A stretch of 64,000 nucleotides of DNA from Acidobacteriaceae bacterium. Lineage in GTDB: Bacteria > Acidobacteriota > Terriglobia > Terriglobales > Acidobacteriaceae. The notes beneath the pieces are model-generated. The model did no database searches. It had not been told where the DNA came from and worked only from the letters and a program-made list of their open reading frames with translations. The position numbers and the translations under genes were made by a program. The stretch covers positions 1-64,000 of the forward strand of contig JASHOQ010000127.1 in the NCBI GenBank assembly GCA_030041045.1, given 5' to 3'. Shown in pieces: positions 1-64,000 of the stretch; position 1 is the stretch's first letter, and each line of letters begins with the position of its first letter.

Positions 1-2514
<2,514 letters not shown>

Positions 2515-2540
2515 GACAGAAGACAAAGTTGGTCAAAGGA

Positions 2541-2570
2541 CGCGGACCTGCGGGTCCGCGTTTTTTTTTT
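2541..2570 (+). terminator. Rho-independent terminator after the PFOR gene
   Basis: CGCGGACC-TGCG-GGTCCGCG, perfect 8-bp stem with 4-nt loop, followed by T10; 26 nt after the stop codon. Confidence 0.95.
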
Positions 2571-2995
2571 CTGCGCCTCGGCGCGAAACAGACACACGCA
2601 ATAAGCGGCCGCGATCGCCAGGGATCGAAGTCTTCTGTGCAGGCTCCGCGCCGGAGACTTCCGAAACTCCGCTCGTGAAGTACCGTCCGGACGAGACCGG
2701 AAGAATTGCGCCACCGATTGTGCGCGCGCGTCTACTGAATATCCCTTGACAGCGCCATCGGTCTGTGCCAAATTGTGTCCGTCTTTTCCCACTCCCTGTC
2801 TGCGCCTGGCAACGTGCAATGCAGTCAAACGTTGCGCCCCTCAACCATCGCAGTGGCGCCGCCCCCATGGGGAATTTCGCGGATCGGCCTGCCGGTTCGA
2901 TCCACGGCCAAAGATCAAAACTCCCAATTTTGCCGGAGATTGAGGCAGCACGCTTCCGCGGCGTCACCTGCGACAACCTTCACCTTGGAGGAACT

Positions 2996-3658
2996 ATGAA
3001 TCGCAGAAAAATCGCCGTTACGCTCAGTCTGGCAGCCTTGCTCCTCCTTGCCGGCACTGCACCCGCAAAGGCCCAATTCGCGCGGCCGTCCACCAATGCG
3101 GCCACCATTTACACGGCGCAGGACTTTTCGCCGTGCGGCGCTGAGAATATCGTTGCGCCCACGTTGAATAGCTCGTCTCCGTTGTCCAATGTTTATACCA
3201 ACGTCAGCACCGGCGAGCCCAAGACCGGGCCCGGGCCGATAGCGTGGGAGTCCGGCCCGGCGTGGGGATACCTTGAAGCGGAGGGTTACTCCTCGGCCCC
3301 GGAAAGGGGGAATCAGACCGCTGCATCCTTTTCCGGGTTCACTCTCAGCGTTCCCATGCAATCCGGCACCGCTCCGGTTCTGTTCTACGCGGCCACGGTT
3401 GCCGATGGGTCATGCGCCTATATCATGGTCAACGGCGGCGGCGCATCCACGGGCGCGCTGAGCATCTCAACCACAAACCAGAACTGCTACGTCACTCCCG
3501 CCAGCTATGGAAACGTCTGCTTTATCCTGCTGCCTGAGAACACGAACATCTCCGACATTACCGTATGGTTCTGTATTGAGGCGGCCAATTCTTCCAGTGG
3601 GCCTCCCGGAATTCTGTATATCCAGGACGTCTGGGTCGACTATGTTCCGCAGACTTGA
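2996..3658 (+). CDS. hypothetical secreted protein
   Basis: GGAGG upstream of ATG; signal peptide MNRRKIAVTLSLAALLLLAGTAPAKAQ. Confidence 0.75.
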   Translation: MNRRKIAVTLSLAALLLLAGTAPAKAQFARPSTNAATIYTAQDFSPCGAENIVAPTLNSSSPLSNVYTNVSTGEPKTGPGPIAWESGPAWGYLEAEGYSSAPERGNQTAASFSGFTLSVPMQSGTAPVLFYAATVADGSCAYIMVNGGGASTGALSISTTNQNCYVTPASYGNVCFILLPENTNISDITVWFCIEAANSSSGPPGILYIQDVWVDYVPQT

Positions 3659-3972
3659 GCGCATGCACCGCCGCAAGAAAGGAAAATGCCGCGCTCTGCC
3701 CTGCCGGGTGCAAGCGCGCAGCGTGCCCCAGGTATCGCTTCCGATGCCTGGGGCAGTGCAGGTTTGGCACGGTTGCGGGCCTATTTCTGAGAAGGCAAGC
3801 GATGCACATTCGCGGAATAATGCAACGATCGTGGCTCGATCTGTAGCAGCGGTACGATCAGTGGCATGCGTCGCGGCGGCGGCCGAAGATTCGGGCATTT
3901 CCACGTACAGCGTGAGATGGGCGGTAAACGGCGCGCGGATCCAGTGGCGTGAAGGCCACTGCTCGCTCTCGT

Positions 3973-4731
3973 CTATTTTGCCGAGGGCAGAGGCAGGTTG
4001 GGGAAGGTTCGATAGTAGATGTGCGGGCCAACATTGGCGGCGGTGGCACTGGATTTGAGACTGTTCGCGTCCATCTGGGTCAACTGCGCGCCAATGACAA
4101 CGGAGTAGCCGGGGATGACCACCTGGCCGTTTGCGGGGTCCGAGTAGGGTGCGTAGACATCGGCGTGATATTTACCGGCGAACGAGCCGTTGATTTTGCT
4201 GGCGGCGGCGATGGCTTCCGCGGGCGTGGAGAAAGACTCGACGATGACGAAGTAAACGTTGGCAGGCTGAAAGCCGGTGACCCCCTGAACGAACTGGGAG
4301 ACGACGCCGGGCGTAGGAAGGGTGAAGTGCTTGAGGTCGTCGGCCGCGGGCGTGGCCGACGCGGCATAGACCACAACAGGATTGAGGACGATGGCTGCGG
4401 AGTTGGTGTCCGCAGGCAGGAGCGGCGAGTTGGCAGTCGCGGTGAGAAGGCCGGCAAGCATGGCGGGCGCGCTGACGCCTAGTTGAAAGATCATGAAACG
4501 GTCATTCACGTCGGAATGGAGGTAGGCGACAAAGCCGCCCAGGGCAAAGAGCGCAAGCGCGCGGACGAGAAAGCCGATGGCAATAAAGACAAAGGAGCCA
4601 TTGAAGTTGTGAGAGACGGTGCCGTTGAAGAAGAACATGAAGATGGGCGCGAGCCCACCGGCACCGCCGATAAGAAACCGCGGCCACGGCTTCAACTTTT
4701 CCGGAACCTGGCTGCTGGACACTCTGGTCAT
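3973..4731 (-). CDS. hypothetical membrane protein
   Basis: ORF with hydrophobic segments; likely start MTRVSSSQVPEKLKPW. Confidence 0.65.
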   Translation of the reverse strand: MTRVSSSQVPEKLKPWPRFLIGGAGGLAPIFMFFFNGTVSHNFNGSFVFIAIGFLVRALALFALGGFVAYLHSDVNDRFMIFQLGVSAPAMLAGLLTATANSPLLPADTNSAAIVLNPVVVYAASATPAADDLKHFTLPTPGVVSQFVQGVTGFQPANVYFVIVESFSTPAEAIAAASKINGSFAGKYHADVYAPYSDPANGQVVIPGYSVVIGAQLTQMDANSLKSSATAANVGPHIYYRTFPNLPLPSAK

Positions 4732-4865
4732 GGAGAAACTCCTTGAGGCAGGAATCCGGGGAAAGGAAGGGAGACTCGGAGACATTGTGACAGAGAAGCG
4801 GGACGGGTGGGAAGCGGGCGAACTCGCGGAAGGACAATGCCGGTCTTAGCCAGGGAATAACCGCA

Positions 4866-4909
4866 TATCCTTCGCTTCGATCGCTGCGGCGACCTCCCTC
4901 AGGATGATA
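4866..4909 (+). repeat. extragenic repeat family C copy
   Basis: atCCTTCGctTCGATCGCTGCGGCGACCTCCCTCAGGATGA; see family C finding. Confidence 0.7.
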
Positions 4910-4932
4910 TCGGTTGGTAGACGGTTTTGCTT

Positions 4933-4973
4933 CCCTGCCCTTGCGCGCAACGAACGCGCGCAAGGATGGGGCA
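4933..4973 (+). repeat. extragenic hairpin family A copy
   Basis: CCCTGCCCTTGCGCGC-AACGAAC-GCGCGCAAGGATGGGGCAG, perfect 10-bp inner stem. Confidence 0.7.
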
Positions 4974-5072
4974 GAGAGGGTTGATTCCGGGCCTGAAAGC
5001 CCGATTCCAATCGATGCCGGATTCAGTGGGCTGAAGGCCACTGCTCCATCCGGATTCCCCGCCCTGCCGGAC

Positions 5073-5594
5073 TCAGCGGGTGAAGGTGACGTAGTTGCGT
5101 CCGGCATAAAGGCGGAAGCCGCCGGCGGGGTCGGGCAGCACTTCGAGCGGGCGCGGGCGCGGGATGGCGTCGTCGTGCGTGGAGCTCGCGGTGAAGACGT
5201 CGTGGGCGCCAATATCGGTAACGACGAATTGGTTCCCGGCGACGAAGCCGATGCCGTAGACGCCTGCCGGCAGATCCTGCCCGGCGATGTGGATGGGCGC
5301 CTCGACGACGAAATAGGCCTGATACTTGGCGGCGACGGCGGTGGAGTAGCCGCTGGTTTCAACCAGCGTGGCGAGCACGTAATGGCCGTCAGCGAATTGG
5401 ACGCCGCCAGAGTTGCGCAGCTCTGTGGGCGCGGACTGGCCCGCGTACCAGACGCTGGCCGGAAGCAGCTTCTGCACGTCGACTGCGGCGAGGATTTTAT
5501 CGGCCGGCTGCTGGCCGGGGGCCGGGAAAGGCAGGATGACGGCAGCGGCGAGAGCCGACGTGCATGCCAACTTTCTGATTGCTTGCCAATGCAT
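5073..5594 (-). CDS. hypothetical exported protein
   Basis: Start MHWQAIRKLACTSALAAAVILPFPAPGQQ (signal peptide). Confidence 0.7.
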   Translation of the reverse strand: MHWQAIRKLACTSALAAAVILPFPAPGQQPADKILAAVDVQKLLPASVWYAGQSAPTELRNSGGVQFADGHYVLATLVETSGYSTAVAAKYQAYFVVEAPIHIAGQDLPAGVYGIGFVAGNQFVVTDIGAHDVFTASSTHDDAIPRPRPLEVLPDPAGGFRLYAGRNYVTFTR

Positions 5595-5724
5595 TGCGAA
5601 CTTCCTCCTGAATGAGTGACACCGCACCGGAGTATACCGCATGGAGCGGATGAGGAGATGGGACGGCTTCGCGCCTGGCTTGGGATTCCCTTCTCTCTCC
5701 GGGCCGATGAAGGGTGCGTAGAGG

Positions 5725-7185
5725 TCAGGGGAGATAGAGATTCACGTAATCGGGGACGGGCATGGGGTCGAGACGGGCGGGCGAGAGAGAGGCGGCGAGG
5801 ATGCGCTCTTGCTGTTCAGAAGAGAAGCGCCGGCGCAGGTTGGATTTGAATTTTTCGACCAGCAGAGGCATGCCTTCTTCGCGGCGGCGGCGATGGCCGA
5901 TGGGGTACTCGACTGTCTCCTCAAGCACAGTCCCATCTTCGAGGACGGCACGAAGTGCGTTGGCGATGGAGCGTTTTTCGGGGTCGAGGTAGTCGCGGGT
6001 GAACCGGGGATTTTCGACGCATTCGATGCGGGCGCGGAGCTGGTCGATCCTGGGGCCAATTTCCGGATCGAGGGCGATGGCATCTTCGTAGTCGGCGGCG
6101 GTGAGGCGCGCGAAAAGGAGGGGGATGGCGACCATGTACTGAATGCAGTGGTCGCGGTCGGCGGGGTTCGAAAGCGGGCCTTTCTTATCGATGATGCGCA
6201 GGCAGGCCTGGTGCGTGTGAATTTTTATTTCTTTAATGCTTTGGGACGAGAGCTGTGCCTGATCGAGCCGCCTTCGGATCTTCATGGCGGCCTCGACGGC
6301 GGCCTGCGCGTGGAACTCGGCGGGGTAACTGATTTTGAAGAGGACGTTCTCCATGACGTAAGAGCCATAGGGGCGCTGGAACTTGAATTCTCGGCCGCGA
6401 AAGGACGCCTCATAAAAACCCCAGGTCTTCGCGGTGAGCGCTGTGGGGTAACCCATTTCGCCGGCGCGCGCCATGAGCGCTAGGCGGACGGCGCGGCTGG
6501 TGGCATCGCCTGCGGCCCAGCTTTTGCGCGAGCCAGTGTTGGGCGCGTGGCGATAGGTGCGCAGGCTCTGGCCGTCGATCCAGGCATTTGAAATCGCGTT
6601 GATGGTCTGCTCGCGCGTAAGGCCGAGGAGCGAGCAGACAACGGCGGTGGAAGCGACTTTAACGAGGACGACGTGATCTAAGCCGACCTGGTTGAAGGAA
6701 TTTTCAAGCGCGAGGCAGCCCTGGATTTCGTGGGCCTTGATCATGGCGGTGAGAACGTCGCGCATGAGGAGGGGCGGCTTGTCCGCGGCCAGATTCGACC
6801 GCGAGAGCCAGTCGGCGACGGCGAGAATGGCGCCGAGATTGTCGCTGGGATGGCCCCACTCGGCGGCGAGAAAGGTGTCGTTGAAGTCAAGCCAGCGGAT
6901 GAGGGTGCCGATATTGAAGGCGGCCTGTACGGGATCGAGGACGAAATCCGTGCCCGGAACCCGCGCGCCGTTGGGAACCGTGGTGCCGGGGACGATGGGG
7001 CCGAGGAGTTTGGTGCAGGCGGGGTAGTCGAGGGCTTCAAGGCCGCAGCCGAGCGTGTCGATAAGGCAGAAGCGTGCGGTTGTGTAGGCGAGGTCGGATT
7101 CGATTTTGGAATCGAGGGCATAGTCGGCGATATCGCTGAGGACCGGGTCAGGGGCGGGGGAATTGGCGGGGATGGGCGAAGACAT
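5725..7185 (-). CDS. prpD: MmgE/PrpD family 2-methylcitrate dehydratase
   Basis: MmgE/PrpD-like sequence ([25 protein letters not shown]...[36 protein letters not shown]); adjacent to prpC and prpB. Confidence 0.92.
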
Positions 7186-7247
7186 TGGGGTTCCTTGGAA
7201 GCCAAAAGCGATCAATTTAATTGTAGAGATGGGGAGCGGACGAAGAG

Positions 7248-7301
7248 CAACTGCAGTTCCTTCGACTCGGTCGCGGCGGCGACCTCGCTCAGGATGACAT
7301 C
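7248..7301 (+). repeat. extragenic repeat family C copy
   Basis: GCAGTTCCTTCGACTCGGTCGCGGCGGCGACCTCGCTCAGGATGACA. Confidence 0.8.
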
Positions 7302-7316
7302 GCTGAATTTGTGGCT

Positions 7317-7355
7317 CCCACCCTTTCGCCGAAAAACGGCGAAAGGATGGGACAA
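7317..7355 (+). repeat. extragenic hairpin family A copy
   Basis: CCCACCCTTTCGCCG-AAAAA-CGGCGAAAGGATGGGACAAC. Confidence 0.8.
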
Positions 7356-7381
7356 CAAGACCTGGTTTAGATTCGTGGTTT

Positions 7382-7413
7382 CCCCGGTCTCAAAACCGAG
7401 ACCTGGGGCACCC
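7382..7413 (+). repeat. extragenic hairpin family B copy
   Basis: CCCCGGTCTC-AAAAC-CGAGACCTGGGGCACCC. Confidence 0.75.
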
Positions 7414-7437
7414 AGGATCACAAGCACGTGAGTATCT

Positions 7438-8592
7438 CTAGGTACGCTGTTTCAGCGGTATGAAGTTGAGGTTGTCTGGCCCGGTGTAGTTGGCCGAGGG
7501 GCGGATGATTTTGCCATCCTGGCGCTGCTCGATGACGTGGGCGCTCCAGCCGGCCGTGCGCGCCAGAACGAAGAGCGGCGTGAAGAGATCGACGGGAATC
7601 CGCATGAGGTGATAGGCGACGGCGGAGTACCAATCGAGGTTGGGAAACATTTTCTTGGCGGATTGCATGGTGGTCTCGATGCGCTCGGCGACGGCGAAGA
7701 GGCGCCGGCCTTCGGAGGTCGTAGCCAAAGAATGAGCTGACGCGCGGATGATGGCGTTGCGCGGGTCGGCGATGGTGTAGACGGGATGGCCGAAGCCGAT
7801 GATGACTTCACGGTTTTCCACGCGGCGGAGGATGTCGGCCTCGGCTTCGTCGGGCGTGGCGTAGCGCTGTTGAATCACGAGCGCGACCTCATTGGCGCCG
7901 CCGTGCTTGGGACCTTTGAGCGCGCCGATGGCGCCGGTGATGCACGAATAGAGATCGGAACCGGTGCCGGCGATGACGCGCGCAGTGAAGGTGGAGGCGT
8001 TGAATTCGTGCTCGGCGTAGAGAATGAGCGAGGCCTGCATGGCGGCGACGAATTCTTTCGGAGGCGCGGCGCCGTGAAGCAGATGGAGAAAGTGCTCGGC
8101 GATGGAATCGTCGGCGGTTTGAACCTCGATGCGTTGGCCGCCGTTGCGCGCGAACTGGTGCCAGTAAACGAGCATGGAAGGGAGTGAGGCGAGCAGCGCG
8201 TCGGCGAGGGCGCGTGCGGCAGCTTCCGAATGGTCTTCGGATTCGGGCCGCAGGCAGCCGAGGACGGAGACGCCGGTGCGGAGCACATCCATGGGATGCG
8301 TGGAGGCGGGGAGCAGCTCGAGGGCCTGTTTGAGCGGAGCGGGCAGGCCGCGCAGCGAGCGCAGGCGCGCTTTGTACGCGGCCAGTTGGGATGTGTTGGG
8401 CAGAGTCCCATGGATGAGCAGGTGGGCGACTTCTTCAAACTCGCAGTGGGCGGCGAGGTCGGCGATGTCGTAGCCGCGGTAGTGGAGATCGTTGCCGCTC
8501 TGGCCCACGGTGCAGATGGCGGTGTTGCCTGCCGGGGTGCCGGAGAGCGCCACGGATTTCTTGGGTTTGAAGGGTGCGGCTTCAGAGGTCAT
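7438..8592 (-). CDS. prpC: 2-methylcitrate synthase / citrate synthase family
   Basis: Citrate synthase family motifs ([21 protein letters not shown]); between prpB and prpD. Confidence 0.92.
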
Positions 8593-9506
8593 GGATTTGA
8601 TTGTTTCCCTTTGGCGAAGAGGGCGTCGAGTTTTTCTTCGTAGGCGTGGTAGTCCAGGTAGCGATAGAGCTCCTCGCGCGTCTGCATGATCGGCAAAAGG
8701 CTTTTTTGCGTGCCTTCGGCGCGGATGGTCTCGTAGACCTTGAGGGCCGCGGCGTTCATGGCGCGGTACGCGGCGCAGCAGTAGAGGATCATATCGACGC
8801 CGGCTTGAGCGAGCTCGTCGCGGGTGAAGAGGGGCGTCTGGCCGAACTCGGTGATGTTGGCGAGGATGGGCACGCCAAGAGCGCGCTTGAATTCGGAGTA
8901 TTGGCTCAACTCGGTGACGGCTTCGGCAAAGAGCATGTCGGCGCCGGCGGCGACGTAGGCGCGGGCGCGGAGGATGGCGGCGGCGAGACCTTCGACGGCG
9001 AGCGCGTCGGTGCGTGCCATGATCACGAAGTCGGGATCGGCGCGTGCATCGTCTCTGGCATCGACGGCGGCCTTGATGCGATCGACCATCTCTTCGGCGG
9101 GGACGAGCTCCTTGCCGGGGCGATGGCCGCAGCGCTTCTGGCCGAGCTGGTCCTCGATGTGCACCGCGGCCGCCCCGGCCTTGATGAGGGAGCGGATGGT
9201 GCGCGCGATGGAGAATGCGCCGCCGAAGCCAGTGTCGATATCGACGAGGAGCGGGAGGGGCGAGGCGTCGGTGATGCGGCGAACGTCGATGAGGAGGTCG
9301 TCAAGGGTGCTGATGCCGAGATCGGGCAGGCCGAGAGAGTTGGCGGCGAGGCCGCCGCCGGAGAGATAAAGCGCGCGGAAACCCGCGGCCTGGGCGAGGC
9401 GCGCGGTATACGCGTTGATGGCGCCGGCCACCTGGAGCGGCTTTTCCTGGGCCAGAGCGGCGAGAAAGCGCGCGCCGGGTGATGCGATTGGGGTGTGTTC
9501 CGTCAT
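8589..9506 (-). CDS. prpB: methylisocitrate lyase
   Basis: Isocitrate lyase/PEP mutase family ([49 protein letters not shown]). Start taken at [18 protein letters not shown]. Confidence 0.93.
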
Positions 9507-9647
9507 ATTCCTTAACGCCGCATCATAGCAGGTGATCACATTTTTATCCTCTGGTGCGGGGTGCGGTGCGACAATCAACGGGTTAACCAATGACGGGCGA
9601 GGCCACGAGCATTTTTTTCTGAGGGCCTCCGTGCGAAGGAGAAAGGC

Positions 9648-10217
9648 ATGACGAGACGAGTAATGTTGAGGCGAGTACTGATCGGCGCGGGGCTGATGCT
9701 GGGCGCCGCGGGCCTGATGGCGCAACAACAGCCGAAGAAGCCGCCGCTCAGCCCGCCGGCAACGGCTTCGGCAACCGTTGGCGGAAAGTCGATCACCATT
9801 ACGTACAGCTCGCCGCGTGTGCGCGGGCGCGCGGGCAAGATCTTCACCAAGGATGGGCTGATCAGCCACGATCCGCATTACCCGGTATGGCGCGCGGGCG
9901 CGAACTCGGCTACGACGCTGAAGACGGATGGAGACCTGACGATCGGCGACCTGCAGGTGCCCGCGGGGACGTACACGCTGTTCGTGGATATTTCCGACCC
10001 GGCCAACTGGACGCTGATTGTGAGCAAGGCGACGGGCGAGTGGGGGCTGGCGTACGACGCGACGAAGGACCTGGGCAAGACGGCGATGACCATGGCTGCG
10101 CCGCCGAGCCTGGTGGAGGATTTGACCTACACGCTGACCGACGAAGGCGGCGGCAAGGGGACGCTGACGCTGGCATGGGAGAACGTGAGCGCGAGCGTGG
10201 CGATTGAGGCGCATTGA
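9648..10217 (+). CDS. DUF2911 domain-containing exported protein
   Basis: Signal peptide; [11 protein letters not shown]...[35 protein letters not shown] is typical of DUF2911. Confidence 0.85.
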
Positions 10218-10238
10218 CGAAAGATTGGGTTCTAACAG

Positions 10239-10298
10239 CAGGTCCTTCCACTCCGTCCGCCCGGCTGGTGGCGGGTGGACTTCGCTCAGGATGACAGA
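10239..10298 (+). repeat. extragenic repeat family C copy
   Basis: AGCAGGTCCTTCCACTCCGTCCGCCCGG...GGGTGGACTTCGCTCAGGATGACAG. Confidence 0.8.
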
Positions 10299-10456
10299 GC
10301 CGGAGATTTGATTCCCCACCCCAGGCGCAAAAGCAAACACGCGCTGCCCAGAGGGCGCCCAGGTGGGGCAACCATTTCCCGGCTGGAGCGCACACACAGC
10401 GGCACTCCCGGTAAAATAAAAGAAGTAAATTTTGAGCTGCGACGAGGACTGGAGAA

Positions 10457-10858
10457 TTGCCGCTGTACCCCTACCGCTGCACGCAGTGCGGCCATCGATT
10501 CGAGAAAATCCAAAGGTTCAGCGACGAGCCGGTGAAGGTGTGCCCGCGGTGCGGGGGCCCGGTGGAGCGCGTGCTGACCGCGCCGGGACTGCAGTTCAAG
10601 GGCGCGGGGTGGTACGTGAACGACTACGCGCCGAAGAGCAGCGGGACAAAGACGGAGTCCGCGGATTCGCCGGGGGCTGCGCCGGCCGAGAGCAAGGGCG
10701 AGGGCAAGGCGGAGAGCAAGACGGAAACGAAGCCGGCAACGAGTTCCGGCGGAGACAGCAGCTCGTCGAGTGCATCGAGTACCTCAAGCGCGTCGAGTTC
10801 GCCGGGCGCGTCGAGCGGATCGGCGCCGTCCTCGACACCCGGTTCGACGACGACCTGA
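10457..10858 (+). CDS. FmdB family zinc ribbon protein (TTG start) with low-complexity Ser-rich tail
   Basis: [40 protein letters not shown]: CxxC...CxxC FmdB ribbon. Confidence 0.88.
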
Positions 10859-11061
10859 TCGATGCACACGGCGTGGTGTCATAAAGGTTCACGTAAAAAA
10901 GCGGACAGGCAACCGCAGATTCTTCGCTTACCACCCCTAAACTGAAGAGCGTTTGGGGCCCGGTGCGCTCAGAATGACATCGGCTATACCGTCAGGAACC
11001 TCTGGGATGGGATAGGTAGCGCGCATAGGATAATGGAGACCTTGACCCTCAAGGCTCCCGA

Positions 11062-12519
11062 ATGCATCCCAATCCAGCGTCTTTGAATCAGGAACGGCCG
11101 GAGCAGCCTGTGAAGACGGGCGCGCCGGCCGTTCTGGCTATCGTGGGCGGGCTATTGTTTGCTGCGGGCGCCGCGGCCGGATGGCTGCACGCATCCACGG
11201 CGATTGCCCTGGGCTTGCGCTGGGCAGGGTTTGCGGCCTTTCTTCCCTTCACCGCACGCCGGCGGTCGCTGCTGCTGTGGACGACGCTTGCCATGGCGGC
11301 AGGTGTGGAGTTGGGCGTGGACGCGCCGCACGCGGCGGCGAGCACGCGCATTGCCGCGGACATTTTTCTGCGGCTGATTCGCGTGATCGTAGCGCCGCTG
11401 ATTTTTGGCGGCCTGGTGACAGGAATCGCCGGCCACGGGCACCTGCACCCCAGCGAGCAAAAATCGCTCGCCGGGGGCCCCGCGGATTTACGGGGCGTGG
11501 GCCGCGTGGCCATCAAGGCGCTGGTGTTCTTTGAAGTGGTGACCACCCTGGGACTGGCACTGGGCGCGATCGCCATCAACCTGTCCCGTGCGGGCGTGGG
11601 CGTGACCATACCGGGGAATGTGGAAGCGGGCGCAGCCGCGCAGGCAACGCCGGGCGTAGCGGGATGGCAGCAGATTCTGCTCAACGTGTTTCCTGAAAAT
11701 ATTGCGCGCGCGGTTGCAGAAAACCAGGTTTTGCAGGTGGCGGTGTTTGCAATTCTGTTTGGAACGGCGCTGGCCATGCTGCCGGCAGCGCGGCGCGCGC
11801 CGCTGGTGGATGTTCTGCAGGCACTCACGGATACGATGTTCAAGCTGACGCGCATGGTGATGGTGACGGCGCCTCTGGCTGCGGGCGCGGCGCTGGCGTA
11901 CACGGTAGGCAGCACGGGGCCGGCCACCATGCTGCCGCTGGCGAAGCTGGTGGTTACGTTCTACGCGGCCATGGCGGCGTTTGTGCTGCTGGTGCTGTGG
12001 CCGGCGATTCTTGCGGCGCGGATTCCGCTGCGGCGATTTGCGGACGCGGTTGCGGAGCCGGCGGCGATCGGGTTTGCCACCACTACCTCAGAGGCCGCGC
12101 TGCCGCTGGCCATGGAGCGGATGGAAGAGTTCGGCGTACCGCGATGGATTGTGTCGTTTGTGATCCCCACCGGGTACAGCTTCAACATGACGGGCTCAAG
12201 CCTGTACCTTTCCATGGCCGCGCTGTTCGCGGCGCAGGCGGCGGGGATTCACTTCAGCGTGGGCGAGCAGGCGGTGATGCTGCTCACGCTGATGCTCACC
12301 AGCAAAGGCGTGGCGGGCGTGCCGCGCGCGGTGCTGGTGATTCTGCTCGGGACCGCCAGCTCTTTCCACATTCCCACTGCCGCGGTGCTGTTGCTCCTGG
12401 GGGTCGACACGCTTATCGATATGGGCCGCGCCGCGATGAACGTGATTGGCAACTGCCTGGCAAGCGCGGTGGTGGCGCGTTGGGAAGGGGAGTTGCAGGG
12501 AACAGGGAGTGGGGAGTAG
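11062..12519 (+). CDS. dicarboxylate/amino acid:cation (Na+/H+) symporter
   Basis: ADIFLRLIRVIVAPLIFGGLVTGIAG, ATTTSEAALPLAMERMEEFGVP, GYSFNMTGSSLYLSMAALF are DAACS family signatures. Confidence 0.92.
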   Translation: MHPNPASLNQERPEQPVKTGAPAVLAIVGGLLFAAGAAAGWLHASTAIALGLRWAGFAAFLPFTARRRSLLLWTTLAMAAGVELGVDAPHAAASTRIAADIFLRLIRVIVAPLIFGGLVTGIAGHGHLHPSEQKSLAGGPADLRGVGRVAIKALVFFEVVTTLGLALGAIAINLSRAGVGVTIPGNVEAGAAAQATPGVAGWQQILLNVFPENIARAVAENQVLQVAVFAILFGTALAMLPAARRAPLVDVLQALTDTMFKLTRMVMVTAPLAAGAALAYTVGSTGPATMLPLAKLVVTFYAAMAAFVLLVLWPAILAARIPLRRFADAVAEPAAIGFATTTSEAALPLAMERMEEFGVPRWIVSFVIPTGYSFNMTGSSLYLSMAALFAAQAAGIHFSVGEQAVMLLTLMLTSKGVAGVPRAVLVILLGTASSFHIPTAAVLLLLGVDTLIDMGRAAMNVIGNCLASAVVARWEGELQGTGSGE

Positions 12520-12539
12520 GGAGTAGGAAACAGTGATCA
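12498..12539 (+). repeat. heptamer tandem array H1 (6 units) overlapping the symporter stop codon
   Basis: GGGAACA GGGAGTG GGGAGTA GGGAGTA GGAAACA GTGATCA; stop TAG at 12517-12519. Confidence 0.85.
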
Positions 12540-12574
12540 GGACAAGAGGCTTGATTCGAACGCTGCGATAATAA

Positions 12575-15076
12575 ATGGAAATGCCGCTTGTCGATCCCAC
12601 TCCGTTTGCCGTGAAGCACGCCGATTTTGCGGCGCTCGAGTGGCAGCCGCTGCTCATGTTGGTTGGCGGGTTTGCGGCGTCGCCGGTGGGGCGAGCGGGG
12701 ATTCTGGCGCTTGTGCCTTCGACCGATGAGGCGTGGATTGCGCGGCAGCACGCGCTGACGGGCGAGATGCGGCTCCTGCTCGAAGAACAGGTTTCGGTTG
12801 CGCTCGGCGGGCTCTTCGATCCGACGCAGCTCGCCGCGAAGGCGCGGATTCCCGAGGCGGCGCTCGAGGCCGCGGAGTTGCAGGCCGTGGCGCGGCTGGC
12901 GCGCGACGTGGCGGCTTGGGCTGCGCTTTTGCGCGAGCCGCCGGCGCGGTTGGCGGGCAAGCTGGACGCGCTCGCCGCACTTTCGGCGGCGCTGAATCAA
13001 AACCAAAATTTGCGCGCGCTGGCAGAGACGATTGAAAGGACAATTCAGCCGGATGGCTCGATTGCCGACGAGGCGTCGCCGGAGCTTAAGCGCATCCGGC
13101 GCGAGCAGGAGCGGCAGAAGCGGGCGATCGAGGAGAGCCTGCGCACGGCGCTCAGAAAATTGGCAAGCGACGGTGCGGCGCAGGACGACGTGATCACGAT
13201 TCGCGGCGAGCGCTTTGTGATCCCGGTGCGCGCGGAGATCAAGCGGCGCGTGAGCGGGGTGGTGCACGGGGCGAGTTCGTCGGGGCAGACGGTGTACGTG
13301 GAGCCGCTGGAGACCATCGAGCAGAACAACGAGCTGGTGCGGCTGATTGAAGAGGAGCAGGCGGAGATTCACCGCATCTTTGTGGCGCTGACGCGTCAGG
13401 TGGGCGCGCAGGCGCAGGCGTTGGTAGACGGCGCGCGGGTGCTCGCGGCGGTGGATGGGTTGCTGGCGCGGGCGCGGTTTGCGCGGGCGTTCAATTGCGT
13501 TTCTCCCGTTCTTTTTTCTCCCGATCCGGGGCCGGAGCGGTTGCGAATCGAAGCAGCGCGGCATCCTCTGCTCGAGAAACGATTGCGCGAAACCGGCGGC
13601 GAAATTGTGCCGCTCGACCTGGAGCTGACGGCGGACGAGCGGCAGCTGGTGATCAGCGGGCCGAATGCGGGCGGCAAGACGGTGGCGCTGAAGACGGCGG
13701 CGCTGCTGGCTATGATGGCGCAGGCGGGCTTGCCGGTGCCGGCAAGGGCGGCGGAGTTTCCCGTGTTCACGGCGTTTCTGGCCGACATCGGCGATGCGCA
13801 GTCGATCGAGGCGGCGTTGTCAACGTTTTCCGCGCACATCGCCAACCTGGACCGGCTGGCGCGATTGGCGGATGCGCGGAGCCTGGTGCTGCTCGACGAA
13901 CTGGGTTCGTCCACCGATCCTGCAGAGGGAGCCGCGCTGGCCGTGGCCGTGGCGGAGTTTTTTCTCGAGGCACGGGCGTGGACGCTGATCTCGACGCACC
14001 ACACCGCGCTCAAGGTGTATGCGGCGAATGCGCCGGGGGTGCGCAATGCGGCCGAGGGCGTGGATGAGAAGACGCTGGCGCCCACTTTTCATTTGCGAAT
14101 GGGCGTGCCGGGAGCGTCGGCGGGGATTCAGACCGCGGCGCGGCTGGGACTGAAGCCTGCAATCGTTGCGGCGGCGCGTAAGCGGCTGGGCACGCAGCAG
14201 GCGGATGTGGCGCGGTTCCTGGACAAGCTGCATTCCGAGCTGGCGGAGCTCGAGGCAGACAAGAAAAAAGCGCGCGAGAGTGAGTATGCGTTGAACCAGG
14301 AACGGAAGAAGCTGGAACGCGAAGGCGACGTGGAGGTGCGCGCCCGCGTGCGCGAGCTCGAGCGGAAGCTTGCGTCGCTGCTCAAGGAGTTCGAGTTTCA
14401 GATGCGGGAAAATGTGCGCGCGGTTGAGGAGCGCGCGGCGCAGCAGAAGCTTTCGAAAGAAGCCGAGCGGCGGATCAACCGGTTGCGAAGGGAGTTTCAG
14501 GAGAGCTTGAATCAAACCGTCGTCGCGCACCGCACGGGAGCCGATGCCGGCGATAGTAACGCGCAGCCGCACTTGCTCAAGCACATTGCGCCGGGCGACA
14601 GGGTGCTGTTGAAGACGATGAACAAAGTGGCCGTGGTGCAGCGGGAGATTGAGAAGGATCTGTTTGAAGTGGCGCTGGGGCCGATCAAGATGCGGGTGCG
14701 CAGAGATGAGTGCTCCGCGCCTCCTGGCTCCGGAGGAGATTTGCGGCCGGGAGAAAAAACCGATCCGCTCAGCGCCGCACGGCAGCAGAGGAATGTCCAT
14801 GTCTCGGTGACGAGCGCGAACAGCGACGATCTGCGCGCGGAGATCAATTTGATCGGGCGCACGGTGGATGAGGCGCGCGAGGAGCTCGAGAAATATCTGG
14901 ACCGCGCGTTTCTCGCGGGCCTCGAGCGGGTTCGGGTGATTCACGGGCATGGCGCGGGCGTGTTGCGGCGCGGAGTGCGGGAGTATTTGAAGGGGCATCC
15001 GCACGTGGCGGGGATTGAAGAGGCGGCGCAGAACGAGGGCGGGATGGGCGCGACGGTGGTGGAGCTGCGGCAGTAG
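12575..15076 (+). CDS. mutS2: endonuclease MutS2
   Basis: Walker A GPNAGGKTVALKT, LLDELGSSTDPAEGAAL, C-terminal Smr domain (VIHGHGAGVLRRGVREYL). Confidence 0.96.
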   Translation: MEMPLVDPTPFAVKHADFAALEWQPLLMLVGGFAASPVGRAGILALVPSTDEAWIARQHALTGEMRLLLEEQVSVALGGLFDPTQLAAKARIPEAALEAAELQAVARLARDVAAWAALLREPPARLAGKLDALAALSAALNQNQNLRALAETIERTIQPDGSIADEASPELKRIRREQERQKRAIEESLRTALRKLASDGAAQDDVITIRGERFVIPVRAEIKRRVSGVVHGASSSGQTVYVEPLETIEQNNELVRLIEEEQAEIHRIFVALTRQVGAQAQALVDGARVLAAVDGLLARARFARAFNCVSPVLFSPDPGPERLRIEAARHPLLEKRLRETGGEIVPLDLELTADERQLVISGPNAGGKTVALKTAALLAMMAQAGLPVPARAAEFPVFTAFLADIGDAQSIEAALSTFSAHIANLDRLARLADARSLVLLDELGSSTDPAEGAALAVAVAEFFLEARAWTLISTHHTALKVYAANAPGVRNAAEGVDEKTLAPTFHLRMGVPGASAGIQTAARLGLKPAIVAAARKRLGTQQADVARFLDKLHSELAELEADKKKARESEYALNQERKKLEREGDVEVRARVRELERKLASLLKEFEFQMRENVRAVEERAAQQKLSKEAERRINRLRREFQESLNQTVVAHRTGADAGDSNAQPHLLKHIAPGDRVLLKTMNKVAVVQREIEKDLFEVALGPIKMRVRRDECSAPPGSGGDLRPGEKTDPLSAARQQRNVHVSVTSANSDDLRAEINLIGRTVDEAREELEKYLDRAFLAGLERVRVIHGHGAGVLRRGVREYLKGHPHVAGIEEAAQNEGGMGATVVELRQ

Positions 15077-15097
15077 TTGCCTTCAGAGGCAAGGAAC

Positions 15098-15153
15098 CGC
15101 AAATCCTTCGACTCCCTCGTCCGCCGCGGCGGACTCGTCGCTCGGGATGACAC
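15098..15153 (+). repeat. extragenic repeat family C copy
   Basis: AACCGCAAATCCTTCGACTCCCTCGTCCGCCGCGGCGGACTCGTCGCTCGGGATGACA. Confidence 0.75.
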
Positions 15154-15219
15154 GGCGCGGACTGGCGCTGGAAGAACGCGGTCAGGATGAGGCGGTGCGG
15201 CTGGTGTCGAAATGAGAAA

Positions 15220-15900
15220 TTAGGGAGCAGGACGAAGCCAGACGGCTTCAGCGGCGGGGCGGCCGAGGATGGATTTGCCGGAAATTGACTTGCCGGATTC
15301 GAGCTCGACCTGGACGGTCTGGTCATAGTTCTGGCTCAAAATGCGGAGGGTGCGCCCCGGGCCGATGCCGGATTTATGAAGAAAGAGCAGGAGCCGGGGA
15401 TCGCGCTCCTGAAGGCTGGTCACGGTGTAACGCTTCCCTTCCTGAGCCTCGGAGAGCTGGACTTCGCCGCGACGCTTGCGCTCGGCGGGGCGCTCGGGCA
15501 GAACAGCGTTGCCATGGGGACAGGCGCCGCCTTCGCCGAGTTTTTCGCGCAGCTTGGCTTCAAAAGCGGGCGAGACAGCGTGCTCCAGGCGCTCGGCCTC
15601 CTCGTGAATCTGGTGCCACTCCATGCCGAACAGCTCGCTCAGCATGCGCTCGATCAGGTGATGGCGGAGGGCGGTGTGGTAGGCGGTCTCGCGGCCCTGT
15701 GCGGTGAGGTGGACGATGCCGTCGGCGCCGACTTCGACGTCGCCGTCGCGCTTGAGGCGCTTGAGGGCCATGGTGACGGCGGGCGCGGAGACTTCAAGCC
15801 AGTGGGCGAGCACGGCGGGAATGACCTCGCGGCCTTCGGCTTCGGCCTCGAGGATGGCCTTGAGGTAGTTCTCCTTCGAGACGTGGATGGAGTCGCGCAT
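15220..15900 (-). CDS. DtxR/MntR family metal-dependent regulator with FeoA-like C-terminal domain
   Basis: SKENYLKAILEAEAEG...WLEVSAPAVTMALKRLKRDG...ERMLSELFGMEWHQIHEEAERLEHAVSPAFEAKL. Confidence 0.9.
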   Translation of the reverse strand: MRDSIHVSKENYLKAILEAEAEGREVIPAVLAHWLEVSAPAVTMALKRLKRDGDVEVGADGIVHLTAQGRETAYHTALRHHLIERMLSELFGMEWHQIHEEAERLEHAVSPAFEAKLREKLGEGGACPHGNAVLPERPAERKRRGEVQLSEAQEGKRYTVTSLQERDPRLLLFLHKSGIGPGRTLRILSQNYDQTVQVELESGKSISGKSILGRPAAEAVWLRPAP

Positions 15901-15928
15901 GGAGGTGCTGGAGGACAGGATAACAACA

Positions 15929-16061
15929 GTGGACAGTGGTCAGTGATCAGTGATCAGTGATCAGGAGTCAGGAATCAGGGAGTAGGGGGTAGGGAGCAGG
16001 GAGTAGGGAGCAGGGAGTGGGGAGTAGGGAGTGGGGAACAGGGATCACTGAACAAGGAACT
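15929..16061 (+). repeat. heptamer tandem array H2 (about 19 units)
   Basis: GTGGACA GTGGTCA GTGATCA GTGATCA GTGATCA GGAGTCA GGAATCA GGGAGTA GGGGGTA GGGAGCA GGGAGTA GGGAGCA GGGAGTG GGGAGTA GGGAGTG GGGAACA GGGATCA CTGAACA AGGAACT. Confidence 0.9.
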
Positions 16062-16230
16062 TACCACTGACCACTGAAAACAAACCTGCCCGCTTCAGCG
16101 GGCAAATGATGGTAGCCCCAGGCGCAAGCCTGGGGATCAAGATGCCGCTTGAGCGCCAAGCCCCCGCCAGGGGGCGAAAGAATTGCCCTTTACGGTTGGA
16201 ACTCCCTTACTCCTCAAGTTTCCATCCGGC

Positions 16231-16286
16231 TGACCACTGACCCATAGCCCCCAGCCCCTGATCCCTGTTCCCTACTCCCTGTTCCC
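16231..16286 (-). repeat. heptamer tandem array H3 (8 units) just after the HlyD stop
   Basis: Forward strand: TGACCAC TGACCCA TAGCCCC CAGCCCC TGATCCC TGTTCCC TACTCCC TGTTCCC. Confidence 0.85.
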
Positions 16287-16292
16287 TCGGCT

Positions 16293-17519
16293 TCACTTCA
16301 CCCACACCTTCGGTTCAACTGACAGCCCGGGGCGTAGCTCGTGGTTGGGGTCTTCGCGGGCGAGGTTGGTGAAGTCGATGCGCACGGGGAGTCTCTGCAC
16401 GACCTTCACGTAGTTGCCGGTGGCGTTTTCCGGCGGGAAGAGCGAGAGCACGGAGCCGGTGGCGCCGCCGATCTGGGTGATGCGGCCGGAGTAGTCCTTG
16501 CCGGTGGAGTCGACGTGAATCTGCACTTTCTGGCCGGCCTGCATGTGGCGCAACTGGGTTTCCTTGAAGTTGGCGGTGATCCAGATGTCCTCGAGCGAGA
16601 CCAGGGTCATGAGGTTCTGGCCGGCGGAAACGTTCTGGTTGATTTCGACGCTCTTGCGGGTGATGATGCCGGCCTCGGGCGCGAAGATGCGGGTATAGCT
16701 GAGGTTGAGGCGGGCCTGATCGAGCTCGGCCTGAGCCTGCTCCACCTGGGCTTCAGCCTGCTTGGCGCGAGCTTCCTGAAAGGCGACCTGCTGGGGCGCG
16801 GTTTGCGCGTATTTGAGGGAAGCCTCGGCCTGGGTTTCGCGATCGTGGGCGACGCGGACGGCGTCGGCGGCGGCCTGCTGGCTGGCGAGGGCATCGGCAA
16901 GGGCGGCTTTATCGGAATCGGCGGCGTCGACGGCGGCGTCGTATTGTTGCTTGCTGATGACGTCCTTCTCCACCAGCGGCGTGTAGCGGGTCAGGTCGGA
17001 CTGGGCCTTGATGTTGTTGGCCTGCGCCTGGGCAACGCGGGCTTTGGCGGCGTCGAACTGCTCTTGCGCCTGGGAGACGGCGGCGTGGGCGCCGCTCAAG
17101 TCGGCGTCGGCCGAGCGCAGATTGCTGCCGGTGTTGACGCTGGTGATGGGCACAAAGACTTTCGCCGCGACAGCAGCGGCCCTGGCGCTATCGAGCGCGG
17201 CCTGGGCGTTTTCCACGGCAACCTCAAAGTCCTTGGGGTCGAGCTCGGCGATGGGATCGCCGCGGCGCACGAACTGGTTTTCGTTCACGTCCACATGGAT
17301 GACCTGGCCGGCGATGCGCGCGCTGATCTGGATGATATGGCCGTTGACCTGCGCGTCGTCAGTATCTTCGCTGTAGGTGGAGCGCCACCAGACGCCAAGA
17401 GCAATGAGGACCAGCAGCACGACGACAGTGATGATGATGCCGCGGCGGCGCCTGGGCGGCGCGATCTCAGTGTCTGCGGGATGTTCTGCCTTTGCGGGCA
17501 TGGTGTTTGTCTCCGCCAC
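16293..17519 (-). CDS. HlyD family secretion protein (EmrA-like periplasmic adaptor)
   Basis: N-terminal TM, NGHIIQISARIAGQVIHVDVNENQFVRRGDPIAELDP lipoyl/biotin-like motif, long coiled coil. Confidence 0.93.
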   Translation of the reverse strand: MAETNTMPAKAEHPADTEIAPPRRRRGIIITVVVLLVLIALGVWWRSTYSEDTDDAQVNGHIIQISARIAGQVIHVDVNENQFVRRGDPIAELDPKDFEVAVENAQAALDSARAAAVAAKVFVPITSVNTGSNLRSADADLSGAHAAVSQAQEQFDAAKARVAQAQANNIKAQSDLTRYTPLVEKDVISKQQYDAAVDAADSDKAALADALASQQAAADAVRVAHDRETQAEASLKYAQTAPQQVAFQEARAKQAEAQVEQAQAELDQARLNLSYTRIFAPEAGIITRKSVEINQNVSAGQNLMTLVSLEDIWITANFKETQLRHMQAGQKVQIHVDSTGKDYSGRITQIGGATGSVLSLFPPENATGNYVKVVQRLPVRIDFTNLAREDPNHELRPGLSVEPKVWVK

Positions 17520-17521
17520 GA

Positions 17522-18949
17522 TTACTTCCCTCCCAGATAAGTCTTATAGTCCCGGCCGGCGCCGAGCGCGCGGGCGAGGCTGAGCTTGGCCACATTGTCG
17601 CGATAGAGGCTGACAACATATTGATTGTCAGCCTGTGCGAGAGATTGCTGCGCTTCGCTGACGGCGAGATTATCGCTCACGCCGTTGGCGTAGCGCTGCT
17701 GCGCCTCGCTGAGAGCCTCCTGGGCCAGATCCACGCTGGAGCGAGCCACTTGAACCAGCTTCTGCGCCGACTCGATGTCGAGCAGCGCGTCGCGCACGTC
17801 GGCGTCCACCTGGGCATTCTCGTCGCTCAGCTGCGCCTGCGCGGTATCGAGCTGGGCCTGCGCCTGCTGGGCTTCGCCGCGCAGCTCGAATTCCTTGAAG
17901 ACAGGGACGCTCAGCGTGCCGGTGGCGTCAACGGTGCCGTGCGAGTGGGCGAGCGTGGTGCCGATGTCGCCGTAATCGGCGTCGGCCTTCAGCGTGGGCA
18001 GGCGGTCGGCGGTTGCGGCTTTGCGCTGCTCCTCGGCGGCCTTGGCCTGCTCCACGAGCGCGGCCAGGTCTTTTCGATTCTGTTGCGCCTGGGCGATGAG
18101 CGCCTGCACGTCGAGCTGATCGAAGGCGGCGTAGGGCGCTTCGTCGGTAAGCGTGAACTGCTGCGCCAGCGGCAGGCCGATGGTGCGGGCGAGGGCCAGC
18201 TTGTCTTTTTCGAGCGCGTTTTGCGCGGTGATCAACTGCTGTTCGAGCGATTGATAGTCGACGCGGGAACGGAGCTCGTCGAGCAGGGGCGCGGTGCCGG
18301 CCTGATGATTGGCGACGGCCTGGTCGAGCGAAACCTTGGCGGTCGCGACCTGAGCCTGCACGCTGGAAATCTGCGTTTGGTCGGCGAGCACGAGGAGATA
18401 GGCATTGCCGACGGTGAGCACCACCATGTCGCGCGCGTCTTCAGCGCTGAGTCGCGCGGCCAGGAAGTTGTGGCGCGCGGCCAGATAGTTGCGCAGCGAA
18501 GCCAGATCGACCAGCGACCAACTGAGCGAGGCGCGCACGTCGGTGTAGCCGAAGGGGCCGACGACTTTGGGAATGCCGGGAAGGCGCAGGCCTTCGGCGG
18601 GCAGATCGACCTGGGAGACGGTTTCTTTGGCGTTGAGGTCGATGGAGGGGAGCAGCGATTGCAACTGACTGAGGCGCTCAGCGCGGGCCGTAGCGGCTTC
18701 AGTGCCGCTGAGGATGATGCCGAGGTTGGTGTTGAGGCCGCGGGCGATGGCGTCATCGAGTGAGAGCGGAAGAACCTGCGGCGAGACTTCGCCTTTGACC
18801 ACGCTGCCCTGAAAGGAGCCGGCGGTGGGAGCAGCGGCCTGGGGGGGCGCCTGCGCGGGCGAATGCGGGGCGGCGAGGACGAAGGCAACAAAAAGGCAAA
18901 CAGCCGAAGCGCGGATTTCGTTTTTGTGGATGGGATTGAACAAATTCAA
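17522..18949 (-). CDS. TolC family outer membrane efflux protein
   Basis: Signal peptide, coiled-coil repeats, LSLDDAIARGLNTNLGI and VSDNLAVSEAQQSLAQADNQYVVSLYRDNVAKLSLARALG. Confidence 0.92.
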   Translation of the reverse strand: MNLFNPIHKNEIRASAVCLFVAFVLAAPHSPAQAPPQAAAPTAGSFQGSVVKGEVSPQVLPLSLDDAIARGLNTNLGIILSGTEAATARAERLSQLQSLLPSIDLNAKETVSQVDLPAEGLRLPGIPKVVGPFGYTDVRASLSWSLVDLASLRNYLAARHNFLAARLSAEDARDMVVLTVGNAYLLVLADQTQISSVQAQVATAKVSLDQAVANHQAGTAPLLDELRSRVDYQSLEQQLITAQNALEKDKLALARTIGLPLAQQFTLTDEAPYAAFDQLDVQALIAQAQQNRKDLAALVEQAKAAEEQRKAATADRLPTLKADADYGDIGTTLAHSHGTVDATGTLSVPVFKEFELRGEAQQAQAQLDTAQAQLSDENAQVDADVRDALLDIESAQKLVQVARSSVDLAQEALSEAQQRYANGVSDNLAVSEAQQSLAQADNQYVVSLYRDNVAKLSLARALGAGRDYKTYLGGK

Positions 18950-19404
18950 CCTGGCTCAACACTGCGGCGCTCACAGCCGCCTGAAAATAGGGCTGTTAGT
19001 GAATGGATGCGTAGATCGGCGGACGCGGTTCTAAATGTGACCGCGCGGCGACCGTATCAGCCTCACTTTATACCAGGAGAGCGGGCGATCTGAGGGAAAA
19101 ACGCGGTCTCTGCCCGAGGGCGATAAGGAATGGGACCGAGGCGAGAGCTGCGCGTTCCCCGGTAACGCGCGCCGAAGCGGGGAGGGTCGAGGCCGCCGGC
19201 CAAGAGAACACCGCGAGAAGGGCCCGTGAATAACGCGGGAGTGGGGAAAAGCGCGGGCAGGTCTGGCTTCAGCGGGCACCGGGCGTGGGTCTTCCCTTCC
19301 CTTTTTGCCGTGCGTTCACACTCCGTACCGGGCGCATGCGATATCAGTTGCGAGAGGGGTGGCGCGCTCCCTGATTCGTAGTGGGCAAGTAGGTTGGTGC
19401 GCCT

Positions 19405-19437
19405 TCCTAGGTCCCAGAATCGAGACCTGGGGCACCC
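19405..19437 (+). repeat. extragenic hairpin family B copy
   Basis: CCTAGGTCCCAGAATCGAGACCTGGGGCACCC. Confidence 0.7.
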
Positions 19438-19483
19438 ATTTTTCGTGATGAGTCCAGAATCGGCTGAGTGAGGTTGGTCATTT

Positions 19484-19523
19484 CCCACCCTTTCGCCCAG
19501 GAACGGCGAAAGCATGGGGCAAC
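19484..19523 (+). repeat. extragenic hairpin family A copy
   Basis: CCCACCCTTTCGCCCAGGAACGGCGAAAGCATGGGGCAAC. Confidence 0.75.
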
Positions 19524-19590
19524 GCAGTTTGTGCCGGGGCGGGGGCGGACGCTGTAGACTGCCAACACGGCGCGGGAAAAAGAAAGAAGC

Positions 19591-21729
19591 ATGGCCAGAC
19601 CAACACAAAAGGTAAAGCTGTTCAACGGCCGGGACCACTCCTGGATGCAGTTCAACCGGAGAGTGCTCGAAGAGGCCGAGGACGCGACCAATCCGCTGCT
19701 GGAGCGGGTGAAGTTTCTGGCCATTACGGGTTCGAACCTGGATGAATACGTAGAGATCCGGCAGGCGGGGCTGATGCAGCGCATTGAGGACGGGTACCGT
19801 GAGCCGGGGTGGGACGGCCTGCGGCCGGGCGAGAGCCTGAGCGCGCTCACCGCCGACATGCACGAGTTTGTGGCTGCCCAGTACCAGTGCTGGAACAAGC
19901 ATCTGCTGCCGGAGCTGCGGAAACAGGGAATCCGGCTACTGGAGTGGGCGGAGCTGAGCGAGGATGCGAGCGCGTTCGCGCGCAGCTATTTTCAGCGCGA
20001 GGTGGACCCGCTGCTGACCCCCATCTCCATCGACCCGGCGCATCCGTTTCCGCGGGTGCTGAACAAGGCGCTGTGTCTGGCGCTACTGCTCCGGGCAAAG
20101 CGGCGCAGCTCCGGGCCGCAGGTGCTGGGGGTGGTGACGGTGCCGCGGGCGCTGCCCAGGTTTGTGCGGCTGCCTTCAGGGGAAGGCCACCACGATTACC
20201 TGCTGCTGCAAGACCTGATCGCGCAGCAACTGGCGGGAATGTACCGCGGCTACGAGGTGCTGGCGCATGCCTCGTTCCGGGTGACGAGGAACTCGAACCT
20301 CTACTTCGAAGAAGAAGAAGCGCGGTCGCTGCTCGAAACCATCCGCGTGGAGCTGCACAACCGGCGCAAGGGCGACGCGGTGCGCCTCGAAATCGAGGCG
20401 GGAGCCGATCCCGAGATCATCGAGCGGCTGCGGGTGAACTTCGAACTGGACGAGGCCCAGGTGTTTCGCGGCGAAGGTCCTGTGAACCTGTCACGGGTGA
20501 TGTTTCTCTACGAGGACGTGCAGCGGCCGGAGCTGAAGTTCCAGCCGTTTACGCCCAAACCGCTGCTGCTGAGCCGGAAGTCGACGGGGATCTTCGACGA
20601 GCTGCGCCACCACGACATTCTGCTGCACCATCCCTACGATTCCTATGACCCGGTGGTGGAGTTTGTGCAGCAGGGCGCGCAGGACCCGGCGGTAGTGACG
20701 ATGAAACAGACGCTCTACCGCACCAGCAACGATTCGCCGATGTTCCAGGCGCTGACGGAAGCGGGCGCCACCAAGGAAGCCACGGTGGTGGTGGAGCTGA
20801 TGGCGCGCTTCGACGAGGCCACGAATATCCGCTGGGCGCGGAGCATGGAAGACGCGGGGGTGCAGGTCTTCCACGGCGTAGTGGGACTCAAGACGCACTG
20901 CAAGCTGGCCATGCTGGTGCGGCGCGACGAGGATGGGCAGACGCGGCGCTACTGCCACCTGGGCACGGGCAATTACAACCCGGTGACGGCGCGGTTCTAT
21001 ACCGACCTGAGTTTGCTGACCAGCGATCCGCAGATTACCGAGCGCGTGCACATGGTGTTCAACTACCTCACCGCGCACGCCGAGATTGACGACTACAGCC
21101 CGCTGCTGGTGGCGCCGCTGACCATGGCGGAAAGTTTTCTGCGGCTGATCCGGCGCGAGGGCGAGCACGCGCGCGCGGGAAGGCCGGCGCGCATTGTGGC
21201 CAAGATGAATGCGCTGCTGGAGCCCTCGGTGGTGGAGGCGCTCTACCAGGCGTCGCAGGCGGGCGTGGACATCGATCTGATCGTGCGCGGAATTTCCATC
21301 CTGCGGCCCGGGGTGAAGGGATTGTCGGAACGCATTCGCGTGCGCTCGATTGTGGGCAGGTTCCTGGAGCACTCGCGGATTTTTTATTTTGCCAACGGCG
21401 GCGACGACGAAATTTACCTGGGATCGGCGGACTGGATGCCGCGCAATTTATTCGAGCGTTGCGAGGTGGTGTTTCCGGTGCGCGACGCGGCGGCGATTGC
21501 GCGCATCGAGGAGGAGATTCTGCCGGCGTACCTGGCCGATACGGCCAAGGCGCGGCTGCAGCAGGCCGACGGGAGCTACCTGCGCGCCAGCAAGACGATG
21601 AAGGATGCGCCTGCGTTTTCCAGCCAGGATTTTCTCATTCAACTGGCGGAGGGCAAGACGGATCTGGATGCGATTCCGCAGCGGCAGAGAGTGAGGGCCA
21701 CGGCGAAGAAGGCAACGGCGGCGGATTGA
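19591..21729 (+). CDS. ppk1: polyphosphate kinase 1
   Basis: NGRDHSWMQFNRRVLEEA, VKFLAITGSNLDEYVEIR, VVGLKTHCKLAMLVRRD and GTGNYNPVTARFYTDLSLLT signatures. Confidence 0.97.
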   Translation: MARPTQKVKLFNGRDHSWMQFNRRVLEEAEDATNPLLERVKFLAITGSNLDEYVEIRQAGLMQRIEDGYREPGWDGLRPGESLSALTADMHEFVAAQYQCWNKHLLPELRKQGIRLLEWAELSEDASAFARSYFQREVDPLLTPISIDPAHPFPRVLNKALCLALLLRAKRRSSGPQVLGVVTVPRALPRFVRLPSGEGHHDYLLLQDLIAQQLAGMYRGYEVLAHASFRVTRNSNLYFEEEEARSLLETIRVELHNRRKGDAVRLEIEAGADPEIIERLRVNFELDEAQVFRGEGPVNLSRVMFLYEDVQRPELKFQPFTPKPLLLSRKSTGIFDELRHHDILLHHPYDSYDPVVEFVQQGAQDPAVVTMKQTLYRTSNDSPMFQALTEAGATKEATVVVELMARFDEATNIRWARSMEDAGVQVFHGVVGLKTHCKLAMLVRRDEDGQTRRYCHLGTGNYNPVTARFYTDLSLLTSDPQITERVHMVFNYLTAHAEIDDYSPLLVAPLTMAESFLRLIRREGEHARAGRPARIVAKMNALLEPSVVEALYQASQAGVDIDLIVRGISILRPGVKGLSERIRVRSIVGRFLEHSRIFYFANGGDDEIYLGSADWMPRNLFERCEVVFPVRDAAAIARIEEEILPAYLADTAKARLQQADGSYLRASKTMKDAPAFSSQDFLIQLAEGKTDLDAIPQRQRVRATAKKATAAD

Positions 21730-21776
21730 GGCGGCGATCGGGCCGACGCGGAAGAGGCGTGCCGGAGTTCGCGCTT

Positions 21777-21809
21777 TCCCAAGTCCCAAAATCGGGCCTG
21801 GGGCACCCG
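21777..21809 (+). repeat. extragenic hairpin family B copy
   Basis: TTCCCAAGTCCCAAAATCGGGCCTGGGGCACCC. Confidence 0.6.
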
Positions 21810-22070
21810 TTTTCGCGCTTGGACGGCGATAGCTTCGTGCTTTCCTGCTCATTTCGTTCGCCGTTGTGCGCCACGGCGGAAGAGGATGGGGCAACCGGGT
21901 TCGTCCCGTTGAAGGGTTGTCGCGCGGGACGCGTTTCTTTCGCCCCTTTTCAGGGGCTTCCTTCGACAGAGGCGATTTCCCGCCCCAGGCTTTCGCCTGG
22001 GGCTACCGTCTTAGGCCCGCTGAAGCGGGCACGGGATAGAACACGAGGCGTTTCCAAGCTTATGGAAAGC

Positions 22071-22124
22071 AACTGCAGGTCCCTCGACTCCCTCCGCTGC
22101 GCTCCGGTCGCTCGGGATGACAGA
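22071..22124 (+). repeat. extragenic repeat family C copy
   Basis: AACTGCAGGTCCCTCGACTCCCTCCGCTGCGCTCCGGTCGCTCGGGATGACAG. Confidence 0.7.
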
Positions 22125-22149
22125 GGTTGGTTGGAGTAGTTTGCGCCTT

Positions 22150-22189
22150 CCCGCCCTTTTCGCAAAGAAGGCAAAAAGGAAGGGGCAAC
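22150..22189 (+). repeat. extragenic hairpin family A copy
   Basis: CCCGCCCTTTTCGCAAAGAAGGCAAAAAGGAAGGGGCAAC. Confidence 0.65.
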
Positions 22190-22212
22190 GACTTTGGGGC
22201 GCGAAGGTGGGA

Positions 22213-23544
22213 TCAGCGGCCGAGAAGCGTTTCGACGAGGAGCCAGGCGTTGAGGGCGGCGATGAAGATGGCGGTGAACCAGGCCAGAGCCTTTAGCGTG
22301 CGGCCATTCGCGAACTCGCCCATACGGGCGCGGTCGCTAGTAAAAAGGACGAGCGGCACGACGGCGAAGCTGAGCTGGAAGGAAAGAATCACTTGGCTGA
22401 GGATGAGGAGCTTTTCCGTTCCTTGCTCGCCGGTAATGGCGACCACGACGATGGTGGGAATAATGGCGAGCGAGCGGGTGACGAGGCGGCGCAGCCAGGG
22501 CTTGAGCCGGATGTGAATGAAGCCCTCCATGACCACCTGGCCGGCGAGGGTTCCGGTGATGGAGGAGTTCTGGCCGGAGGCAAGCAGGGCGACGGCGAAC
22601 AGGGTGCTGGCGCCGGCCGCGCCCACAAGGGGCGAAAGGAGCTTGAAGGCGTCCTGGATGGCGGCCACGTTGATGAGGCCGCGGCGATGGAAGACGGCGG
22701 CGGCGACGATGAGGATGGCGGCGTTGACGAAGAGGGCGATGGTGAGAGCCAGGGCGGAGTCAATGTTGGCCAGGCGGATGGCTTCGCGCTTGCCTTTCGG
22801 GGTGCGCTCGTAGCGGCGGCTCTGCACCAGCGAGGAGTGAAGGTAGAGGTTGTGCGGCATGACCGTGGCGCCAAGGATGCCGATGGCGATGTAAAGCATG
22901 CCGGGATCGGTGACGATGGCGGGCGAGGGCACGAAAAGCGCGCGCAGAGCGGGCCAGTAGTCGGGGCGGGAGAAAAACATCTGCAGGCCGAAGAGGGCGA
23001 TGATGGCGCCGATGAGGGCGATGACGAGGGCTTCGACGGTGCGGAATCCCCAGCGCTGAAGAAGGAGAATCAATAGTACGTCGAGGCCGGTGATGAGCAC
23101 GCCGGTGAAAAGCGGGATGTGAAAGAGGAGTTCGAGGGCAATGGCCGAGCCGATGACTTCGGCCAGGTCGCAGGCGGCGATGGCGATTTCAGCGAGGATC
23201 CAGAGGGCGAAGCTCATCCGCCGGCCGTAGGATTCGCGGCAGAGCTGGGCAAGATCGCGCTCGGTGGCCACGCCAAGCTTGAGCGAAAGGCTCTGCAGCA
23301 GGATGGCCATGAGGTTCGAGGCCATGACCACGAACAGAAGCGTGTAGCCGAAGCGCGAGCCGCCGGCGATGTCCGTGGCCCAGTTGCCCGGGTCCATGTA
23401 GCCCACGGAGATGAGGAAGCCGGGACCGAGAAAACCGAGCAGGCGCAGACCGAGACGCGGCGAGCGGGTGAGGCGGACGCTCGCGTGCACCTCAGGCAGC
23501 GAGGGCTCGGCGAGCGGGATGCGGGAAACCGTTTCCGAAGACAT
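22213..23544 (-). CDS. mntH: Nramp family divalent metal (Mn2+/Fe2+) transporter
   Basis: TM1 DPGN (GYMDPGNWATDIAGGSRFGY) and TM6 MPHNLYLHSSLVQSR. Start taken at MSSETVSRIPL. Confidence 0.95.
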   Translation of the reverse strand: MSSETVSRIPLAEPSLPEVHASVRLTRSPRLGLRLLGFLGPGFLISVGYMDPGNWATDIAGGSRFGYTLLFVVMASNLMAILLQSLSLKLGVATERDLAQLCRESYGRRMSFALWILAEIAIAACDLAEVIGSAIALELLFHIPLFTGVLITGLDVLLILLLQRWGFRTVEALVIALIGAIIALFGLQMFFSRPDYWPALRALFVPSPAIVTDPGMLYIAIGILGATVMPHNLYLHSSLVQSRRYERTPKGKREAIRLANIDSALALTIALFVNAAILIVAAAVFHRRGLINVAAIQDAFKLLSPLVGAAGASTLFAVALLASGQNSSITGTLAGQVVMEGFIHIRLKPWLRRLVTRSLAIIPTIVVVAITGEQGTEKLLILSQVILSFQLSFAVVPLVLFTSDRARMGEFANGRTLKALAWFTAIFIAALNAWLLVETLLGR

Positions 23545-23704
23545 GAGGAGCGGGGAGCGACCGGCGTACTCCGTTAGTATGGCATAGTTCACTTAATTAT
23601 GGTTAATAACAAATAATTATTGTCGATTATGGAGGTCTCCGGAACGGGAATTCACTGACTAAGTAGTTGACGCATATCGATTAACATGAAGTCCCCAGGC
23701 TACG

Positions 23705-23858
23705 GCATTTTCTGAGTTACTGTGTCCTCTTCGTTCCTTCGCAAGGTCGCCGCTCCCTGTTGGTCCCACCCCAGCAAGCGAGGAGCGCTTGCCGGGGCCC
23801 CGGGTTGGTCGCGTCGACTCCGCTTTCCGTCTTCGGGATATAGCTACTCAGAAAACGC
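23705..23858 (+). mobile_element. 109-bp TIR element, copy A, interrupted by a 45-bp insertion
   Basis: TIRs GCATTTTCTGAGTTACTGTGTCC / revcomp of GGATATAGCTACTCAGAAAACGC; internal insertion with 7-bp direct repeat GTTGGTC at 23759-23765 and 23804-23810. Confidence 0.8.
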
Positions 23859-23937
23859 TTTAGCGCCTGAGGCTGCCCTCTTGGGCCCGCTGGAGCGGGC
23901 AGCCGACGGATCGCCGGCGAGTTGAGGAGCGTGGCTT

Positions 23938-23977
23938 CCCACCCTTCCCGCACAGAACGCGGTAAGGATGGGGCAAC
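23938..23977 (+). repeat. extragenic hairpin family A copy
   Basis: CCCACCCTTCCCGCACAGAACGCGGTAAGGATGGGGCAACC. Confidence 0.7.
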
Positions 23978-24000
23978 CGGTTGAGTTAGAGAGCGAAAAT

Positions 24001-25098
24001 CTATTGGGCGGCCTGGACGGTTTGTTTTTCGCGGCGGGCGACGGGGAAATAGCCGGTGCGGGTGCGGACGGTGAGCGCGCCCATGCCCTTGGATTCGGCT
24101 TTGACTTCGACGCGGCGGAAGCCGGGCTCGGACATGGGCTTGGTGGAGCGGTAGCCGAGGGTGTACTGGCTGCGGATGTCCTGAGCGACCTCGGCGGCGA
24201 TCTCGTCCACGTCTTCCATGGATTTGGGAAAGAAGGCCATACCGCCGGTTTCCGTGGAGAGCATTTCTAGGGCGCGCCGGGCGTGGCGGACTTCAGCGCG
24301 GCTCATCTCGTCGCCGAAGAGCAGGCCAATGGTGTAGATGACGGGGCCGGAGAGCTCCTGCACCCGGTGGATGGTCTGCTCGAGATTGAGCGTGGAGGCG
24401 TTGTCTTCACCGTCGGTGATGAGGACGAGGACCTGCTTGGGACGCGAACCCTCTTCGACGAGATGATCGGCGGAAGCGACGACGGCGTCGTAGAGAGCGG
24501 TGCCGCCGCGGGAATCGATGTGCGCAAGGCCTTCGCGGAGCTTGGAAGGATCGGAGGTGAAATCGGCGTCGATGAAGGCTTCGTCAGAGAAGTTCACGAC
24601 AAAGGCCTGGTCCTGGGGATTGGAAGCGAGGATAAGATCGAGGGCGCTCTTATTAACCGAGGGGCGCTTGCGGTACATGGAGCCGGAGTTGTCGATGACC
24701 AGGCCGATGGAGACGGGAAGATCGGTGTGCTGAAAGCTGAGGAGGGTCTGCTTGACGCCGTCTTCGAAGACGGTGAAGTCGTCCCTGGTGAGGTTCTCGA
24801 CGATCTTATTGCCGGCCAGGACGGTGGCGTTGAGGACAACCTCCTCGACGTTGGTGCGCAGGACGTAACCTTCCTTGCCCTCCTTGGGCAGAGGCGCAGC
24901 CGCGGGAGCTTCGACGCTGTCGGGCGAACGGACGGGATCGGCGTCGTGCGGGAGGGATGGGTTTTGCGCGGCGGCGGAGGCGGGCGACTGGGCGGTGAGC
25001 GGGAGTGCGGGCGCGGGAACGGGGGAAAACGCGAGCGCGGCCGAAACAGACAAGATCGTCAAAAAGGCCGCGGGCACGACGTTATTGCATAGGCGCAT
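24001..25098 (-). CDS. VWA domain-containing protein (acidobacterial VWFA-related family)
   Basis: LPVSIGLVIDNSGSMYRKRPSV MIDAS motif; VRTRTGYFPVARR C-terminus; signal peptide. Confidence 0.9.
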   Translation of the reverse strand: MRLCNNVVPAAFLTILSVSAALAFSPVPAPALPLTAQSPASAAAQNPSLPHDADPVRSPDSVEAPAAAPLPKEGKEGYVLRTNVEEVVLNATVLAGNKIVENLTRDDFTVFEDGVKQTLLSFQHTDLPVSIGLVIDNSGSMYRKRPSVNKSALDLILASNPQDQAFVVNFSDEAFIDADFTSDPSKLREGLAHIDSRGGTALYDAVVASADHLVEEGSRPKQVLVLITDGEDNASTLNLEQTIHRVQELSGPVIYTIGLLFGDEMSRAEVRHARRALEMLSTETGGMAFFPKSMEDVDEIAAEVAQDIRSQYTLGYRSTKPMSEPGFRRVEVKAESKGMGALTVRTRTGYFPVARREKQTVQAAQ

Positions 25099-26236
25099 AG
25101 TAGCCGGTGCGAGCATAGACGGTGAGTGGAGGCAGTCCCGGAGGAGGATTCACCTTCACTTTCACTTTACGCCACTTGCCATCCTTGGTCATGTCTACGG
25201 GCCTGTAACCGATGACGTACTGGTTGCGCAGCTCGGTGGAGATTTTCTCGGCGATATCGCTCATCTCATCCACGTCGTCGACGCGGAACATGCGGCCGCC
25301 GGTGGAGTCGCTGAGGTCTTCGAGGAGCTGCGGGCCGGCGCGCTCCTCGGGGGTGGGCGCGTAGGGATCGAAGATGCCGATGGAATAGATTTCGACGTCG
25401 GACTCGCGGACCTGGGCGCGGACTTCCCCTTCGGTGTAGCGGGAACGGTTGTCGCCGCCGTCGGAGACGACGAGCAGCGCTTTGCGCTCGTGGCGGGCGT
25501 CTTTCATCTTGGCCACGCCGTAGTAGATGGCGTCGAGCAGCGCGGTGCGATGGCCGGCGCGTACGGTGGCCAGCCGGGCCTCGATGTCGTCGACCGAACT
25601 GGTGAAGTCTTCAATCAGCTCGGGACGGTCATTGAAGCCGATGACGAAGAACTCGTCCTGGGGATTGGCGGTCTTGATGAACTGCAGAATCGCGTCCTTG
25701 GCGCGGGCGAGCTTGGAAGTCATGGAGCCGGAAAGATCGAAGATGATGCCGATGGAGACGGGTGCGTCCTCGCAGGCGAAGCTGGAGATCTTCTGCTCGG
25801 AGTTGTTCTCGTAAACCTGAAAGTCATTCTGCTCTAGGCCGGTGACCAGGCGGTTCATGGGGTCGGTGATGGTGACGGGGACGAGTACCAGGTTGACGTC
25901 CATGCGGATGAAGGAGCCGGGGTGAACCTTGAGGGCCTTGATGCCGGTTTCCGGAGGAGCTTCAGCGCCTGTGGGCTCGTTTGTAGACGGCGTGGCCGAA
26001 GCGGGCGGCTGCACGTGCACGCGGTTCAACTGATCGTCCTGGGCCCGGACCAGCGGCGCAAGGGAGAAGAGCGCGGCGAACGCGCAGAGGACGGCGCACG
26101 CAGGGAAGCTCTTCGCCGGGAGTTTATTGCCCAGGCAGGAACCGGTGGGCGGGACACAGAAAAGCATTCCCCGGCGGACCAGATTCGGGTTGCCGCTCCC
26201 GTCTGGCGAAGTCCGCGGTAGGGGAAGCGTGTTCAT
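25082..26236 (-). CDS. VWA domain-containing protein (acidobacterial VWFA-related family), tandem paralog
   Basis: APVSIGIIFDLSGSMTSKLARAKDAILQFIKTANPQDEFFVIGFNDRPELI; VYARTGYYAPMQ C-terminus. Confidence 0.9.
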   Translation of the reverse strand: MNTLPLPRTSPDGSGNPNLVRRGMLFCVPPTGSCLGNKLPAKSFPACAVLCAFAALFSLAPLVRAQDDQLNRVHVQPPASATPSTNEPTGAEAPPETGIKALKVHPGSFIRMDVNLVLVPVTITDPMNRLVTGLEQNDFQVYENNSEQKISSFACEDAPVSIGIIFDLSGSMTSKLARAKDAILQFIKTANPQDEFFVIGFNDRPELIEDFTSSVDDIEARLATVRAGHRTALLDAIYYGVAKMKDARHERKALLVVSDGGDNRSRYTEGEVRAQVRESDVEIYSIGIFDPYAPTPEERAGPQLLEDLSDSTGGRMFRVDDVDEMSDIAEKISTELRNQYVIGYRPVDMTKDGKWRKVKVKVNPPPGLPPLTVYARTGYYAPMQ

Positions 26237-26460
26237 TGAGGTGCGCCTCGATGTTGGACGCGATAGTAGCACGATTGGCGCTTTCCCGGCGTAATCCGAT
26301 TGTAATTCCGGGGCCCCGCATCCGGGTAGATTGAAGGCCCATCCTGCAGAAGAGGCTCGCGATACAATCGAGCCTGAGCGTTCCGGTGTCCCGATTCCGC
26401 GCAAGGAGGAGGCCGGCGGCTGAGAAATTAAACGATTTAACGCGGAGCACGACCGAACCG

Positions 26461-27813
26461 ATGGCACGCATCTACCCGTTTCGCGCCTGGCGCTACAATC
26501 CATCCACCGTCCGTCTGGATGAGGTGGTCACCCAGCCTTACGACAAGATATCTCCTGCAATGCAGCAGGCTTACTACCAGCGCAGCCCCTACAATCTGGT
26601 CCGCATCATCCTCGGACTGCCTGAACTCTTCGATGCCGACGGGCGGGAAAATGTGTATACGCGCGCGGCGCGGGATTTTCGCGCCTGGCGCGAGGCGGGT
26701 GTGCTGGTCCAGGAAAAGGAGCCGTGCGTACTGGCCTACGCCCAGCGGTTTACGGTTCCCGGAAGCACGGCCGTGAAGGAGCGGCGGGGGTTCATCGCGC
26801 TGGGCAAACTGCACGAGTACGCCGACGGGGTGGTCTTCCGGCACGAGCAGACGCTCTCCAAGCCGAAGAGCGACCGGCTGAACCTGCTCAGGGCGACGAG
26901 GGCGCATTTCGGGCAGATCTTCATGCTGTATTCCGATCCGGCGGGCGCGGTGGAGCGGGTTCTCTACGACGGGAGCGGGCCGGCGGATGCCGAAGTAACC
27001 GACGAGTACGGCGTGCTGCACCGGCTGTGGCGGATCAGCGACGCGGCCACCATCAACCTGCTGACCACGGCCATGGCAGACAAGAAGCTGATTATTGCCG
27101 ACGGGCACCATCGCTACGAGACGGCGCTGAACTACGCCCGGGAGTCCGGCGCCAACGGCAGGACGCGAGCCGAGCACAGCGCACAGCACCTGCCGCAGCC
27201 TGCATCCCCTGAAGCGGCGGCGATGATGACGTTTGTAAACATGGACTCGGAGGGGCTGGTGATTCTGCCCACGCACCGGGTGGTGCACAGCCTTGGCGGA
27301 GCGGATATCGACCGGTTCGACGCAGCGGAATTTGTCGTCGAGGCGGAGAAGTTTTTCACCGCGGAAAAACTGGCCGAGGCGGACGCGGCAGCGTACGTGG
27401 AAAAGCTGGGCGCGGAAAAAGGCATTGCGTTTGTGGCCGTGCTCAAGGGCGGGGCGTTTCTGCTGCGGTCAAAGAGCGGGACTGGGAGCGAGGCCGCAGC
27501 GTCGTTGCTCAAGGGATTGCCGGAACGGCAGCGCAACCTGGATTTGAGCCATCTGCACGCCATCCTGCTGGAGCGCGTGCTGGGTCTGGACGCGGAAAAG
27601 GTGCGCGAGCAGACGAACATCCGCTATCTGCGCGACGCCGGCGAGGCCGTGGAGCAGGTGCGGCGCGGCGAAGCCGACGTGGCCTTCCTCACCAACCCGG
27701 TGACTATGGAGCAACTCAAGGAAGTGGCCTTTGCCGGCGAGGTGATGCCGCAGAAGTCGACGGATTTCTATCCCAAGCTGCTGAGCGGACTGGCGATCTA
27801 TGCGCTGGAGTGA
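26461..27813 (+). CDS. DUF1015 family protein
   Basis: MARIYPFRAWRYNP...VTQPYDKISP...IADGHHRYETALNY is typical of DUF1015. Confidence 0.92.
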   Translation: MARIYPFRAWRYNPSTVRLDEVVTQPYDKISPAMQQAYYQRSPYNLVRIILGLPELFDADGRENVYTRAARDFRAWREAGVLVQEKEPCVLAYAQRFTVPGSTAVKERRGFIALGKLHEYADGVVFRHEQTLSKPKSDRLNLLRATRAHFGQIFMLYSDPAGAVERVLYDGSGPADAEVTDEYGVLHRLWRISDAATINLLTTAMADKKLIIADGHHRYETALNYARESGANGRTRAEHSAQHLPQPASPEAAAMMTFVNMDSEGLVILPTHRVVHSLGGADIDRFDAAEFVVEAEKFFTAEKLAEADAAAYVEKLGAEKGIAFVAVLKGGAFLLRSKSGTGSEAAASLLKGLPERQRNLDLSHLHAILLERVLGLDAEKVREQTNIRYLRDAGEAVEQVRRGEADVAFLTNPVTMEQLKEVAFAGEVMPQKSTDFYPKLLSGLAIYALE

Positions 27814-28507
27814 AGCGGCGCTGCTAGCAGCAGCTATTTCCCTCCCCTCGATGGCGCAGGCTCCAGCGGCGCCGGCGGCGCGGTTCGTGGTGGTGCTGGA
27901 CGCGGCGCATGGCGGCGACGATACCGGCGGGCACAGCGGAAACTGGACGGAGAAGGCGTTTACGCTGGCGCTGAGCGTGCGGCTGCGCTCGCTGCTCCAG
28001 GCGCGGGGCATTGAAGTGGTGACCACGCGGGAGCAGGATGAGACGCTCGCGGCCGAGCAGCGCGACGCGATTGCCAACCACGCGCAGGCGCAGGCGTGCC
28101 TGAGCCTGCATGCCTCTCTGAGCGGAAGCGGCGTGCATCTGTTTGTTTCATCGCTGGCGCCGGTGCAGCCGGCGCGGTTCGTGCCGTGGAAGACGGCGCA
28201 GGCGACGGCGGTGGCGCGCAGCCTGGGACTGGCGGGGGTTCTCAACTCGGCGCTGGGACAGGCGGGATTGAACGTGACCCTGGGACGGACGGCGCTGCCG
28301 GTGGTGGACAGCATGACCTGCCCGGCCGTGGCGGTGGAAGTGGCTCCCGACCCGGGCTCGGGTGTGACCGCGACCGAGAGCCTGAACGACGCCGGTTACC
28401 AGGCGAAGGTGGCGCAGGCGCTCGCCGGCGCGCTGCTGGAGTGGCGGCAGGACGGGCTGGGCGAGAGTGTGCACGATGTTTCGCGTAAGGGAGCGCGTGC
28501 ACCGTGA
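27800..28507 (+). CDS. N-acetylmuramoyl-L-alanine amidase (Amidase_3-like)
   Basis: VVLDAAHGGDDTGG...LSVRLRSLLQARGIEVVTTREQDETL...CLSLHASLS. Confidence 0.88.
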   Translation: MRWSEAALLAAAISLPSMAQAPAAPAARFVVVLDAAHGGDDTGGHSGNWTEKAFTLALSVRLRSLLQARGIEVVTTREQDETLAAEQRDAIANHAQAQACLSLHASLSGSGVHLFVSSLAPVQPARFVPWKTAQATAVARSLGLAGVLNSALGQAGLNVTLGRTALPVVDSMTCPAVAVEVAPDPGSGVTATESLNDAGYQAKVAQALAGALLEWRQDGLGESVHDVSRKGARAP

Positions 28508-29163
28508 TTCCGCGCTATCAGACGGTGTTGTTTTTCGTGCTGCTGGCGGCGTCGATCATCATGGGCGCGGTGCTGTGGCAGTTGCGCGATCGCGCCGAGC
28601 AGAGGCGGCTCCAGGCGCAGGCCTCGACGCCGACGCAGGCGCCGCAGGTGGCTCCTGCTGTGCAGGCGACGCTGATGGTAGCCAACGACGTGGATGATTC
28701 GATGCAGGAGCGGATTTTCAGCCTGCCGCTGCCGCCGAGCGAAAACGCGCGGGCGCGGGCGATTCTGGGCAAACTGCTGGACCTGTACGCGGCGCCGGGC
28801 GCGACCCATCCCGTGGAGGGAGGGTCGAGCGCGATCGCGCAGGTGTTTCTGAAGCCGGTGAACGTGAGCGCGACCGGAGGCGCGCGCGGGCGCCGGGCGG
28901 CAAATGCCGCAGCCGCGCCGGAGATGGCGGTGGTGAATCTGACGAGCGCGTTTGCCGCCAGTCATCCTTCGGGGATCGAGACCGAAAGTTTGACGGTGCT
29001 TTCCATCTGCGCCACGCTGCACGCGAATTTGCCGCAGGTGACCGAAGTGCGATTCCTCGTGGATGGGCAGGAGCGGCTGACGCTGGCCGGGCACGCGGAC
29101 TTGACGCGGACCTACCTGACGGCGGAAGCGGCGCCAACGGCGGTAGTGGGAGCGGCGCCGTGA
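28504..29163 (+). CDS. GerMN domain-containing membrane protein
   Basis: N-terminal TM, GerMN-like domain (LTVLSICATLHANLPQVTEVRFLVDGQERLTLAGHADL). Confidence 0.82.
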   Translation: MIPRYQTVLFFVLLAASIIMGAVLWQLRDRAEQRRLQAQASTPTQAPQVAPAVQATLMVANDVDDSMQERIFSLPLPPSENARARAILGKLLDLYAAPGATHPVEGGSSAIAQVFLKPVNVSATGGARGRRAANAAAAPEMAVVNLTSAFAASHPSGIETESLTVLSICATLHANLPQVTEVRFLVDGQERLTLAGHADLTRTYLTAEAAPTAVVGAAP

Positions 29164-29996
29164 AGAACGCGCCCACCATCGGCGTCTTCGATTCCGGGTT
29201 TGGCGGGCTGACGGTGCTGCGCGCGCTCACAGAGCGGATGCCGCGGGCACGGTTTGTGTTTGTGGGCGACACGGCGCGGCTGCCGTACGGGTCCAAGTCG
29301 CGGCGGACGGTGGCGCGCTATGCGGCCGAAAGCGCGCAGTTCCTGGTGCGCGAGCAGGGAGCCCAGTTCCTGGTGATCGCGTGCAACACGGCGAGCGCGT
29401 TGGCGCTGGACGCGATCAAGGATGCCGTCTCTGTGCCGGTGCTGGGCGTGATCGAGCCCGGCGCGCAGGCGGCGCGCGCGGCGTCGCAGACGGGAGACGT
29501 GCTGGTGATGGCGACCGATGCCACGGTGCAGAGTCATGCCTACGCGGCGGCGTGCGGCGCGCAAGGATTGCGGGCGATGGAGAAGGCCTGCCCTCTACTG
29601 GTGCCGCTGGTGGAAGAGGGATGGACGGAACACGCAGTAACGGAAGAGGTGGTGCGCATTTATGTGAACGAGATGCGCGCGGAAGCCCAGGCACGAGGGA
29701 TGGACGCGGACACGCTGGTGCTGGGATGCACGCACTATCCGCTGCTGCGGCCGGTGATCGAGCGGGTGCTGGCGGAGGGAGCGGGGCGCGCGATGCGCGT
29801 GATCGATTCGGCAGAATCGACGGCCGAGGCCGCGGTGCGGTTGTTCGATGGGCAGGGACGGACGCGGGAGGGCGCAGTGGCGCAGACGGAGATTCGCTGT
29901 TTTGCGACGGATTCGGTGGAGAAGTTCGAGAGGCTGGGATCGAAGTTTCTGGGAAGGCCGGTGGGCAAGGTGGACCTGCTCGATCTGGGCGGGTGA
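29160..29996 (+). CDS. murI: glutamate racemase
   Basis: IGVFDSGFGGLTVLRAL, VFVGDTARLPYGSKS, IACNTASALAL, LGCTHYPLLRPVI. Confidence 0.96.
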   Translation: MKNAPTIGVFDSGFGGLTVLRALTERMPRARFVFVGDTARLPYGSKSRRTVARYAAESAQFLVREQGAQFLVIACNTASALALDAIKDAVSVPVLGVIEPGAQAARAASQTGDVLVMATDATVQSHAYAAACGAQGLRAMEKACPLLVPLVEEGWTEHAVTEEVVRIYVNEMRAEAQARGMDADTLVLGCTHYPLLRPVIERVLAEGAGRAMRVIDSAESTAEAAVRLFDGQGRTREGAVAQTEIRCFATDSVEKFERLGSKFLGRPVGKVDLLDLGG

Positions 29997-30239
29997 GTTG
30001 CTCCTGTGTGCGCGGGCCTGCGTCTGACCTATTCATTTCGGCAAACGAATTTTCTTCCGCCGTCCCTCCGGGACTTCGCTCCGATTGTGTGACTCAGTCT
30101 CCCCACGCTAAAGCGCGGGGCTAACAAGCGCTGCGCCTCCGGCGCGACGGTCATTTATCCTGAGGTTCATTGCGGCACGACCAACGTCATGCCCGGATAC
30201 GGAACTATCCACGGCGCCGGATTGGACGAGGCAACCAAC

Positions 30240-31007
30240 ATGATCGATTTGAAGGGCAAGACGGCGGTGGTCTTCGGCGTGGCCAACAAGCGCTCCATCG
30301 CCTGGGGCATCGCGCAGAAGCTGCACGCGGCGGGCGCGACGCTCGCGATCGGCTACCAGAACGAGCGCATGAAGCTGGAAGCGCAGGACCTGATCGAAAT
30401 GCTGCCGGGAGCTTCGGGATTCCAGTGCGATGTGGCGCGCGACGCGGAGATTGCGAGCGTCTTCGCGGGGCTCCAAGAGAAGTTCGGCAAGATCGACATT
30501 CTGGTGCACGCCATTGCCTTTGCGCCGCCCGAGGACCTGCACGGCGATTTCCTCAACACCAGTCGCGAAGGATTCCGGGTGGCGCACGAGGTGAGCGTCT
30601 ACTCGCTGATTGCGCTGAGCCGGGCCGCCGCGCCGCTGATGACCGAGGGCGGCAGCATTGTGACCATGACCTACCTGGCCTCAGGACGCGTGGTGCCGCA
30701 CTACAACGTGATGGCGCTGGCCAAGGCTTCGCTCGAAGCCACGGTGCGCTACCTTGCCTACGAGCTGGGGCCGAGGAACATCCGCGTGAACGCCATCTCG
30801 GCGGGGCCCATCAACACGTTGGCGGCGCGCGGTGTGGGTGACCTGGGCGAGATGCGCAAGGCGCAGGTGGAGCGCTCGCCGCTGCACCGCAACGTGGATC
30901 AGGGCGAGGTGGGCGGAACGGCGCTGTATCTGGTGAGCGATCTGGCAAGCGCGGTCACCGGCGAAACCATCTACGTGGATTGCGGATACAACATCATGGG
31001 GTTCTAG
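30240..31007 (+). CDS. fabI: enoyl-[acyl-carrier-protein] reductase (NADH)
   Basis: MIDLKGKTAVVFGVANKRSIAWGIAQKLHAAGA; YNVMALAKASLEATVRYLAYELGPRNIRVNAISAGPINTLAARGV. Confidence 0.96.
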   Translation: MIDLKGKTAVVFGVANKRSIAWGIAQKLHAAGATLAIGYQNERMKLEAQDLIEMLPGASGFQCDVARDAEIASVFAGLQEKFGKIDILVHAIAFAPPEDLHGDFLNTSREGFRVAHEVSVYSLIALSRAAAPLMTEGGSIVTMTYLASGRVVPHYNVMALAKASLEATVRYLAYELGPRNIRVNAISAGPINTLAARGVGDLGEMRKAQVERSPLHRNVDQGEVGGTALYLVSDLASAVTGETIYVDCGYNIMGF

Positions 31008-31735
31008 AGCGGCTGCGCGGGAAGGCGCTGGACGCGCTCCTGGGGATGGTGCGGGGGCAGGTCGCGAAGGATGCCTTTGCCCTTGGTGAGCCAGGCCACG
31101 CCGAAAGCCGCGAGGGCCAGCGACTCGCACCAGAAGAGCGCGGGGCTGGGCCGGCGGTGGTCGAGTGAGGCGCCGAGGGTGAGCGCAACCATGAACGCGA
31201 TGCAGAGGACAATGACCAGACCGCAGACGCCGTACACGCGATTGCGATGACGCTTGCGCCGCGTGAGCAGGCGGTCGGGCGCGGAACGCCGGAAGAGAAA
31301 GATGCAGAAATAGGCGAGCACCAGAAACATGAGCACGGCGAAGAAGGTGTGGATGAAGCCGAAGCGGATGTCGAGGGTGGAGTAACGCGCGCTGCGCGGG
31401 TCAAAGGAGGGGAAGAAAGCGACGCCGAAGGTAAAGGCGCCGGCGAGGTAGCCGGTGATCTCATCGCGCACGTCGTAGCCGCGGGAGCAGGCGAGAAAAG
31501 CGGCGATGGCGCAGAGGCTGCCGACAAGATAGTCGCGCATGGAAGTGTAGTAGTAGTCGCTGATGGAGCGCTCCAGGAGCGGGTGCGGCAGCGCGTGCGC
31601 AGGGCCGAGAAGCGAAGAGAGGATGGACCCGGAGGCGAGCGCAAAGGGCAGCGTGAGTGCGATGAGACCCACGGACCTGCGCATGGAGTAGTAAGAGAGA
31701 ACTGCGGGATTGTGAGACGCCGTCCGAACAGACAT
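31004..31735 (-). CDS. DUF998-like hypothetical membrane protein
   Basis: ERSISDYYYTSMRDYLVGSLCAIAAFLACSRGYD; several TM helices. Convergent with fabI, 4-bp overlap. Confidence 0.75.
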   Translation of the reverse strand: MSVRTASHNPAVLSYYSMRRSVGLIALTLPFALASGSILSSLLGPAHALPHPLLERSISDYYYTSMRDYLVGSLCAIAAFLACSRGYDVRDEITGYLAGAFTFGVAFFPSFDPRSARYSTLDIRFGFIHTFFAVLMFLVLAYFCIFLFRRSAPDRLLTRRKRHRNRVYGVCGLVIVLCIAFMVALTLGASLDHRRPSPALFWCESLALAAFGVAWLTKGKGILRDLPPHHPQERVQRLPAQPL

Positions 31736-31804
31736 CGAGCCTCCGGCGCGTGGAGTGGTAGAAGGAAGAAGGATAACGCAAAAGACGCGGGTCAGCGAGT
31801 TACG

Positions 31805-31913
31805 GCATTTTCTGAGTTACTGTGTCCTCTTCGTTCCTTCGCAAGGTCGCCGCTCCCTGTTGGTCGCGTCGACTCTGCTTTCCGTCTTCGGGATATAGCT
31901 ACTCAGAAAATGC
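31805..31913 (+). mobile_element. 109-bp TIR element, copy B
   Basis: GCATTTTCTGAGTTACTGTGTCC ... GGATATAGCTACTCAGAAAATGC; 2 differences by eye from copy A outside its insertion. Confidence 0.85.
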
Positions 31914-31919
31914 TTTACG

Positions 31920-32028
31920 GCATTTTCTGAGTTACTGTGTCCTTTTCACTGCCTCGTAAGATCGCCGCTCCCTGTTGGTCGCGTCGACTCAGCTGTCCGT
32001 CTGCGGGATACAGCTACTCAGAAAATGC
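31920..32028 (+). mobile_element. 109-bp TIR element, copy C (head-to-tail with copy B)
   Basis: Same TIRs and length; about 11 differences by eye from copy B. Confidence 0.85.
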
Positions 32029-32029
32029 A

Positions 32030-32061
32030 TTAGCGATTCAGCAAGTCAGCGAGTGCGCGGG
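32030..32061 (+). repeat. octamer tandem array O5
   Basis: TTAGCGAT TCAGCAAG TCAGCGAG TGCGCGGG; a single TCAGCGAG unit also lies just before copy B (31792-31799). Confidence 0.7.
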
Positions 32062-32162
32062 GTTCGAGGCTTCTGTCGTTTCGCGCAGAACGCGAAAGGA
32101 CGAGGCAACCGGCCTGAAGTGTGCTACCCCGCTCAAGCGAAGCTTGGACGGGGCACCCGATG

Positions 32163-32651
32163 TCAGGGAGTGGTGAAGAAGAAGTAGTCGGCCGAGTAGG
32201 GCGAGCGGGACTCCTGGCCTTTTTGGCCGGACTCGCAGCCGGTGGTGGGCGCCTTGCCGCCCTTTGTATTGAGGCGCTGGATGAACGCGACTTTTTGCAT
32301 CAGGCCGGCGCCCGCGTGGTCTATCGCGGCCACGAGAAGCCAGGGGATGGAATCGGGTTCGGGTGTGGCGCTGGCCATGGGTTTGCCCATGACGCGGCTC
32401 GAATCGAAGTACCTCCAGGTGGGGCCGGCAAAGTGCGTGCCCACTTGCTTGCCGGAATCGTCAAAGAGCTTTGCGTCCGGGCGCGCGAGGACCCACGCAG
32501 AGCCGTCACAGGCGTAAACCTGGTCTCCTTTGGCGTGAAGTTCAAGCAAGAGCGTGGCGTTGGCCGGCGGTTTCAGGTTGTCGGGGACTGCGGGAGTTTG
32601 CGCAGCGGCGATCATGGCGAGCGAAAGGATCAGGGCGAAGGCGGGTCGCAT
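32163..32651 (-). CDS. DUF3455 domain-containing exported protein
   Basis: LELHAKGDQVYACDGSAWVLARPDAKLFDDSGKQVGTHFAGPTWRYFDSSRVMGK...IQRLNTKGGKAPTTGC. Confidence 0.85.
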   Translation of the reverse strand: MRPAFALILSLAMIAAAQTPAVPDNLKPPANATLLLELHAKGDQVYACDGSAWVLARPDAKLFDDSGKQVGTHFAGPTWRYFDSSRVMGKPMASATPEPDSIPWLLVAAIDHAGAGLMQKVAFIQRLNTKGGKAPTTGCESGQKGQESRSPYSADYFFFTTP

Positions 32652-32690
32652 AGAGATAAGTTTGGCATGGCAGGCGGAGGTTGGTGCTTT

Positions 32691-32722
32691 CCCCGGTCTC
32701 AATAGCGAGACTGGGGGCACGC
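32691..32722 (+). repeat. extragenic hairpin family B copy
   Basis: CCCCGGTCTCAATAGCGAGACTGGGGGCACGC. Confidence 0.65.
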
Positions 32723-32750
32723 AGGGTGTCGCGCCTGGTTTGAAAAGGAC

Positions 32751-32808
32751 AACCGCAGATCCTTCGGCGCGTCCGTCCGCCGCGGCGGACGGACTTGCTC
32801 AGGATGAC
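32751..32808 (+). repeat. extragenic repeat family C copy
   Basis: CCGCAGATCCTTCGGCGCGTCCGTCCGCCGCGGCGGACGGACTTGCTCAGGATGACAG. Confidence 0.8.
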
Positions 32809-32833
32809 AGCGCTCGGGTCGGGTTCTTGCTTT

Positions 32834-32871
32834 CCCACCCTTTCGCGAAGAACGCGAAAGGACGGGGCAAC
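32834..32871 (+). repeat. extragenic hairpin family A copy
   Basis: CCCACCCTTTCGCG-AAGAA-CGCGAAAGGACGGGGCAAC, perfect 9-bp inner stem. Confidence 0.8.
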
Positions 32872-32897
32872 AGTTTTCGTGGAGTCCGATTGGAGCC

Positions 32898-35510
32898 CTA
32901 TTCGCTGAGGGCGGAGACTTCGTGCAGCCAGTGGGGAGCTTTGAGCAGCTCGCGGGGACGGGAGCCGTCGGCGGGGCCGACAAGGCCGTCGCGCTCCATC
33001 AAGTCGATCAAATGCGCGGCGCGGCCGTAGCCGATGCGCAGACGGCGCTGCAACAGCGACGTGGACGCCTTGCCGAACTCGAAGACCAGGCGCACGGCGT
33101 CGTCGAAGAGAGGATCGTTTTCGTCTTCTTCGCCGCTCGCGCCCTCCATGGCCTGGCGCTCGTCCTTGGGTGAATCGAGGAAGCCCTCCACGTACGCGGC
33201 TGTTCCCTGCTCTTTCCAGAATTCGACCACGGCGGCGGTTTCCTTCTCGCTCACGTAAGGCGCATGCAGGCGCAGCAGGCGGCTGGTGCCGGGCGGCAAG
33301 AACAGCATGTCGCCCCGGCCGAGCAGAGCCTCAGCGCCGTTGGTGTCGAGAATGGTGCGCGAGTCGACCTTGGTGGCCAGGCGGAAGCTGATGCGCGTGG
33401 GCACGTTGGCCTTGATGAGGCCGGTGATGACGTCGACGCTCGGCCGCTGCGTGGCGAGAATAAGATGGATGCCCACGGCGCGGGCCATTTGCGCGAGGCG
33501 GGTTATGGATTCTTCAACGTTGGCGCGGTCGAGCATCATGAGGTCGGCGAGTTCGTCGATGATGATAACGATGTACGGCAGCGGCTCTTCTTCCTGCCCA
33601 TCCTCCGGTCCAAAAAGTGAAGGAGCGGAGCTCTCAAAGAGCCGGTTGTACTGTTCGATGTTGCGCACGCTGCGCGAGGCCAGCAGCTTGAGCCGGCGCT
33701 CCATTTCGCGGACGGCGTTGCGCAGGGCGTTGGCCGCGGCCTTGGGCTCGGTGATGATGGGCGTGAAGAGATGGGGAATCCCTTCATACATGCCCAGCTC
33801 CACGCGCTTGGGATCGACGAGGATGAGGCGCACCTGCGCGGGCGTGGTGCGGTAGAGCAGGCTCATGATCATGGCATTAATCGCAACCGATTTGCCGGAG
33901 CCGGTGGAGCCGGCGATGAGCACATGGGGCATGGAGGCGAGATCGGCGGTGACGATGCGGCCGTTGATGTCCTTGCCCATGGAAAGCGTGAGGCGCGATT
34001 TGGCCTTGGCGAAGGTTTCGCTTTCGAGCACGTCGCGCAGGTGAATGGTTTCGCGCTCGTGGTTGGGCACCTGGATGCCGACGGTGCTTTTGCCGGGCAT
34101 CCTCTCGATCAAGATGCTCTCGGCGCGCATGGCCAGGCAGAGATCGTCGGCGAGGCCGGTGACGCGCGAGTATTTCACGCCGGCCTCAGGCTTGAACTCG
34201 TAGGTCGTGACCATGGGCCCGGGGTTGATCTGGACGACCTGGCCGCGGACGTCGAACTCCGCGCATTTTTCCACGAGCACGCGGGCTTCTTCGCGCAGCT
34301 CCTCTTCGCGGATGGTCTGCGGAGCATCGCCCGCGTGCAGGAGGGTGCTGGACGGAAGCTTGAAGCCGCTCAGGTTCTTGGGTGCGACGGTGACGGTGCG
34401 CAGGTCGGCATCGGCACGGTCGTGAATGGCGATGGCATGCGAGGACGAATCGGCTGGGGGAGGGTCAAAATGCGCGGGCGCGGGGTGCGCGGGTGTGGGG
34501 TGCGCGTGCGCGGCGCGAGCGTCGGCGTAGCGTGATTCGGCGGCGCGGAGGTGAGACGCATCGGGGCGGATCGGCGTGACCTTTTGCGGTGCAGCGGGCT
34601 CGGCGTGGGCCGCAGGCGAGTCGGCGAACTCGTCGGGGGGGCGCTCCCAGATGCTCAAGCGGCGCGCTGGCGGAACGACGGGGATCTCTTCGCTGCGGTG
34701 CACGACCTCCGATCTTTCGCGGCGCTGAAAGGCGGGGATGTCGTCGAGAGGATCCGATTGCGGCGCGTGGCGGCCAAAGAGGCGCGCGAAGAAGCCCGCC
34801 GACCCTGCGCGGGGCTCTGGTTTTGGAGAAGACCCGTGGCTCTCGAGCAGCTCCTCCTCGTCGTGTACGCCGTCTCGTTCGGCGCGGAGCTCGGCGCGCT
34901 CTTCACGCCAGTTGTGCCAGCGCTCGAAGGCGGCGCCGATGCGCTGCCAGTAGCTCTGGAGGGCTTCTTTGAGCGTCCAGAAACTGATGGCGAAGGCGAA
35001 GTAGATGCCGGCGAGGGCGAGTACGGAGGCAACCACACAGGCGCCCTGGACGTTGAGGTAATTGACCAGCAGGCCGGCCATCAGGGCGCCGACCACACCT
35101 TCGACGGGAACGAGATGGAGCCAGTGCCAGTGCCAGGGCATGAGGGCGAAGAGCGCAGGGAGAAAGGCGGCCGCGAGCAGCGCGCCGATCCAGCGCAGAA
35201 CGGGCGAGCCGCCGGGGCGCGAGCGCATCCAGGACCAGCCGATGGCGCCAAGACAGAGCGGCAGCAAAAAGGCGGTGAGGCCGAAGGACTGGAGCAGGAG
35301 ATCGCCCGCGCAGGCGCCGAAGACGCCGATCCAGTTGCGGGCAGCGTGGGGAAACACCGGATCGGCCGCGGTATTGAAGGAGGGATCGGTTGCGTGCCAG
35401 GTGGCGAGCGCAAGAAAGATGAGCAGGGAAACGAGCAGAAGCAGGAGCCCCAGAAAGACGTTAAGGGGGCGGCTGCGCGTGGGCGAGAGAACGATGCGAA
35501 TCGGCTTCAT
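32898..35510 (-). CDS. ftsK: DNA translocase FtsK/SpoIIIE
   Basis: 4-TM N-terminus, Walker A IAGSTGSGKSVAINAM, LATQRPSVDVITGLIKANVPTRISF, C-terminal gamma domain. Confidence 0.96.
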   Translation of the reverse strand: MKPIRIVLSPTRSRPLNVFLGLLLLLVSLLIFLALATWHATDPSFNTAADPVFPHAARNWIGVFGACAGDLLLQSFGLTAFLLPLCLGAIGWSWMRSRPGGSPVLRWIGALLAAAFLPALFALMPWHWHWLHLVPVEGVVGALMAGLLVNYLNVQGACVVASVLALAGIYFAFAISFWTLKEALQSYWQRIGAAFERWHNWREERAELRAERDGVHDEEELLESHGSSPKPEPRAGSAGFFARLFGRHAPQSDPLDDIPAFQRRERSEVVHRSEEIPVVPPARRLSIWERPPDEFADSPAAHAEPAAPQKVTPIRPDASHLRAAESRYADARAAHAHPTPAHPAPAHFDPPPADSSSHAIAIHDRADADLRTVTVAPKNLSGFKLPSSTLLHAGDAPQTIREEELREEARVLVEKCAEFDVRGQVVQINPGPMVTTYEFKPEAGVKYSRVTGLADDLCLAMRAESILIERMPGKSTVGIQVPNHERETIHLRDVLESETFAKAKSRLTLSMGKDINGRIVTADLASMPHVLIAGSTGSGKSVAINAMIMSLLYRTTPAQVRLILVDPKRVELGMYEGIPHLFTPIITEPKAAANALRNAVREMERRLKLLASRSVRNIEQYNRLFESSAPSLFGPEDGQEEEPLPYIVIIIDELADLMMLDRANVEESITRLAQMARAVGIHLILATQRPSVDVITGLIKANVPTRISFRLATKVDSRTILDTNGAEALLGRGDMLFLPPGTSRLLRLHAPYVSEKETAAVVEFWKEQGTAAYVEGFLDSPKDERQAMEGASGEEDENDPLFDDAVRLVFEFGKASTSLLQRRLRIGYGRAAHLIDLMERDGLVGPADGSRPRELLKAPHWLHEVSALSE

Positions 35511-35671
35511 GAAGAGGTTCCGTTCGCCGGCCGGGGAAAAAGACAGGCCAAGCCCGACCGGGCAACGAATCCCAGAGCAGCTTTATTATTTCGCGGAGCG
35601 CGCGGCGGGGACGGGCTGAAAGGGGGTGGGGGAATCAGGGTGGGAAACCCTGCGCTGGGGCGGCTTGCGCG

Positions 35672-36088
35672 CTAAGGCATGAGTTCTTCGGTTCTGAGAG
35701 CTCGGATGCAACGCAGCAGGCCCTGATCATAGGTCAATATGTCCCATTGCATTGCGATCGCAGCAGCGCAAATCAGAATGTCTGTCGATCCGCACTCGAC
35801 GCCGCGGCTGCGGCAAAGATTGAACAGACGCGCGGCTTGTTCGTAGTGAAGGGTAGTGAGCGGCTCGTCAGGGAAGGCCGCGAGCGCGGATCGCAGCTTC
35901 TCAAATTGAGCCAGATCTTTAATGCCGGAGAGAACTTCCTGCCGGATCGGACCCAGGATGACGATTCGACCGTCCTGAATTGCATCGATCAGGGATTTAA
36001 GCTGGACTTGCTCATCGCCGCTCAATGCGGCCATTTTTCTGCGCCGGAACAAAAGAGACCAGACGCAAGTGTCGGCGAGGAGCTTCAC
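35672..36088 (-). CDS. vapC: PIN domain ribonuclease toxin (VapC family)
   Basis: MKLLADTCVWSLLFRRR with acidic PIN residues (D6, E; ..STDILICAAAIAMQWDILTYD). Confidence 0.9.
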   Translation of the reverse strand: MKLLADTCVWSLLFRRRKMAALSGDEQVQLKSLIDAIQDGRIVILGPIRQEVLSGIKDLAQFEKLRSALAAFPDEPLTTLHYEQAARLFNLCRSRGVECGSTDILICAAAIAMQWDILTYDQGLLRCIRALRTEELMP

Positions 36089-36303
36089 GGCTCAACTTCA
36101 ATGCGTTCGAGCCGGCGCATCTTTCTGTAGTCGTATGCGGGATCGTAGTCGATGGTGCCGGACAATTTCAGAATTTCCAGCTGCTTGCGGCGATCGACAT
36201 ACTCCTTCAACGCAGCAGTGACGGCGTCCTTTTTGGTCCGGTGCTTGCCGATCCGGCGCGCTTCGTCGATCAGTTTGTCGTCGATGGCCAGGTTGGTCGC
36301 CAC
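36085..36303 (-). CDS. vapB: VapB-type antitoxin
   Basis: (V/M)ATNLAIDDKLIDEARRIGKHRTKKDAVTAALKEYVDRRKQLEIL; overlaps vapC start. GTG start inferred. Confidence 0.87.
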   Translation of the reverse strand: MATNLAIDDKLIDEARRIGKHRTKKDAVTAALKEYVDRRKQLEILKLSGTIDYDPAYDYRKMRRLERIEVEP

Positions 36304-36314
36304 ACACACACCCC

Positions 36315-36345
36315 AATGTGTATAGTAGCACACATTCTGATGTGT
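36315..36345 (-). promoter_or_regulatory. candidate vapBC autoregulatory operator (three half-sites)
   Basis: AATGTGT-atagtagc-ACACATT-ctg-ATGTGT: overlapping inverted repeats directly upstream of vapB. Confidence 0.65.
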
Positions 36346-36411
36346 AACACAAAGGGCTCATTTCTTTAGGGAAGGGCGCTGTTGGCTTCTGGCGGAAACG
36401 CAACTCGGCAA

Positions 36412-37479
36412 TCACTCCATGTCGGCGCCGAAGACGGGGAGGTTTTGGTCGAGTTTGAAGACCAGGGCCTGGGCGCGAAGGTTCCAGTCGGAGTCAGCGA
36501 AGTGCTGTTTCAGGCGGTCGGCAAGGCCGCGGGCTTGGTTGTGCGCCTGGTCGGCCTTCTTGTCTTCGTTGTTGGACTGAAACATGTTGGCGAGCACGGC
36601 CATGCGGTAAACGGCCTGATAGAGAGCCTGCGCGGTGCGCGGACCGTCAGGATATTCGTCGGCGTATTTTTCGTAGTAGCCGGCTTCCTTCTCGGGGCAG
36701 TCCTCGGAGCCTTGCCAGTTGCCGCAAAGCCTGTTGTCGATGAGGTCGAAGGCGGCCAGCGCGGCCCAGCGCGTGCGCGGATACTGCTTGATCACTTTTT
36801 TGAGGTCGTCCTCATCCATCTGCAGGCGCATGTCGGGGTCCTTCTCTTTGGCGGAAGGCAGAGAGGCGGCGTCGGATTTCTCAAGCTGCCATTTGATATC
36901 GGCCGCGCGCCACGCGGCCTCCGCAGCCAGCGGCGACGAGGGGAACATCTCATAGAGACGGCGATAGAGCAGGCGGGCGCTTCTGGCGGCGTTGGCCGGG
37001 CCGCGCGGATCGGAGGCCAGCGACTCTTCATTGGCGGCCGCGCCCATCAGGATCTGGTCGCCATTGGGGGTGGTCTCCTCAACCACACCTTTGGCCTCGA
37101 TCCATCCGGAGACGGGCGGGGTGGTCTCCTCGGTCTGCATTTCCGGCTCGTCCGGGCCGCGGTCTTCTTCGATGTCGGTATTGGCGTAGACGCGCATCCA
37201 GGAGCCGCTTTTTTCGGCGACCACCAATTCGCGGCCGATCTGCACGCGGTCGACGCGCTGGGCGCCGGAGTCGGGTTCGACGTAGAGCGGCGTAACGCTG
37301 AGCACGGTGCCGCGCGGGCCGGCCATGGGTTTCTCCAGCTTGGAGCCGTTCTGGGCGGCGAAAGAGGCCAGCGCGCCGGCGAGGAGGAGCGCCAGGACCG
37401 CCCTAGGCGCAAAAACAAGAACCCGCCGAGGGTGGGGCACCCGGTCGAGTATGCGTCGGAGAAAACAGCTGGGCTTCAT
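36412..37479 (-). CDS. SH3-like/TPR-like exported hypothetical protein
   Basis: N-terminal hydrophobic segment, SH3-like region (VEPDSGAQRVDRVQIGRELVVAEKSGSWMRVYANT), helical repeats. Confidence 0.7.
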   Translation of the reverse strand: MKPSCFLRRILDRVPHPRRVLVFAPRAVLALLLAGALASFAAQNGSKLEKPMAGPRGTVLSVTPLYVEPDSGAQRVDRVQIGRELVVAEKSGSWMRVYANTDIEEDRGPDEPEMQTEETTPPVSGWIEAKGVVEETTPNGDQILMGAAANEESLASDPRGPANAARSARLLYRRLYEMFPSSPLAAEAAWRAADIKWQLEKSDAASLPSAKEKDPDMRLQMDEDDLKKVIKQYPRTRWAALAAFDLIDNRLCGNWQGSEDCPEKEAGYYEKYADEYPDGPRTAQALYQAVYRMAVLANMFQSNNEDKKADQAHNQARGLADRLKQHFADSDWNLRAQALVFKLDQNLPVFGADME

Positions 37480-37633
37480 AGGACAAGAAAATGATAGTCC
37501 AAAGAGATTGACGAAAAATGCGGGGAGGGGTGAGGTGGGTTCTTGGGGATCTGGCCCTTTCGTCCGCCGCGGCGGAAAAGGATGGGGCAGCCGTGTTCGA
37601 GCCGAGTTGGAGGAAATTCAGAATCGCGCGCGG

Positions 37634-38668
37634 TCAGGATTCGGTGAGGATTTGGGCGAGCAGCGCGGGATCGATGTTGCCGCCGCTCACAATGGCCACG
37701 GCTTTTTTGTAGGCAGGCAGTTGGTGAGCGTGGAAGAGCAGCGCCGCCGTGGCGACGGCGCCGGAGGGTTCCGGCACAAGGCGCGTAGCGGCGACGATCG
37801 AGCGCATGGCGGCGCGGATTTCGGCTTCGGTGACGGTGAGAATGCCGTCGACGTAGGCCTGGATGTGGGCGAAGTTGCGCTCGCCCACGCTTTGCGTGCG
37901 CAGGCCGTCGGCGATAGTGCGGCTGGTGAGCTCGGCGTCCCAGGTCACGATGCGGCCAGTGCGGAAGCTTTCCGCGGTGTCGGCGGCAAGCTCGGGCTCG
38001 ACGCCGAAGACGCGCGCCTGCGGGCGCAGATTCTTGACGGCCGTGGCCACGCCGCCGAGCAGGCCTCCGCCGGAGACGGGCGAGAGCACGAGATCGGCAT
38101 CGGGCAGTTGCTCGACGATTTCGAGGCCGCAGGTTCCCTGGCCGGCAATGATCTGCTCGTCGTCGTAGGGAGGGATGACGACGTAGCCGCGTTCGCGCAC
38201 CAGCTCTTCGGCCTTGGCGAGGCGCTCGCTTGAAGCGGGGCCGACGTCGACGATCTCTGCGCCCAGGGCGAGCGTGGCGGCGCGCTTGATGGCGGGCGCG
38301 TTCGAGGGCATGACGATGACAGCCCTTGCGCCAACGGCGCGCGCAGCGTAGGCCACGCCCTGGGCGTGATTGCCGCTCGAGTATGTGATGACGCCGCGGC
38401 CAAGCTGATCGGGCGCGAGCTGGAGGATTTTATTCGACGCGCCGCGAATCTTGAAGGCGCCGATGGGCTGCAGGCTTTCTGCCTTGAGCCAGATTTCGCC
38501 CGATGCGCCGGGAAATACAGCGGGGTCCCCAACGACGGGTCCATGCCGTTGGGGTGCAAACGGCGCGCGCAGGAGCGGGGTTTTGATCGCGATGGGCGCG
38601 ATGCGCGCCGCGGCGGCGCGAATCTCGTCGAGCGAAACCAGTGTTTGCGTAGGCGACCTCATTTGCAA
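37634..38668 (-). CDS. threonine/serine dehydratase (PLP-dependent, IlvA/serine racemase-like)
   Basis: AFKIRGASNKI (PLP lysine), TYSSGNHAQGVAYAAR, SPVSGGGLLGGVA. Confidence 0.93.
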   Translation of the reverse strand: MQMRSPTQTLVSLDEIRAAAARIAPIAIKTPLLRAPFAPQRHGPVVGDPAVFPGASGEIWLKAESLQPIGAFKIRGASNKILQLAPDQLGRGVITYSSGNHAQGVAYAARAVGARAVIVMPSNAPAIKRAATLALGAEIVDVGPASSERLAKAEELVRERGYVVIPPYDDEQIIAGQGTCGLEIVEQLPDADLVLSPVSGGGLLGGVATAVKNLRPQARVFGVEPELAADTAESFRTGRIVTWDAELTSRTIADGLRTQSVGERNFAHIQAYVDGILTVTEAEIRAAMRSIVAATRLVPEPSGAVATAALLFHAHQLPAYKKAVAIVSGGNIDPALLAQILTES

Positions 38669-38904
38669 TCGCTGTCGACCGGCGGAAGCCCTGAGCGGCG
38701 AAAGGGCCTGGCTGGGGTTCCCTCACCCCTCCGGGGCTGGAAATTCTTTCCTGGGTTTTTCCCAGGACTTCGTCCTGGGCTATTCTCCTTCATCCCTCCG
38801 GGATGACTTAACTGGCGTCGGCGCCTTTTCTCTAGATGTCCAAGAGTCCGTGCATACGCCCAGCACTGCTCTTCGGGTGCTTCAGTGCCTTTAGCTCCAG
38901 TTCC

Positions 38905-38939
38905 TGACACCTGACACCTGATCCCTGATCCCTGCATTA
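38905..38939 (-). repeat. heptamer tandem array H4 (4 units plus a stop-containing unit)
   Basis: Forward strand: TGACACC TGACACC TGATCCC TGATCCC TGCATTA; TTA at 38937-38939 is the permease stop (TAA). Confidence 0.8.
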
Positions 38940-40040
38940 CTCGTACGCCAACGCGTCGATGGGGTCTTTGCGCGCGGCCATCCATGCCGGATAGACGGCG
39001 CCGCAGAGCGAGCCCACAAAGGCGATACCGGCGCCCCGCGCGATCCAGCCCGCGGTGATCTCGAACGGCGTGGTGGGAAAAAGATACGCCATCAGCTCGC
39101 GGACGCCGTAGGTGCCCGCGATGCCCACCAGTACGCCGACGGCGGCTAGAACGGCGCATTCGCCCAGGACCACGCCGATAATGTCCAGCTTCGACGCCCC
39201 CATGGACTTGAGAATGCCGATCTCCCGCGTGCGCTCCAAAACCGCGGTGTACATAGCCTGGAAAATCACCAGAAAGCCGACGATCACGGCGATGCCGGTG
39301 ACCGCCCGAACGGCGATGTTGAAGCCGGGAAGGTGAGAAGGCGTCATCTGGCTGAGAACGTCGTTGAGGGTGACCACCTCGTTCTTTTCGAGACCGGGCG
39401 TGGCCAGAATCTCCTGCTGCGCCAGGGATACGTTCGAGGGTGCGTCACATTTGATGTAAAACACCGTTGCCTTGTTCACCGCGCCCGTGAGGTCGCCCAA
39501 GGTGGCCAGGGGCAGCATGGTGCGGCCGCCCTTGCCCGGCTCCACGATGCCGGAGACGTGAAACGTGTGCCCGAGGACCTCGATCGGGCTGCCCACCTGC
39601 AGGTGGTGCCCATCGGCCCAGATGGTGTCGATAATGGCGTCGTCCGCGCTCTTGAACGGGCCGCCGGAGACGAAGGTGAAGGGCCGCATGGCGTCGAAGG
39701 TGGCGAAATCGATGCCGTAGATCACGGAAATCGAGGTGCTCGAAGTAACCGTATGCTGGATGGCCGGCGAGACAATGGCGACGTGCGGCAGGCGGCGCAA
39801 CGCAATGGCGTCATTGACGGGCATCGAGGTAGAGCTGAGCCCGCTGATCAGGCTGGCGCCCGAAGGCAGCATCACCAGATCGGCGCCGATGCCGTTGGTG
39901 CGCTGGCGCGAATCGTTGACCATGCCCAGGAAGATGGCCACGATCGACAGGATCATCATGACCTCGATGGCGACGGCAAGGATACTGATGATGGAGCGCA
40001 GCGGACGGTGGAGGAGATTGGCGAAGATGAGCTGGTTCAT
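38937..40040 (-). CDS. ABC transporter permease (MacB/FtsX-like)
   Basis: MNQLIFANLLHRPLRSIISILAVAIEVMMI; REIGILKSMGASKLDIIGVVLGECAVLAAVGVLVG. No ATPase gene adjacent. Confidence 0.88.
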   Translation of the reverse strand: MNQLIFANLLHRPLRSIISILAVAIEVMMILSIVAIFLGMVNDSRQRTNGIGADLVMLPSGASLISGLSSTSMPVNDAIALRRLPHVAIVSPAIQHTVTSSTSISVIYGIDFATFDAMRPFTFVSGGPFKSADDAIIDTIWADGHHLQVGSPIEVLGHTFHVSGIVEPGKGGRTMLPLATLGDLTGAVNKATVFYIKCDAPSNVSLAQQEILATPGLEKNEVVTLNDVLSQMTPSHLPGFNIAVRAVTGIAVIVGFLVIFQAMYTAVLERTREIGILKSMGASKLDIIGVVLGECAVLAAVGVLVGIAGTYGVRELMAYLFPTTPFEITAGWIARGAGIAFVGSLCGAVYPAWMAARKDPIDALAYE

Positions 40041-40077
40041 GGGCGAATCGAGGTTGCTTGTCTGGTCAGCGTGGTTT

Positions 40078-40115
40078 CCCACCCTTCCGCACAGAACGCG
40101 AAAGGATGGGGCAAC
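40078..40115 (+). repeat. extragenic hairpin family A copy
   Basis: CCCACCCTTCCGCACAGAACGCGAAAGGATGGGGCAAC. Confidence 0.75.
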
Positions 40116-40169
40116 GCTGCATCTTTCCGATTCAAGGGTAACAGGATGGAGGGTCACCAACTCTGCGGC

Positions 40170-40233
40170 TTAGCTAGGCGGCAAGCCGGCGAGTCAGCCA
40201 GTCGGCGGGTGAGTAAGGCAGCGAGCCGGAAGG
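40170..40233 (+). repeat. octamer tandem array O4 (8 units)
   Basis: TTAGCTAG GCGGCAAG CCGGCGAG TCAGCCAG TCGGCGGG TGAGTAAG GCAGCGAG CCGGAAGG. Confidence 0.75.
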
Positions 40234-40399
40234 AGGCACGGCAATCGCCGCAGGCGAGGATTCCAAAACGGGAGGGCTAGGCCAGACTCATGATAATAAA
40301 GGGGCTAATTCGAATTGATTTTGACGGGCGCACGGAGGCGGGTTTATTGTAGTTGTGGAAATCTCAGAGGGTCCCGCTGTTTTTGTGGTTTGGCCGGCT

Positions 40400-40909
40400 A
40401 TGGGCAGTTTTGGTGAAGATCTGCGCTCCGAGCGGGTTTCCCGTGGGGTGGCGCTCGAAGACATCACGGCTGTAACCAAAATCAGCCAGCGTCACCTGCT
40501 TGCGCTGGAACAGGAACGATTTCGCCAGCTCCCCGGGGGAATTCTGAATAAAGGGATCGTGCGCGGGTACGCCGGCGCGCTGGGGTTGGACGAGCGCGAC
40601 TGGACAGAGCGGTTTATGAAGGCGTACAGCGCGTCCGTGCAGGCCGTTGAGGACGAACAGGGCTGGACGGCCTTCGCGGCCAACGTGGGCAAGGCGCGCA
40701 TCCAGCGGCACGAGGCAGAGGAGCTGCGCATACGCTGGGCCGGAGCGGTGCTGCTTCTGCTGGCCGTGCTGGCGCTGGGATTTTTCGGTGTGCGTTACGT
40801 GGGCGTGCGCTCGGGGTGGTGGCCGAGACTGCTGCCGGCGCACCTGCTGACGGCGTTGTTCAATCCTCTCCATTCCGACTTCGAGCGGGTGCTTGCACGT
40901 TTCCTCTGA
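40400..40909 (+). CDS. RodZ-like HTH (HTH_25) membrane protein
   Basis: MGSFGEDLRSERVSRGVALEDITAVTKISQRHLLALEQERFRQLPGGILNKGIVRGYAGALGLD plus C-terminal TM. Confidence 0.85.
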   Translation: MGSFGEDLRSERVSRGVALEDITAVTKISQRHLLALEQERFRQLPGGILNKGIVRGYAGALGLDERDWTERFMKAYSASVQAVEDEQGWTAFAANVGKARIQRHEAEELRIRWAGAVLLLLAVLALGFFGVRYVGVRSGWWPRLLPAHLLTALFNPLHSDFERVLARFL

Positions 40910-41038
40910 AGCGCGAGCCGCTGCCGGCGGCGAGTGAGCACCGTGCAATCCACAGCTGCGCCACGCTCCCGGCGACTCTCCGCATTGGTTGCAGTTTGTT
41001 GACAACTCGCCAATTGAAAATGCATTAAAGTTGATAGT

Positions 41039-41941
41039 ATGGGAAGCCAGTCTCCCGCTCTTCCACTTCCATGCGGGGCCCTCCGCCAGGATCATTTTCC
41101 CGCCGCTGAGGCCGCGCCGGAGTATGTCCCTGCGGATTCAGCGGTGGACACTGCCTACGCGCCGCCGCAACCGCGCCGCCGGCCGCTCTGGGCCTCGGCG
41201 CCGGCCACGTATCTGCTCGTCGGCATCAACTGCGGCGTGTTTCTGGCCATGGTGGCGCACCGCATCAGTCCCTGGATGCCGACCGTCGACCAGCTCATGC
41301 GCTGGGGCGCGGACCGTCCCAACAACGTCCTCGTCTATGGCCAGTGGTGGCGCATCGTCACCGCCATGTTCGTCCACGTCGGCATCATTCACCTGGCCAC
41401 CAACATGTGGTGCCTGTGGAATCTCGGCCTGCTGGCCGAGCCGCTCATGGGCTCCTTCGGCGTCTTCGCCGCTTACATACTCACCGGCGCCGCGGGGAAC
41501 CTGCTTTCCACCTTCAAGAACTGGACGTGGCCGCTGCACGACCCCTCGGGCGCAGTGTTTTTTCAGGCCGGAGCGGGCGCCTCGGGAGCCGTCTTCGGCA
41601 TCGCCGGCGCGCTCATTGTGCTGCTCAAGTCGAAGGTGCTGCCCGTGCCCGCCCTGGAGCTCAGGCGATTGCGCCGATCGGTCATTTACTTCGCCGTCAT
41701 CAATCTCGCCATCGATTTCCTGATCAACCTGGGAAGCGGCTACACCGGCATCTCCATCGACAACTCCGCACACATCGGCGGCTTCACCACCGGCCTCCTT
41801 TTGGCTGCGCCGCTTGTGCCCCGCATCGGCTCGCCGCGCGACGTTTTCCGCACGCGCCTGCGCCTCTCGCTTGCCCTCATTGTCGGCCTGCTGGTGCTCT
41901 TCGGTTTTTACGTCGCGCACGTTCCGCCGCCGCAGGGCTGA
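41039..41941 (+). CDS. rhomboid family intramembrane serine protease
   Basis: WWRIVTAMFVHVGIIHLATNMWCLW, catalytic GASGAVFGIAGAL, IDNSAHIGGFTTG. Confidence 0.94.
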   Translation: MGSQSPALPLPCGALRQDHFPAAEAAPEYVPADSAVDTAYAPPQPRRRPLWASAPATYLLVGINCGVFLAMVAHRISPWMPTVDQLMRWGADRPNNVLVYGQWWRIVTAMFVHVGIIHLATNMWCLWNLGLLAEPLMGSFGVFAAYILTGAAGNLLSTFKNWTWPLHDPSGAVFFQAGAGASGAVFGIAGALIVLLKSKVLPVPALELRRLRRSVIYFAVINLAIDFLINLGSGYTGISIDNSAHIGGFTTGLLLAAPLVPRIGSPRDVFRTRLRLSLALIVGLLVLFGFYVAHVPPPQG

Positions 41942-41952
41942 GGGCGCGGCGT

Positions 41953-41992
41953 CCCACCCTTTCGCCGCAGTACGGCGAAAAGATGGGGCAAC
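41953..41992 (+). repeat. extragenic hairpin family A copy
   Basis: CCCACCCTTTCGCCG-CAGTA-CGGCGAAAAGATGGGGCAAC. Confidence 0.75.
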
Positions 41993-42099
41993 GGGCGCCG
42001 CGCAGATAGTTGGAAAAACGCGTCCTTCCGCGCCCCCCTGCGTCCATGTCTTAGAATCTTCCGGGGATTCTCAAGAAGGATCTCATCACGGAGAAATCC

Positions 42100-42864
42100 A
42101 TGCGCCGTTTCGCTTTGGTTTTTGTTCTGCTCGGATTTTCCGCCCTCTGCGCTGCCGCCCAAATCCCAAACCAGGGAGCGAATTGGAGCTACGCAGGCCA
42201 CACCGGCCCGCTGGTCTGGGGCAAGCTCGATCCCGCCTATGCGGCCTGTTCCCGCGGCCACGAGCAGTCGCCGGTGGATCTTCGCGGCGCGCGGCTCAAC
42301 TCCGCCCTTCCGCCCATCGAATTCCACTACATCGGCGGGCCGGTTACGCTGGAAAACACCGGCCGCGGCATTGTTGCCCGCGTAGACCCGGGAAGTTCCA
42401 TCGTTGCCGGCGGCGTGCGCTACAACCTGCTCCGCCTGGAATTTCACCACCCCAGCGAGCATGCGGTCAGGGGCCGGCTCACGGACTTGGAGGTTGACCT
42501 GATTCACGAGAGCCAGGACGGCCGCATGGCCATCGTCGCCGTGCGCCTGGATGAAGAACGCGGCCTGGGCCTTGCAAATGCCGTGCTGGCGACGCTCTGG
42601 CCCCACCTGCCGGCCACGGCGGGCGCGAGCGCTAAGGTGGATGACATGATCGATCCCGGCGGCTTTCTGCCCGGCGATCGCGGCTACTGGACCTACACCG
42701 GCTCCGAGCTTACGCCGCCCTGCGCCGAAGGCGTCCTCTGGTTTGTCTTCGAGAACGACATCAGCATCAGCCGCGGGCAACTGCGCGTCTTCACCGATCT
42801 TTTCCGGATGAATACACGCCCGCTCCAGGAACTCCACGGCCGCCGCATTGAAGCGAACGAGTAA
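42100..42864 (+). CDS. alpha-carbonic anhydrase-like exported protein with substituted active-site ligands
   Basis: GHEQSPVDLRGARL, LEFHHPSEHAV, EVDLIHES, GSELTPPCAEGVLWFVF align by eye with alpha-CA blocks. Confidence 0.88.
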   Translation: MRRFALVFVLLGFSALCAAAQIPNQGANWSYAGHTGPLVWGKLDPAYAACSRGHEQSPVDLRGARLNSALPPIEFHYIGGPVTLENTGRGIVARVDPGSSIVAGGVRYNLLRLEFHHPSEHAVRGRLTDLEVDLIHESQDGRMAIVAVRLDEERGLGLANAVLATLWPHLPATAGASAKVDDMIDPGGFLPGDRGYWTYTGSELTPPCAEGVLWFVFENDISISRGQLRVFTDLFRMNTRPLQELHGRRIEANE

Positions 42865-42896
42865 GACAGGGGTCAGGGATCAGGGATCAGGGATCA
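42862..42896 (+). repeat. heptamer tandem array H5 (5 units starting at the stop codon)
   Basis: TAAGACA GGGGTCA GGGATCA GGGATCA GGGATCA; TAA at 42862-42864 is the stop codon. Confidence 0.85.
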
Positions 42897-43263
42897 GAGA
42901 AACGAGAGCGTAGAGGAATACGGAATTTTGAGAGGCAGGGCGCGACAGCCTGCACGCGTTGATTGGGAAACCGCCGCACGCTCCCGCAACGCTGATTCGG
43001 CTGCCGGCCGAGTGGCTGTTCGCAAACGGAACACCTCTCGTCACCCTTTCACACTTTTGTGTTGTTGCCGCTCGGCGTGGTCCATGATTCAATGGCATTG
43101 ATCCTTCTGGGCCCCTTGACCGGATCAGGAATTGACGTAAAGAGGGTCGACGCTCTTCCGTGCCGTTTTCCTGGAGAAGACGGCGCCTATCGACACATTC
43201 GAATTTCTCGCGTGAATTCCCAACCGGTCTAATCCATTCCCTCAGGTTGTTGGGGTTTACCCG

Positions 43264-44418
43264 ATGAGCGATGAGGACCGGCGTGAGCCTGGCGCAGAGA
43301 CTCAGGACGAAAATTCGCCTGCCGAACCCGTCAGTCGCTACGAGGTCGTTCCTACCAGGGCAGCTGGGAACGAAGCCGACCTCTACTCTTTCCGCGCCGC
43401 GATGCCGCAGTTCCTTCCCTCGCGCGCACCGAGCCAAGGCCCGGCGAGGCAATCGGCACCGCCGGCCCAGCGCGCCGTACAAGCGGGCGAGGCCCCGCAA
43501 CCCGGCGACACCAACCAGCCCGCGCCGGCAGCGGCGCCGGTCAAAGCTTCTCTCGATCAAAAAAAGCTGGCTCTTTACGCGGGCTGCGGCATTGTCTGCG
43601 CGCTTTTCGCCATTCTCATTTACCTGGCTGCCGGCAAGCAGAATCCCATCGCGCCCTTCGTCGATCTCGGCCAGACCAACATTGCTTCCGCGGGTCTCTC
43701 CGGCCGGCTCATTGCCAAGTGGGACGGCGCGGCGCAATACGAACTGCACATCGACCCCTTGAGCCCGCAGCAGGCCGCCGGTTTCGCGGCCGTCGCCGTC
43801 AACCCTCCCCGCCCGCTCACCATCGATCTCCGCATCACCAGCGACTCAGGTTCCCTGCTCTGCCAGAAGGAAATCGTGATTCCCTTCAATCCCGTCGAGG
43901 ATCCTGACGACGCGCTGGCGCAGAAGTTTCAGCCGCAGAAAACTTTTGACGGCGACACGGTGCAGAACGTGGCCGGCTCCGACGGTCAGATCGTGGAGAT
44001 CGTCATGAGCGGCCCGCTCACTTGTCCGGCCAAAGCCTATCGCGCCTTCGCAGTCTGGCAGTTTACTTCGAGTTTCCCCTCTGTGGCCGAACAGCAGGAT
44101 TGGCTCCGCCAGCAGGAGTCGCTGATGGCGGAACTGCGCCGCAAAGCCGCCGCGGCCAAAGCCAACGCGAATATCCCCCGCGGCCTGCGCCTGCCCGCGC
44201 CGATTGACGACGACGACGTCATCATTTCCGACAATCCTTCGCACGGAACCGTGGCCACGCGCGGCGGCCGCACGTTTTATGTGGGTAAGAACGGCGAAAT
44301 GGCCCGCGCCGGCTGGGAAGTCTTTCCCGCCGTCATTCATTTCCACTGCGACGTGAAGTCCAACTGCGTTCTCACCCGTTCCGGCGCTGCCTCGCTCTCG
44401 GCGCGGCTGGTTCACTGA
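43264..44418 (+). CDS. hypothetical membrane-anchored protein
   Basis: Central TM (LALYAGCGIVCALFAILIYLA) and conserved-looking periplasmic C-terminus. Confidence 0.7.
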   Translation: MSDEDRREPGAETQDENSPAEPVSRYEVVPTRAAGNEADLYSFRAAMPQFLPSRAPSQGPARQSAPPAQRAVQAGEAPQPGDTNQPAPAAAPVKASLDQKKLALYAGCGIVCALFAILIYLAAGKQNPIAPFVDLGQTNIASAGLSGRLIAKWDGAAQYELHIDPLSPQQAAGFAAVAVNPPRPLTIDLRITSDSGSLLCQKEIVIPFNPVEDPDDALAQKFQPQKTFDGDTVQNVAGSDGQIVEIVMSGPLTCPAKAYRAFAVWQFTSSFPSVAEQQDWLRQQESLMAELRRKAAAAKANANIPRGLRLPAPIDDDDVIISDNPSHGTVATRGGRTFYVGKNGEMARAGWEVFPAVIHFHCDVKSNCVLTRSGAASLSARLVH

Positions 44419-44450
44419 TCCCTGACCCCTGAACACTGATCACTGATTGC
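44416..44450 (-). repeat. heptamer tandem array H6 (5 units starting at the stop codon)
   Basis: Forward strand: TGATCCC TGACCCC TGAACAC TGATCAC TGATTGC; TGA at 44416-44418 is the stop codon. Confidence 0.85.
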
Positions 44451-44468
44451 TGTCGTACCATGGTCTCG

Positions 44469-46136
44469 ATGCGCATCCTCTCCGCCGCCGAGATGCAGGC
44501 CTGCGATCGCGCCACCACCGAGCGCTTCGGCATTCCTTCCTTTGACCTGATGGGCCATGCGGCCTCCGCCGTGGCATCTTTCGCGCAACAGCAGTTTCCG
44601 CGCGCGCGCCGGATCACTGTGCTGTGCGGCAAAGGGAACAATGGCGGCGACGGCATGATGGCCGCGCGTCTGCTCGCCGATGCCGGCCTCGACGTCACCA
44701 CGCTTCTGCTCGGCTCGAGCGACCAGGACAACCATGGCCTCAAGGGTGACGCCGCCCAGGCCTGGCGTGAACTCACCCAACCGATGCACGGCCAGGTTCA
44801 CAGCGTCGCCGCGCCCGAAGATCTCGAGAAATGCCAATCTGCTCTGGCGTGCGATCTCCTCATCGACGCGCTCCTCGGTACCGGCTTCAAGCCGCCGATG
44901 AAAGGCCTGGCCCTCGCCGCGCTCGAATGGATCAAGGCCGGCCTCGCACCGGCCGTCCCCATTTTGGCCATCGATCTTCCCTCCGGCTGGCCCGCCGACG
45001 AAACCGGCGCAACGCTCTCGAGCCCCGTCTTTCCCGCCGACGCCGTGGTCACCTTCACCGCGCCCAAGCCCGCACACGTCTTTGGCCAGCTCACGCGCAG
45101 TTGGCAACAGTCAGTCGTGGTTGTGCCCATCGGCTCGCCGGAGGAGGCCATCGTTTCTTCGCTCCAACTGGAGTGGGCCGGCGCCTCGGCCGCCCTCACC
45201 CACGCGCCCCGCGGTTCGGCGGCCAACAAGGGCAACTTCGGCCACGTGCTGGTCGCCGGCGGCTCGTTCGGCCCGGCGGGCGGCAAAGCCGGCGCCCCCG
45301 CCATTACCGCGCTCGCTGCCCTTCGCGGGGGCGCGGGCCTCGTCACCGCCGCAGTGCCCGCGCCCGCGCTCGCAGCCGTCTCGTCGCTCGCGCCCGAGCT
45401 CATGACCTGGCCCCTTGCAGCTACCCCCACCGGCGCGGTCTCTCAGGAAAACCTCGCTCCCGATCGCCTCGCCCCGCTCACTCAGGGCAAAACCGTGCTC
45501 GCGCTGGGTCCCGGCCTGGGCCAGGACCCGGAAACCGCGCAATTCGTCCTCGGCCTGCTTGCGGCCACCACTCTTCCCGCCGTCATCGACGCCGACGCTC
45601 TCAACATCATCGCCGCGCACACCGCGCAGCTTGCGGAATTCGCCCGCCGCGGCGCGCGAACTCTCGTGCTCACGCCGCATCCCGGCGAGATGGCGCGTCT
45701 TGCCGGAACTACTGTTGCCGAAGTCCAGGCCAACCGCCTGGAAACCGCGCGCAGCTTTGCCCGCCGGCATCACGTTACCCTCGTGCTCAAAGGCGCGCGC
45801 ACCCTCATCGCCCATCCCGATGGCCGGGTGGCCGTCAACACCACCGGCAATCCCGGCATGGCCAAGGGCGGCAGCGGCGACCTGCTCACCGGCCTGATTG
45901 CCGGCCTGCTTGCGCAATATGCCGCCGATCCCGCGCGCGCCGTCGAGGCCGCCGTCTACCTCCACGGCCTCTCGGCCGACTTGGCCGTCCGCTCCAGCGA
46001 CGAGCACACCTTCCTCGCCACCGACTCGCTCCCCTTTCTTTCACAGGCTTTTCGCTTTTACTCGCGGCGTGCAAACGGGTATGTTTGGATACAGGGGTTG
46101 CCGCCGGAAGCGGCCCCGCGCGAGGCCGCACTATGA
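44469..46136 (+). CDS. nnr: bifunctional NAD(P)H-hydrate epimerase / ADP-dependent dehydratase
   Basis: MRILSAAEMQACDRATTERFGIPSFDLMGHAAS, GKGNNGGDGMMAARLL, NTTGNPGMAKGGSGDLLTGLIAGLLAQ. Confidence 0.95.
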   Translation: MRILSAAEMQACDRATTERFGIPSFDLMGHAASAVASFAQQQFPRARRITVLCGKGNNGGDGMMAARLLADAGLDVTTLLLGSSDQDNHGLKGDAAQAWRELTQPMHGQVHSVAAPEDLEKCQSALACDLLIDALLGTGFKPPMKGLALAALEWIKAGLAPAVPILAIDLPSGWPADETGATLSSPVFPADAVVTFTAPKPAHVFGQLTRSWQQSVVVVPIGSPEEAIVSSLQLEWAGASAALTHAPRGSAANKGNFGHVLVAGGSFGPAGGKAGAPAITALAALRGGAGLVTAAVPAPALAAVSSLAPELMTWPLAATPTGAVSQENLAPDRLAPLTQGKTVLALGPGLGQDPETAQFVLGLLAATTLPAVIDADALNIIAAHTAQLAEFARRGARTLVLTPHPGEMARLAGTTVAEVQANRLETARSFARRHHVTLVLKGARTLIAHPDGRVAVNTTGNPGMAKGGSGDLLTGLIAGLLAQYAADPARAVEAAVYLHGLSADLAVRSSDEHTFLATDSLPFLSQAFRFYSRRANGYVWIQGLPPEAAPREAAL

Positions 46137-46606
46137 CCAACACAGCGCCACCCGCCGAAGGCCGCATTCACGAATTCAAGACGCAGAGCGGCGCCGACAC
46201 CGTTGAAGTGGGCCGCAAGCTGGTCAAACTTCTCAAACCGCCGCAGCTCCTGCTGCTGCGCGGCGAGCTGGGCACAGGCAAGACCACGCTGGTGAAAGGC
46301 ATTGCCCAGGCCCTGGACGCCGCCGAGCCCGACGAAGTCACCAGCCCCACTTTCACCCTCATCCACGAGTACGACGGTACGCGCGACGGCCAGCCGGTGA
46401 AGCTCTACCATCTCGACGTCTATCGCCTGGAAAGCGAGCGCCAGCTTGAGACCCTGGGCCTGGACGAGCTGCTCACGCCCAACGCGCTGGTGCTCGTGGA
46501 GTGGGGCGATAAATTCAAGAGCATCAAAAAGCGCGCCACCGGCGAAATCCTCATCACCGCCGAAGGCGGCGACGCGCGCAAGATCACGGTGACGCTGAAA
46601 GAATAG
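46133..46606 (+). CDS. tsaE: tRNA threonylcarbamoyladenosine biosynthesis ATPase TsaE
   Basis: LLLLRGELGTGKTTLVKGIAQAL, SPTFTLIHEYDG, YHLDVYRL, LVEWGDKF; ATGA overlap with nnr. Confidence 0.95.
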   Translation: MTNTAPPAEGRIHEFKTQSGADTVEVGRKLVKLLKPPQLLLLRGELGTGKTTLVKGIAQALDAAEPDEVTSPTFTLIHEYDGTRDGQPVKLYHLDVYRLESERQLETLGLDELLTPNALVLVEWGDKFKSIKKRATGEILITAEGGDARKITVTLKE

Positions 46607-46642
46607 CGAGTCAGCGGGCCAGCGAGTCGGCAAGTCGGTCTG
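46603..46642 (+). repeat. octamer tandem array O2 (5 units) overlapping the tsaE stop codon
   Basis: ATAGCGAG TCAGCGGG CCAGCGAG TCGGCAAG TCGGTCTG; stop TAG at 46604-46606. Confidence 0.8.
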
Positions 46643-46663
46643 GGGCACAAATCCCACCCAGCT

Positions 46664-46722
46664 TCTGTCATCCTGAGCGAAGTCCGCCGCGGCGGACGAA
46701 GTCGAAGGACCTGCTGTTGCTT
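46664..46722 (-). repeat. extragenic repeat family C copy (reverse orientation)
   Basis: TGTCATCCTGAGCGAAGTCCGCCGCGGCGGACGAAGTCGAAGGACCTGCTG. Confidence 0.8.
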
Positions 46723-46806
46723 TTTTCGCGCGCAGAAGCACCAGCCTTCGGGTCGCACTGAGTTGATCCTTCTTCATCGCGCCGCGCATCTGTTCTAATC
46801 CTTCCC

Positions 46807-47826
46807 ATGCTCCGCATCCCCTTCGACGAAGTTCTCGCACAACTCGCCGCCATTCTGCGCCGGCTCGGCTTCTCTGAACCACGCGCTGAAACCTGCGCGC
46901 GCCTCTTTGCCGAAACCACCTGCGACGGCGTCTACACGCACGGCGTCAACCGCTTTCCGCGCTTCATCGCCACCATCCGTAACGGCAGTGTGGTGGTTGA
47001 GGCCGAGCCCACGCGCCTCGCCGCGCACGGTGCTCTCGAGCGCTGGGACGGGCGCCGCGGCCCCGGCAATCTCAATGCCCTCGCCATGATGGACCGCGCT
47101 CTCGCGCTCAGCCGCGAGCACGGCATTGGCTGCGTGGCCCTGGCCAATACCAACCACTGGATGCGCGGAGGCTCCTACGGCTGGCGCGCCGCCGAAGCCG
47201 GATGCATCTCCGTGTGCTGGACCAACACCATGCCCAATCTTCCCCCGTGGGGCAGCGCGGAGCGCGTCATCGGCAACAACCCGCTGGTCATCGCCGTCCC
47301 GCGCGCGGCCGGTCCCGTGGTTCTCGATATGGCCATGTCACAGTTCTCCTACGGCGCCCTCGAGAGCTACCGCAAGCGCGGCGAGCTGCTTCCCGTCGAT
47401 GGCGGCTTCGATACCCAAGGCAACCTCACCCGCGATCCCGCGGCCATCGAGCAATCGTGGCGCCCGCTGCCGGCCGGCTACTGGAAAGGCTCCGGCCTCT
47501 CCATGGTTCTCGATATGATCGCCGCCATGATGTCCCTCGGACGGGCCACGCATCAGCTCTCGGGCGATCCCGAATTCGAGTGCGGCGTCTCGCAGATGTT
47601 CGTGGCCCTCCACCCGCAGGCGGTTGATCCGGAGGCCGTCGGTCCGGAGCCCGGGACTGCGGCCATCGCCGACTCGATTGTCGCCTCACTGCACAACGCG
47701 CGTCCCGCGCACACGGGCACGCGCGTCCGCTATCCCGGCGAGGAGACCCTGCGCATCCGCGCCGAGAATCGCGAGCTCGGACTTCCCGTCGAACCTCTCG
47801 TCTGGGTCGAAATTCTTGCCTCCTAG
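46807..47826 (+). CDS. Ldh family oxidoreductase (malate/L-lactate/diketogulonate dehydrogenase type)
   Basis: TTCDGVYTHGVNRFPRFI, GCVALANTNHWMRGGSYGWRAAEAGCISVCWTNT, IGNNPLVIAVPR. Confidence 0.92.
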   Translation: MLRIPFDEVLAQLAAILRRLGFSEPRAETCARLFAETTCDGVYTHGVNRFPRFIATIRNGSVVVEAEPTRLAAHGALERWDGRRGPGNLNALAMMDRALALSREHGIGCVALANTNHWMRGGSYGWRAAEAGCISVCWTNTMPNLPPWGSAERVIGNNPLVIAVPRAAGPVVLDMAMSQFSYGALESYRKRGELLPVDGGFDTQGNLTRDPAAIEQSWRPLPAGYWKGSGLSMVLDMIAAMMSLGRATHQLSGDPEFECGVSQMFVALHPQAVDPEAVGPEPGTAAIADSIVASLHNARPAHTGTRVRYPGEETLRIRAENRELGLPVEPLVWVEILAS

Positions 47827-47938
47827 AGCCCGCCGGCGGGAATTTGGCCGTCCCGGGCCTTTCGGCCGCGGCGGACGGCCGAGGGGAGGGACCGGCGGCC
47901 GCTTTTCACTCCCATCCAATTCACGCAAAAAATCCCCC

Positions 47939-47969
47939 TTGACGGCTCACCTATTTCATGTGCTACAGT
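47939..47969 (+). promoter_or_regulatory. candidate promoter of the blaI-M56 operon with extended -10
   Basis: TTGACG (47939-47944), TGC-TACAGT (47961-47969); start codon at 47980 is only 10 nt after the -10. Confidence 0.5.
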
Positions 47970-47979
47970 CAGTAACATT

Positions 47980-48486
47980 ATGACGGGTAACACTGGATCA
48001 GGCCACGATCCCCGGCACGATTCACGACGCGATCTTCGCCACGGTCTCCGACACGATTCTCGAGAAGAGGCTGGACACGATCCCGTCGAACTGGGCGAGC
48101 TCGAGCGCAGCCTTCTGCTCATCGTCTGGCGGCTGGGCACGGTCAGCGCCGAGCAGGTGCGCGAGCAGCTCGGCCGCCCGCTCAAGGATTCGACCATCCG
48201 CACCGTGCTGCGCCGGCTCGAGGAGAAGGGTTACCTCGCGCATACAGTCGAGAACCGCACTTTCTTCTACCGCCCCGCCGAGTCGCGCCAGCGCGTGGCC
48301 GGCCGCGCAGTCAAGCGCATTGTGGACTGGTTCTGTGAAGGCTCAGTCGAAGCCCTGCTCGTGGGCATGGTCGATTCCAAAGTCCTCGGCCGCGCGGAGC
48401 TGCAGCGCCTGGCCGAGCGCATTGCCGCCGCCAAAACCGCTGCGCCCAAATCCGCCGTTTCCGCCCGGAAGGAGGCCAAGCCATGA
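47980..48486 (+). CDS. BlaI/MecI/CopY family transcriptional repressor with tetrapeptide-repeat N-terminus
   Basis: ELERSLLLIVWRLGTVSAEQVREQLGRPLKDSTIRTVLRRLEEKGYLAHTVENRTFFYRP. Confidence 0.93.
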   Translation: MTGNTGSGHDPRHDSRRDLRHGLRHDSREEAGHDPVELGELERSLLLIVWRLGTVSAEQVREQLGRPLKDSTIRTVLRRLEEKGYLAHTVENRTFFYRPAESRQRVAGRAVKRIVDWFCEGSVEALLVGMVDSKVLGRAELQRLAERIAAAKTAAPKSAVSARKEAKP

Positions 48487-50690
48487 TCTCCGCCGCCGCT
48501 CCCGTTCTGCTTGAAGCCGCCGCGCGCGCTCTCTTCGCCGCCCTCGTGCTTTGGGTCGGCCTGCGCCTGCTGCGCGTCCGCAACGTGCCCGTCCAGAAAA
48601 CCGCCTGGGGACTCGTCCTTGCCCTGGCGCTCGCCATGCCGCTGCTCATGCGCATCCCGCTCCCGGCATGGGCACAGCTCCGCGTGCCCGCGCTCGCATG
48701 GCCGGACGCAGACGCCCAGGTTGTTCTGCAAGCGAATTCCGCCGCGCGAGCAGCCGCTCCGCTTACGGCCGCGCAGGCTCCGGGAGTGGCCTTTTCCCAT
48801 CGCGATGCCGCGCCGGCATCCGCGCAGATGGCGCCGCTGCCCAGCGCTGCGCCCGCAATTCCCATGTCGGCGTTCGATCCGCCCTTCGGCGTCACCACGG
48901 AAAGAGCTCGCCCCGTGGCGCCGGTCTCGCATTCGCCGCAAGGCGTGCGCTCCCCACTCCGCGCACGCATTTCACCGCTTCAGGTCGCCTGGTCGCTCTA
49001 TCTCGTGATCGGCGCGGCTCTTCTCTTGCGCCTGCTCCTCGGGCTGGCCACGTCGCTGCGCCTGTGGCTGCGTGCCCGGCCCGTCGAAATCCCCGCGCGC
49101 CTGGGCCATCCCCGCACCATCCCCGTGCGCGCCTCGCCCCGCGTCGCTTCGCCGGTCAATGTCGGCTCCGGCATTGTGCTTCCCGGCGATTACGGCACCT
49201 GGGACGCGGAAAAGCTCCGCGTGGTTCTCGCGCACGAACGCTCTCACATCCGCCAGCGGGACTTTTACCTGCAACTGCTCGCCGGCCTTTACGCCGCGCT
49301 CCTCTGGCTCAGTCCACTCGGCTGGTGGCTCAAGCGCAAGCTCTCTGAGCTGAGCGAGGCCATCAGCGACCGCGCCGCCCTCGGCGCAGCCCGCAGTCCC
49401 TCCGCTTACGCCGAGCTCCTCCTCGAGTTTGCGGCCCTTCCACGCCCACCCCTCACCGGAGTCGCCATGGCCCGTACCCACAATCTCTCCGCGCGCATTG
49501 AGCGCCTGTTGAATGAGGCCGCCTTCGGCCAGTCCTTCGGCCGAAGCCGCCGCGCCTTCTTCGCGCTGCTCCTCGTTCCCGTAGCCGTTCTGGCTTCCAC
49601 AACCCTGGTGCGCGTGCACGCCGCATCCATGCCCGTCACGGCCGCCGCGGCGCTCCAGGCCGCGCAGCCGCAGGATCAAACCGCCACGCCCGATTCGGCG
49701 CCCGCGCAATCGTCTCTCGCCGGGCAGGCGCATCCCGAGCAGGATCAGGTCACGGATTCGAGCCAGCAGGCGCCGCCCGAGCCGCAGACTCTGCCGCAAG
49801 CGGCGCCGGCGCCCGCAGCGCCGCCTGAGTCTTCGGCTGCTCCTGCGCCGCCAGCTCCTTCGGACGCAGCCGCACCCGCGCAGGACGCAACTGCCCCGGT
49901 TGCCCCCATTCCGCCCATGCCTGCGGTGGAGATTCCGCCCATCAATATTCCGCCCATCAATCTGCCGGCGATCAAGATTCCGCCTATCCCCGACCTTGAC
50001 GGCGTGTTTGCGAGCATGGGGCGCGGCGGGTTCGGCGTTTGCGAAGAGGCCTGCGCCCTGGTCGGCGACCCCGGCTCTGCGCCGCGCTATTTCGGCGGCT
50101 ACTGGAGGGACGACGACTCGACTTCCGGCGAGATCGAAAAGGCGCGCAAGCTCGCGCACGGCCACTTCTTCTGGTTTCGCAAGGACGGCAAGTCCTACAT
50201 CATCGACGACCCCGCGCTCGTGGGCCAGATCGAATCCATGTTCGCGGCCACCGACGACGTGCGCAAGCAGATGCGCGACCTGCGCGACCAGGAGCGCGGC
50301 GCCGGCGAGCAGTTGCGCGAACAGGCCCGCAAACAACGGGAGGCCGCCGCAACCGTTCCCAAGCCGGATCTCTCCGAGGCCCTGGCGGAGTTGAATGCAG
50401 CCGCCGAGAGCCTCAAAAATGCGCAGGGCGATACGGTCACCCGCGAGCAACTGGCCGAGCTCCAGCGCAAGCTGAGCCAGGTGCAGAGCAAGCTCGTCGC
50501 CTCTGAAGTAAAGGTCAGCCTGGCCGCCAATACCGATTGGGGCAAGTGGAGCGAAGAGATGAGCAAGTACGGCCAGCAGATGGGCGCGCTGGGCGCCAAA
50601 ATGGGCGCGCTGGCGCGCGAAAACCACGACAAGCTCGAATCCATCGTCAACGACTCGCTCAAGAACGGAAAGGCGCGGCCGGTCGACTGA
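48483..50690 (+). CDS. M56 family (BlaR1-like) metallopeptidase with long C-terminal extension
   Basis: VVLAHERSHIRQRDFYLQLLAGLYAALLWLSPLGWWLKRKLSELSEAISDRAAL (HExxH-type M56 core); 4-bp overlap with the BlaI gene. Confidence 0.93.
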   Translation: MISAAAPVLLEAAARALFAALVLWVGLRLLRVRNVPVQKTAWGLVLALALAMPLLMRIPLPAWAQLRVPALAWPDADAQVVLQANSAARAAAPLTAAQAPGVAFSHRDAAPASAQMAPLPSAAPAIPMSAFDPPFGVTTERARPVAPVSHSPQGVRSPLRARISPLQVAWSLYLVIGAALLLRLLLGLATSLRLWLRARPVEIPARLGHPRTIPVRASPRVASPVNVGSGIVLPGDYGTWDAEKLRVVLAHERSHIRQRDFYLQLLAGLYAALLWLSPLGWWLKRKLSELSEAISDRAALGAARSPSAYAELLLEFAALPRPPLTGVAMARTHNLSARIERLLNEAAFGQSFGRSRRAFFALLLVPVAVLASTTLVRVHAASMPVTAAAALQAAQPQDQTATPDSAPAQSSLAGQAHPEQDQVTDSSQQAPPEPQTLPQAAPAPAAPPESSAAPAPPAPSDAAAPAQDATAPVAPIPPMPAVEIPPINIPPINLPAIKIPPIPDLDGVFASMGRGGFGVCEEACALVGDPGSAPRYFGGYWRDDDSTSGEIEKARKLAHGHFFWFRKDGKSYIIDDPALVGQIESMFAATDDVRKQMRDLRDQERGAGEQLREQARKQREAAATVPKPDLSEALAELNAAAESLKNAQGDTVTREQLAELQRKLSQVQSKLVASEVKVSLAANTDWGKWSEEMSKYGQQMGALGAKMGALARENHDKLESIVNDSLKNGKARPVD

Positions 50691-50697
50691 ATCCCGT

Positions 50698-52938
50698 TCA
50701 ATAAATTTTCAAATTGGGCGCCCGGTGCAGATGGAAAGGATCGTTGAGATCCGCCGGCGCGCTCGCGGCATGCCGCATGCAGCGGCTATGCGTGGCGAGC
50801 CCGGTTGCGTAGGAGCGCGTCACGTGCAGCCGGTCCATGATCACGTAGCGCGTGCGCAGCCCGTCGATGGTTGCCGGCAAATGCCCGGGAATCTGACGGC
50901 GGTCCACAAAAATCACCAGCGCGGCCTCTTTGGGATTGTCCAGGCTCTGGCCCACGCCCACGCCGAAGAAGGCCGGGTTCTGCTTGAGCAGCCCGGCTGC
51001 AATCTGCTGCTTCGCGCTCACCGCCTGATTGAGCACCGCGGCGGGCAGCGGCGCCGGCGCCGGTGTCCGCGGCGCAGTTCCCGCGTTCACCGCCTGCGCC
51101 GTGGTCGGGATCACTACCGTGCGCACCCCGCTCACCGTCTGCGGAACGGTCGCGTTCATGGCCTGGTCTACGTACACCAGCACCGCGCCTTCGCCCGAGC
51201 GGTCGCTGCTCTTGCCCGTGCCCACGCCTAAAATTCCTGCAGAGGGATTCACCAGCGCGCGCGCCGCGCTCAAGGCAGAATCGGCATGAGCAACCTGGTC
51301 GGCCGTCAGCGTTCGTCCCTGCGCCGCCGTCACCGTGGCGTCGCCGTAATTCAGGCAGCTCACCGCATGGTCGGTCGTGCCCACGAACGTGTAGGTCGTG
51401 CCCATCTGCGATCCCAGCTCGCTCAGCACCTGGGACACCGGATTGGCGATGCCCACAGCCACGTTGTCCTGATTCAGGCCGCCGGCGAAGAACAGCCCCA
51501 CCGGTTCGGCGTCGCTTGCATCCACCACCAGCGAGCCCGAGTCGCCGGCGTCACTGAACTGGTCGCCGGTGATCACGATCTGGTCCTGGTAGGTCTTCGT
51601 GTAGTAAGGATCCGTCTCTGCGCAGTTGGTATAATACGAGACTTCAATCGTCTGGCTTACGCTCGAAATCGCCGCGCACGTCAGCCCCGTCGTCCGCCCG
51701 CTCTTGGCCACGGTCATGTTCACCGTGCCCGTCTCGCCCTTGCCGCCGGTGGACGAAATCCCCGGAGGCGCAGCCGCCAGCATGCCGTTTGGTTGCGCTA
51801 GCCCCAGCTCCAGAATTTCGCCGCTCGGGCTAACCATGCCCGATTCCACCTGCGCGATGGCCGCGTCCACATTCGACGTACTTGAATCTAGCTTCACGAA
51901 CCCACTGAGCGTGCCCACCGGTGTCTCTCCGCCGCCATCGTTGTATGGCACACAGTTTTTGTCGATGAGCCCCGGCTGCACGATCTCTTCCCCCAAGCTC
52001 GCCTGGTCGCTGCGCGCCAGCACGTGATTGCAGCTCAGCAGGTATTGCGTCCCGCTCGAATTCTGGATCAGCGATCCCAGCGTCCCGCCGCAACAGTCGG
52101 AAATCTGCTGTTGTCCGTTAACCGTCGTGGTGTCGTAGTCGTTGTTGTTGCCGCCGGAGCTGCCCAGGTCCACCGGAGTTATCAGTGTTTCCTGGTGCGA
52201 GGATGGATTGCTGTTCACGCCCGCCGTGTTCAGTAGCACCTCCGCCGACGTTTTTGAGGCCGACGTACCCACCGTCGCCACCACGTAAGTCGCCTCGGTC
52301 GCGCTCACCGTCGTCGGCGCCACGTACATCACCGTGCAGGAAGTAAACACCTGCGCGCCGCGGGTGCAACCCTGTGTCACCAGCGTGCCCTGGCCACCGC
52401 TCGAGCCCGTGGCCGTATTCGACACGGCGTAGTTGATCCCGTCCGTCCCGCCCGCCTCGGCAATGAATCCGGTAACCGTCGCCGACCCGGTCGCGCCCAG
52501 GGCCATGTTCTCCGGCGTCAGCGGCTCAAGGAATCCCGGCGTGACCGTGACCGTGGCCGTGGCCTTGTCACTGGTGTTCGAAGCCAGCGTCGCCGTCACC
52601 GTCACGCTCACGGTGTCCGCGGTCAAATAGCCCGGCGGCGTATATTGTCCGCTCGACGAAATCGACCCCGCTCCCGCCGTCGCGTCGCCGCCGCTTACTG
52701 ACCAGGTCACGGAGGCCGCCGCGCTCCCGAGCGTCGCGCTGAACTGCTCAATTGCCGAACCCGATGAGTTCGTCCCGTTGCAGCCGGTGCAGTTGGTGTC
52801 CATGGTGAGCGTTCCCGGCGTGATGGAAAGGCCTCCGCTGGTTGAGGTCGTCTTCGCGCCGCCGCCGCAGCCGGCCAGCGCCATGGTCATCGCCCAGGGA
52901 AGCGCACCAACTGCAAGCGCACGCGCCAGGCGGCTCAT
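50698..52938 (-). CDS. lipoprotein with Ig-like region, trypsin-like protease domain and duplicated C-terminal module
   Basis: Lipobox LAGCGG; triad-like YLLSCNHVLAR / SNVDAAIAQVE / SDAGDSGSLVVD; repeated GVGxGxS...VD motif. Confidence 0.8.
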   Translation of the reverse strand: MSRLARALAVGALPWAMTMALAGCGGGAKTTSTSGGLSITPGTLTMDTNCTGCNGTNSSGSAIEQFSATLGSAAASVTWSVSGGDATAGAGSISSSGQYTPPGYLTADTVSVTVTATLASNTSDKATATVTVTPGFLEPLTPENMALGATGSATVTGFIAEAGGTDGINYAVSNTATGSSGGQGTLVTQGCTRGAQVFTSCTVMYVAPTTVSATEATYVVATVGTSASKTSAEVLLNTAGVNSNPSSHQETLITPVDLGSSGGNNNDYDTTTVNGQQQISDCCGGTLGSLIQNSSGTQYLLSCNHVLARSDQASLGEEIVQPGLIDKNCVPYNDGGGETPVGTLSGFVKLDSSTSNVDAAIAQVESGMVSPSGEILELGLAQPNGMLAAAPPGISSTGGKGETGTVNMTVAKSGRTTGLTCAAISSVSQTIEVSYYTNCAETDPYYTKTYQDQIVITGDQFSDAGDSGSLVVDASDAEPVGLFFAGGLNQDNVAVGIANPVSQVLSELGSQMGTTYTFVGTTDHAVSCLNYGDATVTAAQGRTLTADQVAHADSALSAARALVNPSAGILGVGTGKSSDRSGEGAVLVYVDQAMNATVPQTVSGVRTVVIPTTAQAVNAGTAPRTPAPAPLPAAVLNQAVSAKQQIAAGLLKQNPAFFGVGVGQSLDNPKEAALVIFVDRRQIPGHLPATIDGLRTRYVIMDRLHVTRSYATGLATHSRCMRHAASAPADLNDPFHLHRAPNLKIY

Positions 52939-53848
52939 TTTCGGCTGCGCGCCAGCTCTCCCGGGGCCGCGCGATGAACGGGCTCTCAATTCTCCTGGCA
53001 AACCGTGTTTCAGGCCGCGTGTGACCGGCTCCGTCGATGGCGCGCACTGGCTCAAAATATGTCTGCTGCCTTCCTGTGTCCTGCATTGGCCGTGCCGTCT
53101 CTTCGCATGCCGCCCTTTGCTTGGACGCGCCATTGCCGGCTCCGGTCATCCTCACACCACGGCGTCATCTCAGCCCTCTCGCGCATGCTTCCTTCAAATG
53201 CAAGTTTAGACCCCCTGGCTGCGCGAATAGTTGTCTCGCCGGGTGCCTAATTCCCGCGGTTTAGGCCGCTACGGCCTACGCCCCCGATGCGGCCATCGCG
53301 TTGGGAAATCCTCGGCGCGGGAACCGGAGAAGAACGCGAAACGGCAGAATCGGCGCACTTTCGGCCGCGGCAGAGCTCTCGGTCAGGAATGCGGCGCCGC
53401 GATGGAAAATCAAGGGCGCGTCCAGGGCCCGTGCAGGGCCCGTTCATAGCCCGTTAACGGCCCGCCCCGGGCACGCAAAAAGCGCTTTCGGCGCGCCGAC
53501 CGGCGGGCGCCGCTCCCGGCTGAAGGTCCGCTTCTGGCCCGGCCCATCCGCCTCTGTCTTCAGTTTTTACTACCGCCCTTCGGCAATCTCCACGCAACAA
53601 AAGTTGTAGTGACCGCGCTATCGCCTTCCGGTAAGCTTTTTGTTGTAAGGCTGGTTGCACTTCTGCTGCGCTCTTCCTCGGTTCTCTTGCGTTGCAAAAA
53701 TCTCTCTTGTCGTTCCGGCTCTGCCACCTTCCGAACCTTTACCCCGCCTCATCCGGCTGACTTGTTTCTCCGCTCGCGGAGCGTAAACGTGCGTCCTTGA
53801 AAGGCACTGGATGAAGGCCGCAAACCAAGACTCGGAACAGGAGAAACC

Positions 53849-54133
53849 ATGAACGACGGCCACACAGCACCAACCGGCAGGAACGCGACGCGCTTCAGTC
53901 CCGGCTCGAAGAGCTGCGGCAGTCCGGCCGCGCACCCGCTCCTGCCCGGAATGGAGACCCGGGCGCGCAGCCGGGTGGGAAGCTTTCCCTTTCCCGGCCA
54001 GGACCGCGCAGCCCCGGTCAATTTCTTCCACGCGGCCGGCGCGCTTTCCATGACACTTGCATCTGAGGGCTCGGTCCGGTTCGCCACGCACGATCTACGG
54101 GGATTCAGCATCCGCCGTACAATGGATGGATAA
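53849..54133 (+). CDS. small hypothetical protein (94 aa)
   Basis: ORF behind a good Shine-Dalgarno (AGGAG, about 8 nt before ATG). No recognised domain. Confidence 0.35.
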   Translation: MNDGHTAPTGRNATRFSPGSKSCGSPAAHPLLPGMETRARSRVGSFPFPGQDRAAPVNFFHAAGALSMTLASEGSVRFATHDLRGFSIRRTMDG

Positions 54134-54184
54134 ACAGCCAAAAAGAGGAAAAAAGAGGAGAGGAGGCGCTGTATTTCCACTTCG

Positions 54185-55654
54185 TTGCGATTGGGCGATC
54201 TGCTGATCCGGAGCAAGCTGGTCGCCGTTGAGGATGTCACCCGCGCGCTGGAGCACCAGAGCACGCACGGCGGACGTCTGGGCGAAAACCTGGTCGCCAT
54301 CGGCGCCATCAGCCAGTCTGTGCTTGACGCCTTTCTCCATCGCCTGCCCACGGAGCCGGCAGACATCGGCGCCACCGGGCTCGACGCCACCGAGCTGATG
54401 GCCCTGCTGATGAAACTCATCTACGTGGAGCGCCTGGAGACCGTCCGCCAGTTCGCCAACGCCATCAAGCTGCCCTATCACATCGTGCTCGACCTGGTGC
54501 GCATGGCCGTGGATCGCAAGCTGCTTATCACCATCGGCTCGCGCGACACCGGCACCCTTGCCGACCTCGGCTACATGTTCTCAGAGGAAGGCCGCCGCTG
54601 GGTTCTCGACGCTCTCAGCCGCGTGGGCTACTCCGGCCCCGCCCCGGTCACCATCGAAGAGTTCACCTACCAGGTGAACCTGCAGAAGCTGACCAACGAA
54701 GTGATCACCTTCGACCGCATTCGCAAGGCCACGGCCGAGTTCACCTTCGAGGACGCGCTTATCGAGCAGTGTGGCCCCGCGCTCAACTCCGGCCGCGCCA
54801 TGCTGCTCTACGGCCCTCCGGGCAACGGCAAAACCTCCGTGGCGCACTGCCTGGCCAACGTCTTCAACGACGTCATCTACGTTCCTTACTCCATCAGCAT
54901 CGAGGGCCAGATCATCCGCATGTTCGACCCTTCCATTCACATCCCCCTCGACCGCGCCGAGGTCACCGAGGACGACTCCATTTCCCTGGTCCGCCGCGAA
55001 ATCTTCGACGCCCGCTGGGTGCCCTGCCGGCGTCCCTTCGTCATCGCCGGCGGCGAGCTCACCCTCGACATGCTCGACCTGCGCTACGACGAGCTTGGCC
55101 ACTTCTACGAGGCGCCGCTGCACCTCAAGGCCCTCGGCGGCTGCTTCGTCATCGACGACTTCGGCCGCCAGCTGGTTTCACCCACCAACCTGCTCAACCG
55201 CTGGATCGTCCCTCTCGAAGGCCGCGTGGATTATCTCAAGCTGCACACCGGCAAATCCTTCTCCATCCCCTTCGAGGAGCTCATCATCTTTTCCACCAAC
55301 CTGGAGCCCGAAGACCTGATGGATCCGGCCTTCCTGCGCCGCCTGCCGTACAAAATCGAGGTCGGCGCGCCCACCGTCGAGTTGTATCGCCAGATCTTCG
55401 ACATCGAGTGCGCCAAGCACGGCTTTACCCTGTCTCGCGACGTCTTTGACGAGATCGTCTACAAGATCACCGAGGAAAAGGGCCTGGAACTGGCTGCCTA
55501 CCAGCCCAAGTTCATCGTCGACCAGGTGGTGGCCAGTTGCCGCTTCATGCAGATGCCGGCGCGGTTCGAGCTGCGCTTCATCAACCACGCGCTCAACAAC
55601 CTCCGCGTCCACCGCCACACGCCCATGAAGACCGTCAGCCACGCCACGGTCTGA
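54185..55654 (+). CDS. AAA family ATPase with N-terminal MshEN/GspE-N-like domain (TTG start)
   Basis: RLGDLLIRSKLVAVEDVTRALEHQSTHGGRLGENLVAIGAI (GspE-N-like); LLYGPPGNGKTSVAHCLA; LIIFSTNLEPEDLMDPAFLRRLPYKIEV. Confidence 0.88.
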   Translation: MRLGDLLIRSKLVAVEDVTRALEHQSTHGGRLGENLVAIGAISQSVLDAFLHRLPTEPADIGATGLDATELMALLMKLIYVERLETVRQFANAIKLPYHIVLDLVRMAVDRKLLITIGSRDTGTLADLGYMFSEEGRRWVLDALSRVGYSGPAPVTIEEFTYQVNLQKLTNEVITFDRIRKATAEFTFEDALIEQCGPALNSGRAMLLYGPPGNGKTSVAHCLANVFNDVIYVPYSISIEGQIIRMFDPSIHIPLDRAEVTEDDSISLVRREIFDARWVPCRRPFVIAGGELTLDMLDLRYDELGHFYEAPLHLKALGGCFVIDDFGRQLVSPTNLLNRWIVPLEGRVDYLKLHTGKSFSIPFEELIIFSTNLEPEDLMDPAFLRRLPYKIEVGAPTVELYRQIFDIECAKHGFTLSRDVFDEIVYKITEEKGLELAAYQPKFIVDQVVASCRFMQMPARFELRFINHALNNLRVHRHTPMKTVSHATV

Positions 55655-55679
55655 AGCAGCGCACATCTGCACGAAAATG

Positions 55680-55710
55680 GGTGCCCCAGGTCTCGCTTTT
55701 GAGACCTGGG
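55680..55710 (-). repeat. extragenic hairpin family B copy
   Basis: GGTGCCCCAGGTCTC-GCTTTT-GAGACCTGGGAA. Confidence 0.75.
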
Positions 55711-55783
55711 AATGCACAAACCCGGACCAGCCGAATTCAATTCGACACGAACATGCAGGGAAAAGCGAGGAGGCAGCGGGGGC

Positions 55784-56210
55784 GATGCGCGCGATCAAAG
55801 CCTTAACCGCACTTGCAGTTCTTATATTCATTGGCAATGCGGTCCTCTTTTACTCAGTTGCCACCAGAGGCTATGGCCGCACCATCGATGCCCTCACTCC
55901 AGTCTTCGGATCTTACGATTCTTTAGTGCTCGCGCTTATCGCGGTGGCCAGCCTTATGTCCATCCCCGTCACCGCGCTCTTCGGCATCATCGGCATCGTC
56001 TTGGCAAAACGGTTTGGCCGCTCCGCGCTGGCGCTGGGATTGCTCTGTTGTGTCCTGAGCGCCGGCATATTCGTGCTCTGGAAGGAATATAGCGGGGCTC
56101 CCGGCCCTACGGCACCGAGCGGGCCGGCTCCGGTCACTCGTCAAGCAACGCCGAATCCTCCATCCCGCCGTGCGGGCGACCCCAGTCTCGACCGGCGTCG
56201 GAATCAATGA
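55784..56210 (+). CDS. small hypothetical membrane protein
   Basis: MRAIKALTALAVLIFIGNAVLFYSV... with 3 hydrophobic segments. Confidence 0.55.
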
Positions 56211-56346
56211 AGCGGGTGCCCCAAGCCGGGGTCCCCACGACCGGGGTCCCCAAGAAGCGACCTTTGCTCCTTGGGGGTGGACAGAAAGGTCTTCGTCCGT
56301 GGGGTGGAGATCCCTCGCCTTTGGGGACCGGGGAACGCACCGATCC

Positions 56347-56370
56347 CGCTAACTCGCTGCCTCGCTCACC
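56347..56370 (-). repeat. octamer tandem array O3 (3 units) overlapping an esterase stop codon
   Basis: CGCTAACT CGCTGCCT CGCTCACC; TCA at 56366-56368 is the stop (TGA). Confidence 0.65.
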
Positions 56371-57622
56371 GCGGATATCCCTGCCACAGATACTCAAGCG
56401 CCTCGGCCAGCGTCTGCTCTTTCACGCTGTGATCGGTATGGCCGGCGTTCTGGGCAAAGACAAACTGGTAGTGATAGCCCTTTGCGGCGAGGACCTGCGC
56501 CATCTCCTCGTTGGCCAGCACCCAGTCGTGCATGCCGTCGCGCATCAGGTTGGGGTTGAGCAGGTCGCGGTCGCCCACTTCCATCCAGATGCGGATGGGC
56601 TTCACCGCGCTCTTCGCAATCAAACGCTCGTGAAACGCCCACGCGCCGTGCGGCATGGCCGGATTGTAGGGCCACTGCTGGTTCACGAACGTCCCCGAGT
56701 AGCTGAGCACGCGGTGGTACCACTCCGGGTGATACCAGGCCATGATCAGCGCCGCCGCCGCGCCGCTGCTGCCGCCCATGGCCGCGCGCCCCTCGGGATC
56801 GCCGGTCAGCTTCACGCCCGTGTTTGCCTCCACGCGCGGCAGCACCTCGGTCTCCACAAACTCCGCGTAGCGGCCGGACATGGTGTCGTACTCGAGGCCG
56901 CGCTCCGAGCCCTGCGCGTCCCCGCTCCCGTTGCCGATGGAGATGGCGACCAGTGCCGGCACCCTTTTCTCCGCGATCAGGTTGTCGAGCACGGTGAACA
57001 ACAGGCGATCCGGCCCATCCGCGCCCACGAGGAAGGGCGCCGCGGTTCCGGGCACATACTGCGCCGGCACATAGACGGCCACGTGCCGCGAATAGGGCGC
57101 GGGATGGCTGGTGGTGACGATGAGCTTTGCAGGATTCCCGGGATCGGGCGTGCCGAAGGTGTCCTTGTCGCGCGCAATCCCGGGATAGATCTTGCTCTCC
57201 GACGACTGCATGGTGAATTCATAGACTGTTCCGTGGGGCACGCCGGCGTGCACCGTCGCTTCCGGCGCGGGCTCGTGCGTCGGCCCGAGGATGAAATTGC
57301 CGTCCGCATCCGGCGGCGCGTTTTGCCCATCGGGCAACTCCGTCGCCTGCACGAATCCCGGCGTGTGCGGATCGCGCGTGGGCGGCGTGGGGCGCGGAGG
57401 AACCTGCGCTGGAGTTGATGCTGCCGGAGCAGGTGCAGCACCCGGTTCCGGCTGCCCCATAGCGGGAGCCTGCCCATGTCCCGGTGCGATCAGTATGCCC
57501 GCCGCAAACAAATTCTGGATGATTGCCCTTCTTGTCCCCAAACTCAAAACCCGCCCTCCGTACGCTGTTCTCAGCCTCTGCTCTCTGACCTTCGGTCTCT
57601 GACCACCGCGTTCATTGGTCAC
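56366..57622 (-). CDS. alpha/beta hydrolase (enterochelin esterase-like); start uncertain
   Basis: AAMGGSSGAAAALIMAWYHPEWYHRVLSYSGTFVNQQWP (GGSSG nucleophile elbow), QNAGHTDHSV. Confidence 0.85.
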   Translation of the reverse strand: MTNERGGQRPKVREQRLRTAYGGRVLSLGTRRAIIQNLFAAGILIAPGHGQAPAMGQPEPGAAPAPAASTPAQVPPRPTPPTRDPHTPGFVQATELPDGQNAPPDADGNFILGPTHEPAPEATVHAGVPHGTVYEFTMQSSESKIYPGIARDKDTFGTPDPGNPAKLIVTTSHPAPYSRHVAVYVPAQYVPGTAAPFLVGADGPDRLLFTVLDNLIAEKRVPALVAISIGNGSGDAQGSERGLEYDTMSGRYAEFVETEVLPRVEANTGVKLTGDPEGRAAMGGSSGAAAALIMAWYHPEWYHRVLSYSGTFVNQQWPYNPAMPHGAWAFHERLIAKSAVKPIRIWMEVGDRDLLNPNLMRDGMHDWVLANEEMAQVLAAKGYHYQFVFAQNAGHTDHSVKEQTLAEALEYLWQGYPR

Positions 57623-57636
57623 TGACCACGGGCTCC

Positions 57637-57678
57637 TGTTCCCTGTTCCCTGTTCCCTATTCCCTGTTCCCTGCTTCC
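57637..57678 (-). repeat. heptamer tandem array H7 (6 units) spanning the reductase stop codon
   Basis: Forward strand: TGTTCCC TGTTCCC TGTTCCC TATTCCC TGTTCCC TGCTTCC; CTA at 57657-57659 is the stop (TAG). Confidence 0.85.
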
Positions 57679-58691
57679 TGTACCTCCACCGCCATCTTCC
57701 CGAAATGTCCGCCGCGCTCCATGCGTTCCAGCACCGCGCGGGTCTCGCTCCAGGGGAAGGTCTCCACCACCGGGCGCAACTGCGCGAGCTCGATCGCGCG
57801 ATTCATCTCCTCAAAATCCGCGCGCGAACCGACGTAGATTCCCTGGATGCGCGCCAGCTTGCGCAGCACGAGAGGAATGGGGAACGGATCGGCTGGCTGC
57901 GTCAGCACGCCGATCTGCGCCACCGTTCCGCCGGTGCGGATGGCCTTGAGCGAGCGCTCGAGCGTGCCTGCGCCGCCCACCTCCACCACCAGGTCCACAC
58001 CCGGGTCCCGGCCTTCGCCGCCGGTTTCGTCCGCGGCCCATCGCTCCCAATCCGGTTGCTCGCGATAGTTCAGTCCGGCATCGAGTCCCAGCGCCCGCGC
58101 CCGCTTCAGTTTCTCATCGCTGCTTGAAACCGCGAGCACGCGAGCGCCGCGCATCTTGGCAAACTGCAGCGCGAAGATCGACACGCCGCCCGTGCCTTGG
58201 ATGAGCACCGTCGAGCCCGGCTTCACGTCGCCTGCTTGGAGCGCATTCCACGCCGTCACCGCGGCGCAGGGCAGCGTGGCCGCCTGGGCAAAATTCAAAT
58301 GTTCGGGAATGCGCACCAGCCCCGACTCGCGCAGCACCACCCTCTCCGCCAGCATCCCGTCGATGTCGCCGCCCAGCGCGCCTTTGGCCTTGGCCGCAGT
58401 CAGTTCGCCCTCCAGCCAGTTCTGCATGAAGATGCCGGCCACGCGGTCGCCCGGCTTCCACCGGGTCACGCCCGCGCCCACTGCCAACACTTCGCCGGCG
58501 CCATCGGAGCACGGAATCCGCGGCAGCGCCATGCGCGGGTTGTAGCGGCCGGTCACCATCATCAGGTCGCGATAATTGAATGAAACCGCGCGCACCCGCA
58601 CCAGCACTTCACCCGCTTGCGGCGCGGGCGCCGGCCGTTCCGCGAACGCGAGAGCCGGAATGCCGAAACTCGCAATCTGCCAGGCGCGCAT
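57657..58691 (-). CDS. zinc-type alcohol dehydrogenase / quinone oxidoreductase family (MDR)
   Basis: MRAWQIASFGIPALAFAERPAPAPQAGEVLVRVRAVSFNYRDLMMVTGRYNP; VLIQGTGGVSIFALQFAKMRGARVLAVSSSDEKL. Confidence 0.92.
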   Translation of the reverse strand: MRAWQIASFGIPALAFAERPAPAPQAGEVLVRVRAVSFNYRDLMMVTGRYNPRMALPRIPCSDGAGEVLAVGAGVTRWKPGDRVAGIFMQNWLEGELTAAKAKGALGGDIDGMLAERVVLRESGLVRIPEHLNFAQAATLPCAAVTAWNALQAGDVKPGSTVLIQGTGGVSIFALQFAKMRGARVLAVSSSDEKLKRARALGLDAGLNYREQPDWERWAADETGGEGRDPGVDLVVEVGGAGTLERSLKAIRTGGTVAQIGVLTQPADPFPIPLVLRKLARIQGIYVGSRADFEEMNRAIELAQLRPVVETFPWSETRAVLERMERGGHFGKMAVEVQEAGNRE

Positions 58692-58801
58692 ACGCTTCTC
58701 CGCAAAGGAACTTGCTCCCGATTTGGTCCCGGAGAGCCGGAATGAAAGCCACGGCCCCACCCTGTGGGACACGATCGGCCCATCCCGCGTAAGATGAAGA
58801 T

Positions 58802-59056
58802 ATGGCCCGCGGGTGGGAAAGTAAATCGGTAGAGGAGCAGAGATCAAGCTCCTCCAACAACATTCACGCAGGCCTTTCCCAGGACGAGCGGTTGCGCGCC
58901 GATGCGCTGGAACGGGCCGCGCGCGAGCGCCAGAAACAATCGCTTGAGTTGCAACGGGCGCTGATTCTCTCACGGAGAACCGCCAACCCCGGCCGCCGCG
59001 CCGCGCTCGAAGACGCACTCAAGCAAATCGAAGCTCAGATCGAATCCATCGGCTGA
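58802..59056 (+). CDS. small hypothetical protein (84 aa)
   Basis: MARGWESKSVEEQRSSSSNNIHAGLSQDERLRADALERAARERQKQSLELQRALILSRR...; helical, divergent from the MDR gene. Confidence 0.7.
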   Translation: MARGWESKSVEEQRSSSSNNIHAGLSQDERLRADALERAARERQKQSLELQRALILSRRTANPGRRAALEDALKQIEAQIESIG

Positions 59057-59087
59057 ATCCGCGGGAATTCAACTCACCACAAATCCC

Positions 59088-59160
59088 GGGTGCCCCAGGT
59101 CCCGAGACCGGGTCCCCAGCGACAGGTCTCCGTCGCTGGGGTGGTTAGGGACCTGGGAAA
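59088..59160 (+). repeat. extragenic hairpin family B copy (expanded, compound)
   Basis: GGGTGCCCCAGGTCCC...CCCCAGCGACAGGTCTCCGTCGCTGGGG...GGGACCTGGGAAA: nested hairpins. Confidence 0.7.
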
Positions 59161-59244
59161 CCAAAACCTTCGACTCGACACGAAATACCGTTGCCTCCAT
59201 CCGTCACGCAGTCTCACCGCGCCCAGGGTGGGAGGGCCGGACAC

Positions 59245-60984
59245 TCAATACCGCCACGACTTCGTGTCCGCGCCCGCAGGCGCCGTGGCCAGCATGTGTT
59301 CCACCATCTGCGGCAATACGCGCTGCGTCCAGTCGGCGTTGTTTTCCTGCATGGTGTACTCGGCCGGGCCCCCGGTGTAGCAGTGCGGCATCCCCGGCCC
59401 ATATTGAAACGTCGCATCGGAGTGCGGATTGCGCGTGGCGTCGAGTTGGTTTTGAAGCCGGTGCACGGCGTTGTTGAGGAAATACGTGTCGCCATCGCCC
59501 ACGGCAAAGTGCAGCTTGCCTTCGAGTTTGGGTCCCAGTGTGGCCCAGTCGCGCGCGAGGATCGCCGCCAGGTCGTAATGATCGTGCCAGTACGCCACCA
59601 CTTTCGGGTCGATCGCCCCGGTGAGCGGATCGATCGCCTGCGCCGGGTAGCCATCCGCGTCGGCCGGCGAAAACACCGCCTGCCAGATGTCCCACTGCTC
59701 CGTCGACCGCCCGTGCGTGCCGAGCACGTATTCATAGGCGTACTCGGCGCCCGTCTCCGCGATGATGGAGCCGTCGGGTTTGCGGTCGGCCGCAATGGGA
59801 ACCTGGCCGAAATCGCCCTTGCGCACGAACGCATTGGCATCGTCGTAGAGATCGATGTTCTGGTAAGCGTGAAAGTCCACCGGATCGGGACAGGCCACGA
59901 ACGCGCCGTTATACATGTCGGGATAAAACACCTGCGTGGCCAGCGCCTCCCATCCGCCCGTCGATCCGCCATACGTGGCCCGCGCCCATCCCTGCGCGAT
60001 GCCGCGATACTTCTTTTCGATGGCCGGAATCAGCTCCTCGTTGATGGCTGCGCCGTAAGGGCCCACGTTGGCTGAATCTACGTCGTAGGAGTCGTCGTAA
60101 TAGGGATTCGCATTCTGCACATAAATCAAAATCACCCGCGGCAGCCGGCCGCTGGTCCAGTCCTGAAACAAGCGGTAGCCCGCCTGCTCGCGGCGGAAAT
60201 TGGGCGACTTGGGATCGGGCGGCGCGGTCATGAACGGCACCGGCCGGAACCCGGGATAGAAGTGATCCTGATACACCACCACCGGGTAGTGCGCGTCAGG
60301 ATGCGCGTCGAATCCATCCGGCAGCAGGATCCAGGCGCCCAGGACCACGTCGCGGCCCCAGAATGCGCTCAGCTTCTCGCTGCGCAGGCGCATGTACTTG
60401 AGCCATTTTGCCGCAGGCTCTTTTTGCGCCAGCACCTCCGGGTCGCTGTCTGTTCCCTCGATCGGCGGAATGGTCTGGTCGAGCGTGATCCGGATGGTCT
60501 TCTGCGCCCTGGGATCGAAATGAATCTTCACCGGTTTGTTGTAGTGGTTGCCCGGCTTCTCATTCCACTTCTGTCCCTCGCCTTTGTCCGGCGGCAGCCA
60601 CACGCTTTTGCCGCTGGCGAGATGAAACTCCTCATAGACATTGAAGACGCCCTGCACGAAATAATCGCCGGCATCGAGATCGCTGAGCGACCGCCGCGGA
60701 TAGCCGAAGGTCTGCGCGTCGACCACAATCGGCTGCCCCGGCGCGAGCCCGTCCGCGTCCACGCCAAACCCCTCGGCCGACGTATAGGTTTCGTCCATCT
60801 GCATTCGCGGCTCCACGCTCACGTCTTTCGCGAACACGAGAATCAGGTGCCCGTGCAGCGGCTGCGTGGCCGGCACCGTCACTTCAATGCGCTGGGCAAA
60901 ACAGGCGCCCGCGGCGACCAGAATGGATGCGGTCAATACTGATGCCGTCAATAGAAAAACAGTCAGCGTGGAAAAGCGTCGCAT
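59245..60984 (-). CDS. exported alpha/beta hydrolase (esterase-like)
   Basis: Signal peptide; ATYGGSTGGWEALATQVFYPDMYNGAFVACPDPVDFHAYQNIDLYDD. Confidence 0.85.
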   Translation of the reverse strand: MRRFSTLTVFLLTASVLTASILVAAGACFAQRIEVTVPATQPLHGHLILVFAKDVSVEPRMQMDETYTSAEGFGVDADGLAPGQPIVVDAQTFGYPRRSLSDLDAGDYFVQGVFNVYEEFHLASGKSVWLPPDKGEGQKWNEKPGNHYNKPVKIHFDPRAQKTIRITLDQTIPPIEGTDSDPEVLAQKEPAAKWLKYMRLRSEKLSAFWGRDVVLGAWILLPDGFDAHPDAHYPVVVYQDHFYPGFRPVPFMTAPPDPKSPNFRREQAGYRLFQDWTSGRLPRVILIYVQNANPYYDDSYDVDSANVGPYGAAINEELIPAIEKKYRGIAQGWARATYGGSTGGWEALATQVFYPDMYNGAFVACPDPVDFHAYQNIDLYDDANAFVRKGDFGQVPIAADRKPDGSIIAETGAEYAYEYVLGTHGRSTEQWDIWQAVFSPADADGYPAQAIDPLTGAIDPKVVAYWHDHYDLAAILARDWATLGPKLEGKLHFAVGDGDTYFLNNAVHRLQNQLDATRNPHSDATFQYGPGMPHCYTGGPAEYTMQENNADWTQRVLPQMVEHMLATAPAGADTKSWRY

Positions 60985-61055
60985 TGAAACCTCATCCCAA
61001 AGTCTCTCATTCCATCGCGGACTCAACTCAATCCTCTTGTCTCAGAACGAACCGG

Positions 61056-61094
61056 GTTGCCCCATCCAAAGCGCGCTTTTGCGTTTTGGGTGGG
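61056..61094 (-). repeat. extragenic hairpin family A copy (reverse orientation, changed stem)
   Basis: GTTGCCCCATCCAAAGCGC-GCTTTT-GCGTTTTGGGTGGG; stem rebuilt with different bases. Confidence 0.7.
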
Positions 61095-61148
61095 AGGGCA
61101 CGGCGTTGTCCTCGCCGACTTGGGGAACCATGCACCTTTACGGATTCC

Positions 61149-61182
61149 GGGTGCCCCGGGTCCCGATTCTGGGACCCGGGAA
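61149..61182 (-). repeat. extragenic hairpin family B copy
   Basis: GGGTGCCCCGGGTCCC-GATTCT-GGGACCCGGGAAA, perfect 10-bp stem. Confidence 0.75.
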
Positions 61183-61193
61183 AGCACAAGCCC

Positions 61194-61241
61194 CGCTCAC
61201 TCGCTGACTTGCCGACTCGCTGACTTGCTGACTCGCTAACT
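61194..61241 (-). repeat. octamer tandem array O1 (6 units) overlapping a dehydrogenase stop codon
   Basis: CGCTCACT CGCTGACT TGCCGACT CGCTGACT TGCTGACT CGCTAACT; CTA at 61236-61238 is the stop (TAG). Confidence 0.85.
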
Positions 61242-62117
61242 TGTTCGTCCCCGCCGCTGCGCCATCTTGTACTGCCCCGCAGCCCAATCCTCGTCGCCCA
61301 AGCCGATCTGCCGCGCCTCGGCAAAGATCTCGGCCATGGTGTCGGCCAGGCTCAGCCGCGTCCCGCGTTCCGCCGCGGCCTCGCGCAGCAGGCGCATGTC
61401 TTTGGCGCCCAGCGTCACCGTCGCCCCCGGCGTCTCCGGCGGATGCAGCATCACCTTTCCGTACGCGGCATAAAACGGCGACTGAAACAGCGCGCTGTTC
61501 ACCGTCTCGAGAAACGTCTCTGGCGCAATCCCCTGTGCCTCAGCAAACACGAACGCCTCGCTCAGCGAGTGAATCATGGCGCTGATCAAAAAATTGCCGC
61601 CCAGCTTCACCGCGTGCGCTTGCCGCGGTTCGCGCCCCACCACGGAGATTCCCCGCGCCATGGGCTCGAGCACCGGCCGCGCCCGCTCCACTGCTTTTTC
61701 CACGCCCGCAGCCACGATCCACAATTTCCCCTGAGCGGCAATTTCAGGCCGCCCGAACACCGGCGCTGCCACAAAGTCGATCCCGCGCCGCGCGTGTTCC
61801 CGGGTCAGTCGCTCGCTCAGCGCCACGCTGATGGTGCTCGACGCAATGTGCAGCGAGCCGGGACTCAACGCATCCAGCAATCCGTTCGATCCGAAGAGCA
61901 CTTCCTCGTGCGCGGCATCGTCGAAGAGCATGGTGATGACGGCGTCCGCCCCCAGCTCCGCCTCCGCCGGCGTGGCTGCGGCGATTGCGCCCTCGTGGAT
62001 CGCAGGTTTCGTGCGTCCTTCCGTGCGGTTCCACACCGCCAGCTCGTGCCCGGCGGCGATGAGCCGCAGCGCCATCGGCGTTCCCATTTTGCCCATTCCC
62101 AGAAATCCGATTCTCAT
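61236..62117 (-). CDS. NAD(P)-dependent oxidoreductase (beta-hydroxyacid dehydrogenase / 3-hydroxyisobutyrate dehydrogenase family)
   Basis: MRIGFLGMGKMGTPMALRLIAAGHELAVWNRT; FVAAPVFGRPEIAAQGKLWIVAAG; AVKLGGNFLISAMIHSLSEAFVFAE. Confidence 0.94.
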   Translation of the reverse strand: MRIGFLGMGKMGTPMALRLIAAGHELAVWNRTEGRTKPAIHEGAIAAATPAEAELGADAVITMLFDDAAHEEVLFGSNGLLDALSPGSLHIASSTISVALSERLTREHARRGIDFVAAPVFGRPEIAAQGKLWIVAAGVEKAVERARPVLEPMARGISVVGREPRQAHAVKLGGNFLISAMIHSLSEAFVFAEAQGIAPETFLETVNSALFQSPFYAAYGKVMLHPPETPGATVTLGAKDMRLLREAAAERGTRLSLADTMAEIFAEARQIGLGDEDWAAGQYKMAQRRGRTS

Positions 62118-62185
62118 CGACCGCCCCGCATCGTCAGTAACCGTACCGTGACAATTCCGCGCATCTCGAACGATACACTGGAACG

Positions 62186-63139
62186 ATGACGATTTGGAAA
62201 GTGGTCGTTCTCGCTTTCATTCAGGGCTTCGCCGAACTGCTCCCCATCTCCAGCTCCGCCCATGTCGTGGTCGCGGAAAAGCTCATGGGCCTCGACCCCT
62301 CAGCGCCGCAGATGACGCTGCTTCTGGTCATGCTCCACACCGGCACCATGTTCGCCGTGCTGGTCTATTTCTGGAAGACCTGGAGGCAGGTCTACTTCTC
62401 CACGGGCGACGCTTTCCGCCGCTTCGCCATCCTTGCCATCTGGGCCACGCTGCTCACGGCCATCGTGGGCGAGCTGCTCAAGAAGCTCATCGAGAAGACC
62501 CTGTTTCGCGGCGCGCCCAAGGCGCAGATCGAGGATCTCTTCAGCCATCTCGAGCTCATCGCACCCGCGCTCGCCGTGGTAGGCGTTCTCATCATCGTCG
62601 CCGGCCTCATGGAAAAGAAAATGGAAAAGAAAATTCCGCCGCGCGTCTCTGCTTCCGGCCGCCGCTCCAGCAACGAAGGCACACTCACCCTCAAGCAGGC
62701 CGGCTGGATGGGCCTCATCCAGGGACTCGCGCTACCCTTCCGCGGATTCTCGCGCTCCGGCTCGACCATCTCCACGGGCATGCTCGCTGGCGCGGCCAAA
62801 GAACCCGCCGAGCGCTTCAGCTTCGCGCTCGCCGTCATCCTCACGCCGCCCGTGGTCTTCCTGGAAGCGCTGCGCCTGGTCAGGGCTGCTCACGCCTCGG
62901 CTGCTCACGCTTCGGCCGCGCACGCCTCCGCGGCCGCCGGCGCGCAAATTGCAGATCCCATCAACCTGCACGCGGCTGTCGCCGCCAGCCTTCTCGGCGG
63001 CGCCTGCTCCTTCGTCGCCGGACTGCTTGCGCTCGCATGGCTTTCACGCTGGCTCGAGAGCGGCAAGTGGCGCTGGTTCGGCATTTATTGCCTGCTCGCC
63101 GCTGCCGGCGTTTTCTATCTGCACACCCGCGGCTTTTAA
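62186..63139 (+). CDS. uppP: undecaprenyl-diphosphate phosphatase
   Basis: VLAFIQGFAELLPISSSAHVVVAEKLMG; IQGLALPFRGFSRSGSTISTGMLAGAAKEPAERFSFALAVI. Confidence 0.96.
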   Translation: MTIWKVVVLAFIQGFAELLPISSSAHVVVAEKLMGLDPSAPQMTLLLVMLHTGTMFAVLVYFWKTWRQVYFSTGDAFRRFAILAIWATLLTAIVGELLKKLIEKTLFRGAPKAQIEDLFSHLELIAPALAVVGVLIIVAGLMEKKMEKKIPPRVSASGRRSSNEGTLTLKQAGWMGLIQGLALPFRGFSRSGSTISTGMLAGAAKEPAERFSFALAVILTPPVVFLEALRLVRAAHASAAHASAAHASAAAGAQIADPINLHAAVAASLLGGACSFVAGLLALAWLSRWLESGKWRWFGIYCLLAAAGVFYLHTRGF

Positions 63140-63162
63140 ATTTTCTTTTTGGAATCGCGGAA

Positions 63163-63618
63163 TCAATTCGGCGTCCCGCGCGCCTCGTCCCGGCCGAATG
63201 CGCACTCCTGGCACAGGCACATGCGCCGCAGATACTCCCACGAATAAATCCCGCCCGAGTGCCCATCCGACCAGTGGAACTGGATGGCGTATCGGCCCAC
63301 GGCCTGCGCGCTTTTCGGTTTTGCCGGCGGCGCGTACAGCGGCAGCAGCTCAGTTGGCTTCGGCTTCGCCTCGCCCGGCTTGCGCCCTTCGAGCGTCCGC
63401 TCCTCCACGCAGGTGGCGCAGGGGCAGGCGGCGCGCAGCCAGGCAAAGCTCCACGCGCTCTTGTGCCCGTCCTGCCAGTCGATCTCCAGGCCCTTGCCCT
63501 CGGTGAGCAGCACGCGTACCTTTTCCGGTGTCACCGCAATCCGCGGCAGCGGCCGGTTCTCCGCGCCTGCCCGGGTTTCCTCATCCCTGGCGACGAAGCG
63601 AATCCCCTCGTGGCTCAT
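63163..63618 (-). CDS. DUF971 domain-containing protein
   Basis: LEIDWQDGHKSAWSFAWLRAACPCATC...QAVGRYAIQFHWSDGHSGGIYSWEYLRRMC. Confidence 0.9.
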   Translation of the reverse strand: MSHEGIRFVARDEETRAGAENRPLPRIAVTPEKVRVLLTEGKGLEIDWQDGHKSAWSFAWLRAACPCATCVEERTLEGRKPGEAKPKPTELLPLYAPPAKPKSAQAVGRYAIQFHWSDGHSGGIYSWEYLRRMCLCQECAFGRDEARGTPN

Positions 63619-63825
63619 GATTCCATTTTAAGAGATCGAGGAATCCGCAGGGGACCGGCGCGGGCGGATTCTGGTCCCGGAACAAATGGGCACCGCCGGC
63701 TCGGTTCCGCCCCACTCCGGTCACCCATCGGGCCCGGCCACATTCCGGACGGCGCATTTATCGGCTTTGGCTCCTGGGCTTTACCATCCTTTGAAACCGA
63801 CCCCTCCACTGCGGCATCCCATTTG

Positions 63826-63854
63826 TTGAAGCAGCTCGCCCTAAGCGCTATACT
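63826..63854 (+). promoter_or_regulatory. sigma70-type promoter upstream of the terminal gene
   Basis: -35 TTGAAG (63826-63831), 17-bp spacer, -10 TATACT (63849-63854). Confidence 0.75.
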
Positions 63855-63864
63855 GGAAATGAAA

Positions 63865-63885
63865 ATACGACTATTTCAGTCGTAT
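63865..63885 (+). promoter_or_regulatory. perfect palindromic candidate operator (Rrf2/IscR-like)
   Basis: ATACGACT-ATTTC-AGTCGTAT: 8-bp perfect inverted repeat just downstream of the predicted transcription start. Confidence 0.7.
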
Positions 63886-63967
63886 ATTTGCACAGGTTCC
63901 CGTCAAGATTCGCAGCAAGGCCCGGCCAGTCAGCATCATACGCGCAGTCGCGCCTCTGGAGAGTGCA

Positions 63968-64000
63968 ATGGGTTCAAGCACCGAGACAATCCGCGACCTC
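63968..64000 (+). CDS. sufB: probable SufB N-terminus (truncated by window end)
   Basis: MGSSTETIRDL... resembles SufB N-termini; only 11 codons visible, so tentative. Confidence 0.4.
   Translation, partial: MGSSTETIRDL

Follow-up and report, generated by a model that had tools for sequence, protein, structure and literature searches.

A family of mini-hairpins in Acidobacteriota that is probably mobile and inserts with short target duplications

The DNA analyzed here, a stretch of 64,000 nucleotides called the window in the following, belongs to an Acidobacteriaceae genome assembly of 5.23 Mb in 142 contigs. It contains three copies of a host element, all on the plus strand. Copy A (positions 23701-23858) is a long form of 158 bp with terminal inverted repeats and carries a hairpin of 38 bp, CCACCCC-AGCAAGCGAGGAGCGCTTGCC-GGGGCCCCGG, at 23766-23803 (full sequence: CCACCCCAGCAAGCGAGGAGCGCTTGCCGGGGCCCCGG). 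This hairpin is bordered on the left (23759-23765) and on the right (23804-23810) by the 7-bp target repeat GTTGGTC, also on the plus strand. Copies B (31801-31913) and C (31916-32028) are arranged head to tail and represent the short, empty form. Because both contain a single GTTGGTC (at 31859 and 31974, respectively) that is directly followed by GCGTCGACTC, they differ from copy A by exactly 45 bp. The initial annotation had reported 45 extra bases in copy A, with GTTGGTC on both sides of the insert in A and only once in B and C; these statements, including the coordinates and the 7-bp repeat, proved to be correct. The 17-mer GTTGGTCGCGTCGACTC was found three times in the window (0.03 expected). 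The insert of copy A folds into a CCCC-stem-GGGG structure, and the empty form of the host element folds on itself as well (z = -7.3). In its three copies (23701-23858, 31801-31913, 31916-32028), the host element looks like an inverted-repeat element flanked by TA, with the ends cTACGGCATTTTCTGAG..CTCAGAAAATGCTTTAg. It is often found between complementary flanks, e.g. tggggctt/agcccctga, and its core is conserved, while the outer stem sequence varies between species.

In the genome of the window, the hairpin pattern was matched 16 times and a reversed control pattern not at all, so the hairpin in copy A cannot be attributed to chance. The loop reads GAGGAG in 11 of these copies and GAGAAG in 5. 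All 16 exact copies reside at the identical site of the host element, and no exact hairpin was found in this genome as a lone copy off the host element; the hairpin subtype therefore spread together with its host. When up to three mismatches were allowed, four additional copies were recovered, each of them in a diverged relative of the host core and again at this position. The 158-bp long form of the host element is represented by 16 copies, and the 113-bp short form by about 40 among those listed. For the host element tree, reverse-strand readings of the palindromic element had also been entered, and the forward half alone was used; long and short forms were intermixed, and few branches were supported. 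Outer sequences were identical between long and short forms, which did not fall into separate groups, and wider flanking sequence was partly common to one filled and two empty copies. In this genome, the hairpin was thus gained on one or very few occasions, and was then amplified, converted or precisely lost with the host element. Hence, the 16 copies represent one insertion that was amplified with its host, or spread by conversion, and not 16 hops. As the outer sequences are common to both forms, some of the short copies may have arisen later, by precise loss of the hairpin across the 7-bp repeat.

The hairpin is one example of a family of the form CCACCCC-N(16-28)-GGGGACCCCGG, in which N is a variable, self-complementary stem; the units are 34-44 bp long, with a mode of 38. 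The pattern occurred in 53 of 60 congeneric genomes, with up to 65 copies per genome, and its reversed version was not matched in any of them. Genomes with no copy of the family include G008, G026, G029, G070 and G072. Within the genus, the same kind of hairpin occupies hundreds of unrelated sites. In a sample of the phylum, the pattern was present in 48 of 396 genomes, among them genomes of other families with different stems and units of 35 bp, compared to one match of the reversed control. Most records with the family are titled Acidobacteriaceae or other Acidobacteriota, many of them from peat and soil, and many of the sampled genomes are MAGs. Because copies were sampled by a search pattern that set the termini CCACCCC and GGGGACCCCGG, the near-constancy of the termini is partly a matter of construction; the stem was not fixed in this way. 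In the stem, 94.8% of the cells were paired, double changes were observed 57 times versus 18.6 in shuffles, and the pairing was destroyed when the partner was shifted by one column. Matches were also noticed outside Acidobacteriota, including Clostridia and Thermus; several are perfect hairpins and others look like chance. The same termini together with perfect stems occur at four loci of a Defluviitaleaceae MAG, and further hairpins of this kind were seen in Alphaproteobacteria (two loci) and Oscillospiraceae (two loci). The Defluviitaleaceae copies have the CCAAAACCGGG loop in common with copies from Acidobacteriaceae. Whether horizontal transfer, convergence or contamination underlies these hairpins is not resolved.

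Flanking direct repeats were quantified for 140 independent copies. An exact repeat of at least 4 bp was present at 22 of them, whereas 1.25 were expected and no more than 6 were obtained in any of 1000 permutations, in which left and right flanks were re-paired at random; in all cases, the repeat had to touch both ends of the hairpin. The excess was observed in both classes of copies, i.e. for 10 of 50 in plausible reading frames and for 12 of the other 90. Among these repeats 4 bp was the most common length, and 7 bp, as in copy A, was also seen. Most copies lack an exact 4-bp repeat, and the duplication is therefore short, variable or eroded in the majority. The total insertion length, for which hairpin and repeat were added up, has its maxima at 42 and 45 bp. 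In tandem arrays, the order repeat-hairpin-repeat-hairpin-repeat with the same 4-bp spacer (GCTC, TGCT or CCTT) is often seen, as would be expected if slippage had multiplied a unit flanked by a duplication. Direct repeats at other copies, for which the initial annotation had proposed a test, were seen in the family elsewhere; the exact subtype is confined to one host site in the genome of the window.

Movement was inferred from comparisons of filled and empty sites, which were made between species and not between strains. The host core GGTCGCCGCTCCCTGTTGGTCGCGTCGACT is empty, with 30 bp, in many copies and species. In some copies it is filled after GTTGGTC (75 bp), and in others at a second position, after CTCCCT (71 or 74 bp). 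Within a filled copy, the target letters on the two sides tend to agree, also where one species has other letters than the next: the pairs GTTGGTC/GTTGGTC, GCTGGTC/GCTGGTC and GATGCTC/GATGGTC were found at the first position, and TCT/TCT and CCT/CCT at the other. An ABC-transporter gene provides the clearest example of an empty site. In one genome, G004, it reads caggTGCT-[hairpin]-TGCTgaaaggc, an insertion of exactly 42 bp that consists of the hairpin and the TGCT duplicate. In total, 27 orthologues align through this junction without a hairpin, and the nearest of them is 93% identical to G004 over 300 bp. A second genome, G078, contains a decayed hairpin at the same codon, which reads LHPTNQKPSAGIPV. 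Because this decayed copy exists and the nearest sampled relative of G004 is empty, either the hairpin was precisely lost or insertion was repeated at one target, i.e. a hot spot.

These comparisons bear on a first alternative, namely that the host element originally contained the hairpin and that copies of the B and C type arose by precise deletion between the 7-bp repeats, with nothing inserted at this locus. It would fit to the finding that all 16 genome copies share one site, which is also the one filled in the diverged relatives from this genome; moreover, outer sequences that are identical, and in part the wider flanks as well, exist with and without the hairpin, so switching between the two forms does occur. 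However, related cores of other species are empty, at 30 bp, or filled at the second position with a different repeat, and the same family is present in unrelated genes that have empty orthologues. Deletion alone cannot explain these cores and orthologues. For the window locus, where the initial annotation had named it as a possible refutation of insertion, it is improbable, and as a general account it is refuted; some short copies may have lost the hairpin later. The claim that a hairpin of about 38 bp had been inserted with a target-site duplication, and that its family is mobile, was supported at the level of the family by the unrelated sites, the excess of flanking repeats over permuted flanks, the empty orthologous sites and the two fill positions.

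Many copies lie inside protein-coding genes. Reading frames with a coding-like base composition were found for 70 of 173 copies; the criterion is rough, and some of the 70 are surely not genes. Many of the in-frame copies are located in housekeeping genes such as gltX, valS, nadA, ddl and trpD. Ten candidates were compared with NCBIfam, and they include anthranilate phosphoribosyltransferase (with three tandem hairpins), D-alanine-D-alanine ligase, apolipoprotein N-acyltransferase, branched-chain aminotransferase, NadA, GltX, RlmN and pyruvate dehydrogenase E1 alpha. Comparison with solved structures revealed a gap of 14 residues exactly at the hairpin for GltX, and an insertion at the hairpin for ValS, where the gap comprises 20 residues including neighbouring ones. 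A length of 2 modulo 3, for which a 4-bp duplication restores the frame, was found for 31 of 33 curated coding copies versus 98 of 140 others (P = 0.003), with the coding set chosen by eye. All six frames are open in 83% of the distinct hairpins versus 28-39% of shuffled ones, and this holds outside genes too. Because the net insertions peak at 42 and 45 bp and the units are usually open in six frames, copies can persist in frame within protein genes. The coding copies use all six frames and give rise to recurrent peptides such as HPTDEDLSAGTP. In another genome (G017), the conserved YIHRNPVKRGL motif of two paralogous Y1 transposase genes is interrupted by the hairpin at an identical point; either the insertion was copied with the gene, or the site was hit repeatedly.

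The sequence to the left of the insertion is pyrimidine-rich, T was found at position -1 in 68 of 140 copies, and G was favoured at position +5 in 73 of 140. Because random genomic positions are mostly coding, re-pairing of left and right flanks served as the control for folding of the joined flanks. The flanks of intergenic-like copies were complementary, with a mean of -12.6 kcal/mol versus -10.4 kcal/mol after re-pairing, and none of 5000 permutations was as low; for coding-like copies, complementarity was not significant (P = 0.10). Between genes, copies are preferentially located in the centre of other inverted repeats, and examples of target loops are those of the hairpins CCCAGGTCC..GGACCTGGG, GGTGGCTTTT..AAAAGCCAC and GGCACGACT..AGTCGTGCC. 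Some family copies are nested within other members of the family. Among them is the second family member of the window, a 40-bp unit with the usual GGGGACCCCGG end at 56241-56280 (minus strand). The region 56205-56300 (minus strand) has a Russian-doll arrangement, in which this unit lies inside a family copy that is itself inside a CCCAAG..CTTGGGGCACC repeat hairpin. The only reportable Rfam match in the window is an Acido-Lenti-1 RNA (RF01687) at 38761-38805 (plus strand, 40.7 bits); a second copy at 30101-30146 (plus strand, 33.1 bits) does not reach the gathering score of 37. In relatives, a similar CCCCACGCT..AGCGCGGGGCTAAC hairpin serves as a target of the mobile hairpin (two loci).

According to a second alternative, the hairpin is a REP of the GTAG/CGTC kind and owes its movement to a Y1 (RAYT) transposase. 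In size and hairpin form it agrees with REPs, and the genome of the window contains ten Y1 genes, several of which are flanked by their own hairpin repeats. However, the GTAG or CGTC foot is absent and the ends are CCAC and CCGG instead, and in this genome all ten Y1 genes lack the hairpin within 1.5 kb. It was present at only 2 of 40 Y1 loci, both of them in one relative, where it interrupts the transposase frame. In addition, target duplications are present, which are not expected from single-strand transposition by Y1 enzymes (IS200/IS605). Mobilization of the hairpin by Y1/RAYT is therefore unlikely, and its identity as such a REP very doubtful. Four of the Y1 (RAYT-like) genes of this genome (L246, L248, L250 and L251) are bordered by their own hairpin repeats, and such repeats, e.g. 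CCCAGGTCTC..GAGACCTGGG, CCCCGTTCATCGCG.. and CCGTCCAAGCT..GCTTGGGCGGGG, often serve as sites into which the mobile hairpin inserts.

It is very improbable that the hairpin is a structured RNA element or terminator under selection and not mobile DNA. The conserved stem pairing with compensatory changes would be in accordance with a function at the RNA level, but copies occur in both orientations relative to genes and, inside coding sequences, in all six frames; they are found inside one another as well as inside other hairpins, they have flanking target repeats, and neither the hairpin nor the host element matched the curated covariance models of Rfam. Local template switching or slippage that makes palindromes, or the spread of a selected coding peptide as in PARCELs, can hardly be upheld either: slippage best explains the tandem arrays of 42-bp units and the recurrent peptides would suit peptide selection, but local template switching cannot explain why unrelated loci have termini and loop in common, the coding peptide appears in all six frames, and PARCELs are tandem repeats of 25 residues (PMC2996958).

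Taken together, the insert of copy A is most probably (at a probability of roughly 0.8) a member of a family of mobile, non-autonomous mini-hairpins that has spread through Acidobacteriota and inserts with a short target duplication. A length of 4 bp is the most frequent for the duplication, while 3 or 7 bp occur in some cases. The hairpin would be one of the smallest mobile DNA elements reported. With regard to the mechanism, which is inferred and for which no enzyme was found, we propose that an enzyme supplied in trans might recognize the folded hairpin. It would cut the target with a stagger, mostly of 4 nt, in single-stranded or cruciform DNA, often the loop of an extruded hairpin, and filling or repair of the stagger would then yield the target duplication. 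In the window, a single insertion is presumed to have entered the GTTGGTC target of the host element, which then would have multiplied with the hairpin on board; recombination between the flanking 7-bp repeats may later have removed it from some of the host copies.

A broader reading remains tentative, and we would give it slightly less than an even chance. It holds that, throughout the phylum, self-contained hairpins of about 38 bp, perhaps the smallest known bacterial mobile DNA, enter hairpin loops and genes through the action of an enzyme that has not been described; because length plus duplication usually amount to whole codons and all six frames are open, insertion would be tolerated by proteins and would still be adding segments of 14 residues to essential enzymes. 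To our knowledge, mobile palindromes inside proteins have mainly been found in Rickettsia and a few other genera, with lengths of about 100 bp or more, and their movement is unsolved. The present unit is small, abundant and well marked, with recurrent ends, a 4-bp duplication and clean empty sites in dozens of relatives, so that the minimal requirements, the target choice and the enzyme are directly testable in culturable Acidobacteria. It also offers a natural experiment, in which the same short insertion is present in many essential enzymes in six possible frames.

A description of this hairpin family was not found in the full-text literature, a search that did not cover subscription papers. 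Several known systems are related in form. The PARCEL is a motif of 25 residues encoded by palindromic DNA, in tandem tracts in particular ORFs (PMC2996958). The hairpin is likewise a DNA palindrome that doubles as coding sequence and in some cases forms tandem arrays; however, its units are dispersed singly in unrelated genes and in any frame. REPs of the GTAG/CGTC type are GC-rich palindromes of 20-40 bp that occur in high copy number and are often clustered (PMC3733652). In contrast to these RAYT/REPtron repeats, the hairpin has neither a GTAG/CGTC foot nor an association with Y1 genes, duplicates its target, and inserts into other REPs and genes. With MITEs it has in common that it is non-autonomous, has inverted repeats and duplicates its target, but it is far smaller, and the whole element is one hairpin. 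Among the Y1 loci, the only transposase family searched, there was no candidate for a parental autonomous transposon with matching ends. The RPEs of Rickettsia are short palindromes that are found between genes and in frame within conserved protein genes, where they encode a tolerated peptide (PMC2229807, PMC10969869). They are 105-146 bp long, and their target duplication is unresolved in the table of a review (PMC2229807). The hairpin likewise inserts in frame in unrelated conserved protein genes, but is only about 38 bp long, has a duplication of mostly 4 bp, and belongs to another phylum; it is said to differ in sequence, although RPE sequences were not compared. The Yersinia element YPAL/RU-2 comprises about 168 bp, generates duplications of 3-26 bp at targets that span or adjoin dyad symmetry, and is known from filled and empty sites (PMC2229807). 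A variable target duplication and targets at dyad symmetry are found for the hairpin, too, whereas its size of about 38 bp and its duplications of mostly 3-7 bp are different; it has been called unrelated in sequence without a comparison having been made. In spite of having about a quarter of the size of RPE and YPAL, the hairpin, as judged by analogy, probably works like these palindromic elements.
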